Of a DNA stretch of 64,000 nt, positions 1-64,000 are shown one piece after another. The stretch's first letter is position 1. Each line of letters begins with the position of its first letter. This DNA is from Gautieria morchelliformis (Eukaryota; Basidiomycota; Agaricomycetes; Gomphales; Gomphaceae), in NCBI GenBank assembly GCA_015179125.1, contig WHVA01000368.1, forward strand, positions 53,310 to 117,309, given 5' to 3'. Made by a program: the position numbers and the translations under genes. The notes beneath the pieces were generated by a model, which was given only the letters and a program-made list of their open reading frames with translations, had not been told where the DNA came from and made no database searches.

Positions 1-2479
1 TATCATGAAGGCCATACCAACATGGCCGCCTCGCTAACCCGCCTGTCGTCAGATACACGGCTGATACATCCCCACGTTCCTCCATGCTCCCTGCCTCAAC
101 CCCATCCTGAAATATCTACTTGAGTTGCCATTAATCACCCATCTGCGGGTCGACCCATGCCAGAGTCCCATCTTTCCTTTCAAGCCCAACAGGCTTCCTC
201 CAGTTCAATAGCCTCTGCCACTACCCATATCTCTATGTTTTCTCACTCCGGAGAGACAACGGCCACTTCCTCTGGCTCACCACACACCTCTACGTCTACA
301 GCTTCGAGATCATCGAGGTGAGCCTCTGTTCAGCTATGCCACGGCCCTGTGTGATATCGCATAAAAAAGCCACTATATCCAGCTAGGTATGCCTCCATGA
401 CCGTTTGTGTTTACATCCTCATAAACCCTACTCCAGGTCCGTTCTAACCACATGTCGACGTGTTTCCTTTCTCTGAGGTCTGCCTATGTTCTCAGGGGAA
501 CATTTGACGAAGGGAGTTAGCTACCTGCTGTCGCTCCATTACACTTGGCCATGTATTTCATGGCTTCGAGTCCATGTTTGTATATATGGTACATCTCAAT
601 GGTCCAGGCTTGATGAACTCACATCCGCCCTCTTCCTCTTCTTCTGTGTACCTTTTGTTTTCACTCCTGCCAAGCGCCACCTCTTTTTCCCCTTCTCATA
701 CTTTTTCATGTTCCGATCACCACTACTTGACAAATCCACACTTGCCTGCAATGAGTCCCCCTCTGCCAGACCGTCTCCTGCACATTGTGCCCATAAGAGC
801 TTCTTATATCATCTTGATACTTTGTCCTTGAATGCCGTCACCCCCAGCTCGGCATACTGAAGCTTGAGGTCATTGCTGGGGTCCTCAAAAATCCATAGTG
901 AGTCTACTTTCATAGCCTCCTCCATTGTGGAGTTATAGCTACTGAGAGTTGAGGATCCCAAATTCACGAGGGCTGCAAGTTCCCGCTCGGAAATGGCATG
1001 TCCACTCCACTGTCCCTCCCCTTGATGCAGGTATTCAGTAACGCCTTCATGTAACCAAGCCGCTCACTCACCAGTACCAACCTTGAATAGGTTCTTGGCT
1101 CGTGGGCGCTGCCAACCCAAGTCGAACATGGCAGCCCGAGCACACTGCACCACTCGCCACCGCGAGACCACATGTGCTGCACAAACATCCTTGGAGGCGA
1201 TCTGCTCAACACACGGGAGGTGAAGACGACACCTGAGATACTCCCCGACGGTCTCACCTTCTTCAGGACATTGGAGTGGCGGCAACGCCTGAGGGGACCA
1301 TGGACCATTGTGCCTGCTCACGCCGGTCGCCTGGTAAGCCTCCCCACCTTCCCCATCCTCCTGCTGTCCTGGGGGTTTAATCTGATCTGGCCTGATGTGG
1401 TCCTGCAGAGGGATCATCACTCCCACCTCACATAGGGCTGCGCCACCTGAGTACCCACAATGGGGAGCATCGCCATTCCCATCTGCTCCAAGAATGACGG
1501 ACCGACCTGTGTATTAGAAAGGCCCGGTCCCTCATTTGCTGTGTTGTTCGATTCCTCACCCTGCATCGAACGCAGGTTTAATGGCTGCGTCATCCCACGT
1601 GAGTTTTTCCATGTACATGTTAGCCGTGCCAGACTGACCTCTGTTTCCTCATGTTCCCATGTCAACACTGCACTCATATTCCCTTCGCTCACTGTCACCG
1701 GGATAGAACCAGCCACACACTGGTCAAGTGCTTTGACAGGTTCCTCACCCAAGAGCTTCGGGCCACGACCCAGCCGGATCTTTTGATCGCCAACATAGCG
1801 AGAGACCTCCCCCCATCGCACTGCACATGTTTCTCTCAAAATACAATGTAGGACAGGCACAGAACTCTTACACTTAAGTGGAGAGCTGGTTTCCGCCAGC
1901 ACTTTCAAGGTTGGTTGGGTTTCTACCTCAAACATCCTTGCGCCATCTGCGCTGCTCATCGCGTACACAAGCACTCCTTGGCGATGCAACCAACACATTG
2001 TGTCCCTCCGGCATGGCCGCTCTGCTCTGAGAATGCACTGGTAAGAGATCCCTATTATGATGATTGAGTGTTGTTCTCACTGAGAGAGGGCAGTTGCCTT
2101 TGAAATCAAAGGGAAATGTAATGGGAACCTCGAGGTGGAAACAATTTGTGAGCGGCTCCTCACCTAAGAGGATGATAATCTTTCCTCCAAATGGCATGTC
2201 ATTCTGCATGATGCGTTGTAGAGTTTCATTGACACACGCAAGAACAGGGTCGACCACAGCCTCCAAACCTGGAGCTGATACTGGGACACTAGAGAAAGTC
2301 GCAGGAGGGATGGGGTGCATGAGAAGCGTTTGACCTTTGAGAGCACGGCAATGGTGTGGATGCAACTGGATGCGATTTCAACTAGTAAATTCCCACAGTT
2401 ACTTAATGATTATTAGCAACACCGGAATATCCCGAGCAAATAGTTATTAGCAGCATAAGCGCTCTATTCATTCACCTCA
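1..2479. other. No supportable gene
   Basis: Both strands hold only short open frames without recognisable domains. On the minus strand, around 2190-2260, there is a short stretch reading NDMPFGGKIII, which weakly recalls the Walker B neighbourhood of PIF1/Helitron helicases. No Walker A, no continuing helicase motifs and no Helitron ends were found, so it is not annotated as one. I see nothing else. Confidence 0.4.
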
Positions 2480-2811
2480 GGGACAACTATGATCCACAAC
2501 CGCAACCCACGTGACTTCTCCGTGAAGTTGAAGCCTATGTGGGTGCGCATGAGATCACATGCATAGTCAAATGTACAATGGGGTTATAGGTGACCAGCAG
2601 TGTCGCCGCAGTCCTTCACAAAATTATGCTCGATGCACTTCCCCATCACGCTTGTCTTCCCCACGCCGGAGTTACCCACCATGGCGATTTTGATCACCAT
2701 GCTGTGTGATGACTGAGCCCTCTGATAATCGCATAGGTGAATCAGAATAGCCCACATGCCTTGCCCTCCATTCTGTCTGCTATGGGTGCGAAGCCAAGTT
2801 ACGGCCACCAT
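2480..2811 (-). pseudogene. Fragment of a Spg1/Tem1-like Ras-family GTPase gene
   Basis: Two exon-like pieces on the minus strand match the N-terminal part of the septation/mitotic-exit GTPase family (Spg1/Tem1). The first, about 2590-2697, encodes VIKIAMVGNSGVGKTSVMGK, with the P-loop GNSGVGKT, and follows an AG that would be a splice acceptor. The second, about 2490-2550, encodes IGFNFTEKS, matching the family's LGVNFMEKT switch I segment, after an apparent intron with donor GT near 2590. The following family segment (IWDLGGQ) is missing and the frame soon stops, so only about 40 residues of a roughly 200-residue protein remain. It is probably a captured or decayed gene piece. The assignment to Spg1/Tem1 rather than another small GTPase rests on the NFTEK segment. 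Confidence 0.55.
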
Positions 2812-3330
2812 GACCAGCGACCAAACTCAGGCATGTAGATGACATAGTCACTGCTAGGAGGATGTGAGTGACGAGTCAAAGCCCAGCTGGGGGGAATGGT
2901 GCAATCAGTGGCTTAATCGTCATCTAAAACTCAATACAAATGGGTCAGCCATCTTTTATAGACATATCTACTGAACGACCGAGTAACAGCAATACATGAG
3001 GTGGAGTGTCATGCCGACTACAGGAAATGCACCTACCCTCCACTTTTGCATGAACTTTCCGGGCACTTGCCTTCCCATGTTAGATACGCACACCATAGAC
3101 GTGATTGCATAAACCAAGTTTGAAATTCACTGTGCCCCCGGCATCCGCTTTTCGCATGTGATCCCCCATCTAGTAGATTGTTATAATGAGTGCGGCGGTA
3201 GAGAGTGTGTGTCTGGTGGTAGAGGCAGCGGGAGATGGCCCTGTTTCACGGCATCTTGGTACCAGCCCCTTCTCCTGAAGGTACTCACGGAGCATGAACT
3301 TTGAGTCGGAGATGGGGCTTGTGCTGAACC
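2812..3330. other. No gene seen
   Basis: No frame with recognisable content. The right end grades into repeat R1. Confidence 0.4.
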
Positions 3331-5140
3331 TAGACCGGAGCTATGTACACCGGCGCATTGGAACGACAGAAGCAGCAGAACCAAGGAATGGAAGCACCCA
3401 GCGCCAAATTCCGATTGATAGCAGAAGCATGACAGGGACAGAAGCGCCGTCTAGTGATGGGCACGGCTCGGCCCAGGCCGTCTGCCGAGCCAGGCTGAGC
3501 CGCCGATAGGCCGAGCCAAACCAGGCCCAAGCCATTGGCACATCCGGCTCCAGGGCCTGGCTCAGGTTTTGACAGGCCAGAGCCGAGCCAGGAAGCCAGG
3601 GCCTGAGGGCGCTTAAATCCAGGATCTTCGGTCGCCAAAAAGGACATCTGTGCTCTGATACTGGCATGTACATAAACAGTTTTTCATGATATGTAGTGTA
3701 GTTACAGTGGTCTTAAACCTTACTCTCTACCCACTTGCCATCTGTTGGAGTTGCAGACCGCAGCGCCCAAAGCCCCTGATTAGTCAGCAGGTCATTATTG
3801 ACCGTTTTAGGTCTTGCGCAGTCGCAAGAATTCCCCTTTATTGTGAGTCTTATTGTTCTCATGAAAGTAGCTACTGTCATGTAAAGTCTCCCTCAGTGGT
3901 TTGACACCGTGCAAACACTGAGGTAAGACATCATTCGATCCCTCGTATTATACTATTGTATTTCGCTCACCTGTATGCTACAGTTGATTTGTTGTCGTAT
4001 AGGTAACTATAACAGGGGTTTGACACCGTGCAAACACTGAGTTGATTTGTCGTCGTATAGTCTTGTTATTATTATACCATCCACTTGCCATGCGTCGTCA
4101 TCGTATCGATGATTCCGACGATTCCAGGGCAGGTAGTGATTGCGACGACATCATCGACGATGAGGAAGAATTTTAAGGAAGAATTTTAATCTCTTTTGCG
4201 CTACATACAAAAAAATAATATCTGTGTCTACAATCCATTCCATGGCCCAAGCCAAGGCCAAGCTGGAGCCGAGCCAGGCCAAGTGCCAAGGGCCTGGCTC
4301 AGGATTTTGCAAGCCAAAGCCAGCGCTAACCAGGCCAAAGCCACGGCTTTCAGGCCAAGCCAGGCCGTGCCCATCACTAGCGCCGTCGCGGCAAGTTACC
4401 AAGAGAAGGGAAGAAGCCAGAGAGTGATAAGATGTAGCCAGGAACCCGAAGCCAAACGCAGCCTCGGGACACGTGGCCGCCATGCACAGGGCGGAATTCA
4501 CCGGGACGCTATGTGTCGATCACGTGGGTCGTGGGAGAAACCGTCGTCACCCGCATCCACGCAGCCGAACCTCGGACACGCAGAGCAGACAGAACAAGAT
4601 ATAAATACAACGAGGGCGCCGCTAACTCGCGTACACTAGACTAAAGCCCCTCGACGCGGGGCTAAATCCGAACATTCCATATCTGCTCCACTCCTGCTGA
4701 GTCCTGCACCTCGGCCTCCGAGTCGGGCCTCCTCTGCGAGCTGCGCGACATTCACATATACACCCTACTCGCGCCCCAAACAAGCGCGCCATTGTGCTTT
4801 CTCCCCGCGTCCTAGAGTGTGGCGGCGAATGCGGGTGCCTGGCGCGCATGGGCCCCCCCAGTACCGTGCCTGGCACGTGCCCAAAATGTCACTGCTTCCC
4901 CACGCTCATTTAAATGACATGCCAAGAAGAGTACTTCCACACTCGTACATCACGATCGTGATCGAAGTGATCGATCGACCGTGGATCAGAAGTATTGATG
5001 ATATACCCATTTAGGGTCGATTCACGTCAAGCGCGCGCCTGGTCCGATCTTCGAATCCAACCCATTGTTTCTATTCTCGGCTCCCGGCAGCGCGGTGCCG
5101 CATTACGATTTGGTTGCGACTCACTTGGCGGTGTAACTGT
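3331..5140. repeat. Dispersed repeat R1, copy B (interrupted by a hAT-type element)
   Basis: 3331-3451 plus 4380-5140 align with 18190-18830 and 19235-19560 in the same order. Landmarks are 'gagctatgtacaccggcgca' at about 3340, a TATAAATA box at 4600-4607, 'ctagactaaagcccctcgac' at about 4635, and the palindromic 'atcacgatcgtgatcgaag' at about 4949. The copy is split at 3452-4379 by a DNA transposon, and the uninterrupted sister copy shows the empty site. A TATA box about 30 bp before a conserved start-like segment suggests an LTR or promoter-bearing nonautonomous element. No coding sequence was found in any copy. Confidence 0.8.
3452..4379. mobile_element. Nonautonomous hAT-type DNA transposon, 928 bp
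   Basis: The ends are a perfect 16-bp inverted repeat (TAGTGATGGGCACGGC), followed by imperfect subterminal GGCC/AGGC-rich repeats in both orientations. The element is flanked by an 8-bp direct repeat gcgccgtc at 3444-3451 and 4380-4387. The homologous R1 copy near 18310 carries this octamer once, which is the empty site. TAGTG termini with 8-bp duplications are the hallmark of hAT elements. No transposase is present. The only frame of note is a 28-codon acidic ORF at 4090-4176 (many D/E), possibly a transposase relic. A 25-bp sequence beginning ggtttgacaccgtgc occurs twice inside, at about 3898 and 4017. Confidence 0.93.
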
Positions 5141-5269
5141 TAGTGCGCACCGGTGAATTATGTAAGGGTCGGTATACTGCAGTGAGCCTTGACCTGTGAT
5201 GGATAGCGATGATGGTATACGAAGAACTATTGAGACGTCTTGTGCCACCCGGCAGGAGTAACTACTAAC

Positions 5270-5690
5270 CGAAGTGCCGTCATAACACATCTCCGTTAGC
5301 GGAATCGAGGTATTGCAGGCCCTAAATATGACGGTTGAGGCCTGTTGAGCATGTGCAAGCTGTATTGCCATCGGCGGCCGAGGAGATGAACCCGAGTGTG
5401 TGGAGGCGAACGGCCGGGAAGCGTTCTTCTTGGCATGTCAGGTAAATGACCGTGGGAAAGCAGTGACATTTTCCACCCACGTGGTACCGGCAGAGTGCGT
5501 ACACATGCGCGCCAGGCACCCGTATTCGCCGCCAGACTCGTGCAATGGCGTGCTTCGGGCCGCGAGATGGGTGTAAAGGTGAGCATCGCGCAGCGCGCAG
5601 AGCAGGACGCCGAGGTGCAGATATTATGGAACGTTCGGATTTAACGTCGGGATCGAGGGCTTTAGTCTACTTAGTTCAGTTTTCGCCTTC
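5270..5690 (-). repeat. Repeat R1, inverted arm (copy D)
   Basis: This segment is R1 sequence in the orientation opposite to copy B at 4380-4960. It carries 'ttcttggcatgtcaggtaaa' (about 5428), 'gccaggcacccgtattcgcc' and 'gttcggatttaacgtcggga', the reverse complement of B's 'cggggctaaatccgaacat'. B and D therefore form a long imperfect inverted repeat around 4960-5270. The right edge abuts the antisense ORF of a gypsy element. Confidence 0.7.
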
Positions 5691-5695
5691 AAGGC

Positions 5696-6007
5696 CTACT
5701 TGTCGTCCTCCTGCGCTTCTTCAGCCGTCCGAACTTCCTCGGCTTTCCGTGCCTCTTCGGCTATTTGTGCGGCTTCAGCATGCGCCTTCCGTTCCACTTT
5801 GGCTTTTTCGGCATCCTCCCGCCGCTTCTTCTCTGCAGCTGCTTTGTGCTCCTGTGCAAGTTGCCGTTTTTCCTGTAGAGCCTTCATCAGCTCTTCCACT
5901 TCCCGCTCAGCCTGTGCGAGCTCCGCGCCGACCTCATCGACCTCGTTGATCTCGTCGTCACGTGTCTTTGACATTGATCCGTGATTGATGATGATGGGAG
6001 AAGACAC
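5696..6007 (-). CDS. Antisense coiled-coil ORF of a Ty3/gypsy element (truncated)
   Basis: This is a 103-codon frame on the strand opposite to the gypsy element whose polypurine tract and LTR follow at 6094-6540. After a short N-terminus the product is almost entirely K/E/A-rich heptad-like sequence, predicting a long coiled coil (about residues 18-95). The start lies 100 bp from the LTR. The same geometry (LTR, polypurine tract, then an opposite-strand ORF starting 124 bp away with an acidic/basic coiled-coil N-terminus) recurs at 62167-64000. This copy ends where the R1 repeat begins, so it has probably lost the cysteine-rich C-terminal part seen in the other copy. Function unknown. Confidence 0.55.
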   Translation of the reverse strand: MSSPIIINHGSMSKTRDDEINEVDEVGAELAQAEREVEELMKALQEKRQLAQEHKAAAEKKRREDAEKAKVERKAHAEAAQIAEEARKAEEVRTAEEAQEDDK

Positions 6008-6106
6008 GAACCTGAACGCAAAACAAAGCTTATGTAACTACCCCAACCGGGTGATCTCCGGGATCTCGTTTATGGCCTCATGGGTTCGGCCATAAGGGGG
6101 AGGTAC

Positions 6107-6540
6107 TGTTACGACCCATTCACGAATCCGGACCGAAGCTCGGCTTCGGTTCTCATTCGGGAACCTCAGGTATTTCTCGTCTTCCTTCGGGTTTCCCTTT
6201 GCACTTCCCATCACCCCTGATACCCTTGTTAGTTAGTTCCCCGTTTACCTGACCCTTGTTTCCCCTGACCGTTGATCCGATCATGTTCTCTTCATGACCC
6301 TGCACGCTACTTTGCTATATAGACCTCCAGTCCATGTACAGTAGCTCCTCAGTTCAGATATCGAATTAGCTTATTGTACTTGAGACCCTCTGCTTGATAT
6401 CGAAACCCGTATATCGGCTTACAGCCGAGACCACTCCTGAAATCTGGGCAGAACATAGAGTGGGTGCAACCCAAGAGGTTGAAGCCAAGCCCTCTGTCCC
6501 GAGACCCAAGTTCGGCCTGGTATAGCCGAACGGCAGTACA
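6107..6540 (+). repeat. Ty3/gypsy 3' LTR
   Basis: The LTR begins tgttacgaccc directly after a polypurine tract (aagggggaggtac, 6094-6106). The right end, ...cggcagtaca at 6540, is chosen because Copia gag sequence resumes there; ...ccttaaca at 6558 is an alternative. The 36 bp before the LTR closely match those before the LTR at 62167-62859 read on the minus strand, so both belong to one family. The element's gag-pol is missing: upstream sequence after the antisense ORF is repeat R1. Confidence 0.7.
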
Positions 6541-6590
6541 AACACAACCTTAACAGACTGTTGGGCAAAGGGCGGTGGTAAAGAGGGTCA
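6541..6590 (+). pseudogene. Copia-1 gag remnant upstream of the MITE
   Basis: The last 27 bp encode DCWAKGGGKEG, the end of a gag zinc knuckle and the following Gly/Lys-rich linker. The frame resumes after the MITE at 7602 as QGPSGKRGKHGKGKGK, so 6591-7601 is an insertion into Copia-1 gag. The upstream knuckle residues are frameshifted, and the gypsy LTR cuts the element at 6540. Confidence 0.6.
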
Positions 6591-6790
6591 CACTGCAGGC
6601 ATAGAAAGGTTTTCTTGCCTGAAAAACTGTTCAAAAAACTGTAAAGATTTTCCAAATATTTTTAGGGTTTTTTTATGTAAAAAAACTATAAGAAAATTTT
6701 CTTTTTTTATTAGAATTTGTTGAGCAAGAAAATTGTAAAAAAAAATCCAAGGTTTTGCAGGGTTTCTTATGGGTTTGTTGTGTTTTCACA

Positions 6791-7386
6791 GGGTGTGGTG
6801 GTGCAGTGGGACCACCGCGGCTGGGTGTCACTTACTTGAGCAGCACTCGCTGGTTCAAATCCCGCGCCCCCACCCTTGTTTCACCCACTAGTCATTGCCC
6901 ATTACCACTACTCCTGGCACACACTATAACCTACTACTTCAAAAAAAAAAATATTCGGAAAAAAACCGACTGTGTAACCCCGCTGAAACCCTATCGATGT
7001 CACAGGGGTGAAAGCTCCCCATTCCAAAAACGGTCATCCTTCATTCTCAACAATATTGATGTTACCGGATCGGGCATTGGGTGTTTCTCACTTAACATCT
7101 AGGCCTAGCCCTAGAACCCATGGTCCCATGGCTATGCTCAAACCTTACGAAAGGCTATTGTGTCACTACCCCAAGTTAGAAGGAATTGTCACACATTAAC
7201 ATGACTAATAACGACGTGGCGGCGGGTGTTGAAGGGATGAGTGAGGCACGGGAGTCGGAGTGACTGAAGGGTTAAAAGTGGCATCACATGCTTAGACTAG
7301 TCCTTTGTTTGTATGCCTGGCTACAGTGCACCATAAGTGCCAAGCGCTTCGAGCACTCTAATTGATTAACTCACTCACTCACTCAC
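6791..7386 (+). mobile_element. tRNA-derived SINE (596 bp) inserted in the MITE loop
   Basis: The insertion is flanked by a perfect 13-bp duplication ttgtgttttcaca (6778-6790 and 7387-7399). Its first base starts a tRNA-like head, 6791-6876, with an A box TGGTGCAGTGG at 6799-6809, a B box GGTTCAAATCC at 6852-6862, a long variable-arm-like segment and a C-rich 3' acceptor strand. The body is not tRNA-related and contains an internal A-run near 6940. The 3' end is a short tandem repeat (actc)n at about 7368-7386, as in many SINEs that lack a poly(A) tail. RNA polymerase III transcription from the internal boxes is expected from the family. Confidence 0.82.
6799..6862 (+). promoter_or_regulatory. 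RNA polymerase III A and B boxes of the SINE
   Basis: The A box at 6799-6809 and B box at 6852-6862 lie at +9 and +62 from the element's first base, as in a tRNA gene with a long variable arm. Confidence 0.75.
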
Positions 7387-7598
7387 TTGTGTTTTCACAA
7401 AGAAACTTATAAAAACACATAAACAAACCCTGCCAAAAACTTTAAACTTTTTTACAATTTTCTTGCTGAACAAATTCTAACAAAAACATAAAAATTTGTT
7501 AAAGTTTTTTTACATTAAAAACACTAAAAAAAATTGGAATATCTTTACAATTTTTTGAACAGTTTTTCAGACCAGGAAATTTTTATATCCCTCCAGTG

Positions 7599-10500
7599 TC
7601 AGGGGCCAAGCGGAAAGAGGGGCAAACATGGTAAAGGCAAGGGTAAAGAGAAAAGGGGGGCAGTACTGCAAATGCAGCTGGAGTGAACACAGCGGATGAT
7701 GGTGATGATTGTGCCTTCACAACTACGTTCGATGGAGCAACTCTTGCTCAAACAGCTGCATCACAATCTGACAAGGTCACTGAAATCTTGGATACAGGTG
7801 CAAGCACTCACATGTCACCGTATTAAGACCTTTTCACTAATTTTACCCCATTATCCCTCCTAAAACTATCCACGCTGCAGACAAGACCGTGTTTGAAGCT
7901 ATAGGCCGAGGGGATATGAAAATCGAAGTCCCAAATGAAAACAGAATGACTCACATTACACTGAAGAATGTCTTGTATGCCCCCACAATCACTTTTACGC
8001 TCATCTCGATCGGACACTGCGACAAAGCAGGTTTCTATTGCACATTCGGTGGAGGTTTGTGCACTCTTCACAGTGCTACTGGCAAAGTCTATGCCTCAAT
8101 CCTGAAGACCCAAGGCCTTTACCGTTTTAAGCATGACATGAAAATAAGTGCCAATATGACACATACCATCACGTCACTCACAGATTTGCACACTCATATG
8201 GGCCACATCTCCCCTATCATCCCAAAATGTCTAGTCAGTGGTGGGCTAGTCGAAGGCATAGAACTCGACTTATCTGCACCCGCTGAGCTTTGTGAGACAT
8301 GCATAAAGATGAAGATTACAAGAAAGCCCGTACCCAAAGAATGAGTCAGTGAGAAAGCAAAAGTTGAAGGCGAAAAAATACACACAGATGTGTGGGGACC
8401 TGCACAGGTCGAGATGATAGGTGGTAAACATTACTATATGCTCATGAGGCTCTCCTTTTGATGCAAAGGAACATCAAAATGAAAACACTGCAATCGGATC
8501 ATGGAGGTGAGTACCTCAGCAACGAGTTTAAAGCTTACCTTGCCACTCAAGGTACTCAATGTCAACTTACCGTCCACAATACACCAGAACAAAACGGTGT
8601 AGCCAAACGCCTCAATCACACAATTATTGAACATGCCCGTGCCATGCTTCTCAATGCCACTTTGCCTAAGTTCCTTTGGGGCGAAGCACGTAATGCATGC
8701 GACATACCTGAAGAACTGCACTTCCACACATGCACTCCCTGATGAAACCCCCTTTGAAATGGTCGATGAAGTGAAACCAAACTTAGCTGAGTTGCTGAAA
8801 TGGGGAGAAAAGGTTTATGTGAAGGTAGAAGATGTTGCCAAGCTAGATGCTAAAGCAACAGATGGGCGTTGGGTCAGATTCAGCACCGACAGCAAAGGAC
8901 ATGGAATCTATTGGCCAGCAAAATGCAGTGTTACAGTGGAACACAATATTGTTTTTGAAAAGAAAGTACGCACCTCTGTTCCGATTCTCCAGCCCGAGGA
9001 GGAGATTAGACCAAGTAGCAGTCTGGAAAATCCAAGCATACCTTTCAAATCCATTTCCATTCCACTTCCTGCCCCTCCACCTTCCGAACCTGATCCACTA
9101 GAAGACTTTGAAAAGACCCCTGATTCCGACAAGCTAGAAGGACACGGTTTGCGAGTAAAGAAGCCATCAGAATATATACACTGAGTTGTAGAGGGTGTAG
9201 GTACCAGCGATGGTCGTCCCAAAGGCCTATTTTCCCAAAAGGGCTTCAGGTGCTGAAAGAACACACCACTGCTATGTTTTTCGAAGCAGAGAGTGAAGAG
9301 GATGAGGACGAGTTGCCAGCCCTGAGCGTGGATGAAGAGGATGACCCACCATTTTCAATCTTCGATGAATTTGTTGAAGAGATCCCAACCCTGTTTACTG
9401 ACAATGAAGATGAGCCAGATGTTTTTGCCATGCCTGCATGAGTGGATCTTGGAGAACCTGAAACATTGGAGGAGGCGTTACAGAGTGAGAATGCACCAGA
9501 GTGGATGAAAGCGGTGAAGAAAGAACTCAACGTGCTGCATGCTACTGGTACATGGACCATTGTCGAAAGGCCTGAAGATGTAAATATAGTCGACTGCGGA
9601 TGGGTCTTCCGAATTAAGCGCAATGCCCTAGGAAAATCCTCGAGTTTAGAGCTTGGCTTGTTGCCCAAGGATATACGCAGGCATTCAGAGTAGATTATGA
9701 TGAAACATTCTCACCTGTGGCTAGGCTAGAGTCACTCCAGATCATATCTTCACGCGCTGCCAGAAACGACTGGCCTCTCCACCGGATGGATGTCAGTAGT
9801 GTGTACCTCAATGCTCCTCTCACAGAGCCAATTTATATGCACCAGCCACCAAATTTCACCGAGGGAAGGCCAAAGCATGTTTGCCTACTCAAAAGGCATT
9901 ATACGGCCTGAAGCAATCAGGTCACAAATGGTATAAATGTTTGTCACGTGCCTTTTATGACTTTGGCTTCACCCATAGTGCGGCTGATCCTGCTGTGTTT
10001 TATAAACACGCTCATGGCGCACACACCATTGTGGCGGTCGCAGTAGATGACTGAACTATCACAGCCAATGCTAAAAAGCCTATGGCCAATGTAACAGAGC
10101 AGTTAAAATCCATATTTAAGATGAAAAATCTAGGAGACTTATCTTGGCTCTTAGGAATGGAGGTCAAACGAGACCATCAGAAACGTACCATCTCATTTGC
10201 TCAGCATGCCTATATCTACACCATCCTCAGATGTTTCAATCTACAAGACGCAGCATCACTCACAATCCCACTTGATTCACATAGCTTCCTATCCAAATCA
10301 CAATGCCCCTTGACATCACAGCAATTTGAAGACATGTGCAATGTACCCTATCGTGAGGCAGTTGGTTCGCTGATGTCGGTGGCTCTTGCGACGCGACCAG
10401 ATATCACGTTCGCAGTTTCCTACCCCTCACAGTTTATGGAAAATGTTATTTCGTTATTTCATTGCCTTGCCAAAATGGGAAGGACTGGGAGGAGTCTGCG

Positions 10501-10822
10501 CATTAACTCGAGCGCAGGAGATGCAAAAGAGTCATTTTGGCTACATACCTTCCTTTCTGAGATTGCGCGACCTCTAACATCCCTAATCACTCTCTATTCT
10601 GACAATCAGTCAGCAATTGTCCTAGCTAAAGACAATCAACACCATGCACGCACCAAACATATCGATATTCACTACAATTTCATTCACGAAGCCATCGAAT
10701 CTGGCGTCATTTCTGTCGTATATTGTCCTACTGAGGACATGATCGCTGACATGCTTACCAAACCCCTTCCCCGTTCAAAAATCGAACGCTTCGCGAGTTA
10801 CATTGGCCTCCGCTCGGCTTGA
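7599..10822 (+). pseudogene. Copia-1 gag end and pol (protease-integrase-RT-RNase H), decayed
   Basis: Domains follow Ty1/Copia order on the plus strand: protease LDTGASTHMSP near 7790; GAG-pre-integrase with the H..H..C..C pattern (LHTHMGHIS, CETCIKMK) near 8185-8310; integrase IHTDVWGPA near 8380, LQSDHGGEY near 8490 and NTPEQNGVAKR near 8580; RT from about 9442 (ending KALYGLKQSGHKWY and VAVDD near 10050); RNase H with YSDNQSAIVLAKD near 10600 and MIADMLTKPLP near 10740. The frame is broken by stops near 7825, 8342, 8460, 9182 and 10050 and by several frameshifts. About 50 residues are missing inside the integrase core. The element cannot be active. Confidence 0.93.
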
Positions 10823-10829
10823 GGGGGAG

Positions 10830-11053
10830 TGTAGGATATGACAAGCCTACACGTCATTGTGGACGCAGGGCATATTATGGTTTGTTGTGTACCATTACAT
10901 GTATTTGTTTATTTTTGGTCTGTCCACGTTGTCTCGCTGAGTCCTAAGTCTGTAGGATACAATCCTAGCCGTCGTGTTTATTCCACCTCAGTGCTCGTGT
11001 TACTTGTGCTGAGGTGAGTAGGTCTACACTCATGTATGCTCCAATTTCTAACA
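10830..11053 (+). repeat. Copia-1 3' LTR
   Basis: It follows the polypurine tract gagggggag directly after the RNase H stop. The LTR begins tgtaggatatg; its end at ...tttctaaca (11053) is the best TG...CA boundary but is inferred, because no matching 5' LTR remains in the window. Confidence 0.6.
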
Positions 11054-11154
11054 GTAGTTTAGTTGTATTTCAGGTAGCTACAAATTTATAGTGCTCGTGT
11101 TAATTGCGCTGAGTTGTATTTCAGCTTCTCTAAGTAGTATCAGTCAACTTCTAT

Positions 11155-11184
11155 AGCGCTAACGGAGATGTGTTGTGGTGCCAC
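11155..11184 (+). repeat. Small R1 fragment beside the Copia-2 LTR
   Basis: 'ctaacggagatgtgttgtgg' and neighbouring bases match the reverse complement of 21711-21739. Copia-2 therefore appears to have landed in an R1 copy, of which only this edge is left. Confidence 0.5.
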
Positions 11185-11563
11185 TGTAAGAACTGTGATA
11201 ATTATATGAACTATACAAGAGTTTACTTAGTAAATGCTTCGCTGCAATGTACTAATATATTATTACCTATACAAGAGTTTACTACAAATGTGCATAAATG
11301 AGTTGGAATAGATGTGAGACTAATAATAGGCCTCTTACCTCAGTAAATGCTTCATTGCAATGTACTGAGGTAGAGTGGAAACACACTATCTACTTTATAG
11401 TGTCTAGGGCACAATAGGGACAAGGGACAATGGGAATATAAAACAAAGAGAATATTTTGCTACTGCACATATGCTGTTGACAATGGAACCGCACATTGCT
11501 TTGTCACAATGGGGTGACATGGGGTGATGTGGTTTGTCACTAGCTTGTGCGTTCATTTCTACA
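11185..11563 (-). repeat. Copia-2 3' LTR (minus strand)
   Basis: Read on the minus strand, the polypurine tract gagggggag (11564-11572) is followed by tgtagaaatg, and the unit can end ...cagttcttaca at 11185, giving 379 bp with TG...CA ends. The outer boundary is inferred. Confidence 0.55.
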
Positions 11564-11570
11564 CTCCCCC

Positions 11571-13110
11571 TCAAACTGCAGTCAACCTCAGCTCTACTGT
11601 AAAATGCTTGACCCTCATCGATAGAAGGGCCTTGGTAAGCGTATCGGCCACCATGTCATCTGTGGTACAGTATACGAGGCAAACTGCCCCTTTCTCGATA
11701 ATCCACCGTATGAAGTGGTAACGTATGTCAATATGTTTGGTTTGCGCGTGATACTGATGATTCTTTGTCAGTGTGATCGTGGATTGATTATCAGAAAACA
11801 ATGTAGTGGGAGACAACTCGATGTCAAAGAGTTGTTTAATAAGGGAGCGAATCCACAGGGCTTCCTTAGCCGCGTGAGTCGCTGCTACATACTCGCTTTC
11901 TGTTGTGGATAAAGAAATGACATTCTGCCTTTTGGCACTCCAGGACACGGCACCGCCATGGATTATATATGCATAGCCGGAGATCGGATGTCGGTCTTCA
12001 GCCATGCTGCCATCCATGTCTGCGTAGCCGGTTAGCCCTCCATTTGCGTGTCCAAATGTCAACCATAGGTGGGTAGTGCCTTTTAAGTACTGGAAAATTG
12101 TCTTGACAGCGTTCCAGTGTGTAGGCCTGAACTTCGGAATATCTGGAAACAGTTTGGACTGCGGAGGCTATGTCAGGGTGGGTTCTTAATGCTGCGTACA
12201 TGAGGGAGCCAACTGCTTCTCTGGAAGGTATGTCCCTCATTTTTGCATACTCTGTCGTTGTTTTAGGCAATTGTCACATCGAGAGCATCAAGCCTGGTTG
12301 CATCAGCGTTGCAGCAGGCTTGAGATCTTCAAAGTTATACTGACGCAGTATGGGCTCGATTTAGGAGCGCTGGGAGAGGTAAATGGTGCATCATTCTCTG
12401 TTCCATCTGATTTCTATGCCTAACAGCCAATGCAGCTCACCGAGGTCAGTGATTTCAACATGCTTCGAAATTCCTGCTTTGAACTGCTTTACCGCTATCT
12501 CAGACGTCGCAGCAATAGTGCAATCATCAATGTGTACCAAGATGATCATGAGTGAGTTGTTTGTGTGTCAAAAGAAAATGGCCTGGTCTACATCGCATTG
12601 CAAAAAGGATAACTTAGTGAGCATTATGTCCACCAATTTTTGATACCAGTGCCTTCCTGACTGCTTCAGCCCGTAGAGTGTCTTCCTTAGGAGGCAGACC
12701 TTTTGGGCTGAGTTCTGTGCATGGTAGCCTGGCGGCTGTGACAGATATATGGTCTCATGATTAGTGAGTTCTCCATTTAGATACGCACCTTTAATGTCAA
12801 TTTGATGCAATTCTATGTTGTTTGCAGCTGCCAGGGTGAGCACTGTCCTTATCAAGGCTAATTTCGCTACAGGAGCGAATGTGTTGAAGTAATCGACACC
12901 TGGTACCTGAAAAAAACCTTGAGCTACAAGGCGTGCTTTGTACCTTACTATGTTTCCTGCTGCGTCCTTTTTAGCTTGGAAGACCCATTTAGACCCGACG
13001 ATATTTGCGCCAGTTGGTGCATCAGTGAGTACCCAAGTGCCTGCGTCATGAAGCACAGCTAATTCTTCATGGATAGCTTGCTCCCACAGGTTCCAGTTGG
13101 GGCGTCGTCT
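11571..13110 (-). pseudogene. Copia-2 reverse transcriptase and RNase H, 5'-truncated
   Basis: Read from 13110 downward the sequence gives the Copia RT: WEQAIHEELAVLHDAGTW, GSKWVFQAKKD, KARLVAQGF, IDIKGAYLNGEL and KTLYGLKQSGRHWY. The catalytic loop near 12545 reads VHIDD in place of the usual YVDD. RNase H follows: GYADMDGSMAEDRHPISGY, STTESEYVAA, FSDNQST and MVADTLTKAL, stopping at 11571. Several frameshifts (about 12050, 12290, 12570) break it. Integrase, protease and gag are absent: at about 13100-13120 the sequence switches to a non-LTR element's 5' end. Copia-1 and Copia-2 lie tail to tail. Confidence 0.9.
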
Positions 13111-13468
13111 TGCGTCGAGGGTTGGTCGTCTTTCGCCAGGTATCCGTTTCTGTCGAGGAAGACGCGGGCGGCCTCCTTCGACCTGATGGTCCAGCCGGGG
13201 TCCGCGATGAGCTCGGCTCTGCTTTTCGAGCCCGGGTTCTGTGCATTGGCTGTCGTGGGCCACTGTTCCCCTGCGATAGGGCGGGCGGCAGCGCCTCCGA
13301 GTTGGGTGGCATGGCTCTGTTGGGTCGCCTCTTTTTGGGGAAACGGTGGATGGGTAGTAGGGCGTCGTCTGAGGTAGGCTAGCTATCGTGAAAGTGTGTG
13401 TGCATGGAAGTGTTGTGATTTTGGGTTTTTGGTGGATGTGGTTAGCGTGAGAAAGTTCTCCGGGATGC
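13110..13468 (-). pseudogene. 5' end of a Tad-like non-LTR element (ORF1 start)
   Basis: From 13468 the minus strand begins with the same leader ('actttctcacgctaaccac') as the elements starting at 34129 and about 42345. The ORF1 start ATG is at 13312 (MPPNSEALP...). After frame changes it reads SRAELIADPGW and DRNGYLAKDD, aligning with the ORF1 N-termini at 33979 and 42498. It stops at the junction with Copia-2, so it is a 5' fragment, unlike the 3' fragments normally left by target-primed reverse transcription. Confidence 0.75.
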
Positions 13469-14780
13469 ATGTTGTTGTCAACGCTGGCACCGAGGTGTGT
13501 TTCTTAGTGCAGAACCTATCGCGCCTGTTGGTATGAATTCCATATGCGGATCTCGTTCTTGCTTTTGTTCTGGAGACAATTATCTTAGTCTCTCCTGAGG
13601 AATGTGAGGCCAGGGTGAAACATCGGGACGGTGGTAGGTGGGAAATACGCCAAAGACATTGCGCTGGATGGTCGGGAATGCACTGACCACATGGATTGTT
13701 CCGGCCGCAAGACGCAGGGTTTGTAAGATTCAACCATGAATTCAGCGCAGTAGTTATGATACCCACAAGCCTGAAGGATCTAAATGAAAACTTCTTCTTC
13801 AAGATCTACTATGTCAGGAATTTATGCAGTGAGCGCAAACCAAAACACTCAGGACTTTAATATGAGGCACATCGGCTGACCTGGTCCAGCGGTCCTGTGT
13901 CCGCACAGAGTCACTGCATTCAAGGGGTCAGTTTATAAACGCTAGAATACCTCCGAGAGGCTGCATGTACATACCTGTCAAGGCCGTAGATCTAGAACTC
14001 CAATAGGAGTAAACTGAACATAATAAAGAAGTGACTGCTGAAGCATTAGACAGGCCGCATTCTCGGATTTTTAAACAGGGTTCCATTTAAGGCTACATGG
14101 AACTTTGAAATTAGGTAGTTAGTTGGACTATCCAGAGGTCAAGGAGCGCCGCGTTGGAGCCTCTCTGAGGCTCTTCGTGCTCACAGTTAGCTTCGAATCT
14201 TTCTGTATACCAACACATATAATTTTTATCAGATATTTAACATTATAGGTATTCGCTGATATAGTAGATTGACCATCCGCGCTACTATGTCAACGAAAAG
14301 GAAGCTATTGCTAGCGCCAGCGCGAATACGTCTGGTGAAAAGGACATACATACCATAATGGCCCAGTCCGGACATTTATCTGGCATTCATGAGTCAGGCA
14401 CGCGAAGATCATTGATAGATGCGAGGAAACAGAACAGGCCTCCGTGTGTGACACAGCCATTGCATCCCAGCTGCCCAAGCTAAACCGTACGATCTGATGG
14501 CCGCGGGTGTCAGGATCAACACATGCAGACTGATGGGCATGAAGTTAAGTTGACTCACCGAAGATTTTACTAACTCACTGCCATATACCCAGGGCACCGG
14601 TTGTTGAACTGCACTACAGTAAGCTCAGGCGTTCGGATGGACGTGAACGACTGAGGAAAAGGGACGATAGCGGGGTTCGAACTGTATATACGGACACGTA
14701 TGTGGGTTCATGTGGGTCCTAGTATGACATCGTATCTCCAACACCGGTCCCCAAGCTAAGCCGTCCCGATGAGATGTGTA
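13469..14780. other. No gene seen
   Basis: There are only short, domain-less frames on both strands. The composition is unremarkable. Confidence 0.4.
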
Positions 14781-15010
14781 CTACCCATCCGGCGCTTGAG
14801 AGATGAGTGCGCACGTGTCGCGAGCGCTAATGCGTTCCTTCGCTTCTTGCGCTTCTTCCTCCCGATCTTGGCAGCTTGCCTTTCTGTTGCAATCGAGCTT
14901 GGCGCTGGATGCTTCTATTGATTGCCTTTTCTGTTGCTTCCGTACTTCCGTGTGCCAGTTATAGCACCAGTCCCCACTTTCTGTACGGCGCAACCTTTTT
15001 TTGTCCATGA
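14781..15010 (-). repeat. Repeat R1 fragment (inverted, diverged)
   Basis: The segment matches the reverse complement of the 18180-18420 part of R1 ('ttggcgctggatgcttctat', 'tacggcgcaac', 'ggcgcttgagagatga'). Confidence 0.6.
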
Positions 15011-15126
15011 GCGGGGAGACACTTATGTCCTATCAGGTGTATACTCGGTAGCGTTCTCTCCAGACGGCAAGTGCATCTCGGGATCGGATGACAAGACGAT
15101 CCGGGTCACCGGGTGTGGGACCCAGA
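15011..15126 (+). pseudogene. Orphan WD40 repeat fragment
   Basis: The frame encodes VYSVAFSPDGKCISGSDDKT followed by IRV, about one WD40 repeat of the type found in the NACHT-WD40 gene at 59144-60949. It is cut on the left by R1 and on the right exactly where repeat R2 begins ('aatgcttgtttcttat'). It is a relic of a lost NLR-type gene or a piece carried with the repeats. Confidence 0.7.
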
Positions 15127-16203
15127 AATGCTTGTTTCTTATATCACCGAGCTTGAGTAGCCGATATATATATATATACCGAGAGCTTCCGATTCGACAC
15201 GCCGATCAGGGCAGCGATTGATGAGCCTGCGTGATCGTGATCGCGTGGCGCGTGCCTGATCGTGTCGTGATGCGACACGTCATCGAGCGTAAATGGCGAT
15301 TTTCAATAGCCGCCCCTCCGACCATAGATTGAATCTGTCATGAGCCACTCTTCGTCCACCTTCCACCGTTGTTCCCTCTTCCCATTTTCGGGCCCCTGGT
15401 AGTGCGTGTGCGATTGTTCTGCACTGAGCTGGTACCGTCTACCTCTTGGAACTCCACCTTTCCTGTTGTTCCCTCGTTCTCGTTTCCCTCATGTCTCTCT
15501 CCATGCCGCTTCCCTTTGCCTCCCGTTCCATCACGTAAGTCCTCTCCATATACGCACTACTCTGGCCTTCACCCACTCCTCCACCATACGACTACCGGTA
15601 GAACGCAAGGTCATCAGACCCTCTGACTCAGACGCCATGTGTCGAGTGTGTCATGGTGTGGCTTTGGTCCCGCGTCGCTTCAGGCGGGGCATCCTGCCTT
15701 CGCATATTCGCATCCCTAAGCCATCTCGCGTTCTGGCCTGGCAGGCTTGTCAGGTCGGGCGTGGCGTAGGATGGCATTCTGCAGTGCGTCCTTTCCTGGC
15801 AACTCGCACGCGTCGACAGCCAGCGGCACAGTAGACGCTCTCACCCACACTCTCCAAACCTTGCGTTCCGTCCTGGTATCCAGCTCGACGACGTCGAACG
15901 TCCGCCTGCCTTAATGTCAGCATGTTTGTGTAAGCCCTTGTAGCTGAGGGGAGTTAAATGGTGCCAATGGGTGTCGCTGGCGCTAGAGGATGTGATGCTG
16001 ATGACGGTTGGAGAACGAAATGACATGGTGAGAGGACAACATGAGGCAATGAGGAGTGGGACGATTCGGATGGACGAGCGCCCACGCTCGCACCCGCATG
16101 GACTCTAAGACAAGGAAGAATGACGGGGTGGGACGATGAGATGATAGGAAGACAGGATGAGAATGAGATGGAAGGATGAGAGAACGACATGGGACGATGG
16201 AAC
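15127..16203 (+). repeat. Repeat R2, copy 1
   Basis: It aligns over about 1.07 kb with 40537-41606. Both start 'aatgcttgtttcttat', followed by 'cgagcttgagtagccgatat', a short (AT)n run, several gtgatcgtgatcg palindromic motifs, 'gagctggtaccgtct' and a purine-rich 3' part ('agatggaaggatgagagaac'). No terminal repeats or coding sequence were recognised, so the class is unknown. Confidence 0.8.
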
Positions 16204-17984
16204 GGTAAGACAATGCCGCGCACGAACGATGAAGGAGGACAAACCTCTGGTCAGTGAGTACGATGGATGACACTTCGACACTTCAGTGGTTCAAGGAGTC
16301 AATGAGTCGACCCTGAGCCAATTCAGCCCACACTCATCCTACCCCACCCGGCATGAGTCTGAGGTATGCGGCCGTGGCGTGGTTAGCGTTGAGCGTAAAC
16401 AGCTTGCGTTCGACACATGCTTGGCGGGAAGCCTTCAGTGAGGCGGATGCCTTAAATTTGAAGTGTTCCACCCTCCCGCATATGCTTGAGTTGACCCTTG
16501 TCCATGATCCGTTCTGGTCAACGTAAGCATAGCATTGACCGAAGGAAAGATGGGGAAAAACCAGAAAGTCCCTCGACGCCTACGTCCAAGACAGAATCAT
16601 TCTTGAAATGCCGGACAATGCGACCTACAGTGGAGTTACCGAAGCCAACCGACCAGCCTGCTCTCCCTCGGCTGGTCTCGTCGCTCCCGACCCCGCCAAC
16701 ACACATTGCCGGCAGTCCCACCTCTTCCACCATGCCTCATTCCCTCCTCTATTATGCGTCGAGCTCATCCTTCCACCGACTACGCCCACGCTCCTACCGG
16801 CTCTCCTGTACTCCCTGTCCCCCGCCACCCCGCTGAGCAGATTGCCTTGATCAACCTCTGCACCTCCTCGCCCGCTGTCCCTGCACCCCAACCTGCATAC
16901 CCGCCCAGTTATCCGTTTCGATACCCCCTTCCCGACAGGGTAGCTCACACACGCCTTCTCCGCTCGAGCGAGGCTATCGGTGGTGTCATTCCTTCCTCGA
17001 ACCGTCGCGGTAACTCGCCGTTAACCGTCAATGGGTGGAAAGGAGCGTCAGAGAAAGTTACAGAATCTTCGCGTCGCTGGCATCATCCCACGCCACCGAA
17101 GATTCGGTTGCGAGTGAGATGGGGTCAGACGGCGGCACGTGCTCCTCTTTGCTTTGTTTGCTCGCCTGTGCTTATTATGCCCACTCGAACCAACCTTTCC
17201 TGTCACTTTTTCACCCGCCCTCCTTTCACTTTCCTTTCACACGACCTTCCTTCGAGGGATGCATTTGTGTGGGCAGGGGCAGTGGTGGGGGGGGGGGGGG
17301 GGGGCGGAGTGTGTTGCGGTTGATTGAGGGGGGATTTGTTGAGCTACGAGCTTATTCAGCCGCTGTCACTCCTGGACTCCATGGAGCAGCTGGGCCGGCC
17401 TGGCGTGTCTTGTGCGCCACGCCAGCGCTTTCGCTCCCTTTCGCCGCTGTTTTTCGAGGCCCTCGCGAATTCAATGGTGGAGCGTTTGTTACGCGGGGCT
17501 TCTCGTGGCTCCCCGGCAGCGTGGGCACAGGAGCGGCTTCGTTCTGTGTCATCTCCTGTCGTTTCATTGGGGTGTCGCCGTTTTTTGCCTTGGAGATGCT
17601 TGCATACCATTCAGGTCGGGGCGCTTGGTGGCGCGCTGCTTGAACGGCCGTTGTGTACGTGGCCTACTCCGAGTCTGCGCTGTTGCTTTCTGTCGTCACC
17701 TTGACCATGTGCGACATGTGCTGACTCACCCACCTTTTCAGGCCATTGGGCCCATTCTTCCGGTCCTCTCGCGCCCTCTACCCCCGCACCCTGTCTGTCT
17801 ACGTGCCGCGCAGCGTGTGGTCGATGGGTGTGGGCAGTGTTGTGTCACCGAGGGGGACGGACGCACTATGAGGAGGCAGACTCATACCGCGTTGTCCTTT
17901 CCCTTGTTCTGTCCGCTCTGGGTATCCGAAGCTCTGCTACGTCCCCCGAGCATGTGGCGACGGTTTCTCCCATGTGACTCATCC
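16204..17984. other. No gene recognised; long G-run
   Basis: Pro/Ser-rich open frames occur on both strands (for example 16706-17323 on the plus strand), but none has a known domain. A run of about 20 G lies at 17286-17304. I cannot support a gene here. Confidence 0.4.
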
Positions 17985-19560
17985 GGCGCTTGAGAGATGA
18001 ATTGTGCGCATGGCGCCACGTGTCCCGAGCGGGTTCGTTCGGCTTCGGGTTCCTGGGTCGGGTTCCTGACTACTTGCGCTTCTTCCTCCTGCTCTTGGCC
18101 ACTTGCACCTGGCCCTGGTCCCTTATGTAGAACAGAAACGTCTCCACACTGCTCCACGGGGTGTGCACACGAAAATGTTGCGCCGTAAGCCAGGATCGGA
18201 GCTATGTACACCGGCGCATAGAAAGGACAGAAGCAGCAGAAGCCAGGAATGGAAGCACCCAGCGCCAAATTCCGGTGGACAGCAGAAGCACGACAGGGGC
18301 AGAAGCGCCGTCGCGCCAAGTTACCGAGGGAGGGAAGAAGCAAGGAAGTTACATAACATGTAGCCAGGAACCCGAAGCCGAACGAACAGAGCTTGGGACA
18401 CGTGGCCGTCATGCACGCCGGAATTCACCGGGCACGCCGCCGTGTGCGGGTCACGTGGGTCGTGGGAGAAAGCGTCGTCACCGGTATCCTTGGGGACGCA
18501 GCAGTCGGACACGCAGAGCAGACAGACCGACGGTTGTGTATATAAATAGACCGATCACGCCACGTATCACAGCAGCACCCACTCGCGCACACTAGACTAA
18601 GGCCCCTCGACCCGGGGCTAAATCCGAACATAGTATCTGCGCCTCGTCCTCTGCACGCTGCGCGATACTCACATATGCACCCTTCTCGCGCACCAAAGGA
18701 GCCTGCCATTGTACTTTCTCCCCGCGTCCGAGAGTGTGGCGGCGAATGTGGGTGCCTGGCACGCACGGGCCACCCGACCCGCTCTCCGGTGCCATGGCAC
18801 GTGTCCAACACATCACTACTTCCCCACGCTCATTTCCCCAAAAGGGGTGACTTTCAAATTCCTAATCTCCTGGTTCTAAACCGGCTCCGCGCGATAGCTG
18901 CCGAGTTTAGGACCGATTTCGAAACCGTAACGCCCAAGCAACGGCGGAAGTGCTCAGACGCAAGGTGTCGTCGGCATCCGGCCGGCACGAATAAGTAGGG
19001 CGAGGAAAATTGCCATGTTTGGCCAAACCTGTAATGTATATGTCATCAAACGTCACATTTTTGGTTTAAAACATTAATTTCTGTCGTAGCGGACTTGTAA
19101 AACACTTCCCTGTCATCGGCTAGTACTCGGCTCGATGCTCCGCGACGTTTAGAACGTGGAATTTAGGAATTTAGCTCTACGGAAAGTCACCCAAGAGCGC
19201 TTCCCCGCTGGATCAACCGGCTAACATGGCAGTTTATATCACGATCGTGATCGAAGTGATCGATCAACCGCAGATCAGATGATACCCATTTAGGCTCGAT
19301 TCGCGTCAAGCGCCCATGCCGCTTCGCTGGCACGGCACGCCACACATCACCTTAGGAAGCAGAAGCCCCGAAGCTTGCAACCCAAACCACCCACCCCGAG
19401 AAGCGCGCGCTTGTTCGACTTGTTTCTATTCTCGGCTCCCGGCAGCGAGCGGTGCCGCATTACCCATCGATTTGGTTGCTTGATCTGTGATGGATAGCGA
19501 TGATGGTATACGAAGAACGTCATGGTCCTGACCTTCCATGACAGATAATGACAGACACGC
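17985..19560 (+). repeat. Repeat R1, copy A (most complete)
   Basis: This is the reference copy of R1. Near its left end, 18008-18058 and 18363-18415 form an inverted repeat ('ttcggcttcgggttcctgg' and its complement). It has a TATA box at 18541-18548 and, about 60 bp on, the conserved 'actagactaaggcccctcg'. Further parts (19240-19560) contain the atcacgatcgtgatcgaag palindrome and 'cggctcccggcagcg'. The octamer gcgccgtc occurs once at about 18307, which is the empty site for the hAT insertion of copy B. Confidence 0.78.
18541..18548 (+). promoter_or_regulatory. TATA box in repeat R1
   Basis: The sequence tataaata is conserved at 4600-4607 in copy B and diverged in the inverted copies. The conservation suggests R1 carries its own RNA polymerase II promoter or is an LTR. 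Confidence 0.45.
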
Positions 19561-19649
19561 ACCATCGGGCAGGCAGGACATCGACAGGACACTGGACGTT
19601 ACAACCCTCTCCTGGCCGACGATCCGTCGCGCGCAACTGTAAGGGCAAC

Positions 19650-20110
19650 CCTGGCTGGTTGTGGAGATCACACTACCACACAACTGACAAGGGGAAATCC
19701 AAAGTCTGTATAAATGAACAGAGTATACAAGAGAGGGGATTCTCACCTGACAAGGGGAAATCCAAAGAGAAAAGTCTAAGGACCCCCAATGTCAGTGAGC
19801 CCGTATTATACTACGCTGCGCAGCCAGGGACAACACTTGGCACCCGCCATCAACCCTGCATCCCCCTGACCTCCCTGACCCTTGATTGACCCTTGATGCC
19901 ACCTATTATGCGAGTCGCTTGATTTCCGACACTGTTCCGAGAGTGGAAGTCGGAAATTGGAGTGGAACTGGAAAAGTGAACAGAACCGGTGGAAGTTCTC
20001 CCAGAAGCGGAATCATTTCCAAAAGCGGAGGCGGAGAGGGAATCAGACCCGGAAGCGGAGTCGGAAATGGAGTCGGAACTGGAACTGGAAATGGAAAACA
20101 GGGTGTCCCC
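19650..20110. repeat. GGAA-rich purine tract, possibly gypsy-LTR derived
   Basis: 19930-20105 is an almost uninterrupted series of (C/T)GGAA(A/C/G) hexamer-like units. It also contains a duplicated 'gacaaggggaaatccaaag' (about 19687 and 19748). The CGGAA bias matches the gypsy LTR at 62167-62859 and the coding sequence next to it. I take it as a diverged LTR or internal gypsy piece, without proof. Confidence 0.4.
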
Positions 20111-20495
20111 TGACAGCAACAGTCTACGGAGTCCTGAATTGAAGCCATCACACGCTCACGTCCAGTAAAACCAATGTGCCGGATTCTGAATCGCCTATTG
20201 ATAGAGACTAGGAGGCGGTGGAGGGAATTGAAGCCAGCAGTGGAGGAACGTACAAGCTGCGAGCAAGGCGTAGGATGATACTGAGGGCAGAAACCAAACA
20301 TTGGGCTCAATTACCGTCCGTATACGCTAGGGCGGCGGGTGTGCATTGAATAGAGAACAGAGCGTGAGTAATAGTGATGCTGAGACGGTGGGCGTCGCAT
20401 GATAAGGAATCAGTATGCACGTCAGGTACAAGGCTGTTATAATGTAATACCGGTGGTCGATGAGCGTGAGGTCTCCATTACTTCAAGCGTTTCGG

Positions 20496-20640
20496 GGGTT
20501 TTTTTTTTTTCCTATTTATCGTCTTTTGGAGCTGCGCTCTATGTAAGATGGTAGCTACACGTCGCCTGTCGACATATGTTTCCATTTCCTCTTTTGTCTC
20601 TATCTCTGTTAGTGCTTTCCGCGTTGACCATGCGGGCTCG
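20496..20640 (-). mobile_element. 3' end fragment of a Tad-like non-LTR element
   Basis: A T-run at about 20501-20511 is followed by 'atcgtcttttggagctgcg' and 'ctatgtaaga', matching the 3' end of the element at 27484-34129 ('tcgtcttttggggcgtagcc'). It is therefore a severely 5'-truncated insertion on the minus strand with its poly(A) tail at 20501. Confidence 0.65.
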
Positions 20641-20721
20641 CATCACGAGCAGAACAACGTTGCTTACCGCTTAGCTTGTTGGCTGTCGCTTGTCTACCGA
20701 GCTCCAAAGAATCACTGACAC

Positions 20722-21174
20722 TCAGTGCCCCTTCAATGACTTTAGCTTGTCCGCATACAAGAACCGATCGCCACACTCAGTGCATACATGTTTGTGATTT
20801 GGATCTGAGAGCCCGCAAAGTGAACATTTCGCAATTGATTCATTGAGATCGCCCTGGGCAGAGGACCTTTGATGTATTACACCTTGATTTGATGAACTCA
20901 AGGGATCATGAGATGAGTATGGTGGAGGCGGTGGTTGCGACATCATGGAGTGTGTGTACAAATTGTTGCTGCTGGGAATAGAGTGGTTAGTATCGCTGCG
21001 AGATGAGTGCTGTGAGTGTCGTGCGATTGGAGGTAAGTCTGGGCATTGGTTGCGAACACCGCTGGGGTTTGAACTCTGAGCATGAGGATACGGAGCTCGA
21101 GATAATCTCCCTCGGCCAGGAGGTGGCTGCTCGAGCAGATCTGTGGAACAAGTGTTAGAAGAGGATCTTTTCAT
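20722..21174 (-). CDS. Small Cys-rich protein, hypothetical (degenerate C2H2-like end)
   Basis: This is an uninterrupted 150-codon frame with a Ser/Pro/Asn-rich low-complexity body and a C-terminal cysteine module: CSLCGLSDPNHKH then CTECGDRF, ending LKSLKGH. The last part resembles a C2H2 zinc finger (C-X2-C-X3-F-X5-L), but the first histidine position is Leu, so a normal finger is not complete. No introns or neighbours support its role. It could be the 3' exon of a larger transcription-factor gene or a chance frame. Confidence 0.35.
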   Translation of the reverse strand: MKRSSSNTCSTDLLEQPPPGRGRLSRAPYPHAQSSNPSGVRNQCPDLPPIARHSQHSSRSDTNHSIPSSNNLYTHSMMSQPPPPPYSSHDPLSSSNQGVIHQRSSAQGDLNESIAKCSLCGLSDPNHKHVCTECGDRFLYADKLKSLKGH

Positions 21175-21699
21175 AGACTATTGTAGGATGTCTTGCCGCC
21201 AAGGATATCACGCAGATGTGGTAAGTTGATGTCGGGATGCGGGGTAGACCCGCGCCGCCGATGGCCAGGATCAACCGTGTATGGGTTGGGTGCGTGCTTA
21301 GGCATCAGATATGAATAAGGGAATGTAAGGTCTGAGGGAGATGTTGTAAGTCTTTCGTTTGGTCTGCTTACGCCACGTAAAAGCTGTCTATATTCTGTGA
21401 AAACCTGTACTACTTATACTCTGGGAAATGCCAAGCCAACCTAAAAAGAGAACAAAGAGATGGTAAACGGAACAATGGCAAAATAGAAATAGCGAGACAA
21501 TGGTCGAAGAAATGTGGACAAAGTGTCGTTGTCCACCGGCTATGTGTGGGTGCCTATGTACGCGTCCGATTGCTCTGCTATCCTCAACTAGACAGCTACG
21601 TTATACTGTAAGGGACAAAATCAGGGACAGAGGATTGTTCGCGCCGTCAGCGCGTTCAGGCTTTATAGTGCGACCAAGAATCTCCAAGAAAATCTTGCC

Positions 21700-21993
21700 T
21701 GTCCTTAGTTGTGGCACCACAACACACCTCCGTTAGTGGATCAGAATATGATGGTTGAGGCACGCATGAATGGAGAGCAGAGCTTGGTGGTGGGACGATG
21801 AGATGGACCTGAGTGTGTGGAAGCGACGCTTCTAAACTCAGTGTACACGTAAACACACCACATAGGATCAGCGTCACGTGGGATAGCGAGTTGATCGAGC
21901 GGCGTGGAAGTGTTCTTCTTGGCATGTCAGTTAAATGACCGTGGGAAAGCAGTGACGATATGCACCCACGCGGTAGCGGCAGAGCGGGTGGCT
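21700..21993 (-). repeat. Repeat R1, left half (copy E), split by the outer non-LTR element
   Basis: It contains 'gtgttcttcttggcatgtca' and 'aaatgaccgtgggaaagcag', as in the inverted arm at 5428. It ends at the 13-bp target sequence agagcgggtggct (21981-21993). R1 continues at 35138 after the second copy of this 13-mer. Confidence 0.8.
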
Positions 21994-22129
21994 GGGGACC
22001 CTTTTGCACTCCGACCACCACCACCCACGGACCGCAACTTAGAGTTCCTATTTTTCTGCCATAACTACCGCCTTAGCTACGCTCAAAAATCACTCTTTAC
22101 ATACATAACACCCACCAACCCTTGCGCTG

Positions 22130-24030
22130 ATGTCGAACGACGCGTCAACGAGCGGTGCGAGGGGCAGAAACATGCCCACGCGACGGGCACCAGCGCCTAC
22201 GACCATGGCACAAGCGAAGCTAGACACCCAAGGCCGAATCCAGCCCAGAACAACATCAGCACAACAAAGGAGAAACAGCCAGAGAAGACGAAGGGAGTCG
22301 AGGTCCCGGGAGAAAAGAGGGTCCAGACGGGGCGGCCAGCCACAAGAGGTGCAGCGCAGGACCCAGAGTGCCTCACCAGGGAGGAGATAAGAGACTTACC
22401 AGGACAGGAGATCAGGGATTCCGATGAAGGTAAGATTTACCTTGAACGTACCCTGCTGACAGTTCCGGGCGCATCTTGGACGACTGACACGCTGTCCACC
22501 GCCATACTGCAAGTGACACAATACAAAGGAGTGCCGCGGCAGGCTGTCAACGCGCTGCGATCCATCGCATTCGTGATGGAAAGCATCAAGGACAACACGA
22601 GATATGAGAGAGTTTGTGCCGAGTAAAAGAGAGTCTTGCAGCGGAAGGGAACACTCTCTCAATCAAAGTGGCGGAGGCCACAGAAATGCTGGACAAAGCC
22701 ACGGCAGCTGCGGATGCCACAGCCAAGCTATCCCACCAGATCGCCAAGGACGCGGCGATGGCAGTGAAGGCGATGCAGACGGCGTCGAACACGGTCGCCT
22801 CCTCAGCAACTCAGATCAACGAAACCAGCACCTCATATCGAGACGCGATGGTGAAGGTGGCAGACATCACGCAACGAGCACTGGCCAGCGCACCCACCCT
22901 CGATGCCAGGGTCCGGGCGAGGGAAGGAATAAAGCAGAGACAAGTCCTGGTGGATGCTGCGGCCCTGGGGGAGCGCATACTGGCAGAAATGGACAACACC
23001 GACCTGATGACCCGGGCGAACGAAATCATCAGCGCTATGGACACGGATGGGGTCCACACTGTGGTTAGCACGAGGAGGCTCACGAACAGAGGGGTGCTAT
23101 TCGAACTCAATGACGAAGCGGCGGCGAGGTGGCTCAATGGAGCTGAGCGCAGAGTGTGATTCACAGAGGCACTTGCGCCAGACGCGAGGATGAAGGCGCG
23201 GCTATTCTCGCTAGTACTACAATTCGTCCCACTCCACTTCGTACCGGAGTGCGAGGAGGAGCTGAGGGAGATGGAGAAAGTCAACCGCCTGTCGCCTGTC
23301 GCATGGCGCGATAGATAAGGCAAGATGGGTCAAGCCCAGACAGCACAGGGCAGCGAACCAGACCTGCGGCCACGCCCTCATCACCATCACCACGCCCGAG
23401 GTAGCCAACAAGATACTGACGGATGGACTGATCGTGTGTCAAAAGCGCGTTTATGCCGAGAAGTGCAAGAAGGAGCCCACCCGCTGTCTTAAATGTCAGG
23501 GATGGAACCACATGTCCTATGCCTGCCCGCAAGGACACGACATGTGTGGCACCTGCGGAGGATGCCACAGGACGGCCGCATGCGACCAAACGAGGCTGTA
23601 CTGCATCTCATGCAAATCTGCGGAACACGCCAGCTGGGCCAGAACATGTCCGGTATTTCAGAGTAAGTGCGTCGAGCTAGACACTAGACTCCTCGAGAAC
23701 CAGATGCCCTATTTCCCCACTGAGGAGGCATGGAGCCATGTATCTCAACCGCCAAAGATTCCCCCCTCGATCCCGATACCCACCTTCCCGACATTTGCAC
23801 CACAGCAGGACACGGGATGGGAGGTAGTAGCACGATGGAGGGGCAAGTACAGGCAGACAACGCTCCCATATGGGCAACGCTTGACGGCATGGTGGCTGCG
23901 GCCGGCGCCCCAGCAGGATCCCGTCAATGAGGGTGCTGCCCCCCCTCCCCATGGCCTTAACCAGGGCCCCACCGAGTGGCGGGGCGACACAGGCAGAGAA
24001 GGTGAGCCGCCCCTACCAGAGCAATACTGA
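22130..24030 (+). pseudogene. Outer element ORF1 (gag-like, CCHC knuckles), frameshifted
   Basis: ATG at 22130 opens an Arg/Ser-rich basic N-terminus that shifts frame near 22390. The next part (about 22400-22626) shifts again to a helical Ala/Thr-rich segment (22614-23159) and stops at about 23157. The C-terminal part from about 23434 has three knuckles: CLKCQGWNHMSYAC (CX2CX4HX4C), CGTCGGCHRTAAC (CX2CX3HX4C) and CISCKSAEHASWARTC (CX2CX4HX6C). ORF1 of Tad/Jockey-like elements binds the element RNA. At least two frameshifts and a stop make this copy non-functional. Its stop TGA (24028-24030) overlaps the ORF2 start as TGATG. Confidence 0.85.
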
Positions 24031-27000
24031 TGTCCTACACAACAGGACCTACACCAACGAGACTGAGAATATTTCAACAAAACCTCAATAAATCGGACAA
24101 GGCGCAGTACGACCTCATCAACTCCACGATACATAAAGAGTGGGACCTAGTACTACTACAAGAGCCGTACATTGATATGCTAGGGAATACGAAGGCCAAC
24201 CACAACTGGCGCGTCCTATACCCCATTTCTCATTTGACTAACACCACCGTAAAGAGAACAGTTGTCCTGGTCAATGCTGCGATGGATACCAACACGTGGT
24301 CGCAGATGTCGCTCCAGGGGACGAACGATGTGGTGGTGGTGCAGCTCAAACATCCTCAGGGCAAGACTACGATCTTCAACATCTATAATGACTGCAAACA
24401 CTCGGAGTCACTGCAGGCTATCGAGAACTTCATAGAACTAGAGCGAGGCAACATCATCCAGCAGGAAACAGACACCATGATCTGGTGCGGCGACTTTAAT
24501 CGCCACCACCCTATGTGGGACGAGGAAAGGAATCATCATCTGTTCACCGCTGAGGCCACTAGAGATGCAGAGGAGTTGCTATCGCTGCTAGCAGAGTACA
24601 ACATGGTGATGGCTCTCCCGAAGCGAACGCCCACTCTGCAATTGATGTCGACCAAGAATTGGACCAGGGTCGACAACGTGTTCTGCACGGACAACGTTGT
24701 CGACTGCATCATCACTTGCAACACCGACCCGAGAAGGCGCGGCCCAGGGACCGACCACGTCCCTATCCTCACAACACTGGATATTAGGGTGGAGGTTAAA
24801 GAGCCGGAGCTGTTCCAGAACTTCAGAATGGTCGACTGGGACCACTTTCGGGAGCAGCTGGCAGAGCAGCTGGAGGTGGTACCGGATGCGAGTACCGAGG
24901 CTGAGTTCATCAGAGCAGTCAATGCGCTGACGAGCGCCATCCAAGATGCCATCGACATCGCGGTGCCGATGTCAAATCCGGTCCCGCACTCATGCAGATG
25001 GTGGACCAGGGAGTTGTCGGAGCTTAAGAAAACAAAGAATAGGCTGAACCACAAATTTTACCTCCACCGCACGATAGCTGACCACCACACCCACGCAGAA
25101 CTAAAGGACGTCAACGAAAGGTACAGCAAAGCGATCGGCAGGGCAAAGGTGCAGCACTGGGCCGATTACTTGGAAGATCTCAATGAAGGGCTCCTGTGGT
25201 CAGAAAACAAGTATCTGTCCAATCCGGCCTCGGATGGCGGCAAGTCTCGAATCCCGTCACTACAAGTAGCAGCGCCCAGCGGCGCCATGCATACGGCAGA
25301 AACCCACGAAGAGAAGAGCCTAGCCCTGGCAGCGGCATTCTTCCCGCCCAAGCCCGTCGAATCACAGGTACCGACATATTATCGTTACCCAAAGCACGTC
25401 CGCCACAGCTTCCAGCTTCATGAGGACCAGATCAGGCGCCAAATCAATAAACTGAAGCCGTATAAGGCCCCAGGCGACGACGGGATCCCAAACATCGTAC
25501 TGAAGGAGGCGGTAGATTTGATCGCTGAGCACCTCCTTTATATCTTTCGTGCTACCTTCACGCTGAAAACCTACAGTGATAGCTGGAGATCCTGGATTAC
25601 AGTGGTGCTACGGAAACCGGGCTTGGCCCGCTACGACGTCCCGAAATCTTACCGCCCCATAGCCCTACTCAACACTATAGGAAAGCTGTTAACGGCGATA
25701 GTCGCAGAAGACCTGGTTTACCTTACCGAGAAGCACAATCTCTTGCCAGCCAATCACTTCGGCGGAAGGTCCGGCAGGACGACCACCGACTCCCTCCACC
25801 TCGTAGTCAACAGGATCAAAGGAGCATGGAGGAGAAAGAAGGTAGCGGTAATGCTTTTCCTCGACATTGAGGGAGTGTTCCCGAACGCAGTAACAGATCG
25901 GCTCCTGCACAACATGAGGAAGAGAAGGGTGCCAGAGGAGTTCGTGAACTTCGTGGGATGGATGCTGGCCCGCCGACACACCAGGATCAAGTTTGACGAT
26001 CACCTCTCGGACTGGGTGCACATAGACAACGGGATCGGGCAGGGGGACCCACTCTCTATGATTCTTTACCTCTATTACAACACTGACCTCATAGATATCG
26101 CTAACGGAAAGGGGCAGGCCGCGGTGGCGTACATTGACGATGCCAACCTCTATTCAGAAGGCGACACCTACGAGGAAGCATACGAGGGGCTGAGGGAGAT
26201 GCTGCTCAAGGAGGGGGGGGCGAAAGAGTGGACACTGACCCACCACTCCAGATTTGAAAAGTCCAAGTTCGCGATAGTGGGGTTCTCGAGACACTGGATG
26301 GAAGACCCCACGAGGCCGGGCAAAACCAAGCGAGACATAAGACCTGACTTCACGTACGAGGACACCGTCGTCCAGCCAACATCAGCACACAAGTTCCTAG
26401 GGGTCTTCTTGGACGAGGAATTGCAATGGAAAGATCAGGCTGAGAAGGCAGTGGCAAAAGCGGCTAAGTGGACGTTACTGGCTCGCAGACTTACTAAACC
26501 CTCCACAGGGATGCGTGCAACGTACATGAGGCAACTATACAGCGCAGTGGCGATACCCAAATTCACGTACGCTGCGGATGTATGGTACATGCCGGTGCAA
26601 AAGAACCGAGGGGAGGGGAGAGCGACAGGGTCTGTGAGCGTGGTGCGTAAGCTAACATCTGTGCAGTGCATGGCTACCATCGCTATCACTGGAGCGATGC
26701 GCACGACCGCGAGTGACGTCCTGGAGATCCTCGCCAACATCCAGCCGATAGAGCTCCTCCTCCTAGGCATCTGCTACAAGGCAGCCAGCCGCATTGCAAC
26801 CCTCCCCAAGTCCCACCCGCTACACTGGCCAGCTCGCTCCTGCGCCCGCCGCCTAGTAAAAAAGCACCCAGCACCACTACACAGGATCCTCCACTGCTTC
26901 AGCCTCGACCCGGACTCCCTCGAAGTCATCCAGCCCTTCATCCATGCTCCCGACGCTCCCAGGCTGTTCGTCACGGAGATAGCAGAGTCGAGGGAGGAAT

Positions 27001-27483
27001 CTAGGGAAGCGGACGCTCAGAACATGGCGGATGGCAAGGTCTATGCTGACGGGTCAGGACTAGAGGGCAATGCGGGGGCGGCAGCGATACTGTACAGGGC
27101 AGGGAGAAAGGCAGCCACGTTACAATACCACCTGGGCCCACTCGCGGACCACACCACGTATGAGGCGGAGGCGGTGGGCGTCATCCTGGCGCTGGAGCTG
27201 TTAAGTCGAGAAAAGGGCGTCAGAACAGCATGCATACTCCTTGATAACCAGGGAGTGATACTGGCAGTAGGTAACGTCAAGCCCAAGCCGGCGCAACACA
27301 TCCTAGGACGCATCCACGACATGGCCAACAGGATGGCGACGCCCTCAAGGAGACGCAACGTGAGCATCAAGATCACGTGGATCTCAGGTCATGACGATGT
27401 GGAAGGCAATGAGGCTGCGGACGCGGCAGCAAAAGAGGCAGCAGCTGGAGAGAGCAGTCAGATAAGTACGCTCCCGCCCTTCT
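24030..27483 (+). CDS. Outer element ORF2, 5' part (APE endonuclease, RT, RNase H)
   Basis: ATG at 24030 shares its A with the ORF1 stop. Endonuclease motifs: QQNLNKS, LLQEPY, MIWCGDFNRHHP, RVDNVF and GTDHVPI. RT motifs: SYRPIALLNTIGK, NHFGGRSGRTTTD, MLFLDIEGVF (the family usually has LDIKGAF), GIGQGDPLS and the catalytic AYIDD near 26130. RNase H: KVYADGSG near 27030, YEAEAVG, LLDNQGV and WISGHDDVEGNEAADAAAKE up to about 27440. The frame is open to the nested insertion at 27484 and resumes in phase at 34141. Counting both pieces it would be 1,314 residues without a stop, so only the insertion disables ORF2. Confidence 0.93.
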
Positions 27484-27800
27484 TTCTTTTTTTTTTTTTT
27501 TTTTTTTTTTTAATCCAATTTTTCGTCTTTTGGGGCGTAGCCCTATGTAAGACGTTGCTACAGTTTGCGACCCCATCAGGTATGCTACCTAGCCTTTCTT
27601 TCTCTGTCTCCGCTTGTGCTCCTTGGGGCGAGGCCCTGGGCGATTCCGTGCCTGTGGTGGCGGGGTGAGATGCGCGCGTTGCTCGCGGTGCGTCGTTTTC
27701 CGGGTTCCCTGATCGTCTTCTCTTTCTCCTCGTTCTCCACCTCTCTCTTTTGGTTCCTAGCTGTTCTCTTCGACTCTCCTGCCTGTTCCCCGCTTTTCCC

Positions 27801-30800
27801 TCATCGTCTCTCCTCTCCCCTCGTTGTAGTTTCTCCTTGACTCCCTCCGAAACGTTCCGTGTCCCTTATGTACCTGAACAGAGGTTTCATTGCCCTCGGC
27901 TTTGTGAGTAGCGTGTTCGCCGCTCTAGCCCCTCTCTTTAGCTCTGCCTCTAGCTTCTCGCGCGCTCTGCTGTACGCTGGGCACCTGAAAAGAAAATGGT
28001 GCACCGTCTCGTCGGCGCTCCTGCACTTCGCGCATGTGGGTGAGTCTGCCTTGCCGATCCTGTGTAAATGCTTGTTGAGAGCTATGTGGCCGGTCCTTAT
28101 CTGTATGAGCAGGGCGGCCTGTTTGCGTGCCAGTCCGTCTGTCAGTCGTGTGAAGGCCGCTGATGTCATGGTCCTGTCGATCTTGTGCGCCATGATCGCC
28201 CTTGGAGATTTGGCGAAGAGCTCCTTTGACCTGTGCTTGAGTTCTTTCTGTTGCTTCTGCAGTTCAGCTGATCTGCTAATTGGCATTAGTCCTCTGCACT
28301 CTATTGGGATGAATCTTTCCTCGCTGCTGTCCCCCTTCGGTGCTTTCTTCGCCTCCTGGTCTGCCCTCTCATTCCCTCTGATCCCCTTGTGTCCTGGTGT
28401 CCATCTTATGCATATTGTGGAGCCTGGCTGCGCTTCTATGACTCCCTCTAGCTGTCTGTGGAGGGCGTCAACTAAGTACTGGGCGGACATCTGGTTTTCT
28501 CTCCTCGTGGTCAGTATTGCCGCTTGACTGTCCATACCAATCATGTAGCTGCCGCTCCGCTCGCTATTCAGTAGCTTTGCCCCCATCGCAGCTCCCACCA
28601 GCTCTGCCTCGAACACGGTGTGCTCTTCTTCGGGGCCCAGGTAGAGCCGTACCGCGCGTTCCTCCCTTCCGTTCCTGTATAGCACCGCTGCCGCACCAAC
28701 CCCTCCGTCGATGCAGGACCCGTCCGAGTATATTTGAACCTCGGCCATGTCGCTGTCCAGCTCAGCAATGGCTTTCTTCTCGTTCTCCGGTATTTGAATC
28801 TGGGACGCCGGCTCCCACTTTGGCCCTTGTACTACTGTGTGTATTTTTTCCATTTCTTTCGGCCTGAGCTGGTATGCATGTAAAATCTCATGTAGCGAAG
28901 TCCGGTGCTTTCTGACATATCTCGGGGCAGCGCGGTTGATTCTAGGGGTCAATGGGTGTGTTTCTGGGAGGCAGGCGAGTCTGGTAGCGGCTCTGTGTAT
29001 TAGCTTATCTACCAGCAGCTGGAATGGCAGTAAGTTCGCATGCACATCTAATGTATCACTCGCCGTGGTCCTCATGGCCCCTGTTATTGCGAGGGCCGCC
29101 TGCCTTTGTACCCTGGCTAGCTTATTAATGTGACCCTTTGTGCCTTTGTTGCTCGCGGTACCTGGGATCAGGAACACGTCAGCGGCGTACAATAGCTTGG
29201 GGACTGCGACCGTCAGGTAGTACTGGCGCATGTGCTTAGCTGGCACCCCTCTCGATGGCTTCGCGAGTCTCCGGTACTGTTCTATGAACTTGCTCCCCTT
29301 CTGGAGCGCGTAGTTGGTCTGCTCCTTATAACGGAGCTCTTGGTCGACCAGTATTCTGAGGAATTTGTGGGTCGGCACCGGCTTTATGATGTGCTGTCCG
29401 ATCGATATTGAGGGCCTGGGAGAGGGTCTGGTTTTCTTGGCCTTGCTTGGATCGGCCTCGCGTCGTCTGGTCAGACCCATGAGCCCGAATTTTTCTATCG
29501 CAAAAGTACAGTCATGCTTCCTTGCCCATTCTTGTGCTCCCCCGGGCCTAGTCATCATATTCTGTAGCTTTTGGAATGCTTCTTCCAAGTCCGCTCCCTC
29601 GGCCATCAACGTTGTGTCGTCGACAAATCCCACGCAGTGCTCACCCCTCTTCTTATCGGCGACTTCGAGCAAATCTGCGTTGTAGTACTGGTACGCGATC
29701 GCGGACAAGGGGCATCCTTGATCCATGCCACATTTTATTTCGATCATGGGGGTGCTGTAGTCGTCGAATTCCACTGAAGTTAGCCTCCCCTGGACCTTTC
29801 TGCGAATCCACTCCATGTATTCTTTAGGTACTCCTCGCTGTCGCATGTTGTGAATCAACTGTGGTAAGGTTATACTGGGGAAGGCTCCCTTAATGTCAAG
29901 GAACAACATTCCCATCACTCTTCCCTTTCGCCACGTGTCCTTCGCTGCTCCCGTCACGTAGTGAAGCGCATCTGTTGTGGACCGTCCCGGCCGGCACCCG
30001 AAGTGGTTGTCCGGTAATAGGAGGTATCTTTCCGTCATTTTGACTAGGTCTTCAGCGACGCATGCGGATAAGACTTTTCCTAGGGTGTCGAGGAGCGCTA
30101 TCGGTCTATAGGCTCCGGGGGCAGTGTAATCTTTTTTTCTGGGTTTTCTGAGAACTTTCGTGATTGAGTCCCTCCACTCCGGTGGGTATATCTTCAACGC
30201 GAAGGTGGCTCAGAATAGAGGGCCTATGAAGGGGAGGATAACATCAGTGCACTGTTTCAGTACGGAGTTGGGGATACCGTTGGCTCCTGGCGCCTTGAAT
30301 GAGTTCAGCCTCTCTATCGCCCTTCTGATCTGACTGTCCGGAATTCCCTCATATTCGAATGCTGCTGGGGGGTATGCGTGGTGGTCTGGGGCTGGCGTGG
30401 TGTTGTTTGTTGTTTCGGGGAAGAAGGTTGTGAATAGCATCTGCACCTTGTCGTCGTTCGTTTCTGCTATCCATTTCGAGCCGTCTCGGTGTTTGGCGGT
30501 GAGTGTTGGTACTCGGGCTCTGCCTCTGTCCGTTGGATCGGCTGACACATATTTGTGCGCTGTCCACACAGTAGTCTGGTTGGTCCTCTCGAGGAAGTCC
30601 TCCCAGTGCTCTTTTTTTGCCTTTTCTATCGCCTCAGAGTATCTGTTGCATGCGTCTCTGTATTGTAGGTGTGTCGCGTGTTCTAGGTCATCTCGGTGCG
30701 CGTAGGACTTCCTGCCTGCCTGTCTCGCTGCCTTCCTTTTTTGGGAAAGGTCCCTCGACCACCATCGCTTCATGAACGGCGATGGTTTTGTAATGGGCAC

Positions 30801-31742
30801 CATCTCAGCTGTCACTCCTGTTATGTGGTCAGTGATCGCTCTGAGGTTGTAATAGAAATGTTGCTCGTCTATGGGGGTCGGCGCCGGTATCGCCTCTCTG
30901 AGCCTCCCTTCTAGTGTCTCGCTGAACCCTTTCCAGTCTACTAGCCTGTAGTTCCTTCTCTCTGGTGGAGTGGCCGCCATGGTTTTGACCTCGAGGGTGG
31001 TGTCGATCGGGTAGTGGTCGGTTTTGGTGGGTAGTTCCTCAGGCACTGTGTAACAATACATTAGTCGCTCGACCAATTCAGAAGATATGAAGACGTTATC
31101 GGTGCGTGTGTTGTTTCCCGTTGACATAGCTCGGAGTGTCGGGATGCCTTTTGGAAGCGGCATCTGTAAGTCCCATTCCACCGTCGCGTCTATTAATTGC
31201 TGAGCGTCATCTAGATTGCTCCTCGTGAAGAGCTGGTTGTTACGCACTTCGTCCCACGGCGGATGGTGTCGGTTGAAGTCCCCGACCCATATCATGCCCA
31301 GATCTTCTTCACCCATCCCTCTTTCATTGTGTTGCCTTCGTATGAAGGCCTTCACTGCGTGTAGACTATCGGAGTTCCTGCAGTCGCAATATATGTTGAC
31401 AAGTAGTATGTGTCCAGTGTCTGTTTTGATCCTAACGGCCGTGGCGTCCGGCGCCCCCACATCAGTTGCGGCCCATGCGTCCGTGGCGATTCTCTTGCTG
31501 ACCACGATCATCGCTCTCATTTTCTTCTGTCTGTCCATGTAGTGTGATCTGGGATAAACCGTGTACCAGTGAGGAGTGGCTCTAGCATTTCCGAGGAAGT
31601 CTAGGTAAGGTTCTTGTATGGCGATGATGTCGTATTTGTCGGGTGTAGCCATGGATAACATGTCTGTGGTAGCTGTGAGGGATTTGTTTGTGTTCTGTTG
31701 TCTTATCCGTATTGTTTTTATCGTGTCCTCGTTTTCACTCAT
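27801..31742 (-). pseudogene. Inner element ORF2 (endonuclease-RT-RNase H-CCHC), one nonsense codon
   Basis: A frame of 1,314 codons runs from ATG at 31742 to the stop at 27801, interrupted only by TGA at 30212-30210. The outer element has FRATF where this reads F-stop-ATF, so the lost codon was almost certainly Arg (CGA to TGA). Endonuclease: QQNTNKS, IQEPYLDF, MIWVGDFNRHHP, RTDNVF and KTDHYPI. RT: YRPIALLDTLGK, NHFGCRPGRSTTD, LFLDIKGAFP, GMDQGCPLS and the catalytic FVDD near 29630. RNase H: IYSDGSC, FEAELVG, GMDSQAA and WTPGHKGIRGNERAD. The C-terminal finger is CAKCRSADETVHHFLFRC. Confidence 0.93.
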
Positions 31743-33979
31743 CTAGTCTGTGCATGTTGGGGGTGACTATCGACATCTTCTTGCTGGTCTCCTCTTGGTT
31801 CGTACTCGTCTAGCGTTGTCTGTCGAGCACCGACAGTGTTCCAGCCCTGATCCCTGTGTCCTGTCGCCGGGTTTGTGTTGTATCTGCCTCTGCCCCTCTC
31901 CTCTGTCCTCGACCCCGTTCTTTCGCCTCCTCTATTGACGTTCTGCTGTTGCTGTGCTCTCCCTCCGCTGTTCTCTTGTCGGGCCTGTTGTTGCTGTTGA
32001 GAGGTCTCTGTGCCAGTTGTCGGGTCTGTGTGGCCGTGCTGCTCCCATGTCCACGGTTGTTCGTCGGGGAAGAATTTGTATGTTCCTTCTGGGTCCACTT
32101 TTTCTATGGTGTGGCAAGCCGACAAGAACTGTGGGCACATCCGGTCCCAGGATGCGTGTCCGTTCATGTCGCAGTTGACGCATTTGAAACAGGCCGGGTC
32201 TGTTTCTTCGCATTCCGCCGTTCCGTGCGGTCCTCTGCACGTCCCGCATGCTTCTTCAGCCTCGCACTCCGCCGCCATGTGTCTCACGTTGAGTCTTTGG
32301 CATTTGAGGCATCTCCTCGGTTCTCTCCTCATTCTCCTCGCCCACATGCGCTTTCCTGAGATGATCAGCCCATCGTGTATACTTTGGTTTGCAGCCTGGA
32401 TTGAAGAGAACTTAGCTATCAAGTGGGCCGAGCGCTGTCCCTGCGCTCTGCGGTTTGCTGGTTTAATCCATCTCGTTGATATCAGCGTGTCGTATGGGAG
32501 CTTTGAGTCTCTTTCGACCTTCTTGAGCTCTCCTATGGCCTCCGGGGAGTGCGTCACTGGGACGTACTCCACCAAGACTGCGACCGCCCGGTCTTTGATG
32601 ACCGATGTGCCGCCCAGCTTGTGTGCGAGCTGCGTCTTGTTTGCTTGGACCCACCTGGCTGCTGCGGGCGTGTTTAGCTCGTATACTACACCCCCGTTGG
32701 CTAGCGTTTTGGCGCCTATGAAGCTGATGTCGGTATCAATGTTGATCCCTTCTAGTTGTTCGAGCGCCTGGTTGGCTTTGGCGACCAGCTCTTGTTCCGT
32801 AAGACTTCCTAGCGCATTGTGTTCTGCTTTTGGATCCTTGTCTATTAGTATTTGACATTCTCTTGCTTTCGCTCTGGCCAAGTTACTGGGGTGTGATAGG
32901 GGGACGTTACCTCTGAGCGCGGCCGCGTACGTGTTTTCCGTGGCTCTTTCTCCCATCGCTTCAGTTCTTATCCTCTGCATGCTGCACACCTCCTCTACTG
33001 CGAGGTTCACCTCGTCCGCCATGTTTTTCGAGGTGTCGGTAATCTCGCGCGCGGTCTCTCTAGTACAAGCACTTCAGTGGTTTTGGACAGGGGATAGCGG
33101 TGCGCTTGGAATAGGACTCGACGGAACTACACTACATATTGTAGTGTACAAATGACTCGATAGAATATGCCACTTAGGCTGGAGCGGCAGTGATCACAAC
33201 GAAGGGCCTTAGACTGGGAATAGCGCGGAAATGGACAGGGACAACTGTCTGATTATTCAATGTACATGGGTAGCTACTTTATACTACTCGGAACACGAGC
33301 TAGTAGATATTGAGATCGACTGTGGAGCGTGGGGGGATGTGTACATGTAAGCGAACGGCAGAATGGACAGGGATCGATGCCCGGGGTTATGGCCGGGGTG
33401 GAGTCGAGTCATGGGGACGTGTCGTACCTAAATATACAGGTATATACTATGGAACTAGTGGGACATATGGGGTGGAGTGGGAAGATGGAGCCAAGCAATA
33501 GGTCGAGTGTCAGCTAAGAATGAGGAGCCGGGGAAGTGGTGTGTAAGCGTGCGTGCGGCATTGCTTCGGGGCCGCTGATTTGTCTCGGGTTTCATAACAG
33601 TCTCTACGATGGATTCGACTTTGCTGAGTACGGGCGCTAAGCTTTTTTCGACATATCGCATGACTGCTGTTCCGAGGTCTTTGGCCGTTTCGTCGGTCAT
33701 GAGGATGGCGACCAATCTGGCACCTTCTTCGAGTACTTTGCCTGTGGAGCTGTGAGCTAGAGAAAGGAGGATGTAGCTTAGCTGTTCTGTTGTTGCCGGG
33801 CTGTCTTTGGCGAAAAAGCCCTGCCTGTCCAGGAACGCTCTCGCTTGCTCTTTGGTGCATACTGACGCGTATGGGTCTGCTATCAGCTCGGTTCTGGTTC
33901 TGGTGTTCGTCTGCTGGCTGCTAGCTCTTGTTCGGGCTGGCGCCGGTGCGGACGGGTGAGGCTCTGTGTTGGGTGGCAT
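31739..33979 (-). pseudogene. Inner element ORF1 (gag-like), interrupted by an LTR-like insert
   Basis: ATG at 33979 starts MPPNTEPHP; the N-terminal module includes TKEQARAFLDRQGFF and EQLSYILLSL and is shared with 42498-43031. The frame is interrupted at 33599-33060. On the far side it resumes as ETAREITDTSKNMADEV and continues to the knuckles CLKCQRLNVRHMAAEC (one residue longer than the canonical spacing), CGTCRGPHGTAEC and CVNCDMNGHASWDRMC, then a Gln/Gly-rich tail. With the insert and one 6-bp duplicate removed it is 565 codons in one frame. The stop overlaps the ORF2 start (ATGA), consistent with coupled reinitiation. Confidence 0.9.
33060..33599 (-). mobile_element. LTR-like insertion (540 bp) in the inner ORF1
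   Basis: It is flanked by a 6-bp direct repeat (gtctct at 33054-33059 and 33600-33605) and interrupts a frame that is otherwise continuous. On the minus strand it begins TGTTATGAAACCCGAG, a typical LTR start, and contains a TATA-like 'gtagtataaag'. The other end (...tgtactag) lacks the expected CA, so solo LTR is the best guess, not proven. It is the innermost, hence youngest, layer of the nest. Confidence 0.6.
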
Positions 33980-34140
33980 GGCCCTTTTGGTGCCTTTTTC
34001 GGTGAAGGCTTTTGTACTAGTTTTTAGCGCTACTCGCAGTGTACTAGCTACAGTTGGAGTGTGTGGATGTTTGGGGATTGGAATGTTATGGGTTTTGGTG
34101 GTGGTGGTAAGCGTGAGAAAGCTCCCGTCCCCGCCCTTCT

Positions 34141-34631
34141 TAGTGGCTGACCCTCTCCCACGCAGTCTGGCTGCCGCGAGGCAGGAGGTCAAGACAGGCA
34201 ACAGGCACAGTTGGAGAGAGCGATGGAAAGCGTCACCCCGGTACGGGAGGATGGCGAGAATCGACGACAGCCTTCCCTCACACGCCTACCTCCGTGACAC
34301 GGCGGGCCTCACTCGAGCGCAGAACAGTCTGATCACGCAGTTGCGCACAGGCCACACCCCGCTCAACAAACATCTCCATCGGGTCAAGCAGGTGCCATCC
34401 CCGCTGTGCCCGGCGTGCCACAGGGCCGACGAGACAGTCCACCACTTCCTCTTCGAATGTAGAGCGCACGAGCATGCAAGACACAGGGTGAGACGGAAGC
34501 TGGGCAGAAAGTCAGGGTCCATCAAGGAACTCCTGGGTGCAAAGAACTCGATGGAGACGTTACTGGGATACGTAGCGGCGACAGGCAGGCTGAAATCGGC
34601 GTTCGGTGATGTTTCCCCGTCACTCTCTTAA
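34141..34631 (+). CDS. Outer element ORF2, 3' part (C-terminal zinc finger)
   Basis: This continues the frame of 24030-27483 after the nested element: the shared 11 bases encode PPF, then LVADPLPRS. It contains TRAQNSLITQLRTGHTPLNK and the CCHC-type finger CPACHRADETVHHFLFEC, the conserved C-terminal module of Tad-like ORF2 that also closes the inner ORF2. It ends at TAA 34629-34631. The 3' UTR runs to the A-run at 35110-35124. Confidence 0.9.
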
Positions 34632-35137
34632 AAAGTATAAGATAACTAGCTTGACAGGGACGCTAGAATACAAGACGACGGACAACATTGTTGCGCCATC
34701 GCGCGACCAAAACCCTCACAACACCCCACTCACACCGCTCGCGCAGCGACGCGTACTGACTCGTCGCAGCAAGACCAAGAAGAAGTCCGTGAACCCCTTT
34801 TTACCTTCGACTGCGGCGCTCCCACATGTCGTGCCAGCCCGCCTTGGTGGCCGAGCACTTAGAAAGCCAGACCACCCACACACTAGAACAACCAACAGGG
34901 GAACGGGAGTACTTACCTCAAAAGGGTGGGGCGAGAAACGGCTCAAGGAGTCGGGCTGGCGGGGGGCAGGGAGCTCGTCGTCAGTGCACTCGCCCGCTCG
35001 AGGACGCAGAGGGATGGGAGCCCTAGGGAGTGAGAGGGAAGGCCCACCCAATTATTAGTACAACGCGTGTAGCGACCAACATAGGCCTAGCCTGGGGTCG
35101 ATTAAAATGAAAAAAAAAAAAAAAAGAGCGGGTGGCT

Positions 35138-35640
35138 CGCCAGGCACCCGCATTCGCCGCCAGACTCCCGGACGCGAGGAGTACAAGGGTGTGCTTGGGG
35201 CGCAAGGGTATAAATGTGAGTATCACGCAGCGCGCAGAGGAGGCGCAGATTTTATGTTCGGATTTAGCGTCGGGATCAAGGGCTTTATTCTAGTGTGCGT
35301 GAGTGGGTGCTGCTGAGATACGCGGCGTGATCGGTCTATTGATATACACAAATTTTGGAGGGCTCCTGGTTGTCAGACTGCTTTACAGTGTACATTAGTG
35401 AGAAACCTGGGAAAATCATCCTAATTTGGTAGGATCCTAAGGCATCTGCCAGCACTTCATCAACTTTACCGCGGCGCTAGTGTTTTCTCGTCAGGGCCTA
35501 GCTGCAAGCCAAATCTGTCGATCAACCTATTTCCAGAATGTGCTTGCTCCGATCTTCGAATCCAACCCTGTTTCTATTCTGGGCTTCCGGCAGCGCGCAG
35601 TGCTGCATTACCCTCGATTTGGTTGCAAGTCATCACACGT
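35138..35640. repeat. Repeat R1, right half (copy C)
   Basis: It continues copy E after the outer non-LTR element: 'gccaggcacccgcattcgcc', 'tataaatgtgagtatcacgc', 'gagtgggtgctgctgagata' (inverted relative to copy A). 35510-35640 holds the inner R1 block ('gatcttcgaatccaaccctg', 'cggcagcgcgcag') in the plus orientation, so this copy has its arms in opposite orientations, as in copy B/D. Confidence 0.75.
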
Positions 35641-37082
35641 GGCGGTGAAATGTTAGTACGATCAGGCGCAGCGGGAGAGGCGGCGAGACACCGAGTCAGG
35701 GTTCGCGAGAGATCAATTCACTTACATGTGCGCACACCATCAGAACCACAACACAGCGAGACGACAGGCGCAGACCCGCCTCGATGCTCATGCCTCGGGC
35801 GGCGCGGTCCATGAGCGGCGGATGCTGAGCTGGAAAAGGAGGTGGGCCATCACGAAGCGCTGCGGGGACGGGGTAGCATGAACATAAGGGCTTGTGGGAA
35901 AGGCGGGTGGGAAGCGTATCGCATGCATGCGAACGGGAGCAAGAGAGGTGTCAGCAATCTACTCCAGAAAGTACAAAACAGGCACCAAGCCCAGGGAACG
36001 CGCGCTACACTCACCTTCAAAGACGTCTCGGTGCCATCGCACCCCCAGCCCCCCACCCCGAGGCCCGCCCAGGCCATACCCAGCCTAAGCTCGCGGTCAG
36101 CACGGATCACAGCACGATTTGCGCGGGGGAAGGAATTCAACGCTGCCAGGGCCTGTAGAAAGGCGGCGGTAGTCCTGGGCGGACGGGGCTGAGTAGAGAG
36201 AGGACGTTGGGAGGGGAATGAGGTTTGAGAGGCGTGTCCATACGGGGCCAGGTATGCTGGGGCGTAGGGGAGGGAGTAGTCGAGTGTGCGGGCCATCTCC
36301 AGGGAGACCAGAGTTGGAAGGAACGCGATCCTGACATGCGCACATCAGCGCCTAGGCTGGCCATCGCTCTCTCCAGCATCGGGGCAACAAGGTCGAGTGC
36401 GTGGTCGACCTCTGGACGGAAGTTGGGCCGGACGGATGTGCACCGTGCGGATGCGTAGGACATTGTGTGTGCCGTGCTCCTGGCTGGGATGTCGTGGCTG
36501 AGTGTGGCGTCTGTCACGTCACACCGTGCGTGGTCATCCATATGATCGATGCATCGACGCCTCATATCTAATCACCGGCACGCTCCTTCCTTTGTACGTT
36601 TCACCCAGTTGTGTGTGCCGCCTCTCCTTTGGGAATGCCGACGACAATCCACCCCACCTGGCACCCAGTGTAGGAATATCATCAGGAAAAAAGAGGGTGG
36701 TACTTAGCTTCACGTAGCACACGTAGCACGTTTAGTGTGGTAGCACCCCCCCCCCCCCCCCTGTCATGTAACCCTCCATAGATGATGACCGCCCATCGAT
36801 GTAGCCCTCCGTAGTGCACGGTAGCATGCCACCACGGCCCTGTAGGGCTCTGTAGTCTCCAGAGGGCACACGCTACGGGGCAATAGAACGTCCACGTAGG
36901 GCCCCGTAGGGCTCCCCCCATGGCGGCATGGGGTCCGTAGGTATGCCAATACGGCCTGTACATTTGCATAGAATACCATCGCAGGGTTTTCAGACCAGTG
37001 TAGACACGCAGATGTAGTAGAATACTTGGATTCGGGTGATGTACCAATTACATAGTTGACAGGCCAGTTAACTATCCAACTC
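35641..37082. other. No gene recognised; weak paralogy to 54420-54620
   Basis: On the minus strand, 36300-36440 encodes NFRPEVDHALDLVAPMLERA, GADV and MARTLDYS. This resembles the plus-strand segment 54480-54600 (NFRPEDDRDLV, QGADV, MARTPDDS), so both derive from one unknown gene or repeat. A C-run lies at about 36747-36761, followed by a block of gtaggg-type degenerate repeats to about 36960. Confidence 0.35.
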
Positions 37083-38487
37083 CTTGTCATCATCGAATGC
37101 CTATGCAGCGCAAGCGAATTTGGCAGCATTGAAAGCCAGCTTTCAAGGGTTTGTGGGGTTGTTCGGGAATCCAGCATGCGCGCTGTAACAACATACAGGA
37201 GGTAAGATAATGATAGAAGCCAGTGTAGAAGAACATACCGTCCATGATCATGCATGCACTGCTGGTGGCGCACCAGGGCCTATCCAGACCTTTCACTGTA
37301 TGTACACCATGTCTCAAGGCTGTGGAGGTGTTGTCAGTATACCTTGGTGTATCCGACCTCAGTGATGTTGCTGCCCTTGATGTTGATGCCAGAGGTCCAC
37401 TGGTGAACTGTGTAGTAAACCTGGTCGGATACCGTTGGACTGACAATGTTATGACGGATGGTTTAGCACATACCACTGTGAAAACTAATGCGATGGTGGA
37501 CTCGGGAATTGGGTTGAATGAAGTGCCATATATTATGCTGTCGGCTTTTTTTTTCTTAGGGAACCACTGCTCGAGCATGATGTCTTTGAGGATCTGGTGT
37601 TGATATATTCTAATAGATGGCTCAACATCCTACGCCATGGATCAGCAACAGCTCGCATGATTAGTATAACGCACCTCATAGACGTAACGGTCATCTTCCA
37701 GGAGTTGAGCAGCTAATGTCTTGTTATACTCAATTTGTCTAGGCTGCTGGCCATGCTTGAAGCTGTAATGTGATACAACTTTGGCGACAGCCTTGGCCTT
37801 GACCCACCCTCGAATCGCCGATCCTCTTAGAACGTATGGACCATCGTTAAAAAAATGGACGCAAACTATATGAAAGTGAGCCCCAAAAAAAAACCATTGT
37901 GTGGATGACGGACCTCGTTCTCCTGGATTGTTCCAGCATCAAACCGAAGGAAAACATGAGGATATATTTGGGGCTGAAGGCCACAGGAACACTTACAGGC
38001 TGAGGTTCAGGTTCATCCTCTGAATCATTGCCGTTTGGCTCGTTGAGGAACTCTCCAATTTCCTCGTCCCCTAGGCCTTCGTCCCTAAGAGCAGCAATCT
38101 TTGCTTTCAATGGTTCTCAGGCTCGAGCTTCCTCCTCCCGTGCAAGGCAGCGGTCATGTTGATGGGCCAGTCGTTGCGTGTCGGCCTCGACCTGGAGTTC
38201 TGGAAGTAGCCATGGTAGATTAACCCCACAGCTCAGGACAGATGGTACATATGATACCCAAGACATTTTTCGGTCAGATGACCTTGTGAGCCTTCGTTGC
38301 TGGGAGTGACAGACATGGGTTGTGGCACAACTGGCAACGAACAAGTGCCCAGTCTCGAATGATGTTCGCAACCCCTGGAGTTAGTACTGTTGTAAATCGA
38401 TGTTTTCTTTGGCACGATGGAGTGGGCAGGGAGCTGGGTCAGGTTGATCTCCTGGAAAGCTTTCCTTTTGGAACTGGGTGGAGGCAT
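37083..38487 (-). pseudogene. DUF6532-like gene, decayed
   Basis: Read downward from ATG 38487 (MPPPSSKRKAFQEINLTQLP), a low-complexity N-terminus leads to KAKIAALRDEGLGDEEIGEF near 38090 and an acidic stretch ending at a GTAAGT donor near 37995. The C-terminal half carries the DUF6532 signature in pieces: SIRIYQHQILKDIMLEQWF and FNPIPESTIALVFT near 37490-37610, then an intron, then HQWTSGINIK and TEVGYTKVY near 37330-37430. Premature stops fall near 38116 and in KVY-stop-QHL near 37336, and others follow, so it is a pseudogene. DUF6532 proteins are expanded in Agaricomycetes and their function is unknown. Confidence 0.65.
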
Positions 38488-38857
38488 TGAAATAAAGAAG
38501 TTCGCCGTGGTGGTGATCAGGAATGAGAAACGATGCAGCTGAGAGACTGTAACCAGTCACATGACTGTTCCGGAGAACGGCCATGGAAGGCCGAGGTACC
38601 TATAGTGATGTCTCCGCTATAAATTCTGCAAAGGCAGCATGGTTAGACACAAATGAAGCACATCCAATTCAAAGCCATACCTGAGGATCGGCAGGAACAT
38701 TATGTTCTTGTAAACTATAAGGTGCGGCTAATGTCTGTGGAACTTCTAATGCGCGCTTTGACCTGGGGGGAGTCAAGTGAGAAGGTGTTTCTGACCTGTC
38801 AAAGATAACTTCGCGAATGCAGACAATGGGTATGAAGATCCTGCGCTCGCTTGCCCC

Positions 38858-39743
38858 CTAGTTGGTCACATGGGAGGAGGTCCGGGGAGTGAAGAGGGGA
38901 GAAGGTGATGACGGCTGGTCGCTTTGCACCCCGCCGTGCTGCCACGTAGGATTCGACTCCCCATACATTCTTGGAACATCCCCAAATGGATTGGAGGATG
39001 CAGGCGCAACGAACGTGAAAGGGTGCGGCGCTTTGAGGTATGGCAGGGGCGAGGAAGAGCGTGCCCGATGCTGATGAGCCGTCACATGAGAGGCAGAATA
39101 GCGTGGGGTCTGCGCAAGCATAGGAACACCAGATGCATGCTGTCTCACATATTGCCATTGCTGCTCGTCCCACTCTTTGACCAAGACTAGACCCTTCAGC
39201 AAGTTCACCCATGCCTTGTATGTTTGTGCACTGACGTATAAACGGAAGCCAACTCCAAGTAGAAATTCACGTCCCATTTTGTATATTTCATTTAGCTCGA
39301 TGCCGGACACGGCGGACCACATTTTATTCGTGTCCGCGTTGCTAGATACCCCGACGTCAATTTATAGTCCTCCAAGATATCTCAATATAAACTCGTCACC
39401 AAATTTATTGGCCGTCATCGGGGCAACTCTTCACGGCAACTCGGAACTCGCTTCCTGGCTGACCACTTGTGAAATAATTGTCCTTCTTTAACCTATAAAC
39501 GTAATGGAGAGACAGCACAATGGCGGACTGGCTCACCTGTGTTGTCTGCAGCAGCTTCTGCATGAACTTGAACTGGTCAAACTGTGCGGAGGGCATCAAC
39601 TGGAGACCCGTGGTAGGCGCGTCACTGAGGCCAGAAGGTGGCTCAGAGGGCGAATGGGATAGGCGCAAACGTCGTGCAGAGCGTACACGGTGTGCCGACA
39701 AGTTGTGTGCTCCAAGTGGTTTGGACAACCACAGGTACGCCAT
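38858..39743 (-). pseudogene. PCL-type cyclin gene with a frameshift
   Basis: The minus strand encodes a fungal PHO85-type cyclin box: FDQFKFMQKLLQTTQVSQSA, LSLHYVYRLKKDN and GSEFRVAV. After one extra base near 39424 it continues MTANKFGDD, then a canonical 51-bp phase-2 intron (39392-39342), and NADTNKMWSAVSGIELNEI, REFLLGVGFRLYVSAQTY and NLLKGLVLVKE. A Ser/Pro-rich tail ends at the stop at 38858. The splice restores the conserved DDN...TNK..W string exactly, so the structure is reliable. The +1 shift is either inactivation or a sequencing error. The start (39743) is the first ATG in frame and uncertain. Confidence 0.78.
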
Positions 39744-40189
39744 GTATTGGTGTGTAGATGGGCGCTTGCGCTCTAGCCGACGATAGACGGCAGATGTCTA
39801 TGGTAGAAAGGGCTCGGATATGTATCTAACATAAGATACATAGGGACGTTTGAGCACAGAGGACTATGTGGACTTACGCAGCCACGCACGCAACTACATG
39901 GGCTACAGTAGACCACGTGACACGACATGGGGGTAGGCGCCGCTACCAGAATTTCGGGTTTTTCCTGATGATGGCGAGCGCTAGAAGCTACTAGAAGCTT
40001 GCTCGTGTGAGTGACAAACACGTGATAGCTCTCACGTGATGCCACACGTCTATGGGCTCTTTCGAGGAAAGTGCGCGTCTTGCCTTAGTGCAAGATATTT
40101 CTTTTGTCTTCCTAATTTTGCCATCTAACACTGAGTCATTTGTACTAGCTCTGCTATTCTTACACCCAGTTCTAGAAAGAGGATGGATG

Positions 40190-40460
40190 TTTACATAAGT
40201 CGCCCTTCGAGCTGTTACTTTGGATACCACCCTGGTCATGATTAGGTTTGTGGTGGCCCGAGAACACTGCAGTCATTGCGGATGGGTCGACAAAACGCCG
40301 GTTTGTGCCTTGTGCATTATGGACACAATGCAGAGGGGTTGCATGAGCTTTGCCAACATTCAGATGTACCGTTGCTCCTTATGTCATAGATGTCTGACTG
40401 CCAGACGGTTTAGAGATTATAACTACTATACATCTTGTGCAACAATGCTCTGATCAGGGA
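40190..40460 (+). repeat. Repeat R3, copy 1
   Basis: It aligns with 61080-61320: 'ggataccaccctggtca', 'cactgcagtcattgcggatg' and 'ggacacaatgcagagggg'. The copy at 61 kb lies directly downstream of the NACHT-WD40 gene, and this one is followed by R2, as the orphan WD40 piece at 15 kb is. R3 may be 3'-flanking sequence of this gene family. Confidence 0.6.
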
Positions 40461-40536
40461 AAAACTCAAATATACATGGCAGGCCTGATATGGGAGAGGT
40501 ACAGCAGGTGATTGATTCTCCTACAAGGGATCAAGC

Positions 40537-41606
40537 TCCCAATGCTTGTTTCTTATTGCCGAGCTTGAGTAGCCGATATATATATATAGACCCCCAGAGC
40601 TTCCGATTCGCCGATCAGGGCAGCGATTGATGAGTGTCGCGTGATCGTGATCGTGTGGCGTGATTGATGATCGTCATGTGATCGTGATCGTGTGGCGTAA
40701 CTGCGTCCGCGTGGCATGTTCATGATCGCGTGGCGCGTGCCTGATCAGGGTCGCGATGCGCCACGTCATCGCGGTGCGTAATTGGTGATTCTCAACCGCC
40801 TATTGCTAGAGTCTTTCTATCCACCCTCCGACCTAGGTCAGATCTGTGATGGGTCACTGTTCGTCCACCATCCACCGTTGTTCCCTCTTTGCACTTTCGG
40901 GCCCCTGGTGGCGTGCATGTGCGAGTGTGTTCACCCTGAGCTGGTACCGTCTGCCTCTTGGTGCTCCACCTTTCCTGGTGTTCCCTCGTCCTCGTTTCCT
41001 GTCTCTCTCCATTCCTCTTCCCGTTCTGCCTCCCGTTACATCACGCAACTCCTCTCCATATAATCACTGCTCTGGCCTTCACCCACTCCTCCACCATACG
41101 GCACCATCACATCTACCCGGGAAACGCAAGACCACGTGCGCAGTCTACGCCATGTTTCGGGCGTGTCATGGTGTTGCTTGGGTCCCGCAGGCGGGGCATC
41201 CTCCATTCGCATATTCGCGTCCCAAAGCCATCTCGTGTTCTAGCCTCACGGCCTTGTCAGGTCCGGCGTGGCGTAGTTCGGAATTCTGCAGTGCGTCCTA
41301 CCCTAGCTGGCACCCTCGCACCCTCGCACAAGTCGACCAGTCGCGAAGACAAGCTCTCACCCACACCTCCAAATCCCACGTCTGTCCTGGTAGCCGTCGC
41401 CAGCTCGACGGCATGGACGCCTGCTTCACGTCCCCTGCCTTTATGTCAGCATGATTGTGGAGGCCTGTGTAGTTGAGGAGAGCTAAATGGTACCAATGGG
41501 TTACTCTGAGACAAGGGAGAATGACCAGGTGGGACAATGAAATGAGAGGACGATAGGATGAGAATGAGATGGAAGGATGAGAGAACGACATGGGATGGTG
41601 AAATGG
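40537..41606 (+). repeat. Repeat R2, copy 2
   Basis: It is the second copy of the repeat at 15127-16203, starting at the same 'aatgcttgtttcttat' and ending in the purine-rich 'gagaacgacatgggatgg' block. It contains extra copies of the gtgatcgtgatcgtgtggcg motif at 40650-40700. No coding sequence. Confidence 0.8.
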
Positions 41607-42344
41607 AGCCGTCGACTCAATAGTGGTAGTGGATGACGAAAAACCACTTCCATGGAGGGGGTGACCGACAAAGATCAGAAGCATATGACAGGACAGCAAT
41701 GAGCCTCTAGAAAGGACTGCAAGGAAAACCTTGTTAATGCACTGATCTCGGCGGGACAATGCCAAGGACATACCACGCAGGCCTCACCATTTGGAAATTT
41801 ACATAAACTGTCGATGTTTATACTTGTGACCAGTCTCTTGTCTTATGTCGCAAGCATACATTGTGAAACGCGCTGGGACTATACAGTATGCGAGAATTGC
41901 ATTTCTGTGTAGAAGGACTGATCAAGCTGCTTCTTTCTCCGGAAACAATTACTGTAACAAGAAAAGACCGGAGGTCCAATTTTGATAATGTTCTACTTTA
42001 CTGTAACGAGGTGCAGACAGGTGAAGACTATTTAAGTATTACATACCTGGGATTGAATAGCTCATAGAAAACAGCCATGGCCAGTATACTGTAAAAATCG
42101 CATCGCAGGAAAACAACTCACGTGGCAAAGTAATTCCAGAATTTGATCCCTTGTAAGCCCCAGGATTTATATTTTTAGTGAGCTGATGCATCAACTATAT
42201 TAGATTAAAGACTCACAGGGCTCTTGGACTTTAGACAATTACGGGTCCTGCTACTCTTGAAGTCAATTGAATGTTGCATAATGGTATGCCCTGGCAGCGA
42301 AATCGTTGTGCGTGCAGGCAGAGTCCTTACAATAAGTATCCTCA
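41607..42344. other. No gene seen
   Basis: AT-richer DNA without recognisable frames or repeats. Confidence 0.4.
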
Positions 42345-43031
42345 CCATAATAACTTTTCTCATGCCTACCACAACCACCAAAATACGCAAAATCAAATTT
42401 CTCGTGTACACAATAGATACACAACACTCTAGTGTGACGCTGTCTACTACCAGCGATACCACACAGCGCCTGCGAAAAGAAAACAGGCGAAAAAACAATG
42501 CCGCCGAGCGTCGACCCACTGTTGCCCGCCACGTCACAAGGCCGCACAAGGGCGAGCACCACACAGCAGACCGGCAATAGATCTAGAGCTGAACTATTAG
42601 CAGAGCCAAATGTGACAGTACATACAAGGGAGCAGGCCAGGAACCACCTCGACAGATACGGTTATCTAGCCAAAGAGGACCCCCTCTCAGCGGAGCAGCT
42701 CAGCTACGTGCTGCTGTCACTGGTGCACAACGTCAGCGGAAAGACGTTACAAAAAGGAGTACGAGCGGTTGCAATCTTGATGTTGGAGGAAGCGGCGAGG
42801 GGAGTAGGGGCTGTGGTCATGCGACATGTGGAAAAGAGCCTCGCCCCAGTCATAGCCAAGATCGAAGCGGTGGCCGAGACGGCAAAGGAGGTCACGGAGA
42901 TCGCAAAAGACACGACAGAAGGATCCAATAACCTGATGGAGCATCTGAGCATCATAGGCCAGCAGAGAGCACAGGCGAGGGAGGAAGGACGCAAGGAAAG
43001 GACATATGCAGCGGTGTTCCCCAGAACATAA
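42345..43031 (+). pseudogene. 5' fragment of a Tad-like non-LTR element (ORF1 N-terminus)
   Basis: The leader 'aacttttctcatgcctacca' matches the 5' ends at 34129 and 13468. ATG at 42498 opens a 177-codon frame (MPPSVDPLLP) with TREQARNHLDRYGYLAKEDP, EQLSYVLLSLVHN and VMRHVEKSLAPVIAKIE, aligning with the inner ORF1. It ends at a TAA after TYAAVFPRT, well before the zinc knuckles, and no ORF2 follows. Like 13110-13468 it retains a 5' end, which is unusual for non-LTR relics. Confidence 0.8.
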
Positions 43032-43478
43032 CAGAATAGATGGCACTATGTTCACCTATTTTGATGTAAAACACCTAATCATTCCCCATTCATTGCAAGG
43101 AATTTCACCTGGTATTATCTCCTGAGCACCATTGCTAGCTTTAATCACTTGCAATGTGTTCTCTGGCTGTCCTGGATGAGGTAAGCCAAATACATATGTC
43201 CACCTCAAATGCCCCTGTCACCCCAAAAGCAAGGGGCAATATGCCTGCCTTGGTATAGCAAAATGATACACCTTGTCCCATTTGTTGCAAATCCAACTAC
43301 CTTATGTACTTCTGTACCTTCAGCCATTCTGTTCAAACAACATGTCAATGCCAAAGACTATTATGAATATGCAAGCCCACTCTGAACACAAAAACACACT
43401 TAAATATTGCAACAATATCATATTGAGTCCTGCACCCACAAGGGACCACCTTTCTGATTAGGACACTCTGGATCACAC
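43032..43478. other. No gene seen
   Basis: AT-rich sequence between a non-LTR fragment and a gypsy LTR. Nothing recognisable. Confidence 0.4.
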
Positions 43479-43980
43479 TGTAAGGACCCGGCCTTTGGCC
43501 GGTTACTTACCGGTACAACCTTTTTTCCAAGCCCGAGCCTTGTGATACTCGTGCCTGAGTCCTGTGATTCTAAGCCCGAGCCTGAGCTCATATCTGAGCG
43601 TGATTCCATGCCCAATTCCCCTTAGTTACCTATCCTGTTCCATCATGCATCATTAGTATATTGACCTCCCCCTGATTCCCCCGTATATGCTCTCCCCTGA
43701 CCATTACTCTCGCCTGTATATAAACCCCTTGTATGCATTCCTACTCTTCAGTCTGAAAATCAACTATCATATCCTTTGATCCTTAGCTAGTTTCTAAGTC
43801 CTCGCCTCTTAAGCCAAACCTCACCTCTTATTTGTTTATCTCCCAAGTTGGGACTCATATGTAGGGCCGGCGCAGCACATAAGCTGAAGCCAAGTCCCAC
43901 TCTGACCTCCCCATCTGAACCTCGCTCCATAACCTCGGACCTTACCTCAGGTTTCGCTCCCGAGCTCGGTCAGCCTTACA
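43479..43980 (+). repeat. Ty3/gypsy 5' LTR (second family)
   Basis: TGTAAGG...CCTTACA ends enclose 502 bp, ahead of a gag-like frame starting 63 bp downstream. It has a TATA-like tgtatataaac at about 43715. The sequence differs from the tgttacgacc-type LTRs at 6107 and 62167. No 3' LTR is seen: the element is truncated near 46420. Confidence 0.75.
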
Positions 43981-44042
43981 AAGGATCATATCATAAGAGT
44001 ATTTTCAGACCGCTTACACCCTACATATCCCTTTTCTTCACT

Positions 44043-45260
44043 ATGTCCATGATGACCCGTTCCCGCACCCTACGGGGTATCTCCTAACAACAATGTTTCT
44101 CCAAGGCCCCCGACGATTCACCACCATCCCCAGGCATACCCCTCACAGGCCCAGCCGAGCCTAGTAATAAAGGCAAAGATAGGGCTAACCCCAGTGACCC
44201 TTCAGGTGATCCAGGTGATGGCTCTGGATGTTCTGAAAATGATCGGGACCTCCCAAACCTACCACCGGAAGACCTCGGTGACCTCGAGGACAATGAGCTA
44301 ATGCGTCGAATATTTGTAAATCTCGCTAAACCTCACAAACCCAAAGCCCGAGCCAAGGTCAAGGAGCCAGACACTTATGATGGTACTGACCAGGCCAAGC
44401 TTCGCACCTTCTTCCTTCAATGCGTACTCAACTTCAGAGATCGCCCCTCGGCCTTCAGGACTGGGGCATCGAAGGTACAGTATGCTATCTCTTACTTGTC
44501 GGGTTCAGCTCTCCAGTATTTTGAACCTGCGATCCTCAGCAAAGTCCAACCGGAGCCAGGTTGGCTCGAGGACAGGGACAGTTTCAAGGCCAAGCTTGAG
44601 CTCAACTTCGGCCTGTACGACAACGCTGCCCAAGCCAAGATCGACCTCGAGAAGATTGTTATGAAAGAGCACCACAAGGCCACATGATTCTTTATCGACT
44701 TCGCTCAAGCTTCAACTCGGACTCAATGGAACAATGCGGCCCTCCGACACTTTGCGTATCAGCGCCTAGCCAAACGAATCAAGGCCAACCTACTTCGCTT
44801 CCCTCAATTCCGCAGCCTCACCGAGCTTAGGAACTTTGCGCTGGAATGCAACAGCCATTACTGGGAGCGTAAGGAATATGATGCTATGGCCAATGGTCGC
44901 AGCTCCCAGCCTGTGGGCGCCGCTAATCAGTCCAGCAGCAATGCCACTAACAACAATCTGTCTTCCAGTGGTTCTAACAACAACAAGAACCACAACAAGA
45001 CCAACAACAATGGCAAAGGTTCCAACAGCAACTCCTTGAACAACAAGAGCCAGCCTGACATCTCGAGCAAGCTCAGGACAGACGGTAAACTACTTCCTGA
45101 AGAACGCCATGTCGGGTCGACCAAGGCCTTTGCCTGCTCTGCGGCACCAAGGGCCACATGGTCAAGGACTGCCCGAAGAACAAGTCTACCAACAGTAGTG
45201 GTTCTAAAGGTTGGGGAATGAAAACCTCTAATGAGGGAACTTCGGCCTCCATTACGGAGG
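44043..45260 (+). pseudogene. Ty3/gypsy gag with two in-frame stops and a frameshift
   Basis: The frame runs from ATG 44043 (MSMMTRSRTLRG) through TAA 44085-44087 and TGA 44685-44687. Between them it encodes a retrotransposon gag domain (EPDTYDGTDQAKLRTFFLQC, AISYLSGSALQYFEP, WLEDRDSFKAKLELNFG), followed by FFIDFAQASTRTQWN and an Asn/Ser-rich linker. The zinc knuckle CLLCGTKGHMVKDC near 45140 lies in another frame. Gag forms the particle and binds element RNA; this copy is dead. Confidence 0.9.
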
Positions 45261-45289
45261 TGAAAAAATAAGTAGCAACCTCAGAACCA

Positions 45290-46419
45290 CACGATCCGAG
45301 GGTTGCGGTAACCTCACCCGTGTGCTCAGGCTCAGTGACGCTTCGCATTCATTGTCCAAACATTCCCTTAATGTAGATTTAACCTCGCCTTCGCTTCCTA
45401 ACGTCTGGTTTATTTCATTAGTTGACTGCGGGTCTTCTGATTGTTTTATTGAATCCAAATTTGTCCAGAAGTACTCTATGCCTGCTTATCCTGTCTCTCC
45501 TATACCCTTGAAACTATTTGACAGTAGTACTAACACTACCATTACCCAAGCTCTAGACCTCTGTATCTGCTTTCCAACCGGCGAACAACAATGGGTTACC
45601 TTCTACATAACCTCACTCGACTGGAGTTGCTCGGTGGTACTTGGCCATAACTGGCTCACCCGCTACAATCAGTCGATTGACTGGGTATTGGGCAGTATTA
45701 CTTTCAAGACCATTGATTTGACTATGACTCCAGCGACCACAGCAACTTCAGCCCGCTCAGCTTTGGCTAGGACCTCGACTTCACCTACGGCATCTTCGCC
45801 CCCACCTTCTACCTCGCCTCAGACCTCGCCTCCGAAGTTGCAAGCACCTCTCGTTTCCCTAATCAATGCGCCTGCTTTTATGCACGCATCCAGGTTAGAA
45901 GGATCCAAAGTGTTTCAGCTCAACCTGGCTTCGCCTGAGCTCCTCACCGGAGGAGCAACATTGGGAGAAGGCTCCCCCGAGCTTTCTGAGAACATTAAAA
46001 AACATGTTCTTGAAATATATCACAAATTTGCAGATGTGTTCAGCAAAGCACGCGCTGACACTTTAGCTCCCCACCGACCACACGACATCAAGATTAACCT
46101 TGAAGAAGGGACCTCGCCACCTATCAGTCCTATCTACTCCCTCTCTGCCTCTGAGCTCAAGGCACTCCGTGAGTTCATTGATGAGCATTTGAACATCAGT
46201 TTCATCCAACCTTCACGCTTACCTCATGGTGCACTGGTATTGTTTTTCTGCAAAAAAGATGGCTCACTTCGGTTGTGTGTCAACTTCCAAGGTTTAAACA
46301 AAATTTCAAAAAAAGATTGGTATCCATTGCCATTGATTGCTGACTTACACTGGAAAATCACAGAATCCAGGCATATCTTTAATGAGGCCAACATTGTAAG
46401 ATTGGCAAGTAGCCCTTGA
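45290..46419 (+). pseudogene. Ty3/gypsy protease and start of RT, truncated
   Basis: An open frame from about 45322 carries the aspartic protease (LVDCGSSDCFIE, where the usual motif is D-S/T-G-A, and VVLGHNWLTRYN). After a Thr/Pro/Ser linker come the RT entry motifs YHKFADVFSKARADTLAPHR, LKALREFIDEHL and FFCKKDGSLRLCVNFQGLNK, then YPLPLIADL. The catalytic YxDD region, RNase H and integrase are absent: gypsy similarity is lost near 46400. Confidence 0.9.
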
Positions 46420-46650
46420 CGTAAGTGATTGAGTGTGGTGGGTTTTAATGTTCAGAGGCCAGCGTCCGGGTGCCGCAGTGATCAAGATGCAGGAGGAGCC
46501 ACTTGCCTGGCCCACGTCTTATATTGCTGGCATAGCTCCTTTGCGCAACAGGGACGAATCACCAGCGTTATAAAAAAATCGCACGATCAAGCAAATATTG
46601 GAATCATTGCTAATGAAACACAGGGTACATGATGTGACTTCAGCGTTAAT

Positions 46651-47870
46651 TTAGCGTCCATGTCCGGACCTCAATAGAGACGAACCTTCTGCTGGCTCTT
46701 CGGGCTCTACAGCAGGCAGCTCAACTGCCTTCCGCTTCCGCTCAGACTCACGAAGATTGACACGGACTCCGTAACGAGAGAGATGCTGTGCTGGACACCA
46801 GCATACGTCACAGAACCACACGTAATAATTAAAAGTGAACCTTCGTGAGCTCTGTTGACACGCGTAAACCCGGAAACCTGCGGGAAAGAGCCCTGAGTAC
46901 TAGTTTCACGAGATATCGCACAACTACGCACTCTGTAGTGGAGTAGATGCCGAAGGGGCCACTATAGCATTGTGCGAGAACATGAATGTCTTCTGAGCCT
47001 TCCATACGACTGGGACAATAATCTGGTCAGTGGTATCAAGATCGGCCCCGGGTTGAACGTCAACACGTACCTGAATATGTCAAACATTCGGTAACGTAAT
47101 ACGAACCTATAGAAAGTTGCTTTTTATCGGCGCCCCACTTCCTTTGAGTATGAACTTGGCTTTACTCACAGGCCTTCAGTTCTTACAGACAGATCCTACG
47201 TTGCAAAATTTTGTGTCAGCGAGTCAGAAAAAGGAGACATTAGACGCACAGAGAACACAAAAAAGATGACTTCATCCCCATCCAAGCCCTTGACTTGGGA
47301 GGCAGGAGCGAACGTGGTACCAAACAACGAGGTCGTAACCTTGCTTTCTTCGGCAGGTGGCAGAGGGGCGACAAGTGTAGGTGGTGGAGGGTCCAAAGCC
47401 CTCGAAGAGCCTTCACCAGAACTACCCACCGCCCTTGAGTGAGGATAAGGAGTAGGTCGAATAAGGTAAAGATCGACATGACAAATTAGTCCCACAACCT
47501 CGGGTCCCCTGCGAATCCAAAAATTGTGGTCAGCACGACTAAAAACAAGGCAAAGGGCATACTCGGCTGGAATCTCCTGTTCGGTGGGATGGTCGGTTTC
47601 GGGATTATAAACACTTGGTACACTCGCAAACGGACAACAGGAGGCGGGTCGAGTGGCCTTCTATCCCGTGTGGCGAACCTGGAAATGACTTCTAAGCGGA
47701 CATAAAAAAAAAATAAGTTCAACACCCAAGGGTTACTTTCGACCCATGTCAGCCTTCTGTGCCTCTATTGAATATACGCATCAGCAAGGGTTTGTGTAGC
47801 TCAACTACAGAGATGGCTCACCTTGAAGCTCAGCTCTGGTTGCCTGATGAGTGAACGCCGATTTCCTGAC
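46651..47870 (-). CDS. Velvet-domain developmental regulator
   Basis: The minus strand carries a multi-exon velvet factor, a fungal DNA-binding family controlling development and secondary metabolism from the nucleus. Identified order: SLIRQPELSFK (about 47830), RFATRDRRPLDPPPVVRLRV (about 47640), EIPAEYALCLVFS, SLFGTTFAPASQVKGLDGDE, FFVFS/DLSVRTEGL, FVLRYRMFDIFS, VLAQCYSGPFGIYSTTE, FPGLRVSTELTK, HLSRYGVRVNLRESERKRK. Five phase-consistent GT-AG introns are placed at 47249-47196, 47169-47107, 47070-47010, 46931-46878 and 46840-46786 (54-63 bp). Each joins conserved family strings exactly. The stop is at 46653-46651. The 5' exons are less certain: at least one intron near 47615 is needed and the initiator was not fixed. 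It looks intact, unlike its neighbours, and is probably a host gene under selection. Confidence 0.85.
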
Positions 47871-48373
47871 AAGAAAATCGCACCCACCGGATAGTTTGAC
47901 CAGTGTATGGACCCGAGGCAAAACGAATTGGCATTCCTATTCACGTGTCATTGTGATCTCGTGACCCTCCAGGCGCTATTTGCGACGGTCCTCCGACCGC
48001 AGTGTTACCGAGGGGGCTGGGATACTGTACTCACAAAAGAACGTCAGTCTGAGCTCGACATTTGCAACAGTGAACACGCTCACGGGATACATGAACTTTG
48101 GCGTGATCGACTTACAGGTCCTTAAGGGGGCGTGGGGCGGGGAAGAGGCAGGACGATCTCAGCGAGACTGGCGAGGGTTAAGTACCCGGCGAGTGAATGG
48201 AGATAATAATAGCAGGCACTGGCCTGGACCGTGCATGGGTGACTGGATAGGAGGGTGACTGGTGGTTCAACGCTTAAGCTTTAGCGAGGCCGAGTAGGGA
48301 TTAGGGTGGGGTGCACGGCTGCGGGAGAGGGAGGTGAGCCATTGTGCAACTAAGTTTTATTGTCGAATCAGGA
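47871..48373. other. Possible 5' part of the velvet gene; otherwise nothing
   Basis: Upstream exon(s), the promoter and the initiator of the velvet gene should lie here. I could not identify them from motifs. Confidence 0.35.
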
Positions 48374-48510
48374 TCAATGCCCGTAGTATAAGCGCCGACG
48401 AGCTCGTGATGGTAACTGGTTATGACAAGGCGTATGAGTTAGCCACTCATACGCCTTGTCATAACCAATTACCATCACGAGATCGTCGGCGCTTATACTA
48501 CGGTCATTGA
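48374..48510. repeat. 66-bp-arm hairpin with a 5-nt loop
   Basis: 48374-48439 and 48445-48510 are reverse complements at 63 of 66 positions, separated by tagcc. The arms are part of a coding-like sequence on the minus strand (about 48370-48814), so one arm is an inverted duplication of gene sequence. Transcripts would fold into a near-perfect hairpin long enough for Dicer. Confidence 0.95.
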
Positions 48511-48814
48511 CATCATTGGCGAATTTCAACCATTTGCTGTGGTTGTCCCGTACATAACGAGTGAACCCGGGTTGTATTGTCAGCGTGTGGCCTGCAGGGC
48601 CGTGTTGGGAATGAGTGTGATGTAATAGCAAGGAAATTTTCTTCAGCCACGCGCGTCGCTCCATTGACGCGATTGGAGGCTGATAACGGCATGGTCTAGA
48701 TGACGGCAGGCCACTTGGTTCGATGACGAGCGCATGGAGCAGCGAGTGCCTGAGGGCTGACATTTGATGGAGGTTCAGTGGCATTGGGACGTTTCGGAGA
48801 TCTGCGCACGGCAT
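48374..48814 (-). pseudogene. Gene fragment resembling an Agaricomycete multi-copy protein family
   Basis: The 146-codon frame includes TRYVRDNHSKWLKFANDVND and ISADDLVMVIGYDKAYEW. This recalls the W..FA......DL..V.G.D....W pattern in large uncharacterised protein families of mushroom-forming fungi (from memory, weak). The frame then runs into the inverted duplicate and stops. The N-terminal part has no recognisable content. It is probably a pseudogene piece; function unknown. Confidence 0.4.
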
Positions 48815-49639
48815 GATCTAGACGAACGTCGAGTTATCAGGACGGTGCGTCTGCAGCCTGGCCTACCTATCATATTAATGCGCGCGTCGATTGGATGATT
48901 AGTGGAGAAGCGTGTAGCTGGAGGGCGAAGTTCATGCATATCTGGGGATTCTGGGAAGGGCGTTACTAAGGGCGTTGGGGGGAGGGGGGTGTTCGGTAGG
49001 TAGCTAGATGCAAGTAGGGACTACCGGCACGGTGGCCGTAAAGCTTCGTATGCGGGGTACGTTTAGGTTGAGCCAGACTGATGGAATAGGAAAGAAATTT
49101 TCTACACGCCAGGTGTTCGGCGCAGACAAATAATATATTCTGGCGAGCCTGAGGCGGTTCAAGGTCTGCTCCCGGCATTATCTATATGAGCCTAGAGTTA
49201 TGGCGGTGCTTTCGTAGCCATCCGTACCGTATCATATTGATGCGTGGAAGAAGCGAGTGCCTGAAGGCTGACCACAAGGTGTGTTCCACATTGCCATATG
49301 CTGTCCAGGCCATCCTCGGCACCCACCCACTCTCCCTGCCGTTCCGCAAACATCCCCACAGCGGCACCACACACCCTCTCTGCCCACGCGCATCCTCCCA
49401 AGCATGCCCGGGCCGGCACATAGCGGCGCGGTAACTCAACTATTCACCGGTGGATCAGGCAGTGGCTGGGTTGCGAAGATCGCCGGTGATTGGGGGTGAA
49501 CGTGAATGGTGCCATTGGGCACTGGGGCCGGGCTTCGAGGAATTGGTGGGCAATGAGATTGAGAGCCAGGAGGTTGGCGTTGCGGGGGGGTCGGAGGACA
49601 ACGCTTCTATTGAATGAGATGATTCAGGATGAAGTCGGA
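48815..49639. other. No gene; diverged direct repeats
   Basis: Segments near 48715-48870 and 49160-49280 share 'agcgagtgcctga(a/g)ggctgac', 'cggcat(g/t)atcta' and 'tatcatatt(a/g)atgcg', so this block is an old local duplication. No gene is supported. Confidence 0.4.
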
Positions 49640-50200
49640 CCCGAGTCTGTGGAAGCGGCGAGGGGCTGTACAGCGTACACACCAGATACTGGGCACTGGC
49701 CTGAAGTGTCGTGTGGGGAAGCGCTGTTCTTGGCATGCATGTCACGTGGGGAAGCAGTGACGCAGTGACGCAGTTGGCGCCAGGGTTCCGGTAGAACCTG
49801 CGTTCGTACCAGGCATCGCCGCCAGAGTCCTGGACGTGTGGAGTGGAGGCCGACTTGGGGGTCCGCGGCGCGAGTCTCGTGCAGCAAGCGCCTGAGGAGG
49901 ACCAAGGCCGAGGTGCCATTTGCAGCGGGAGAGGGGCTACGTCGATGGAAGAGAGGACGCAAGCGAGGGGGACAGCACCGACTTGGTGTTCTGGCAGGTT
50001 ACAAACGGATAGGGCAAATACATGTAAACTACCGCATTTGTAAGCTACGCATTGCGCGGTCACTTGATGCCGCTCGCAAATCCGGGAATATCAACACGGA
50101 CAGATATTAGGGAGACAGGGAAGGCAGATTTATACAGTGTGTATCCGTGTGGGTGCTACTGTGATATGCGGCCGCGATTATATACACAACCAGTCTCGCA
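49640..50200 (-). repeat. Repeat R1, diverged copy F
   Basis: Similarity to the inverted arm: 'ctgttcttggcatgcatgtc', 'ggggaagcagtgacgcag', 'aggcatcgccgccagagtcc', and at the end 'gtgggtgctactgtgatatg' followed by 'tatatacaca'. It is more diverged than the other copies and has an internal insertion after about 49860. Confidence 0.55.
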
Positions 50201-51243
50201 GATATTCTCGCAGGTTCTTCTCCACTGCCGCATGATGCGCCACAACTGCACAACTGAATTGTGGACCATACCCGCCACATACTATGTAATGGCCTCCTTC
50301 CCTCCCCATGCCCCATCTCCGCCAGTCGGATATCCGCCAACCCGCCCCATCCCCCGTCACACCCGCCTCGCAGATCGCATCCATCAACTTCCGTCGCACG
50401 TCCCTCGCCAGCGCCGCCTCCACCGCGTCGTCCCACGAGGTCGAGTCCCCCCATGCAGCCCTCGTGTGCGCGGCGTCCTCAAGGTCTGACAGCGGTACGC
50501 GTCCGTCCTTGTGTGTTGAGGATGGTGCTCATGCCGTCGTTGTGCCCTCCCACACCGACCTCGTGGCTGTGCCCTATTTCCGTGCCGCGTGTGGCCCGCT
50601 CCCGTTGGTCTACGTTGTTTTTGATATCCCGTGGTGGCAGTTGTCAGTCATCAGACTCGGCTACCCATCATCCCCCCCCCCCCCCACGCGGAAGGCGGTT
50701 AGACCGTTGGTGGTCATCCATCCCTCTGCAGGGGTATAGGGGACACGGACAACGAGTTAGGTTGACTCCGCATCGGGTAGGTGAAGGAAGTTGACGACAT
50801 TGTAGCCTCTGGCCTGGATTTGTCCCCACTCGTACGACTCGGTTCTGTAGAGTGGACTGACACGGTTAGCTATCTCAGATCAATGCACACCGTCAAAGGT
50901 ATCCTTCACCAGAGTCTCCTTGTCGACATCCTCACTTGTGGACGTCGTGGACGGAGTCTGGTAACTTCGAATTGTGGCAAGCACCAGTTCGGGTCACTTG
51001 ACCAGCAAACGAATCCGCCTTATAGCGCTGTACGAGAGCTTACTGTACAGCGTATTCAGAAAATCTTGAGGTGCGTCGTTCTATTTTTTTTTTTTCTTGT
51101 TTTTTTTTATCCGTTTCTCCTCAGAGGCGCCCAAACGCGAACGATCAGACGCGCGCTTCAATTTGACGCTGTGAACACTGGCGTCTTCGACGACAGGTGC
51201 GGCGCCTCTCTCATCCTACCACCCACCTCGAACACTGCGAACA
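50201..51243. other. No gene recognised
   Basis: A plus-strand frame at 50308-50739 is Ser/Ala/Pro-rich without a domain. A C-run lies at about 50680-50692 and T-rich runs at about 51081-51109. Confidence 0.35.
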
Positions 51244-52022
51244 ATGAACAACGTTAAGGGCAACTTTAAAGGCACCGTAGCGTAAGCCCACGCTCACTTC
51301 TATAGCGAGCCAGCTGTTCACTCTCTACCCCGAAGTATTCCTGCAGCAATCAAAGTGCTTTCTATTGTATGCTGGCTCTTAGCGATCGACCACAGACCTG
51401 AAATGCCACCACCTTCCTAATACCACACTGTTCGGCAGGCGTCCTAGTCACTGTTTGGTGAAATCTTCGTCGATAAGGATGTCCAGCAGACTGCGTTAGC
51501 TGCGAAAGGCAATACTGTCTCGTGGAATGAGCGATTGTATTTGTGCGTGGCATTCCGGTGTTCTTGTCTCAATGTGGTTTAAATCCATGCACAGATTCCA
51601 CTTGAATTGGTCCTCTGTGTTGGAAATTGGCATCGTACCTTCGCACGTAATGACTAATAGGCGGTGCGAAGGAATGGCTACTTGCAGAAGGAGCAATTTC
51701 AGGTCAGTCCTTTTCGCTGATCGACCGAATGCACGCGTAATAGCCATACGCAGCAGCCGTTGCTCGCAAAGTGCGAAAATCAGATAAGGCAGGCAAGCTG
51801 CATGAGGTTCTAACCGTGCTAAAGTTCATCCTCACGTCTTTCGCGCCGTCCGGAGAGGCGCTGGAGGCCCAGTTAAACGAAGCAGCCAGCGGAACGAAAG
51901 TGGTCGATGAAATCATCTCCACCCCGCTTGACCCCGCCATACGCGACCCCGTTCTGAGTCTACGTCTACTTGGAGTCCGAAGCGCAACCGAGCACATCAT
52001 GCGTCAATACGCTTTTCACTGA
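51244..52022 (+). pseudogene. Broken duplicate of the 5' part of the C2-NACHT-WD40 gene
   Basis: It aligns exon by exon with 55892-56700. ATG at 51244 (MNNVK..., against MNNVE... at 55892); the shared leader text 'gttcactctctaccccgaag'; the C2 segment DLKCHHLPN, then (shifted) FVDKDVQQTALAAKGNTVSW; and the exon AAVARKVRKSDKAGKLHEV...SGTKVVDEI. A frameshift lies between the two C2 pieces, and similarity ends soon after 52000, before the NACHT domain. This is a partial local duplication of the receptor gene about 4.6 kb away. Confidence 0.85.
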
Positions 52023-53590
52023 TCCTGGCCAGCTTGCCTCTCTCGAATTCTACCCATACTGAGGCCCTGCCCCGGGTTCAAAAGTGGCTGATACAGATCC
52101 CCAAATCACTTCTTCTGTGGTTGAGCCCTGCCTCAGTTGTATTATTTCTTCGTGGTAGTGTCATACGCACACTTGTGGGGTGGAACGCCTGCGAGGCAGC
52201 GGTGTACCGGGTTATTAAGGTCAAGTACCCTGGCGGCGGTTGAGCGGGAACGCATGCCGTAGTCCGCGATCCTACCTACTAATAAGGGACGTAGGCTAGG
52301 TTCAGCATTAATTAGCACCGAGATGGACGGGCGCGTTATGAGGCATGCACTTCACTATGTTCCGGCTTCGACTAGCAGTCCGAGCGTACTCCATGAAAAC
52401 GACTGACCACGTTCCGCAACAATTTCACATGCCACCCATCCTCTTCAATGATTTCATCTGTCGAGCATGGAGGACACTGCCTTGGCTGGGGATACATTCC
52501 TCCGGGATTGCAAGGAAGATATTTTTTGATAGGAGCATTCCCTTTTTGTGAGTCTTGCTTTCGATCTTCGACCAAGAATCTTCTTTTGTACTTTTTCGAG
52601 TTTGGCGTTCACCTCGCTTTCAATTTGTCACGGCCAGGCTGTTGCCTCTGCGTTCGTGGTTTTTCGTATGGTCAGATTTAGGATGTATGACCTTACACGA
52701 TTCCCTATATTCTACCCTTTCTACCCCGCCGCCTCGAGCGCTATGCGCTATTTGCGATTCTTGCTGCGTGGCCCCGGCCATCTCTTGGATGGTCATAACT
52801 TGGGGCGTTTGAATCGCTGTATGTGTTGGCGTTTTCACTCGTGCCGCCTGTGCCCCTGCAGAGTTTCGTGGGTGTTTTATTGCGATGTGCGTATAAGTGA
52901 CGGGGTCCATGGCACTTGCCCCAAGGACCTCGATATGTGCATGTGAAACTAGCTGTGCGAGATGTATATTATATATTACTTGACACCCATTCGGCATCGA
53001 GGCATCATGTGTCGTATACAGATTGTGTGGAATTGCTATTTGCATGCGGTGGCATATCCGTATTTAAATTCTCGCTCTTCGCGATCGACTCCGGAAGTAC
53101 GTTTTGAATTCCTTTGTGAATGCTCGTACATACCCTAGTGCGCAAATTTCGGCGTCGCCACTATATATGGACTTCATATATTGCAGTCCTCGAGAGCGAA
53201 GAGCGCAGCGTACTAACTGAAGCTTGCCTTGGCACGTACACCTGAATTGCTCGACTCTAATCGAGACAATCAATTTTGCGGAAATGCTTTTCAGGAAGCG
53301 ACTATGGACCTCAATGAGCATACTTAGTATATATACGAATAGCTAGATTGAATAGAAGACAGGGACACAGTGCACCTAATCAGGGACTCAAGCAAATAGT
53401 GCTGGGATTAGCTGTTCATTAACTGCGAAGCCAACATACTGAGGTAAGACTGCCGTTACTGAAATCACCTCCATGAAATGACTGCATAGCTCATCTAGGT
53501 GAAAGGCCCTCATGCTCCAGGAAGTCTGTCTTTGTCCCGATCCTGTACGTTCCACATGAAACACTGCGGGGGGCAGGCTGTGCGAGAGGC
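52023..53590. other. No gene seen
   Basis: Short frames only. Nothing recognisable on either strand. Confidence 0.4.
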
Positions 53591-53910
53591 GGAGCGCAGG
53601 GGATATCGAAACCAGCCAACAGCCGCAGAGTCACACACTAAATGCGGCACGATCTTGATGTCTAACGGACTAACTAGTCCAGACCAAGTTTTCTTCCACA
53701 GTCTGAAGGGCTAAGTGTGTCCCCGGATGCCTGGTCAGATCACGTCAAACCGCAGGACAGAAGCAGGGGGTAGCGGAGATGGACACACGGCCGCAGAGTC
53801 ACACACTAGATACTGCACGACGTTGTCGTCCATGGACTTGACAATGCCAAAACCAAGCCTGCTTGTATGGCTGGAAAGGCTGCATTGGAAAGGCGGCAAG
53901 GTCGCATGAA
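53591..53910 (+). repeat. Tandem duplication, unit about 170 bp
   Basis: 'ccgcagagtcacacacta' recurs at 53623 and 53793, and the two units encode related peptides (TAAESHTKCGTILMSNGLTS and TAAESHTRYCTTLSSMDLT). Each ends in a stop. A weaker third unit may lie near 54085. No known domain. Confidence 0.6.
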
Positions 53911-55891
53911 GCGCAGGGTCAGAGGCAGAGATAGCGGAGAACGAGACACAACCTCACACGGCCGTGCAGACTCACCCATGCCCACCATCATGAGAAAAGG
54001 ATTGAAGGGGTTGAGTTGTGTCATGGGAGGAGGCATGACAGAGAGTGAGGGAGGGATAGGGGAGAACGACAAACAGCTGCAGACAGTCGGTCACACAACC
54101 TGCCGTCCAGCATCATTAAAGACGAGTGGAAGATTGCATATGTCATGGGAGCGGGGCGACGTCCTACCCTAAAAGTAGACCTCCCGCCCGCGCGGGCGAA
54201 GAAGGGGATTCAGAGGGTCGTCTGATGGGAGGCAATGACGACAACGCCCAGCCGCTCATAAGGGAGGCAGAGGGAGAGACGGGGTGAAAGGGTGCCCTTG
54301 CGCGGTGCTTTATGATTGGAGCCAACGCCGGAGGCAACAGAAGGAGATAAGACAAAGGAGAGCGTAACATGGATGCCTGAAGGTGCATGTGACATGACAG
54401 GCACAGCAGCACGACATGCCCCCCTCCCGAACGACTTTCCTCGCCAAGCAGCACCCGCACGCACACCGCCCCTCCTGCCCAACTTCCGCCCAGAGGACGA
54501 CCGCGACCTTGTCACCCCGATGCCAAGCCAGGGCGCTGATGTGAGTGTGCCACCCTCCCAAAGCCTCTGCTGACATGGCCCGCACACCCGACGACTCAAC
54601 TACGCCCAGTCATGTACAGCCCGCGTCTTGTCATGCGGGGTGGTCCGTTTCTGACGGGAGTGTCTATATGAATTGGACGGTGATGTGGACGGGCATGGTC
54701 GATGTATATACGGATTTGATACCTCGTGCAGCCTTAGTCGATGTCTCGCATACTCAGGTGCCACAACCTGCGTACGTCCTCGGCCTTATCCTGCATGGCG
54801 AATTCGAGACCGCGCGCGTGTGGATGGCTGCGGCGGGCGTGATGGACCCGGCGGCTTGTGGGTCGCGTTCCGTTGTGTTGTTGTTTTTTATGTTTGTACT
54901 TGGTACTGGACAGTTTCGGATTGGACGTGGCGGGAGTTGTCTTCCACCTCTCGCGCGGTTTGGTGCCGCGCGTGTGCAGGGCTTTCCCCGGTGACCGTGT
55001 TGTATAAGTATCTGCGCCGAGCCTCGTTGGGACCCACCAGTCGGCTGAGAAGCCGAAGGAGAATACGGCGCTGAAAGGTGCGGGGTTAGTGCAGACAGGA
55101 GACGAGTGTGATGAATCAAATCGAAGCGTTTTCCGCCACGGATGGTTGGGCGATGGCTTTCTGGATATACCATTAGGAGGATGGTACTATGTTTCGTGGG
55201 GCTACCACCAGGCGGAGTTGCCGTAGTCTTTGGTTTGGGGCTTGTGCTGGGTATGGGGCTTGGAAGTGGCTGGATTTGGTTCGTGAAACGCCCGTAAAGA
55301 CAGCGGCTTGCGGGATCATAGAGGGACACATTGGCGGGGAACGAAGGTGAACCGTTTGCGGGCGGTTTGGTACTGGACGATTGGGAAGTGGATGGCGTTG
55401 GATGCTCTAAGGGCTTGACAGGATTTGGAGGAGTCCCGGGAGGGTCTAGGCAAGCTTGCGAAGTTGGGACGGAAGATGGACTGGCGGGACAAGTGTCGCA
55501 TTTGGAGATCTGGTAGCGCTGCTTTGGGAGTCGACAAAACTGCATGTGAGAACGTGTGACCTCATATGTATAAAGGCGGGATTGACCCCGGGGGTAAAAT
55601 CCTGGACCTACCTTGCGTTGATGCACATGTTGTGGGTGCGACAACGGATCCACGAAACTTACTCAGGCGTGCACGGAGACTGCAAGGCACGACATGATAT
55701 GTACCCTTGTTGCCTCTCAGACACGGTCCAGCTGTTACGAAGACGGTAATCGACGGGCGCTTCGCCTCGGCTTGCCGGGAACATGTGGCTTCGATGAGTC
55801 ATGTCTTCGATGACAGGTCCGAAATACGGAGTGCCGTGCGGCGCCTCTCCTCGTCTTTTTCCATCCACCACCACCTCGAACATTGCGGACG
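53911..55891. other. No gene recognised; paralogous segment and NLR upstream region
   Basis: 54420-54620 is related to the minus strand of 36300-36440 (NFRPE..., MART.D.S). The plus-strand frame 54545-54994 has a hydrophobic VVLLFFMFVLGTG but no identified domain. The last few hundred bases are the putative promoter of the receptor gene and resemble the sequence before 51244 (the stretch ending 'cacctcgaaca'). Confidence 0.35.
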
Positions 55892-58800
55892 ATGAACAAC
55901 GTCGAGGGCACTGTGACAGTACCGTAAGTCGACGATCGCTTCTCTATTGAGCCAACTGTTCACTCTCTACCCCGAAGTACTCCTGCAGGAATCAAAGTTG
56001 CAGGGAGGACTCTTACGTTTGCGCTGCCTATGGCATACTGACTGTCGCCGATCGACAACAGACCTGAGATGTGATCGCCTTCCCAATGTCGGACTGTTCT
56101 TCAAACGTCCTGGTAACTACTATGTAAAACTCTATGTCGACGAGGATATCAAGAAGACTGCGGTATCGGCGAGAGGCAATACGGCCTCGTGGAATGACTC
56201 GTTCTATTTGTGCGTTTAATTCCAACGTTATTATCTTCATGCGACTTAAATCCACGCCCAGCAAGGGCTTTCATGGGGCTTCCGTATTAAGAATCGAAGT
56301 CTACGGGCGCCGTATCTTTACACGTGATGACTACATAGGCGGCGCAAGGGAAAGGATTGAGCTGCTGCTTGCAGACGGAGCCACTGGAGGTCAGTCCTTT
56401 TCGCTCATCGACGGAATGCACGTGTAATCATCGAACACAGCAGCGGTTGCTCGCACACTGCGTAAATACGATGAGGCAGGGAACATGCATGAGGTTCAGA
56501 CCGTCCTAGAGTTCACCGTTACGTCTTTTGGGATGCAGGAGGCCCAGTTCAGCGAAGCAGTCAGCGGAACGAAAGTGGTCGATAGTATGAACGCTGCGTC
56601 GTCCAGATTTATTGAAGCAGAGTATGTGGTCGACGACGTCATTTCCACCACCAATAATACTGTTATCCCGACAATGGCGGTTTGGGATCCACTCCTGGAC
56701 AAGATCAAGCTCTTTACAGAGATCGTGGTTGGAATCTCCGAGGTATGGTTCAAATGCCCACGGTCTCCCAGGTCATCTCATGTACATTGTTTGCTTGATT
56801 CTAGGTCCATCCTTACGCGAAAATGGCATGGTCTATCCTGTCTATTGCGCACAAGGTAGATCTAGCACCAGCTTGATATACACATCTGACGTCAGGGCAG
56901 ACGATCATTGCTCAAAAAGACCGGGACGATAGCATCAATGAGCTGGCGAAGGTTATTGGAGACACCTATGCGTTTGTCCACTTGGCGGAGCCGTTAAAGC
57001 AAATTGACTCGCAAAGACCAATTATCATAGCCTTGACGAATCAGACGGTAGAGTGCAGTTACTTTATCGCCGACTATGCCAAAAACAAGAACTTCTGTAT
57101 GTTGGACCCATTGTGTCTGGTGGCCATGGCTGATGACTTTTGTTCAGGGAAAAGAACCGCGAAGAATCTAGTGTCAAATGTCGACAGCAAGGTCAAACAA
57201 CACCAGGACATGTTCAACAAGCTCAGGTTGGCGTTACGGGAAAACGCCGTCATCACTCCTGAAATCAGTGTACTACGTGTTCTGGATGTCGTCGGTGATC
57301 TCTGTGAGTTTCTGATTTGGGGCCTTTCCCGAGGCTAATACACCTTGCAACCAGCTGGGGAATTTCAGCTCAATGGCATGCCCTACGCAGCGGGAGCTGG
57401 TTGCGATCCTAATAAAGGCTGTTTGCCGGGTACTCGCGAGAAAGTTATTGGGGAGATCTGTGATTGGGCCAACCAGGATAGCGACGACACCCCCCGGATA
57501 TTTTTCTTGAACGATGTTGCAGGTGCGGGCAAATCTGCAATTGCTCACGAGGTCGCCCGACGATTTCACAGGCTCAAGCGTCTCGGAGCGTCGTACTGCT
57601 TCGACCGCGCTCAGCAGGCAGAACGCTCCCCCAAAAATGTTTTCAGCACAATTGCTCGTAGTCTGGCCGATCTGGACCCACAACGCAGAGCATCGTTATT
57701 GAAAGTGGTTCGGAATCACCGCGAACTTCGGACCACACTCGTGCCTAGTGTGCAGTTCCAGATGTTCATTTTAGACGTCGCCCGTGGGCTAACGACCATC
57801 GGACCAACGGTGATTGTCATTGATGCATTGGATGAGAGCGGAGACGAGCAATCTCGCCAGGCTCTCTTGTCTGTCCTTGGCAACGAAGCAGCACAACTGC
57901 CGTCTAATTTCCATCTTCTTATCACTTCCCGCGCTGAACTAGACATCCAGAACGCCCTTCTTGGGAAGAAGCACGTGCTTTCCAGGTCCATAAAGGAGAT
58001 TGACCCCAACCCCTATGAGGACATTTCCCGCTTTGTGCAAGCGCAACTGGGTAACATTCCGGCCCTCGAGCACAAATGGCCCAACGGTGGCTGGTGTCGA
58101 TTATTAGTCGATAAATCTGAAGGCCTATTTCAATGGGCATCCACGGCTTGCCGATTTATCATAGGTGGGAAGGGTGGTCGCGCAGCTGTTGACCGACTGG
58201 AGGACCTTTTAATCAAGAACCTCAGTGGGATGGATAACCTGTATCTCGGTATCCTCACGCAGATATTCGGGGTTCACGATGACTTCACAGACCGTGTCAG
58301 GCGTCGCTTTCGCCTGGTGATGGGCTGCATGCTTGCCGCCAGAGAACCGCTCTCGATGTCTGCCCTGCAGAAATTATGTAAGGCAGACGACTCGGGTGCC
58401 GAGGTTCATGATATAGTTGGACCTATGGGTGCTTTGCTGAGCCTTCCTTCTCAAAAGTCTGGCACAATCAGTCTGCTACACACATCCTTTCGTGACTTCT
58501 TGACAGATCGCAGCCGGAGTGGACCATACTACATCGACACATCTTTACACCATGATGGCCTTGCTCTCTCATCCTTGCGCGTGATGAGGGAGGAACTTTA
58601 TTTCAACATTTGTCAGCTTGAAACTTCACATCTGCCCAACGACGACGTTATCGACTTGGGAACACGGACCAAGAAGTATATATCCCCACAACTTTCCTAC
58701 TCTTGCCGTTTTTGGGCGGACCATATTCGCGCCACCACCTTTAGCCCGGAAATAGGTGGAAAGGTCATGGAGTTTTTCGAGACTAAGCTACTCTACTGGC

Positions 58801-60967
58801 TAGAGGTTTTAAGTTTGATCAAGAAGGTATCCGATGCATCAGCAGCGCTCTCGTCAATATTGGGCTGGAGTCAGGTGAGTCCCCGAATTGTGATGAGCTC
58901 CGACGTGAGTCTAATGAACTTCAGGATAATGACATTACAGCATTCGTAGCGGATACCCTCAATTTTGTAGCTGCGTTTGGGAGTGTAATCTCTCAGAGTG
59001 CTCCCCATCTCTATTTGTCGGCACTCCCGTTTGCACCTGAAAGGTCGAAAGTAGGCGAGACATACCTCCCACGATTTCCACGACTCCTCCACATCGAGAC
59101 CGGGAAAGCGACGACGTGGCCACGTATTCAAACCGTTCTGGTAGGTCATACCGGTACCGTATCGTCGGTGGCATTCTCGCAGGACGGCAAGCGCATCGTC
59201 TCCGGGTCTGATGACAGGACAATCCGTGTGTGGAATGCAGCCACCGGGGAGCTCATTTCGGCGCCATTTGAAGGTCACACCAATTGGGTCTCGTCGGTGG
59301 CATTCTCGCCGGACGGCAAGCGCATCGTCTCCGGGTCGTATGACAAGACGATCCGTGTGTGGAATGCAGACACCGGGGAGCTCATTTCAGCACCATTCAA
59401 AGGCCACACCGAGTTGGTCACATCGGTGGCGTTCTCGCACGATGGCACGCGCATCGTCTCCGGGTCTTTGGACAAGACAATCCGTGTGTGGAATGCAGAC
59501 ACCGGGGAGCTCATTTCAGCACCATTCGAAGGCCACACCGGGTTGGTCAGGTCGGTGGCGTTCTCGCTGGAGGGCAAGCGCATCGTCTCCGGGTCTTTGG
59601 ACAAGACAATCCGTGTGTGGAATGCAGACACCGGGGAGCTCATTTCAGCACCATTCGAAGGCCACACCGACTCGGTCAGGTCGGTTGCGTTCTCGCACGA
59701 CGGCAAGCGCATTGTGTCCGGGTCTGATGATAAGACGATCCGTTTGTGGAATGCAGACACCGGGGAGTCCATTTCAGGACCATTCGAAGGCCACACCGAC
59801 TGGGTCAGGTCGGTGGCATTCTCGCACGACGGCAAGCGGATCGTCTCCGGGTCCAATGACAAGACGATCCGTGCGTGGAATGCGGACACCGGGGAACTCA
59901 TTTCAGCACCATTTGAAGGCCACACCGACTCGGTCAGGTCGGTGGCGTTCTCGCACGACGGCAAGCGCATAGTCTCCGGGTCTGATGACAAGACGATCCG
60001 TGTGTGGAACTCAGACACCGGGGAGCTCATTTCAACACCATTTCAAGGCCACACGAATTGGGTCTCGTCGGTGACATTCTCGCAGGACGGCAAGCGCATC
60101 GTCTCCGGGTCTTATGACGAGACGATCCGTGTGTGGAATGCAGACACCGGGGAGCTCATTTCAGGACCATTCGAAGGCCACGCCGACTCTGTCAGGTCCG
60201 TGGACTTCTCGCCCGACGGCAAGCGCATCGTCTCCGGGTCTGATGACAACACGATCCGTGTGTGGAATACAGTCACCGGGGAGCTCCTTTCAACACCATT
60301 CGAAGGCCACACCGACTCGGTCAGGTCCGTGGACTTCTCGCCTGACGGCAAGCGCATCGTCTCCGGGTCTTATGATAACACGATCCGTGTGTGGAATGCA
60401 GACACTGGGGAGCTCATTTCAGCACCATTTGAAGGCCACACCAATTGGGTCTCGTCGGTGGCGTTCTCGCCGGACGGCAAGCGCATCGCCTCCGGGTCAT
60501 ATGACAAGACCATCCGTTTGTGGAATGCAGACGCCGGGGAGGTAATTTTGGCACCATTCGAAGGCCACACAGACTCAGTCAGTTCAGTGGCGTTCTCGCA
60601 CGACGGCAGGCGCATCGTCTCAGGGTCTTTGGACACGACAATCCGTGTGTGGAATGCAGACACCGGGGAGGTAATTTCAGGGCCATTCCAAGGCCACACC
60701 GACTCAGTCAGCTCGGTGGTGTTCTCGCACTACGACAAGCGCATTGTCTCCGGGTCTCGTGACAACACGATCCGTGTGTGGAATTCAGACACCGGGGAGC
60801 CCATTTCAGCACCATTTCAAGGCCACACGAATTGGGTCTCGTCGGTGGCGTTCTCGCACCACGGCAAGCGCATTGTCTCCGGGTCTGCCGACAACACGAT
60901 CCGTGTGTGGAATGCAGACACCTTGGAGCTCCTTTCAGCGCCATTCGCAGGTCAGGCTAGTCAGTAG
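55892..60967 (+). CDS. C2-NACHT-WD40 STAND receptor (HET-E/HNWD-like)
   Basis: A multi-exon NLR-like protein. C2 domain: DLRCDRLPNVGLFF, VKLYVDEDIKKTA, NTASWNDSFYF, VLRIEVYG; then a helical STAND N-terminal region (TKVVD, LFTEIVVGISEVHPYAKMAW, RDDSINELAKVIGDTYAFV); NACHT with Walker A DVAGAGKSAIAHEVA near 57520 and Walker B VIVIDALDE near 57815; and 14 WD40 repeats. GT-AG introns: 56210-56261, 56390-56440, 56743-56804, 56856-56900, 57097-57147 (rebuilding FW/KRTAKN), 57304-57354 and 58875-58924. The start (ATG 55892) is shared with the duplicate at 51244; the first intron is unresolved. No stop interrupts the exons from the C2 domain onward. STAND receptors of this type trigger incompatibility cell death on ligand binding by WD40; that role is inferred. 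Confidence 0.9.
59144..60949 (+). repeat. 14 tandem WD40 units of exactly 129 bp
   Basis: Fourteen units of 43 residues (GHT..V.SVAFS.DGKRIVSG then S.D.TIRVWN.DTGE.IS.PF) with no indels. Variation is concentrated: units differ at residues 4-5 (NW, DS, DW, EL, GL), 7 (S/R/T), 13-14, 23 (D/Y/L/N/R/A), 25 and the 41-43 linker, while the framework is near-invariant. Fourteen units would make two seven-bladed propellers. High identity at the DNA level favours unequal exchange and repeat shuffling. Confidence 0.97.
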
Positions 60968-61330
60968 CTGTTATCTTGATTTGTCGGAATCTGCTAATAT
61001 CGTATCGTTTGCAAAGCTACGGGGCCTGGGTTTCAAAACCACTCACGTCTCGAAAATGGCTGGTTACTAAACTCGCCCTCAGAACTTTTATTCTGGATAC
61101 CACCTTGGTCACAAGTAGGTCTCTGGCGGCCGGCGAACGCTGTTGTCATTGCGAAGGGATCCACAAAGCTTGATTTCAGCTGGTTTGTGCATGGCAGATT
61201 GTGGACGCAATGCAGAGGGGCCCTATGATTTGGCTGAGGGAAACACTCACTAACACACAGATATGTTGCATCTCCTATTACCATAGTGGTTGGACTTCCA
61301 GGTGGTTTTGAGAACATTCTTGCATTTGAT
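60968..61330 (+). repeat. Repeat R3, copy 2 (downstream of the receptor gene)
   Basis: 61080-61320 aligns with 40190-40460. It starts about 110 bp after the WD40 stop codon. It may be the conserved 3' flank or terminator region of this gene family rather than a transposon. Confidence 0.55.
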
Positions 61331-61489
61331 TAGCCATTCATGCACTAAACTATACATATTATCCATGTAATAACCATCCAATAGGGGTTTCCCCAGACAT
61401 GGGGGGTTTATTCCACATGAAGTGCCTAATTTAAATCAGTGATTAGATGATCCACCATGTTGATCAACTTTGCTGTGTCTGGGAGTGCC

Positions 61490-61740
61490 AGGCCAGCTAT
61501 AGTAATGCACAATTGAGGCTTATTACAAAGAGCTGAGACAACATGTCAGAAGGTAGAGGTAAGCAGTTCCAGTGCAAGTGAAAGTAACTAGGATAAATGG
61601 GGTAAGTAACTAGTGTGGAACAAGAGGAACTACAAAGGGGTTCAGGGTAGAACTAAGAACAATAGGCAAAAAAACAAGGGGCACAGAGGTCTAATTGATA
61701 GCCAAACAAATGGAACTCCTGATGCTCCTGACTTCCTATG
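61490..61740 (-). repeat. Gypsy LTR fragment
   Basis: 'aggaactacaaaggggttca', 'agaacaataggcaaa' and 'aacaaggggcacag' match 62560-62640 inside the LTR at 62167-62859, in the same orientation. It is an older, partial copy. Confidence 0.6.
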
Positions 61741-61779
61741 CTGAGGGGTCAAGTATGGAAGGGCAGTAAGGACACGCAC

Positions 61780-62166
61780 GCTATGAGTGGGGACACACTA
61801 TACTTGGGGACAGGCACACTATGCTTGGGGGACACGGTACAACAAGAGACACACTACACACCCTATGCATGGGGAAAACTCTACAAACAAGGGACATTCT
61901 ACACATGCTATACTTGGGGGACATGTTATGCATGGGGGACACACTTTGCACGCTATACTTGAGGGAGATGCTACACATGTGGACACACTATGCATGGGGG
62001 ACACACATGCTATAATTTAGGGATATGCTATGTTTGGGGACATGCTACAAACCAGGGACACACTACGCACACTATACTTGAGGGACACACTATGCATGGG
62101 GGACACACTGCATGTGGGGACACACTATGCATGGAGGACATGCTATGCACACTATAATTGGGGACA
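61780..62166. repeat. Imperfect minisatellite (ggggacacactatgcat units)
   Basis: About twenty degenerate units of roughly 16-22 bp, of the type gggggacacactatgcatg, with frequent 'actatacttg' variants. The array ends exactly at the first base of the LTR at 62167. Confidence 0.85.
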
Positions 62167-62859
62167 TGTTACGTATCGAAATTTCCACTAAGTCGGAACT
62201 GGAAAGGACAGCGGCTTCAACTTATAGGTTGCGCCCCCAATGAACTATCGTCCTAGGAATTTCGGAAATGAGCCGGAAGTTGGAAAGTACTGGACCAGAG
62301 GTTTGGTCGGAACTTGAGTCGGAACTGAGGCGGAAGGCGGAAGACGGAAGGCTGAGAGAGAGACTGAGATCTTGCTAGACTCGCTGTGCTAAGAACAGGA
62401 GATGGAGCGAAGGAAATCAAGTATCGAAGGTGATTATCTGATTGCAGAATAACAGACATACATGAGGGGGTTTTTATACAAAGCGCAGAGCAACAAGTAA
62501 TGGTGTTGTACTAAGCAAATTCCGGAGGAAGCGGAAGTCGAGTACAATGTGTGGGAACTAACTAATTGGGAACAATGGGACTACAAGGGGGGTTCAAGGT
62601 AAGGTAGAACAATAGCAAAGAACAAGGGGTCGGGAAAACATATCTGACAACGAACTACAAGGGTGACCGGATATATGGTTTTGATGAATGGCGAGGTAGA
62701 TCCGGTGGGTCCGAGTAATAGAGTCGAAAGAACAAGGGAAATGTACAGGGGGCGGAATGGCGGAAATGTCGGAGGGGCGGAACGTGTGGCGGAACTATTG
62801 GAGAGGCGGAATGTATGGCGGAACTGAGGGTCGGAAGTTGGAAATGAACGGTCGTAACA
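62167..62859 (-). repeat. Ty3/gypsy 3' LTR (element on the minus strand)
   Basis: tgttacg...cgtaaca ends enclose 693 bp. On the minus strand the LTR is preceded by a polypurine tract (agaagggagatac, 62872-62860). The element body therefore lies to the right, beyond the window except for the first about 1.1 kb. The sequence before the LTR matches that before the LTR at 6107. The LTR is packed with GGCGGAA/TCGGAA motifs. Confidence 0.78.
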
Positions 62860-62982
62860 GTATCTCCCTTCTAAGGTCGAGCCCCGCGAGACCACAAGTC
62901 GGAATCACGTGACCTGTGAACAAACGCGTCGGAGTTTTGAAATATAGGCTGAAAGACAAACACGTCTTCTCTCTATTCCATC

Positions 62983-64000
62983 ATGAGTACTTCAGTCGAT
63001 TTCTCTAAAATGTCCAGTGCCGAGATGAAGCAGCACTTTGCTGATATTCTTGCGCAGAAGGAACTGGCCGAGAAGCGCGAGGCCGAGGAAGCCGCGCGGA
63101 AAGAGAGGGAGCGGCTGGAGGAGCAGCGCAAGGAACTGGAGCGTCGGGAGCAGGAACGGAAGGAGAAGGAGGAGCGTGACCGTAAGCGTCGCGAGGAGGA
63201 GTCGCGCGTCCGTGAAGAACAACGGAAACGGGATGCGGCCGAAAAGGCTGCGGAAGAAAAGGCCGTGGCGGAAAAGGCAGGGAAGTTCCGGGTGAGTCGG
63301 AAATGTCGTGGGGAGGTTCCGGAGCTCACAGAGAACTGCCAGAGAGTTGCCGATTCCGAGGGGGAATCGGAAGCGGAAAGCACGCCGACTCCAGAGGGCA
63401 AGGGGAAGCAAAAAGAAAGTGCTCCCATGCCGAACGTAGTTGAGGAGCGGAAACGGAGGGCGGACGAGTTCCAGCAGGCTCGGAAAGAGAAGCTGGCTCG
63501 GATACTGGAGTTGCGAGAGCTGGGGCCGGAAAATCCTGCGACCCGGAAAAGGAAGACCAGGGACGGTGAGGAGGAGAAGGCTCCTTGCGATACGTGCGAG
63601 GTCAAGGGCCTGGAGTGCGTGTGGTCGGAAAATCCGCGGGAGACGGCCTGCGAACGGTGCCGGGACAAGAAGTGCCGTTGCGTGGTGGATGGGTGTGCCG
63701 CGAGGGTGGAGCGGAAACGGCGCAGGGTTGAGACCGAGGGGCCTGAAACCCCCAAGTCAAAACCGGGACCAAGCGGAAGGAAGGCGGAAGGATTTCCGGT
63801 GACCGGGACGTCTGAGGCAGCGGTGCTGAACCGCTTCAGCATGGCGTCTCCGTTGCTAGACATCGCGGAGTCGCTGAGGGGAATCCGGAAAACCCAACGC
63901 GGGATCCGGAAACTGCTGACGGATATGGCGGTGGTTCAGGAACAGCAGTTGCTGTCGTTCCAGAACCAGATGACCGTCATGTCGGCGGTCCTGGAGCAGT
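62983..64000 (+). CDS. Antisense ORF of the gypsy element: coiled coil plus Zn2Cys6-spaced cluster (runs off the end)
   Basis: ATG at 62983 opens a frame that stays open to the window end (at least 339 codons). Residues about 15-110 are an extremely charged K/E/R heptad region (long coiled coil). Residues 202-238 hold cysteines spaced CX2CX6CX10CX2CX6C (C202, C205, C212, C223, C226, C233, with extra C231 and C238), the spacing of fungal Zn(II)2Cys6 DNA-binding clusters, followed by basic RKRRR. The C-terminal part is again helical. It is divergent from the gypsy element: its start is 124 bp from the LTR and it reads away from it. A shorter ORF in the same position occurs at 5696-6007. A regulatory protein, or a host gene captured by the element, are both possible. 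Confidence 0.7.
   Translation, partial: MSTSVDFSKMSSAEMKQHFADILAQKELAEKREAEEAARKERERLEEQRKELERREQERKEKEERDRKRREEESRVREEQRKRDAAEKAAEEKAVAEKAGKFRVSRKCRGEVPELTENCQRVADSEGESEAESTPTPEGKGKQKESAPMPNVVEERKRRADEFQQARKEKLARILELRELGPENPATRKRKTRDGEEEKAPCDTCEVKGLECVWSENPRETACERCRDKKCRCVVDGCAARVERKRRRVETEGPETPKSKPGPSGRKAEGFPVTGTSEAAVLNRFSMASPLLDIAESLRGIRKTQRGIRKLLTDMAVVQEQQLLSFQNQMTVMSAVLEQ

Follow-up and report, generated by a model that had tools for sequence, protein, structure and literature searches.

An Antisense Gene with a Zinc-Cluster-Like Cysteine Motif, and a Dispersed Pentamer, in a Chromovirus of Gautieria morchelliformis

A Long Antisense Frame beside a gypsy LTR

The window analyzed here, a 64-kb stretch of the Gautieria morchelliformis genome, ends on its right where contig C413 of the 122-Mb, 1,113-contig assembly ends. 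This edge holds the 3′ LTR of a minus-strand Ty3/gypsy chromovirus, its polypurine tract and, on the plus strand, a long reading frame that starts beside them and is still open at the last nucleotide (table 1), an arrangement that a preliminary description had read from the letters of the window and that our coordinates bear out. Because the contig stops here, gag and pol of this copy are invisible within the window.

Table 1. Features at the right end of the window (positions counted from its first nucleotide).
Feature	Position	Strand	Basis or detail
3′ LTR of the minus-strand Ty3/gypsy chromovirus	62167..62859	-	693 bp; ends TGTTACG...CGTAACA; paired LTRs matched in extended copies
CGGAA cluster 1, 7 sites, predicted R-U5 part	62263..62349	+	site positions
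11-nt AATCAGATAAT, predicted 5′ end of gag-pol RNA	62433..62443	-	putative RNA start
CGGAA cluster 2, 7 sites, predicted U3 part	62753..62836	+	site positions
Polypurine tract CCTTAGAAGGGAGATAC	62860..62876	-	present in 8/8 copies compared, single-base change in one
123-bp leader, LTR to antisense ATG	62860..62982	+	7-copy alignment; holds CACGTG
Antisense ORF, residues 1-339 of about 401	62983..64000	+	ATG at 62983; open through contig end
Glu/Arg/Lys-rich N-terminal stretch, coiled-coil-like	63022..63312	+	composition alone
Cysteine cluster CX2CX6CX10CX2CX6C	63586..63681	+	C202, C205, C212, C223, C226, C233; spacing exact
Start of predicted long C-terminal helix (residues 278-375 by homology)	63814..64000	+	AlphaFold

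The two CGGAA clusters of the LTR flank the predicted start of the gag–pol RNA, with cluster 2 upstream of both this start and the antisense ATG, and single sites lie at 62194 and 62532. TATAAAAA is found approximately 35 nt upstream of the 11-nt AATCAGATAAT, which is itself complementary to a stretch beginning 2 nt inside the 5′ LTR; at that place just inside the 5′ LTR a TGG tRNA-type primer site is absent. The retrotransposon Tf1 is self-primed, and the complementarity points to possible self-priming of the same kind (cf. L031, about 7989–7999). AATCAGATAAT is present in both LTRs of four of the five copies checked, the fifth (L042) having no exact match. Within the leader, CACGTG is retained in six of the seven aligned copies, and a weak TATA-like AATATA at 62941 is lost in all six diverged ones. 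Beside the element lies an NACHT/NPHP3-type NLR-like gene (57339–60967), whose 14 WD40 repeats are 129 bp long and mostly 82–89% alike, and degenerate short repeats (ACACACTATGCATGGGGGACA-like; 61780–62160) adjoin the LTR.

The Complete Element in Other Copies

At least 123 places in the genome match the antisense ORF, and the first 31 of these as listed lack an internal stop. We took 16 stretches, of which 12 are copies taken at 10 kb (L031, L033, L035, L037–L039, and L041–L046; selected by the antisense ORF) and the remaining four are neighboring DNA. The element (herein referred to as family A) is approximately 8 kb long; between two LTRs it carries, in this order, the antisense gene and, on the opposite strand, pol and gag. 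The second LTR is incomplete in L033 and runs off the end of the stretch in L046. L042, the copy in which domains were tested, encodes a gag of 497 and a pol of 1257 amino acids on the strand opposite to the antisense ORF; Retrotrans_gag, Ty3_capsid, RVP_2, RVT_1, RNase H, H2C2, SH3_Tf2-1, and Chromo score above their Pfam cut-offs, rve falls marginally under its own (32.4 vs. 32.6), and the zinc knuckles of gag score under theirs. Family A is thus a Ty3/gypsy chromovirus, with the domain order gag, protease–RT–RNase H–integrase and a C-terminal chromodomain. Its pol is a single open frame of 1253–1257 codons in 3 of the 12 copies (L042, L045, and L046) and is broken elsewhere.

All eight LTR pairs examined have inverted TG..CA ends and a polypurine tract, and the two LTRs of a copy are 97–100% identical over aligned bases, which indicates that the copies are young. 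A 5-bp flanking repeat (TSD) accompanies six of the eight; it is missing in L037 and L044, whose LTR pairs are also the most divergent. In the copies examined, homologs of the antisense ORF do not sit mostly away from LTRs as ordinary genes: an LTR lies immediately upstream in all 18 flanks (the 12 copies and six diverged ones). When 116 of the 123 ORF places were paired with 86 gag places, gag was downstream and on the opposite strand in 22/22 pairs within 14 kb, at a distance of 3.96–4.26 kb in 18 of them. The proposal that the frame runs antisense to gypsy gag–pol is confirmed by these pairs and flanks, and a plus-strand element with the ORF as its first gene is ruled out, since gag–pol sits on the opposite strand.

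The Antisense Frame Is under Purifying Selection

The antisense ORF is open for 415–424 codons in the five copies compared and encodes 401 amino acids from its ATG. When one young copy and six diverged ones were aligned by codon, dN/dS of the antisense frame was 0.16–0.37 in all 21 pairwise comparisons, not near 1, whereas it was 0.62–2.25 in four other frames and 0.29–0.60 in the shadow frame, and all five of these contain stops; the diverged copies were picked from stop-free matches, so that the lack of stops in the antisense frame is partly selected, which dN/dS is not. Purifying selection therefore acts on the antisense ORF. Recent constraint, somewhat weaker than that on gag and pol, is indicated as well by single-base variants: in the antisense ORF the 12 young copies have 48 synonymous ones, 35 nonsynonymous ones, and no stop, compared with 49, 23, and one in gag and 132, 49, and three in pol. 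We regard it as a genuine coding gene with near certainty; that GC-rich sequence has left so long a frame open by chance, an idea to which two minus-strand frames (320 and 254 amino acids) likewise open in the same region might lend some color, is ruled out by the dN/dS contrast and opposed by the stops in every other frame of the codon alignments.

A full-length protein was obtained from 29 of 36 loci (23 near-identical and six diverged); left out were L027, which has no start motif, and L001, L006, L012, L028, L029, and L030, which are cut, truncated or changed at the end. One diverged copy, L048, has an apparent frame shift right at its start. A scan of prokaryote genomes gave no useful homolog of the antisense protein, and protein searches restricted to proteins with exact shared words matched only two Gautieria models, over a short piece. 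Two annotated G. morchelliformis proteins, P0001 and P0002, have a segment in common with the antisense proteins of family A and of family B (see below); P0001 opens with this segment and continues, by eye, as a syntaxin-like protein.

The antisense gene seems not to share the history of the remainder of the element. At C131, C274, and C284, gag is 95–98% identical to that of L042, yet the antisense proteins are only 70–79% identical to that of the window; likewise, LTR-plus-leader stretches are 90–96% identical to that of the window, yet dS of the antisense gene from the young copy is 0.46–0.99. Swapping of antisense-gene variants among elements would explain this decoupling of gag and antisense identities.

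A Cysteine Cluster Resembling Zn2Cys6 with Its Halves Apparently Exchanged

The cysteine spacing given in the preliminary description is exact in the window, and its six cysteines are invariant in all 29 full copies, as is a seventh; an extra cysteine (Cys 231) is replaced by arginine in 6 of the 29. The identification of the cluster as Zn2Cys6, made in the same place, survives in part. All 29 copies have the CX2CX6CXnCX2CX6-8C spacing of that class, and a weak match to LAC9 and Gal4, in which the halves are exchanged, points the same way, while none of seven proteins passes the curated Zn2Cys6 (PF00172) cut-off (best 16.8 bits vs. 21). The best PDB profile match of the zinc region is CD2-LAC9, which we take to be the Kluyveromyces counterpart of Gal4; in this weak alignment (E 0.63, not significant) the second half of the family A cluster pairs with the first half of LAC9 and the first with the second. 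Similarly, the second half of the cluster of L049 aligns weakly to positions 1–13 of the Zn_clus profile. The family A protein hence appears to lack the Zn2Cys6 order of halves, in which the basic half comes first.

Searches with a low-confidence structural model gave GAL4 first and LEU3 seventh among 11 Foldseek matches, none of them significant, and nothing was reported by VIA-align; an NCBIfam search yielded nothing useful. AlphaFold predicts, for a homologous piece, a long C-terminal helix (pLDDT >90 only at about residues 302–351 and lower at both ends; mean of the whole model 62), which may be a dimerization helix, and we infer that the protein combines a half-swapped zinc cluster with such a helix. 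Zn2Cys6 proteins read CGG triplets, and in Gal4 Lys18 contacts CGG. The position that presumably corresponds to Lys18 (K79 in alignment A1) is lysine in 10/10 family A sequences and serine in the one family B sequence, which fits the differing motifs of the two families described below. The antisense protein probably binds DNA.

CGGAA Is Concentrated throughout Family A

On the strand of the antisense gene, the LTR contains 16 CGGAA where 1.74 are expected from dinucleotide shuffles (0/1000 shuffles reach 16), and on the reverse strand one. CGGAA is also the most over-represented pentamer of the whole family A element, with 115 occurrences versus 18 expected on the antisense-gene strand and 30 versus 9 on the opposite strand; with both strands pooled its density is 11.5-fold that of the host window, in which it is not enriched (44 vs. 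56 in one shuffle). Within the genes, synonymous-codon shuffles give 15.0 TTCCG for the 47 observed in pol, 3.9 for the 13 in gag, and 10.5 CGGAA for the 22 in the antisense gene, and CGGAA/TTCCG is the top pentamer in all three intact pols. Neither codon usage nor amino acid content can therefore account for the motif.

Across the genome, close CGGAA triplets number 13,955, compared with 1,000 for the reversed pattern (a control without CpG); of 53 triplet words in the first listed contig, 48 fit family A with at most three mismatches, two fit another gypsy family (family C, below), and three fit neither. Three other gypsy pieces (L034, L040:5783–8129, and the gag–pol stretch at 44121–46347 of the window) have 0–0.9 CGGAA per kb per strand. 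The LTRs of L034 (944–1322 and 7529–7987), which belong to another gypsy element with unenriched genes, contain tandem 10–20-bp GGAA repeats that include some CGGAA.

The six diverged copies retain 12–16 CGGAA per LTR-plus-leader stretch; in their alignment, the CGGAA sites of the LTR are no more conserved than other pentamers. A comparison of L042 with the decayed L032 (TTCCG retention 0.59 vs. 0.55 for similar words, and 0.85 vs. 0.70 in the other direction) was set aside; many of the differences are of the CpG-decay type. A host gene built of repeats also gives a large shuffle excess, showing that such excess can arise otherwise.

A Related Family with a Different Motif and an Unlike Family with the Same One

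Family B was found as a relative into which one family A copy had inserted. Its pol is 65–84% identical to that of family A in RT, RNase H, integrase, and chromodomain pieces, with lower identity in protease (47%) and gag (37%). Like family A, it carries an antisense ORF located between pol and the LTR; the cysteines of the product are spaced CX2CX6CX15CX2CX6C, and comparison of the two antisense proteins revealed no clear similarity. This gene has 156 genomic matches; it lies tail-to-tail with 91 of 150 chromodomain matches, a median of 124 bp apart, and is antisense to pol in 95 of the 96 pairs within 5 kb. A candidate 46-nt GT–AG intron in antisense orientation is present in the family B antisense gene at L059:790–835.

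In one old copy of family B, the top pentamer by shuffles is CGAGG, both over the element (57 vs. 13.4) and in the LTR (9 vs. 1.6; 0/1000 shuffles); by fold over the host window, CCGAG slightly exceeds it. The excess under synonymous shuffles is modest in gag–pol (27 vs. 14.8 for five pieces combined, one of which has no excess); in the antisense exon, 17 are counted versus 9.4 expected. Family A genes and one control gypsy are somewhat enriched for CGAGG as well, and the LTRs of families A and B have the motif of the other family at chance level only (1 and 2).

Family C is a gypsy family with at least 150 matches at 96–100% and a pol 38% identical to that of family A. In the coding pieces examined it is as rich in CGGAA as family A, on both strands, and the stretch after its pol stop has none. 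Only 262–266 bp after this stop are shared with four other places of that DNA, a limit that we take for the end of the element and that seemingly leaves no room for an antisense gene. Family C may exploit the protein of family A; alternatively, CGGAA may be the motif of a host factor. The window itself holds, at 19638–19908, a copy of the sequence downstream of family C pol, without the chromodomain alongside.

A Self-Recognition Hypothesis and Its Alternatives

We hypothesize that the antisense ORF is an accessory chromovirus gene whose transcription would start at or near the 3′ LTR and proceed inward, in the antisense direction relative to gag–pol. Its product would bind DNA as a dimer, would have a Gal4-like zinc cluster with swapped halves, and would recognize CGGAA in two clusters per LTR and at other sites dispersed in gag, pol, and the antisense gene itself. 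By coating the DNA of the element, the protein would keep the LTR promoter from silencing, or activate it, such that the element would recognize and de-repress its own copies. The mode of action is likened to that of VANC of the Arabidopsis VANDAL transposons, with no claim of kinship.

The steps of this hypothesis are not equally secure. The CGGAA array makes an action of the protein on its own LTR more plausible, and we slightly favor the view that the protein binds the CGGAA of its own element; were it to do so, anti-silencing or activation, suggested by analogy, would stand at about an even chance against some other effect. Self-recognition of CGGAA with some regulatory outcome falls a little short of that, and we advance it tentatively: the richness of family C in CGGAA, the ordinary conservation of the LTR sites, and the excess seen in a repeat-built gene all hold our confidence down.

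The first two of these points also feed the strongest competing explanation, in which the antisense gene is real and the array unrelated to it, reflecting instead a host DNA-binding factor of several gypsy families or a sequence bias of active gypsy elements. We consider this unlikely, if well worth weighing. Family B, whose pol is related, pairs another top motif with another antisense gene; three other gypsy pieces and the host window are not enriched; and codon usage and amino acid content are already excluded as causes.

A protein acting as a classical activator or repressor of the LTR only, with the sites in gag and pol as by-products, would suit the placement of the clusters on either side of the predicted gag–pol start, one of them upstream of the antisense ATG, but the approximately three-fold synonymous excess found independently in gag and pol is needless for a role confined to a promoter, and we judge this reading improbable. 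Less probable by far is that the motif works in RNA, UUCCG in the genomic RNA serving as a packaging or RNA-binding signal for Gag or the antisense protein: the strong strand bias of family A (115 vs. 30) speaks for such a signal, and family C, which carries the motif on both strands, argues against it. That the antisense transcript rather than the protein matters, forming dsRNA with gag–pol RNA that feeds or dampens silencing, has a counterpart in a role discussed for plant elements in the accessible text of one study (PMC7264820) and is scarcely credible in view of the codon-level constraint and the invariant cysteines.

Taking the families together, it is conceivable, though we would put it behind self-recognition in family A itself, that the antisense cysteine-cluster genes of fungal LTR retrotransposons are interchangeable, each being paired with a dispersed motif of its own (CGGAA or CGAGG). 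This would amount to a self-recognition code that arose independently of VANC, operates in LTR elements, is written even into the codons of gag and pol, and is exploited by the compact, motif-bearing, geneless family C. A candidate ligand, a short DNA motif, can be read directly from the sequence, and family B, with its different predicted specificity, offers a built-in control. If the hypothesis is true, retroelements can evolve sequence-specific self-recognition, and such an arrangement can be parasitized.

Comparison with Known Systems

The family A protein resembles Gal4 and LAC9 in its six cysteines (CX2CX6C...CX2CX6C), in a basic CxRCRxKKxxC half, and in the CGG-containing motif; it differs in that its halves appear to be swapped, that it scores under the Pfam cut-off, and that its cluster is internal, whereas the zinc cluster of Gal4 is N-terminal.

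Antisense genes at this position in plants and one fungal antisense retroelement gene, brtn, were already known, and the statement in the preliminary description that no characterized fungal gene of this type was known to its author was too strong. Zhao et al. 2011, in Virology 417:248, are said to have reported brtn as an antisense gene in Boty Ty3/gypsy elements of Botrytis cinerea. It figures as the antisense gene of Botrytis Boty elements in the accessible parts of several articles (PMC7264820; PMC8365987; PMC4227169; PMC5987419), of which one describes a Boty-like element with gag, RT, integrase, chromodomain, and brtn (PMC4227169) and another a Monilinia transcript similar to BRTN (PMC5987419), both as far as their accessible text goes. 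Like the family A gene, brtn is an additional antisense gene of a fungal gypsy element; it belongs to another phylum than Gautieria, and the likeness is one of description.

The plant aORF-3R genes (Grande gene23, RIRE2, and Retand TRP28) are likewise antisense, lie between pol and the 3′ LTR, and are retained in most copies of some families. In the accessible portions of the two sources, their products are proposed as nuclear or DNA-binding regulators, TRP28 is reported solely from flowering plants, and what antisense genes do in LTR retrotransposons is said to be unknown; unlike in family A, neither a zinc cluster nor an element-wide paired motif is described there (PMC7264820; PMC11963269). 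A search of the accessible literature, which takes in few subscription papers, found no zinc-cluster antisense gene in a basidiomycete retroelement, and the word antisense is absent from the accessible part of a survey of fungal chromoviruses (PMC2864245). What appears to be new, within the range of that search, is the pairing of an antisense zinc-cluster gene with a corresponding motif spread across the element.

In mode of action, the nearest comparison is VANC and the VANDAL transposons, where, according to the accessible text of two studies, a transposon-encoded protein is coupled to a short DNA motif that has built up in the transposon, the motif of VANC21 differs from that of VANC6, and binding and loss of methylation have been demonstrated experimentally (PMC5735166; PMC10398659). 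Family A similarly concentrates a short motif within the element, though family C has the motif too. VANDAL elements belong to another class of transposon and hold their motifs in noncoding tandem repeats, as described in the same portions (PMC5735166; PMC10398659), whereas the motifs of family A, which is known from sequence alone, also fill its coding regions. The parallel extends to family C, for an unrelated element, AT9TSD1, has VANC6 motifs, as the accessible text of one study reports (PMC5735166), just as family C has CGGAA.
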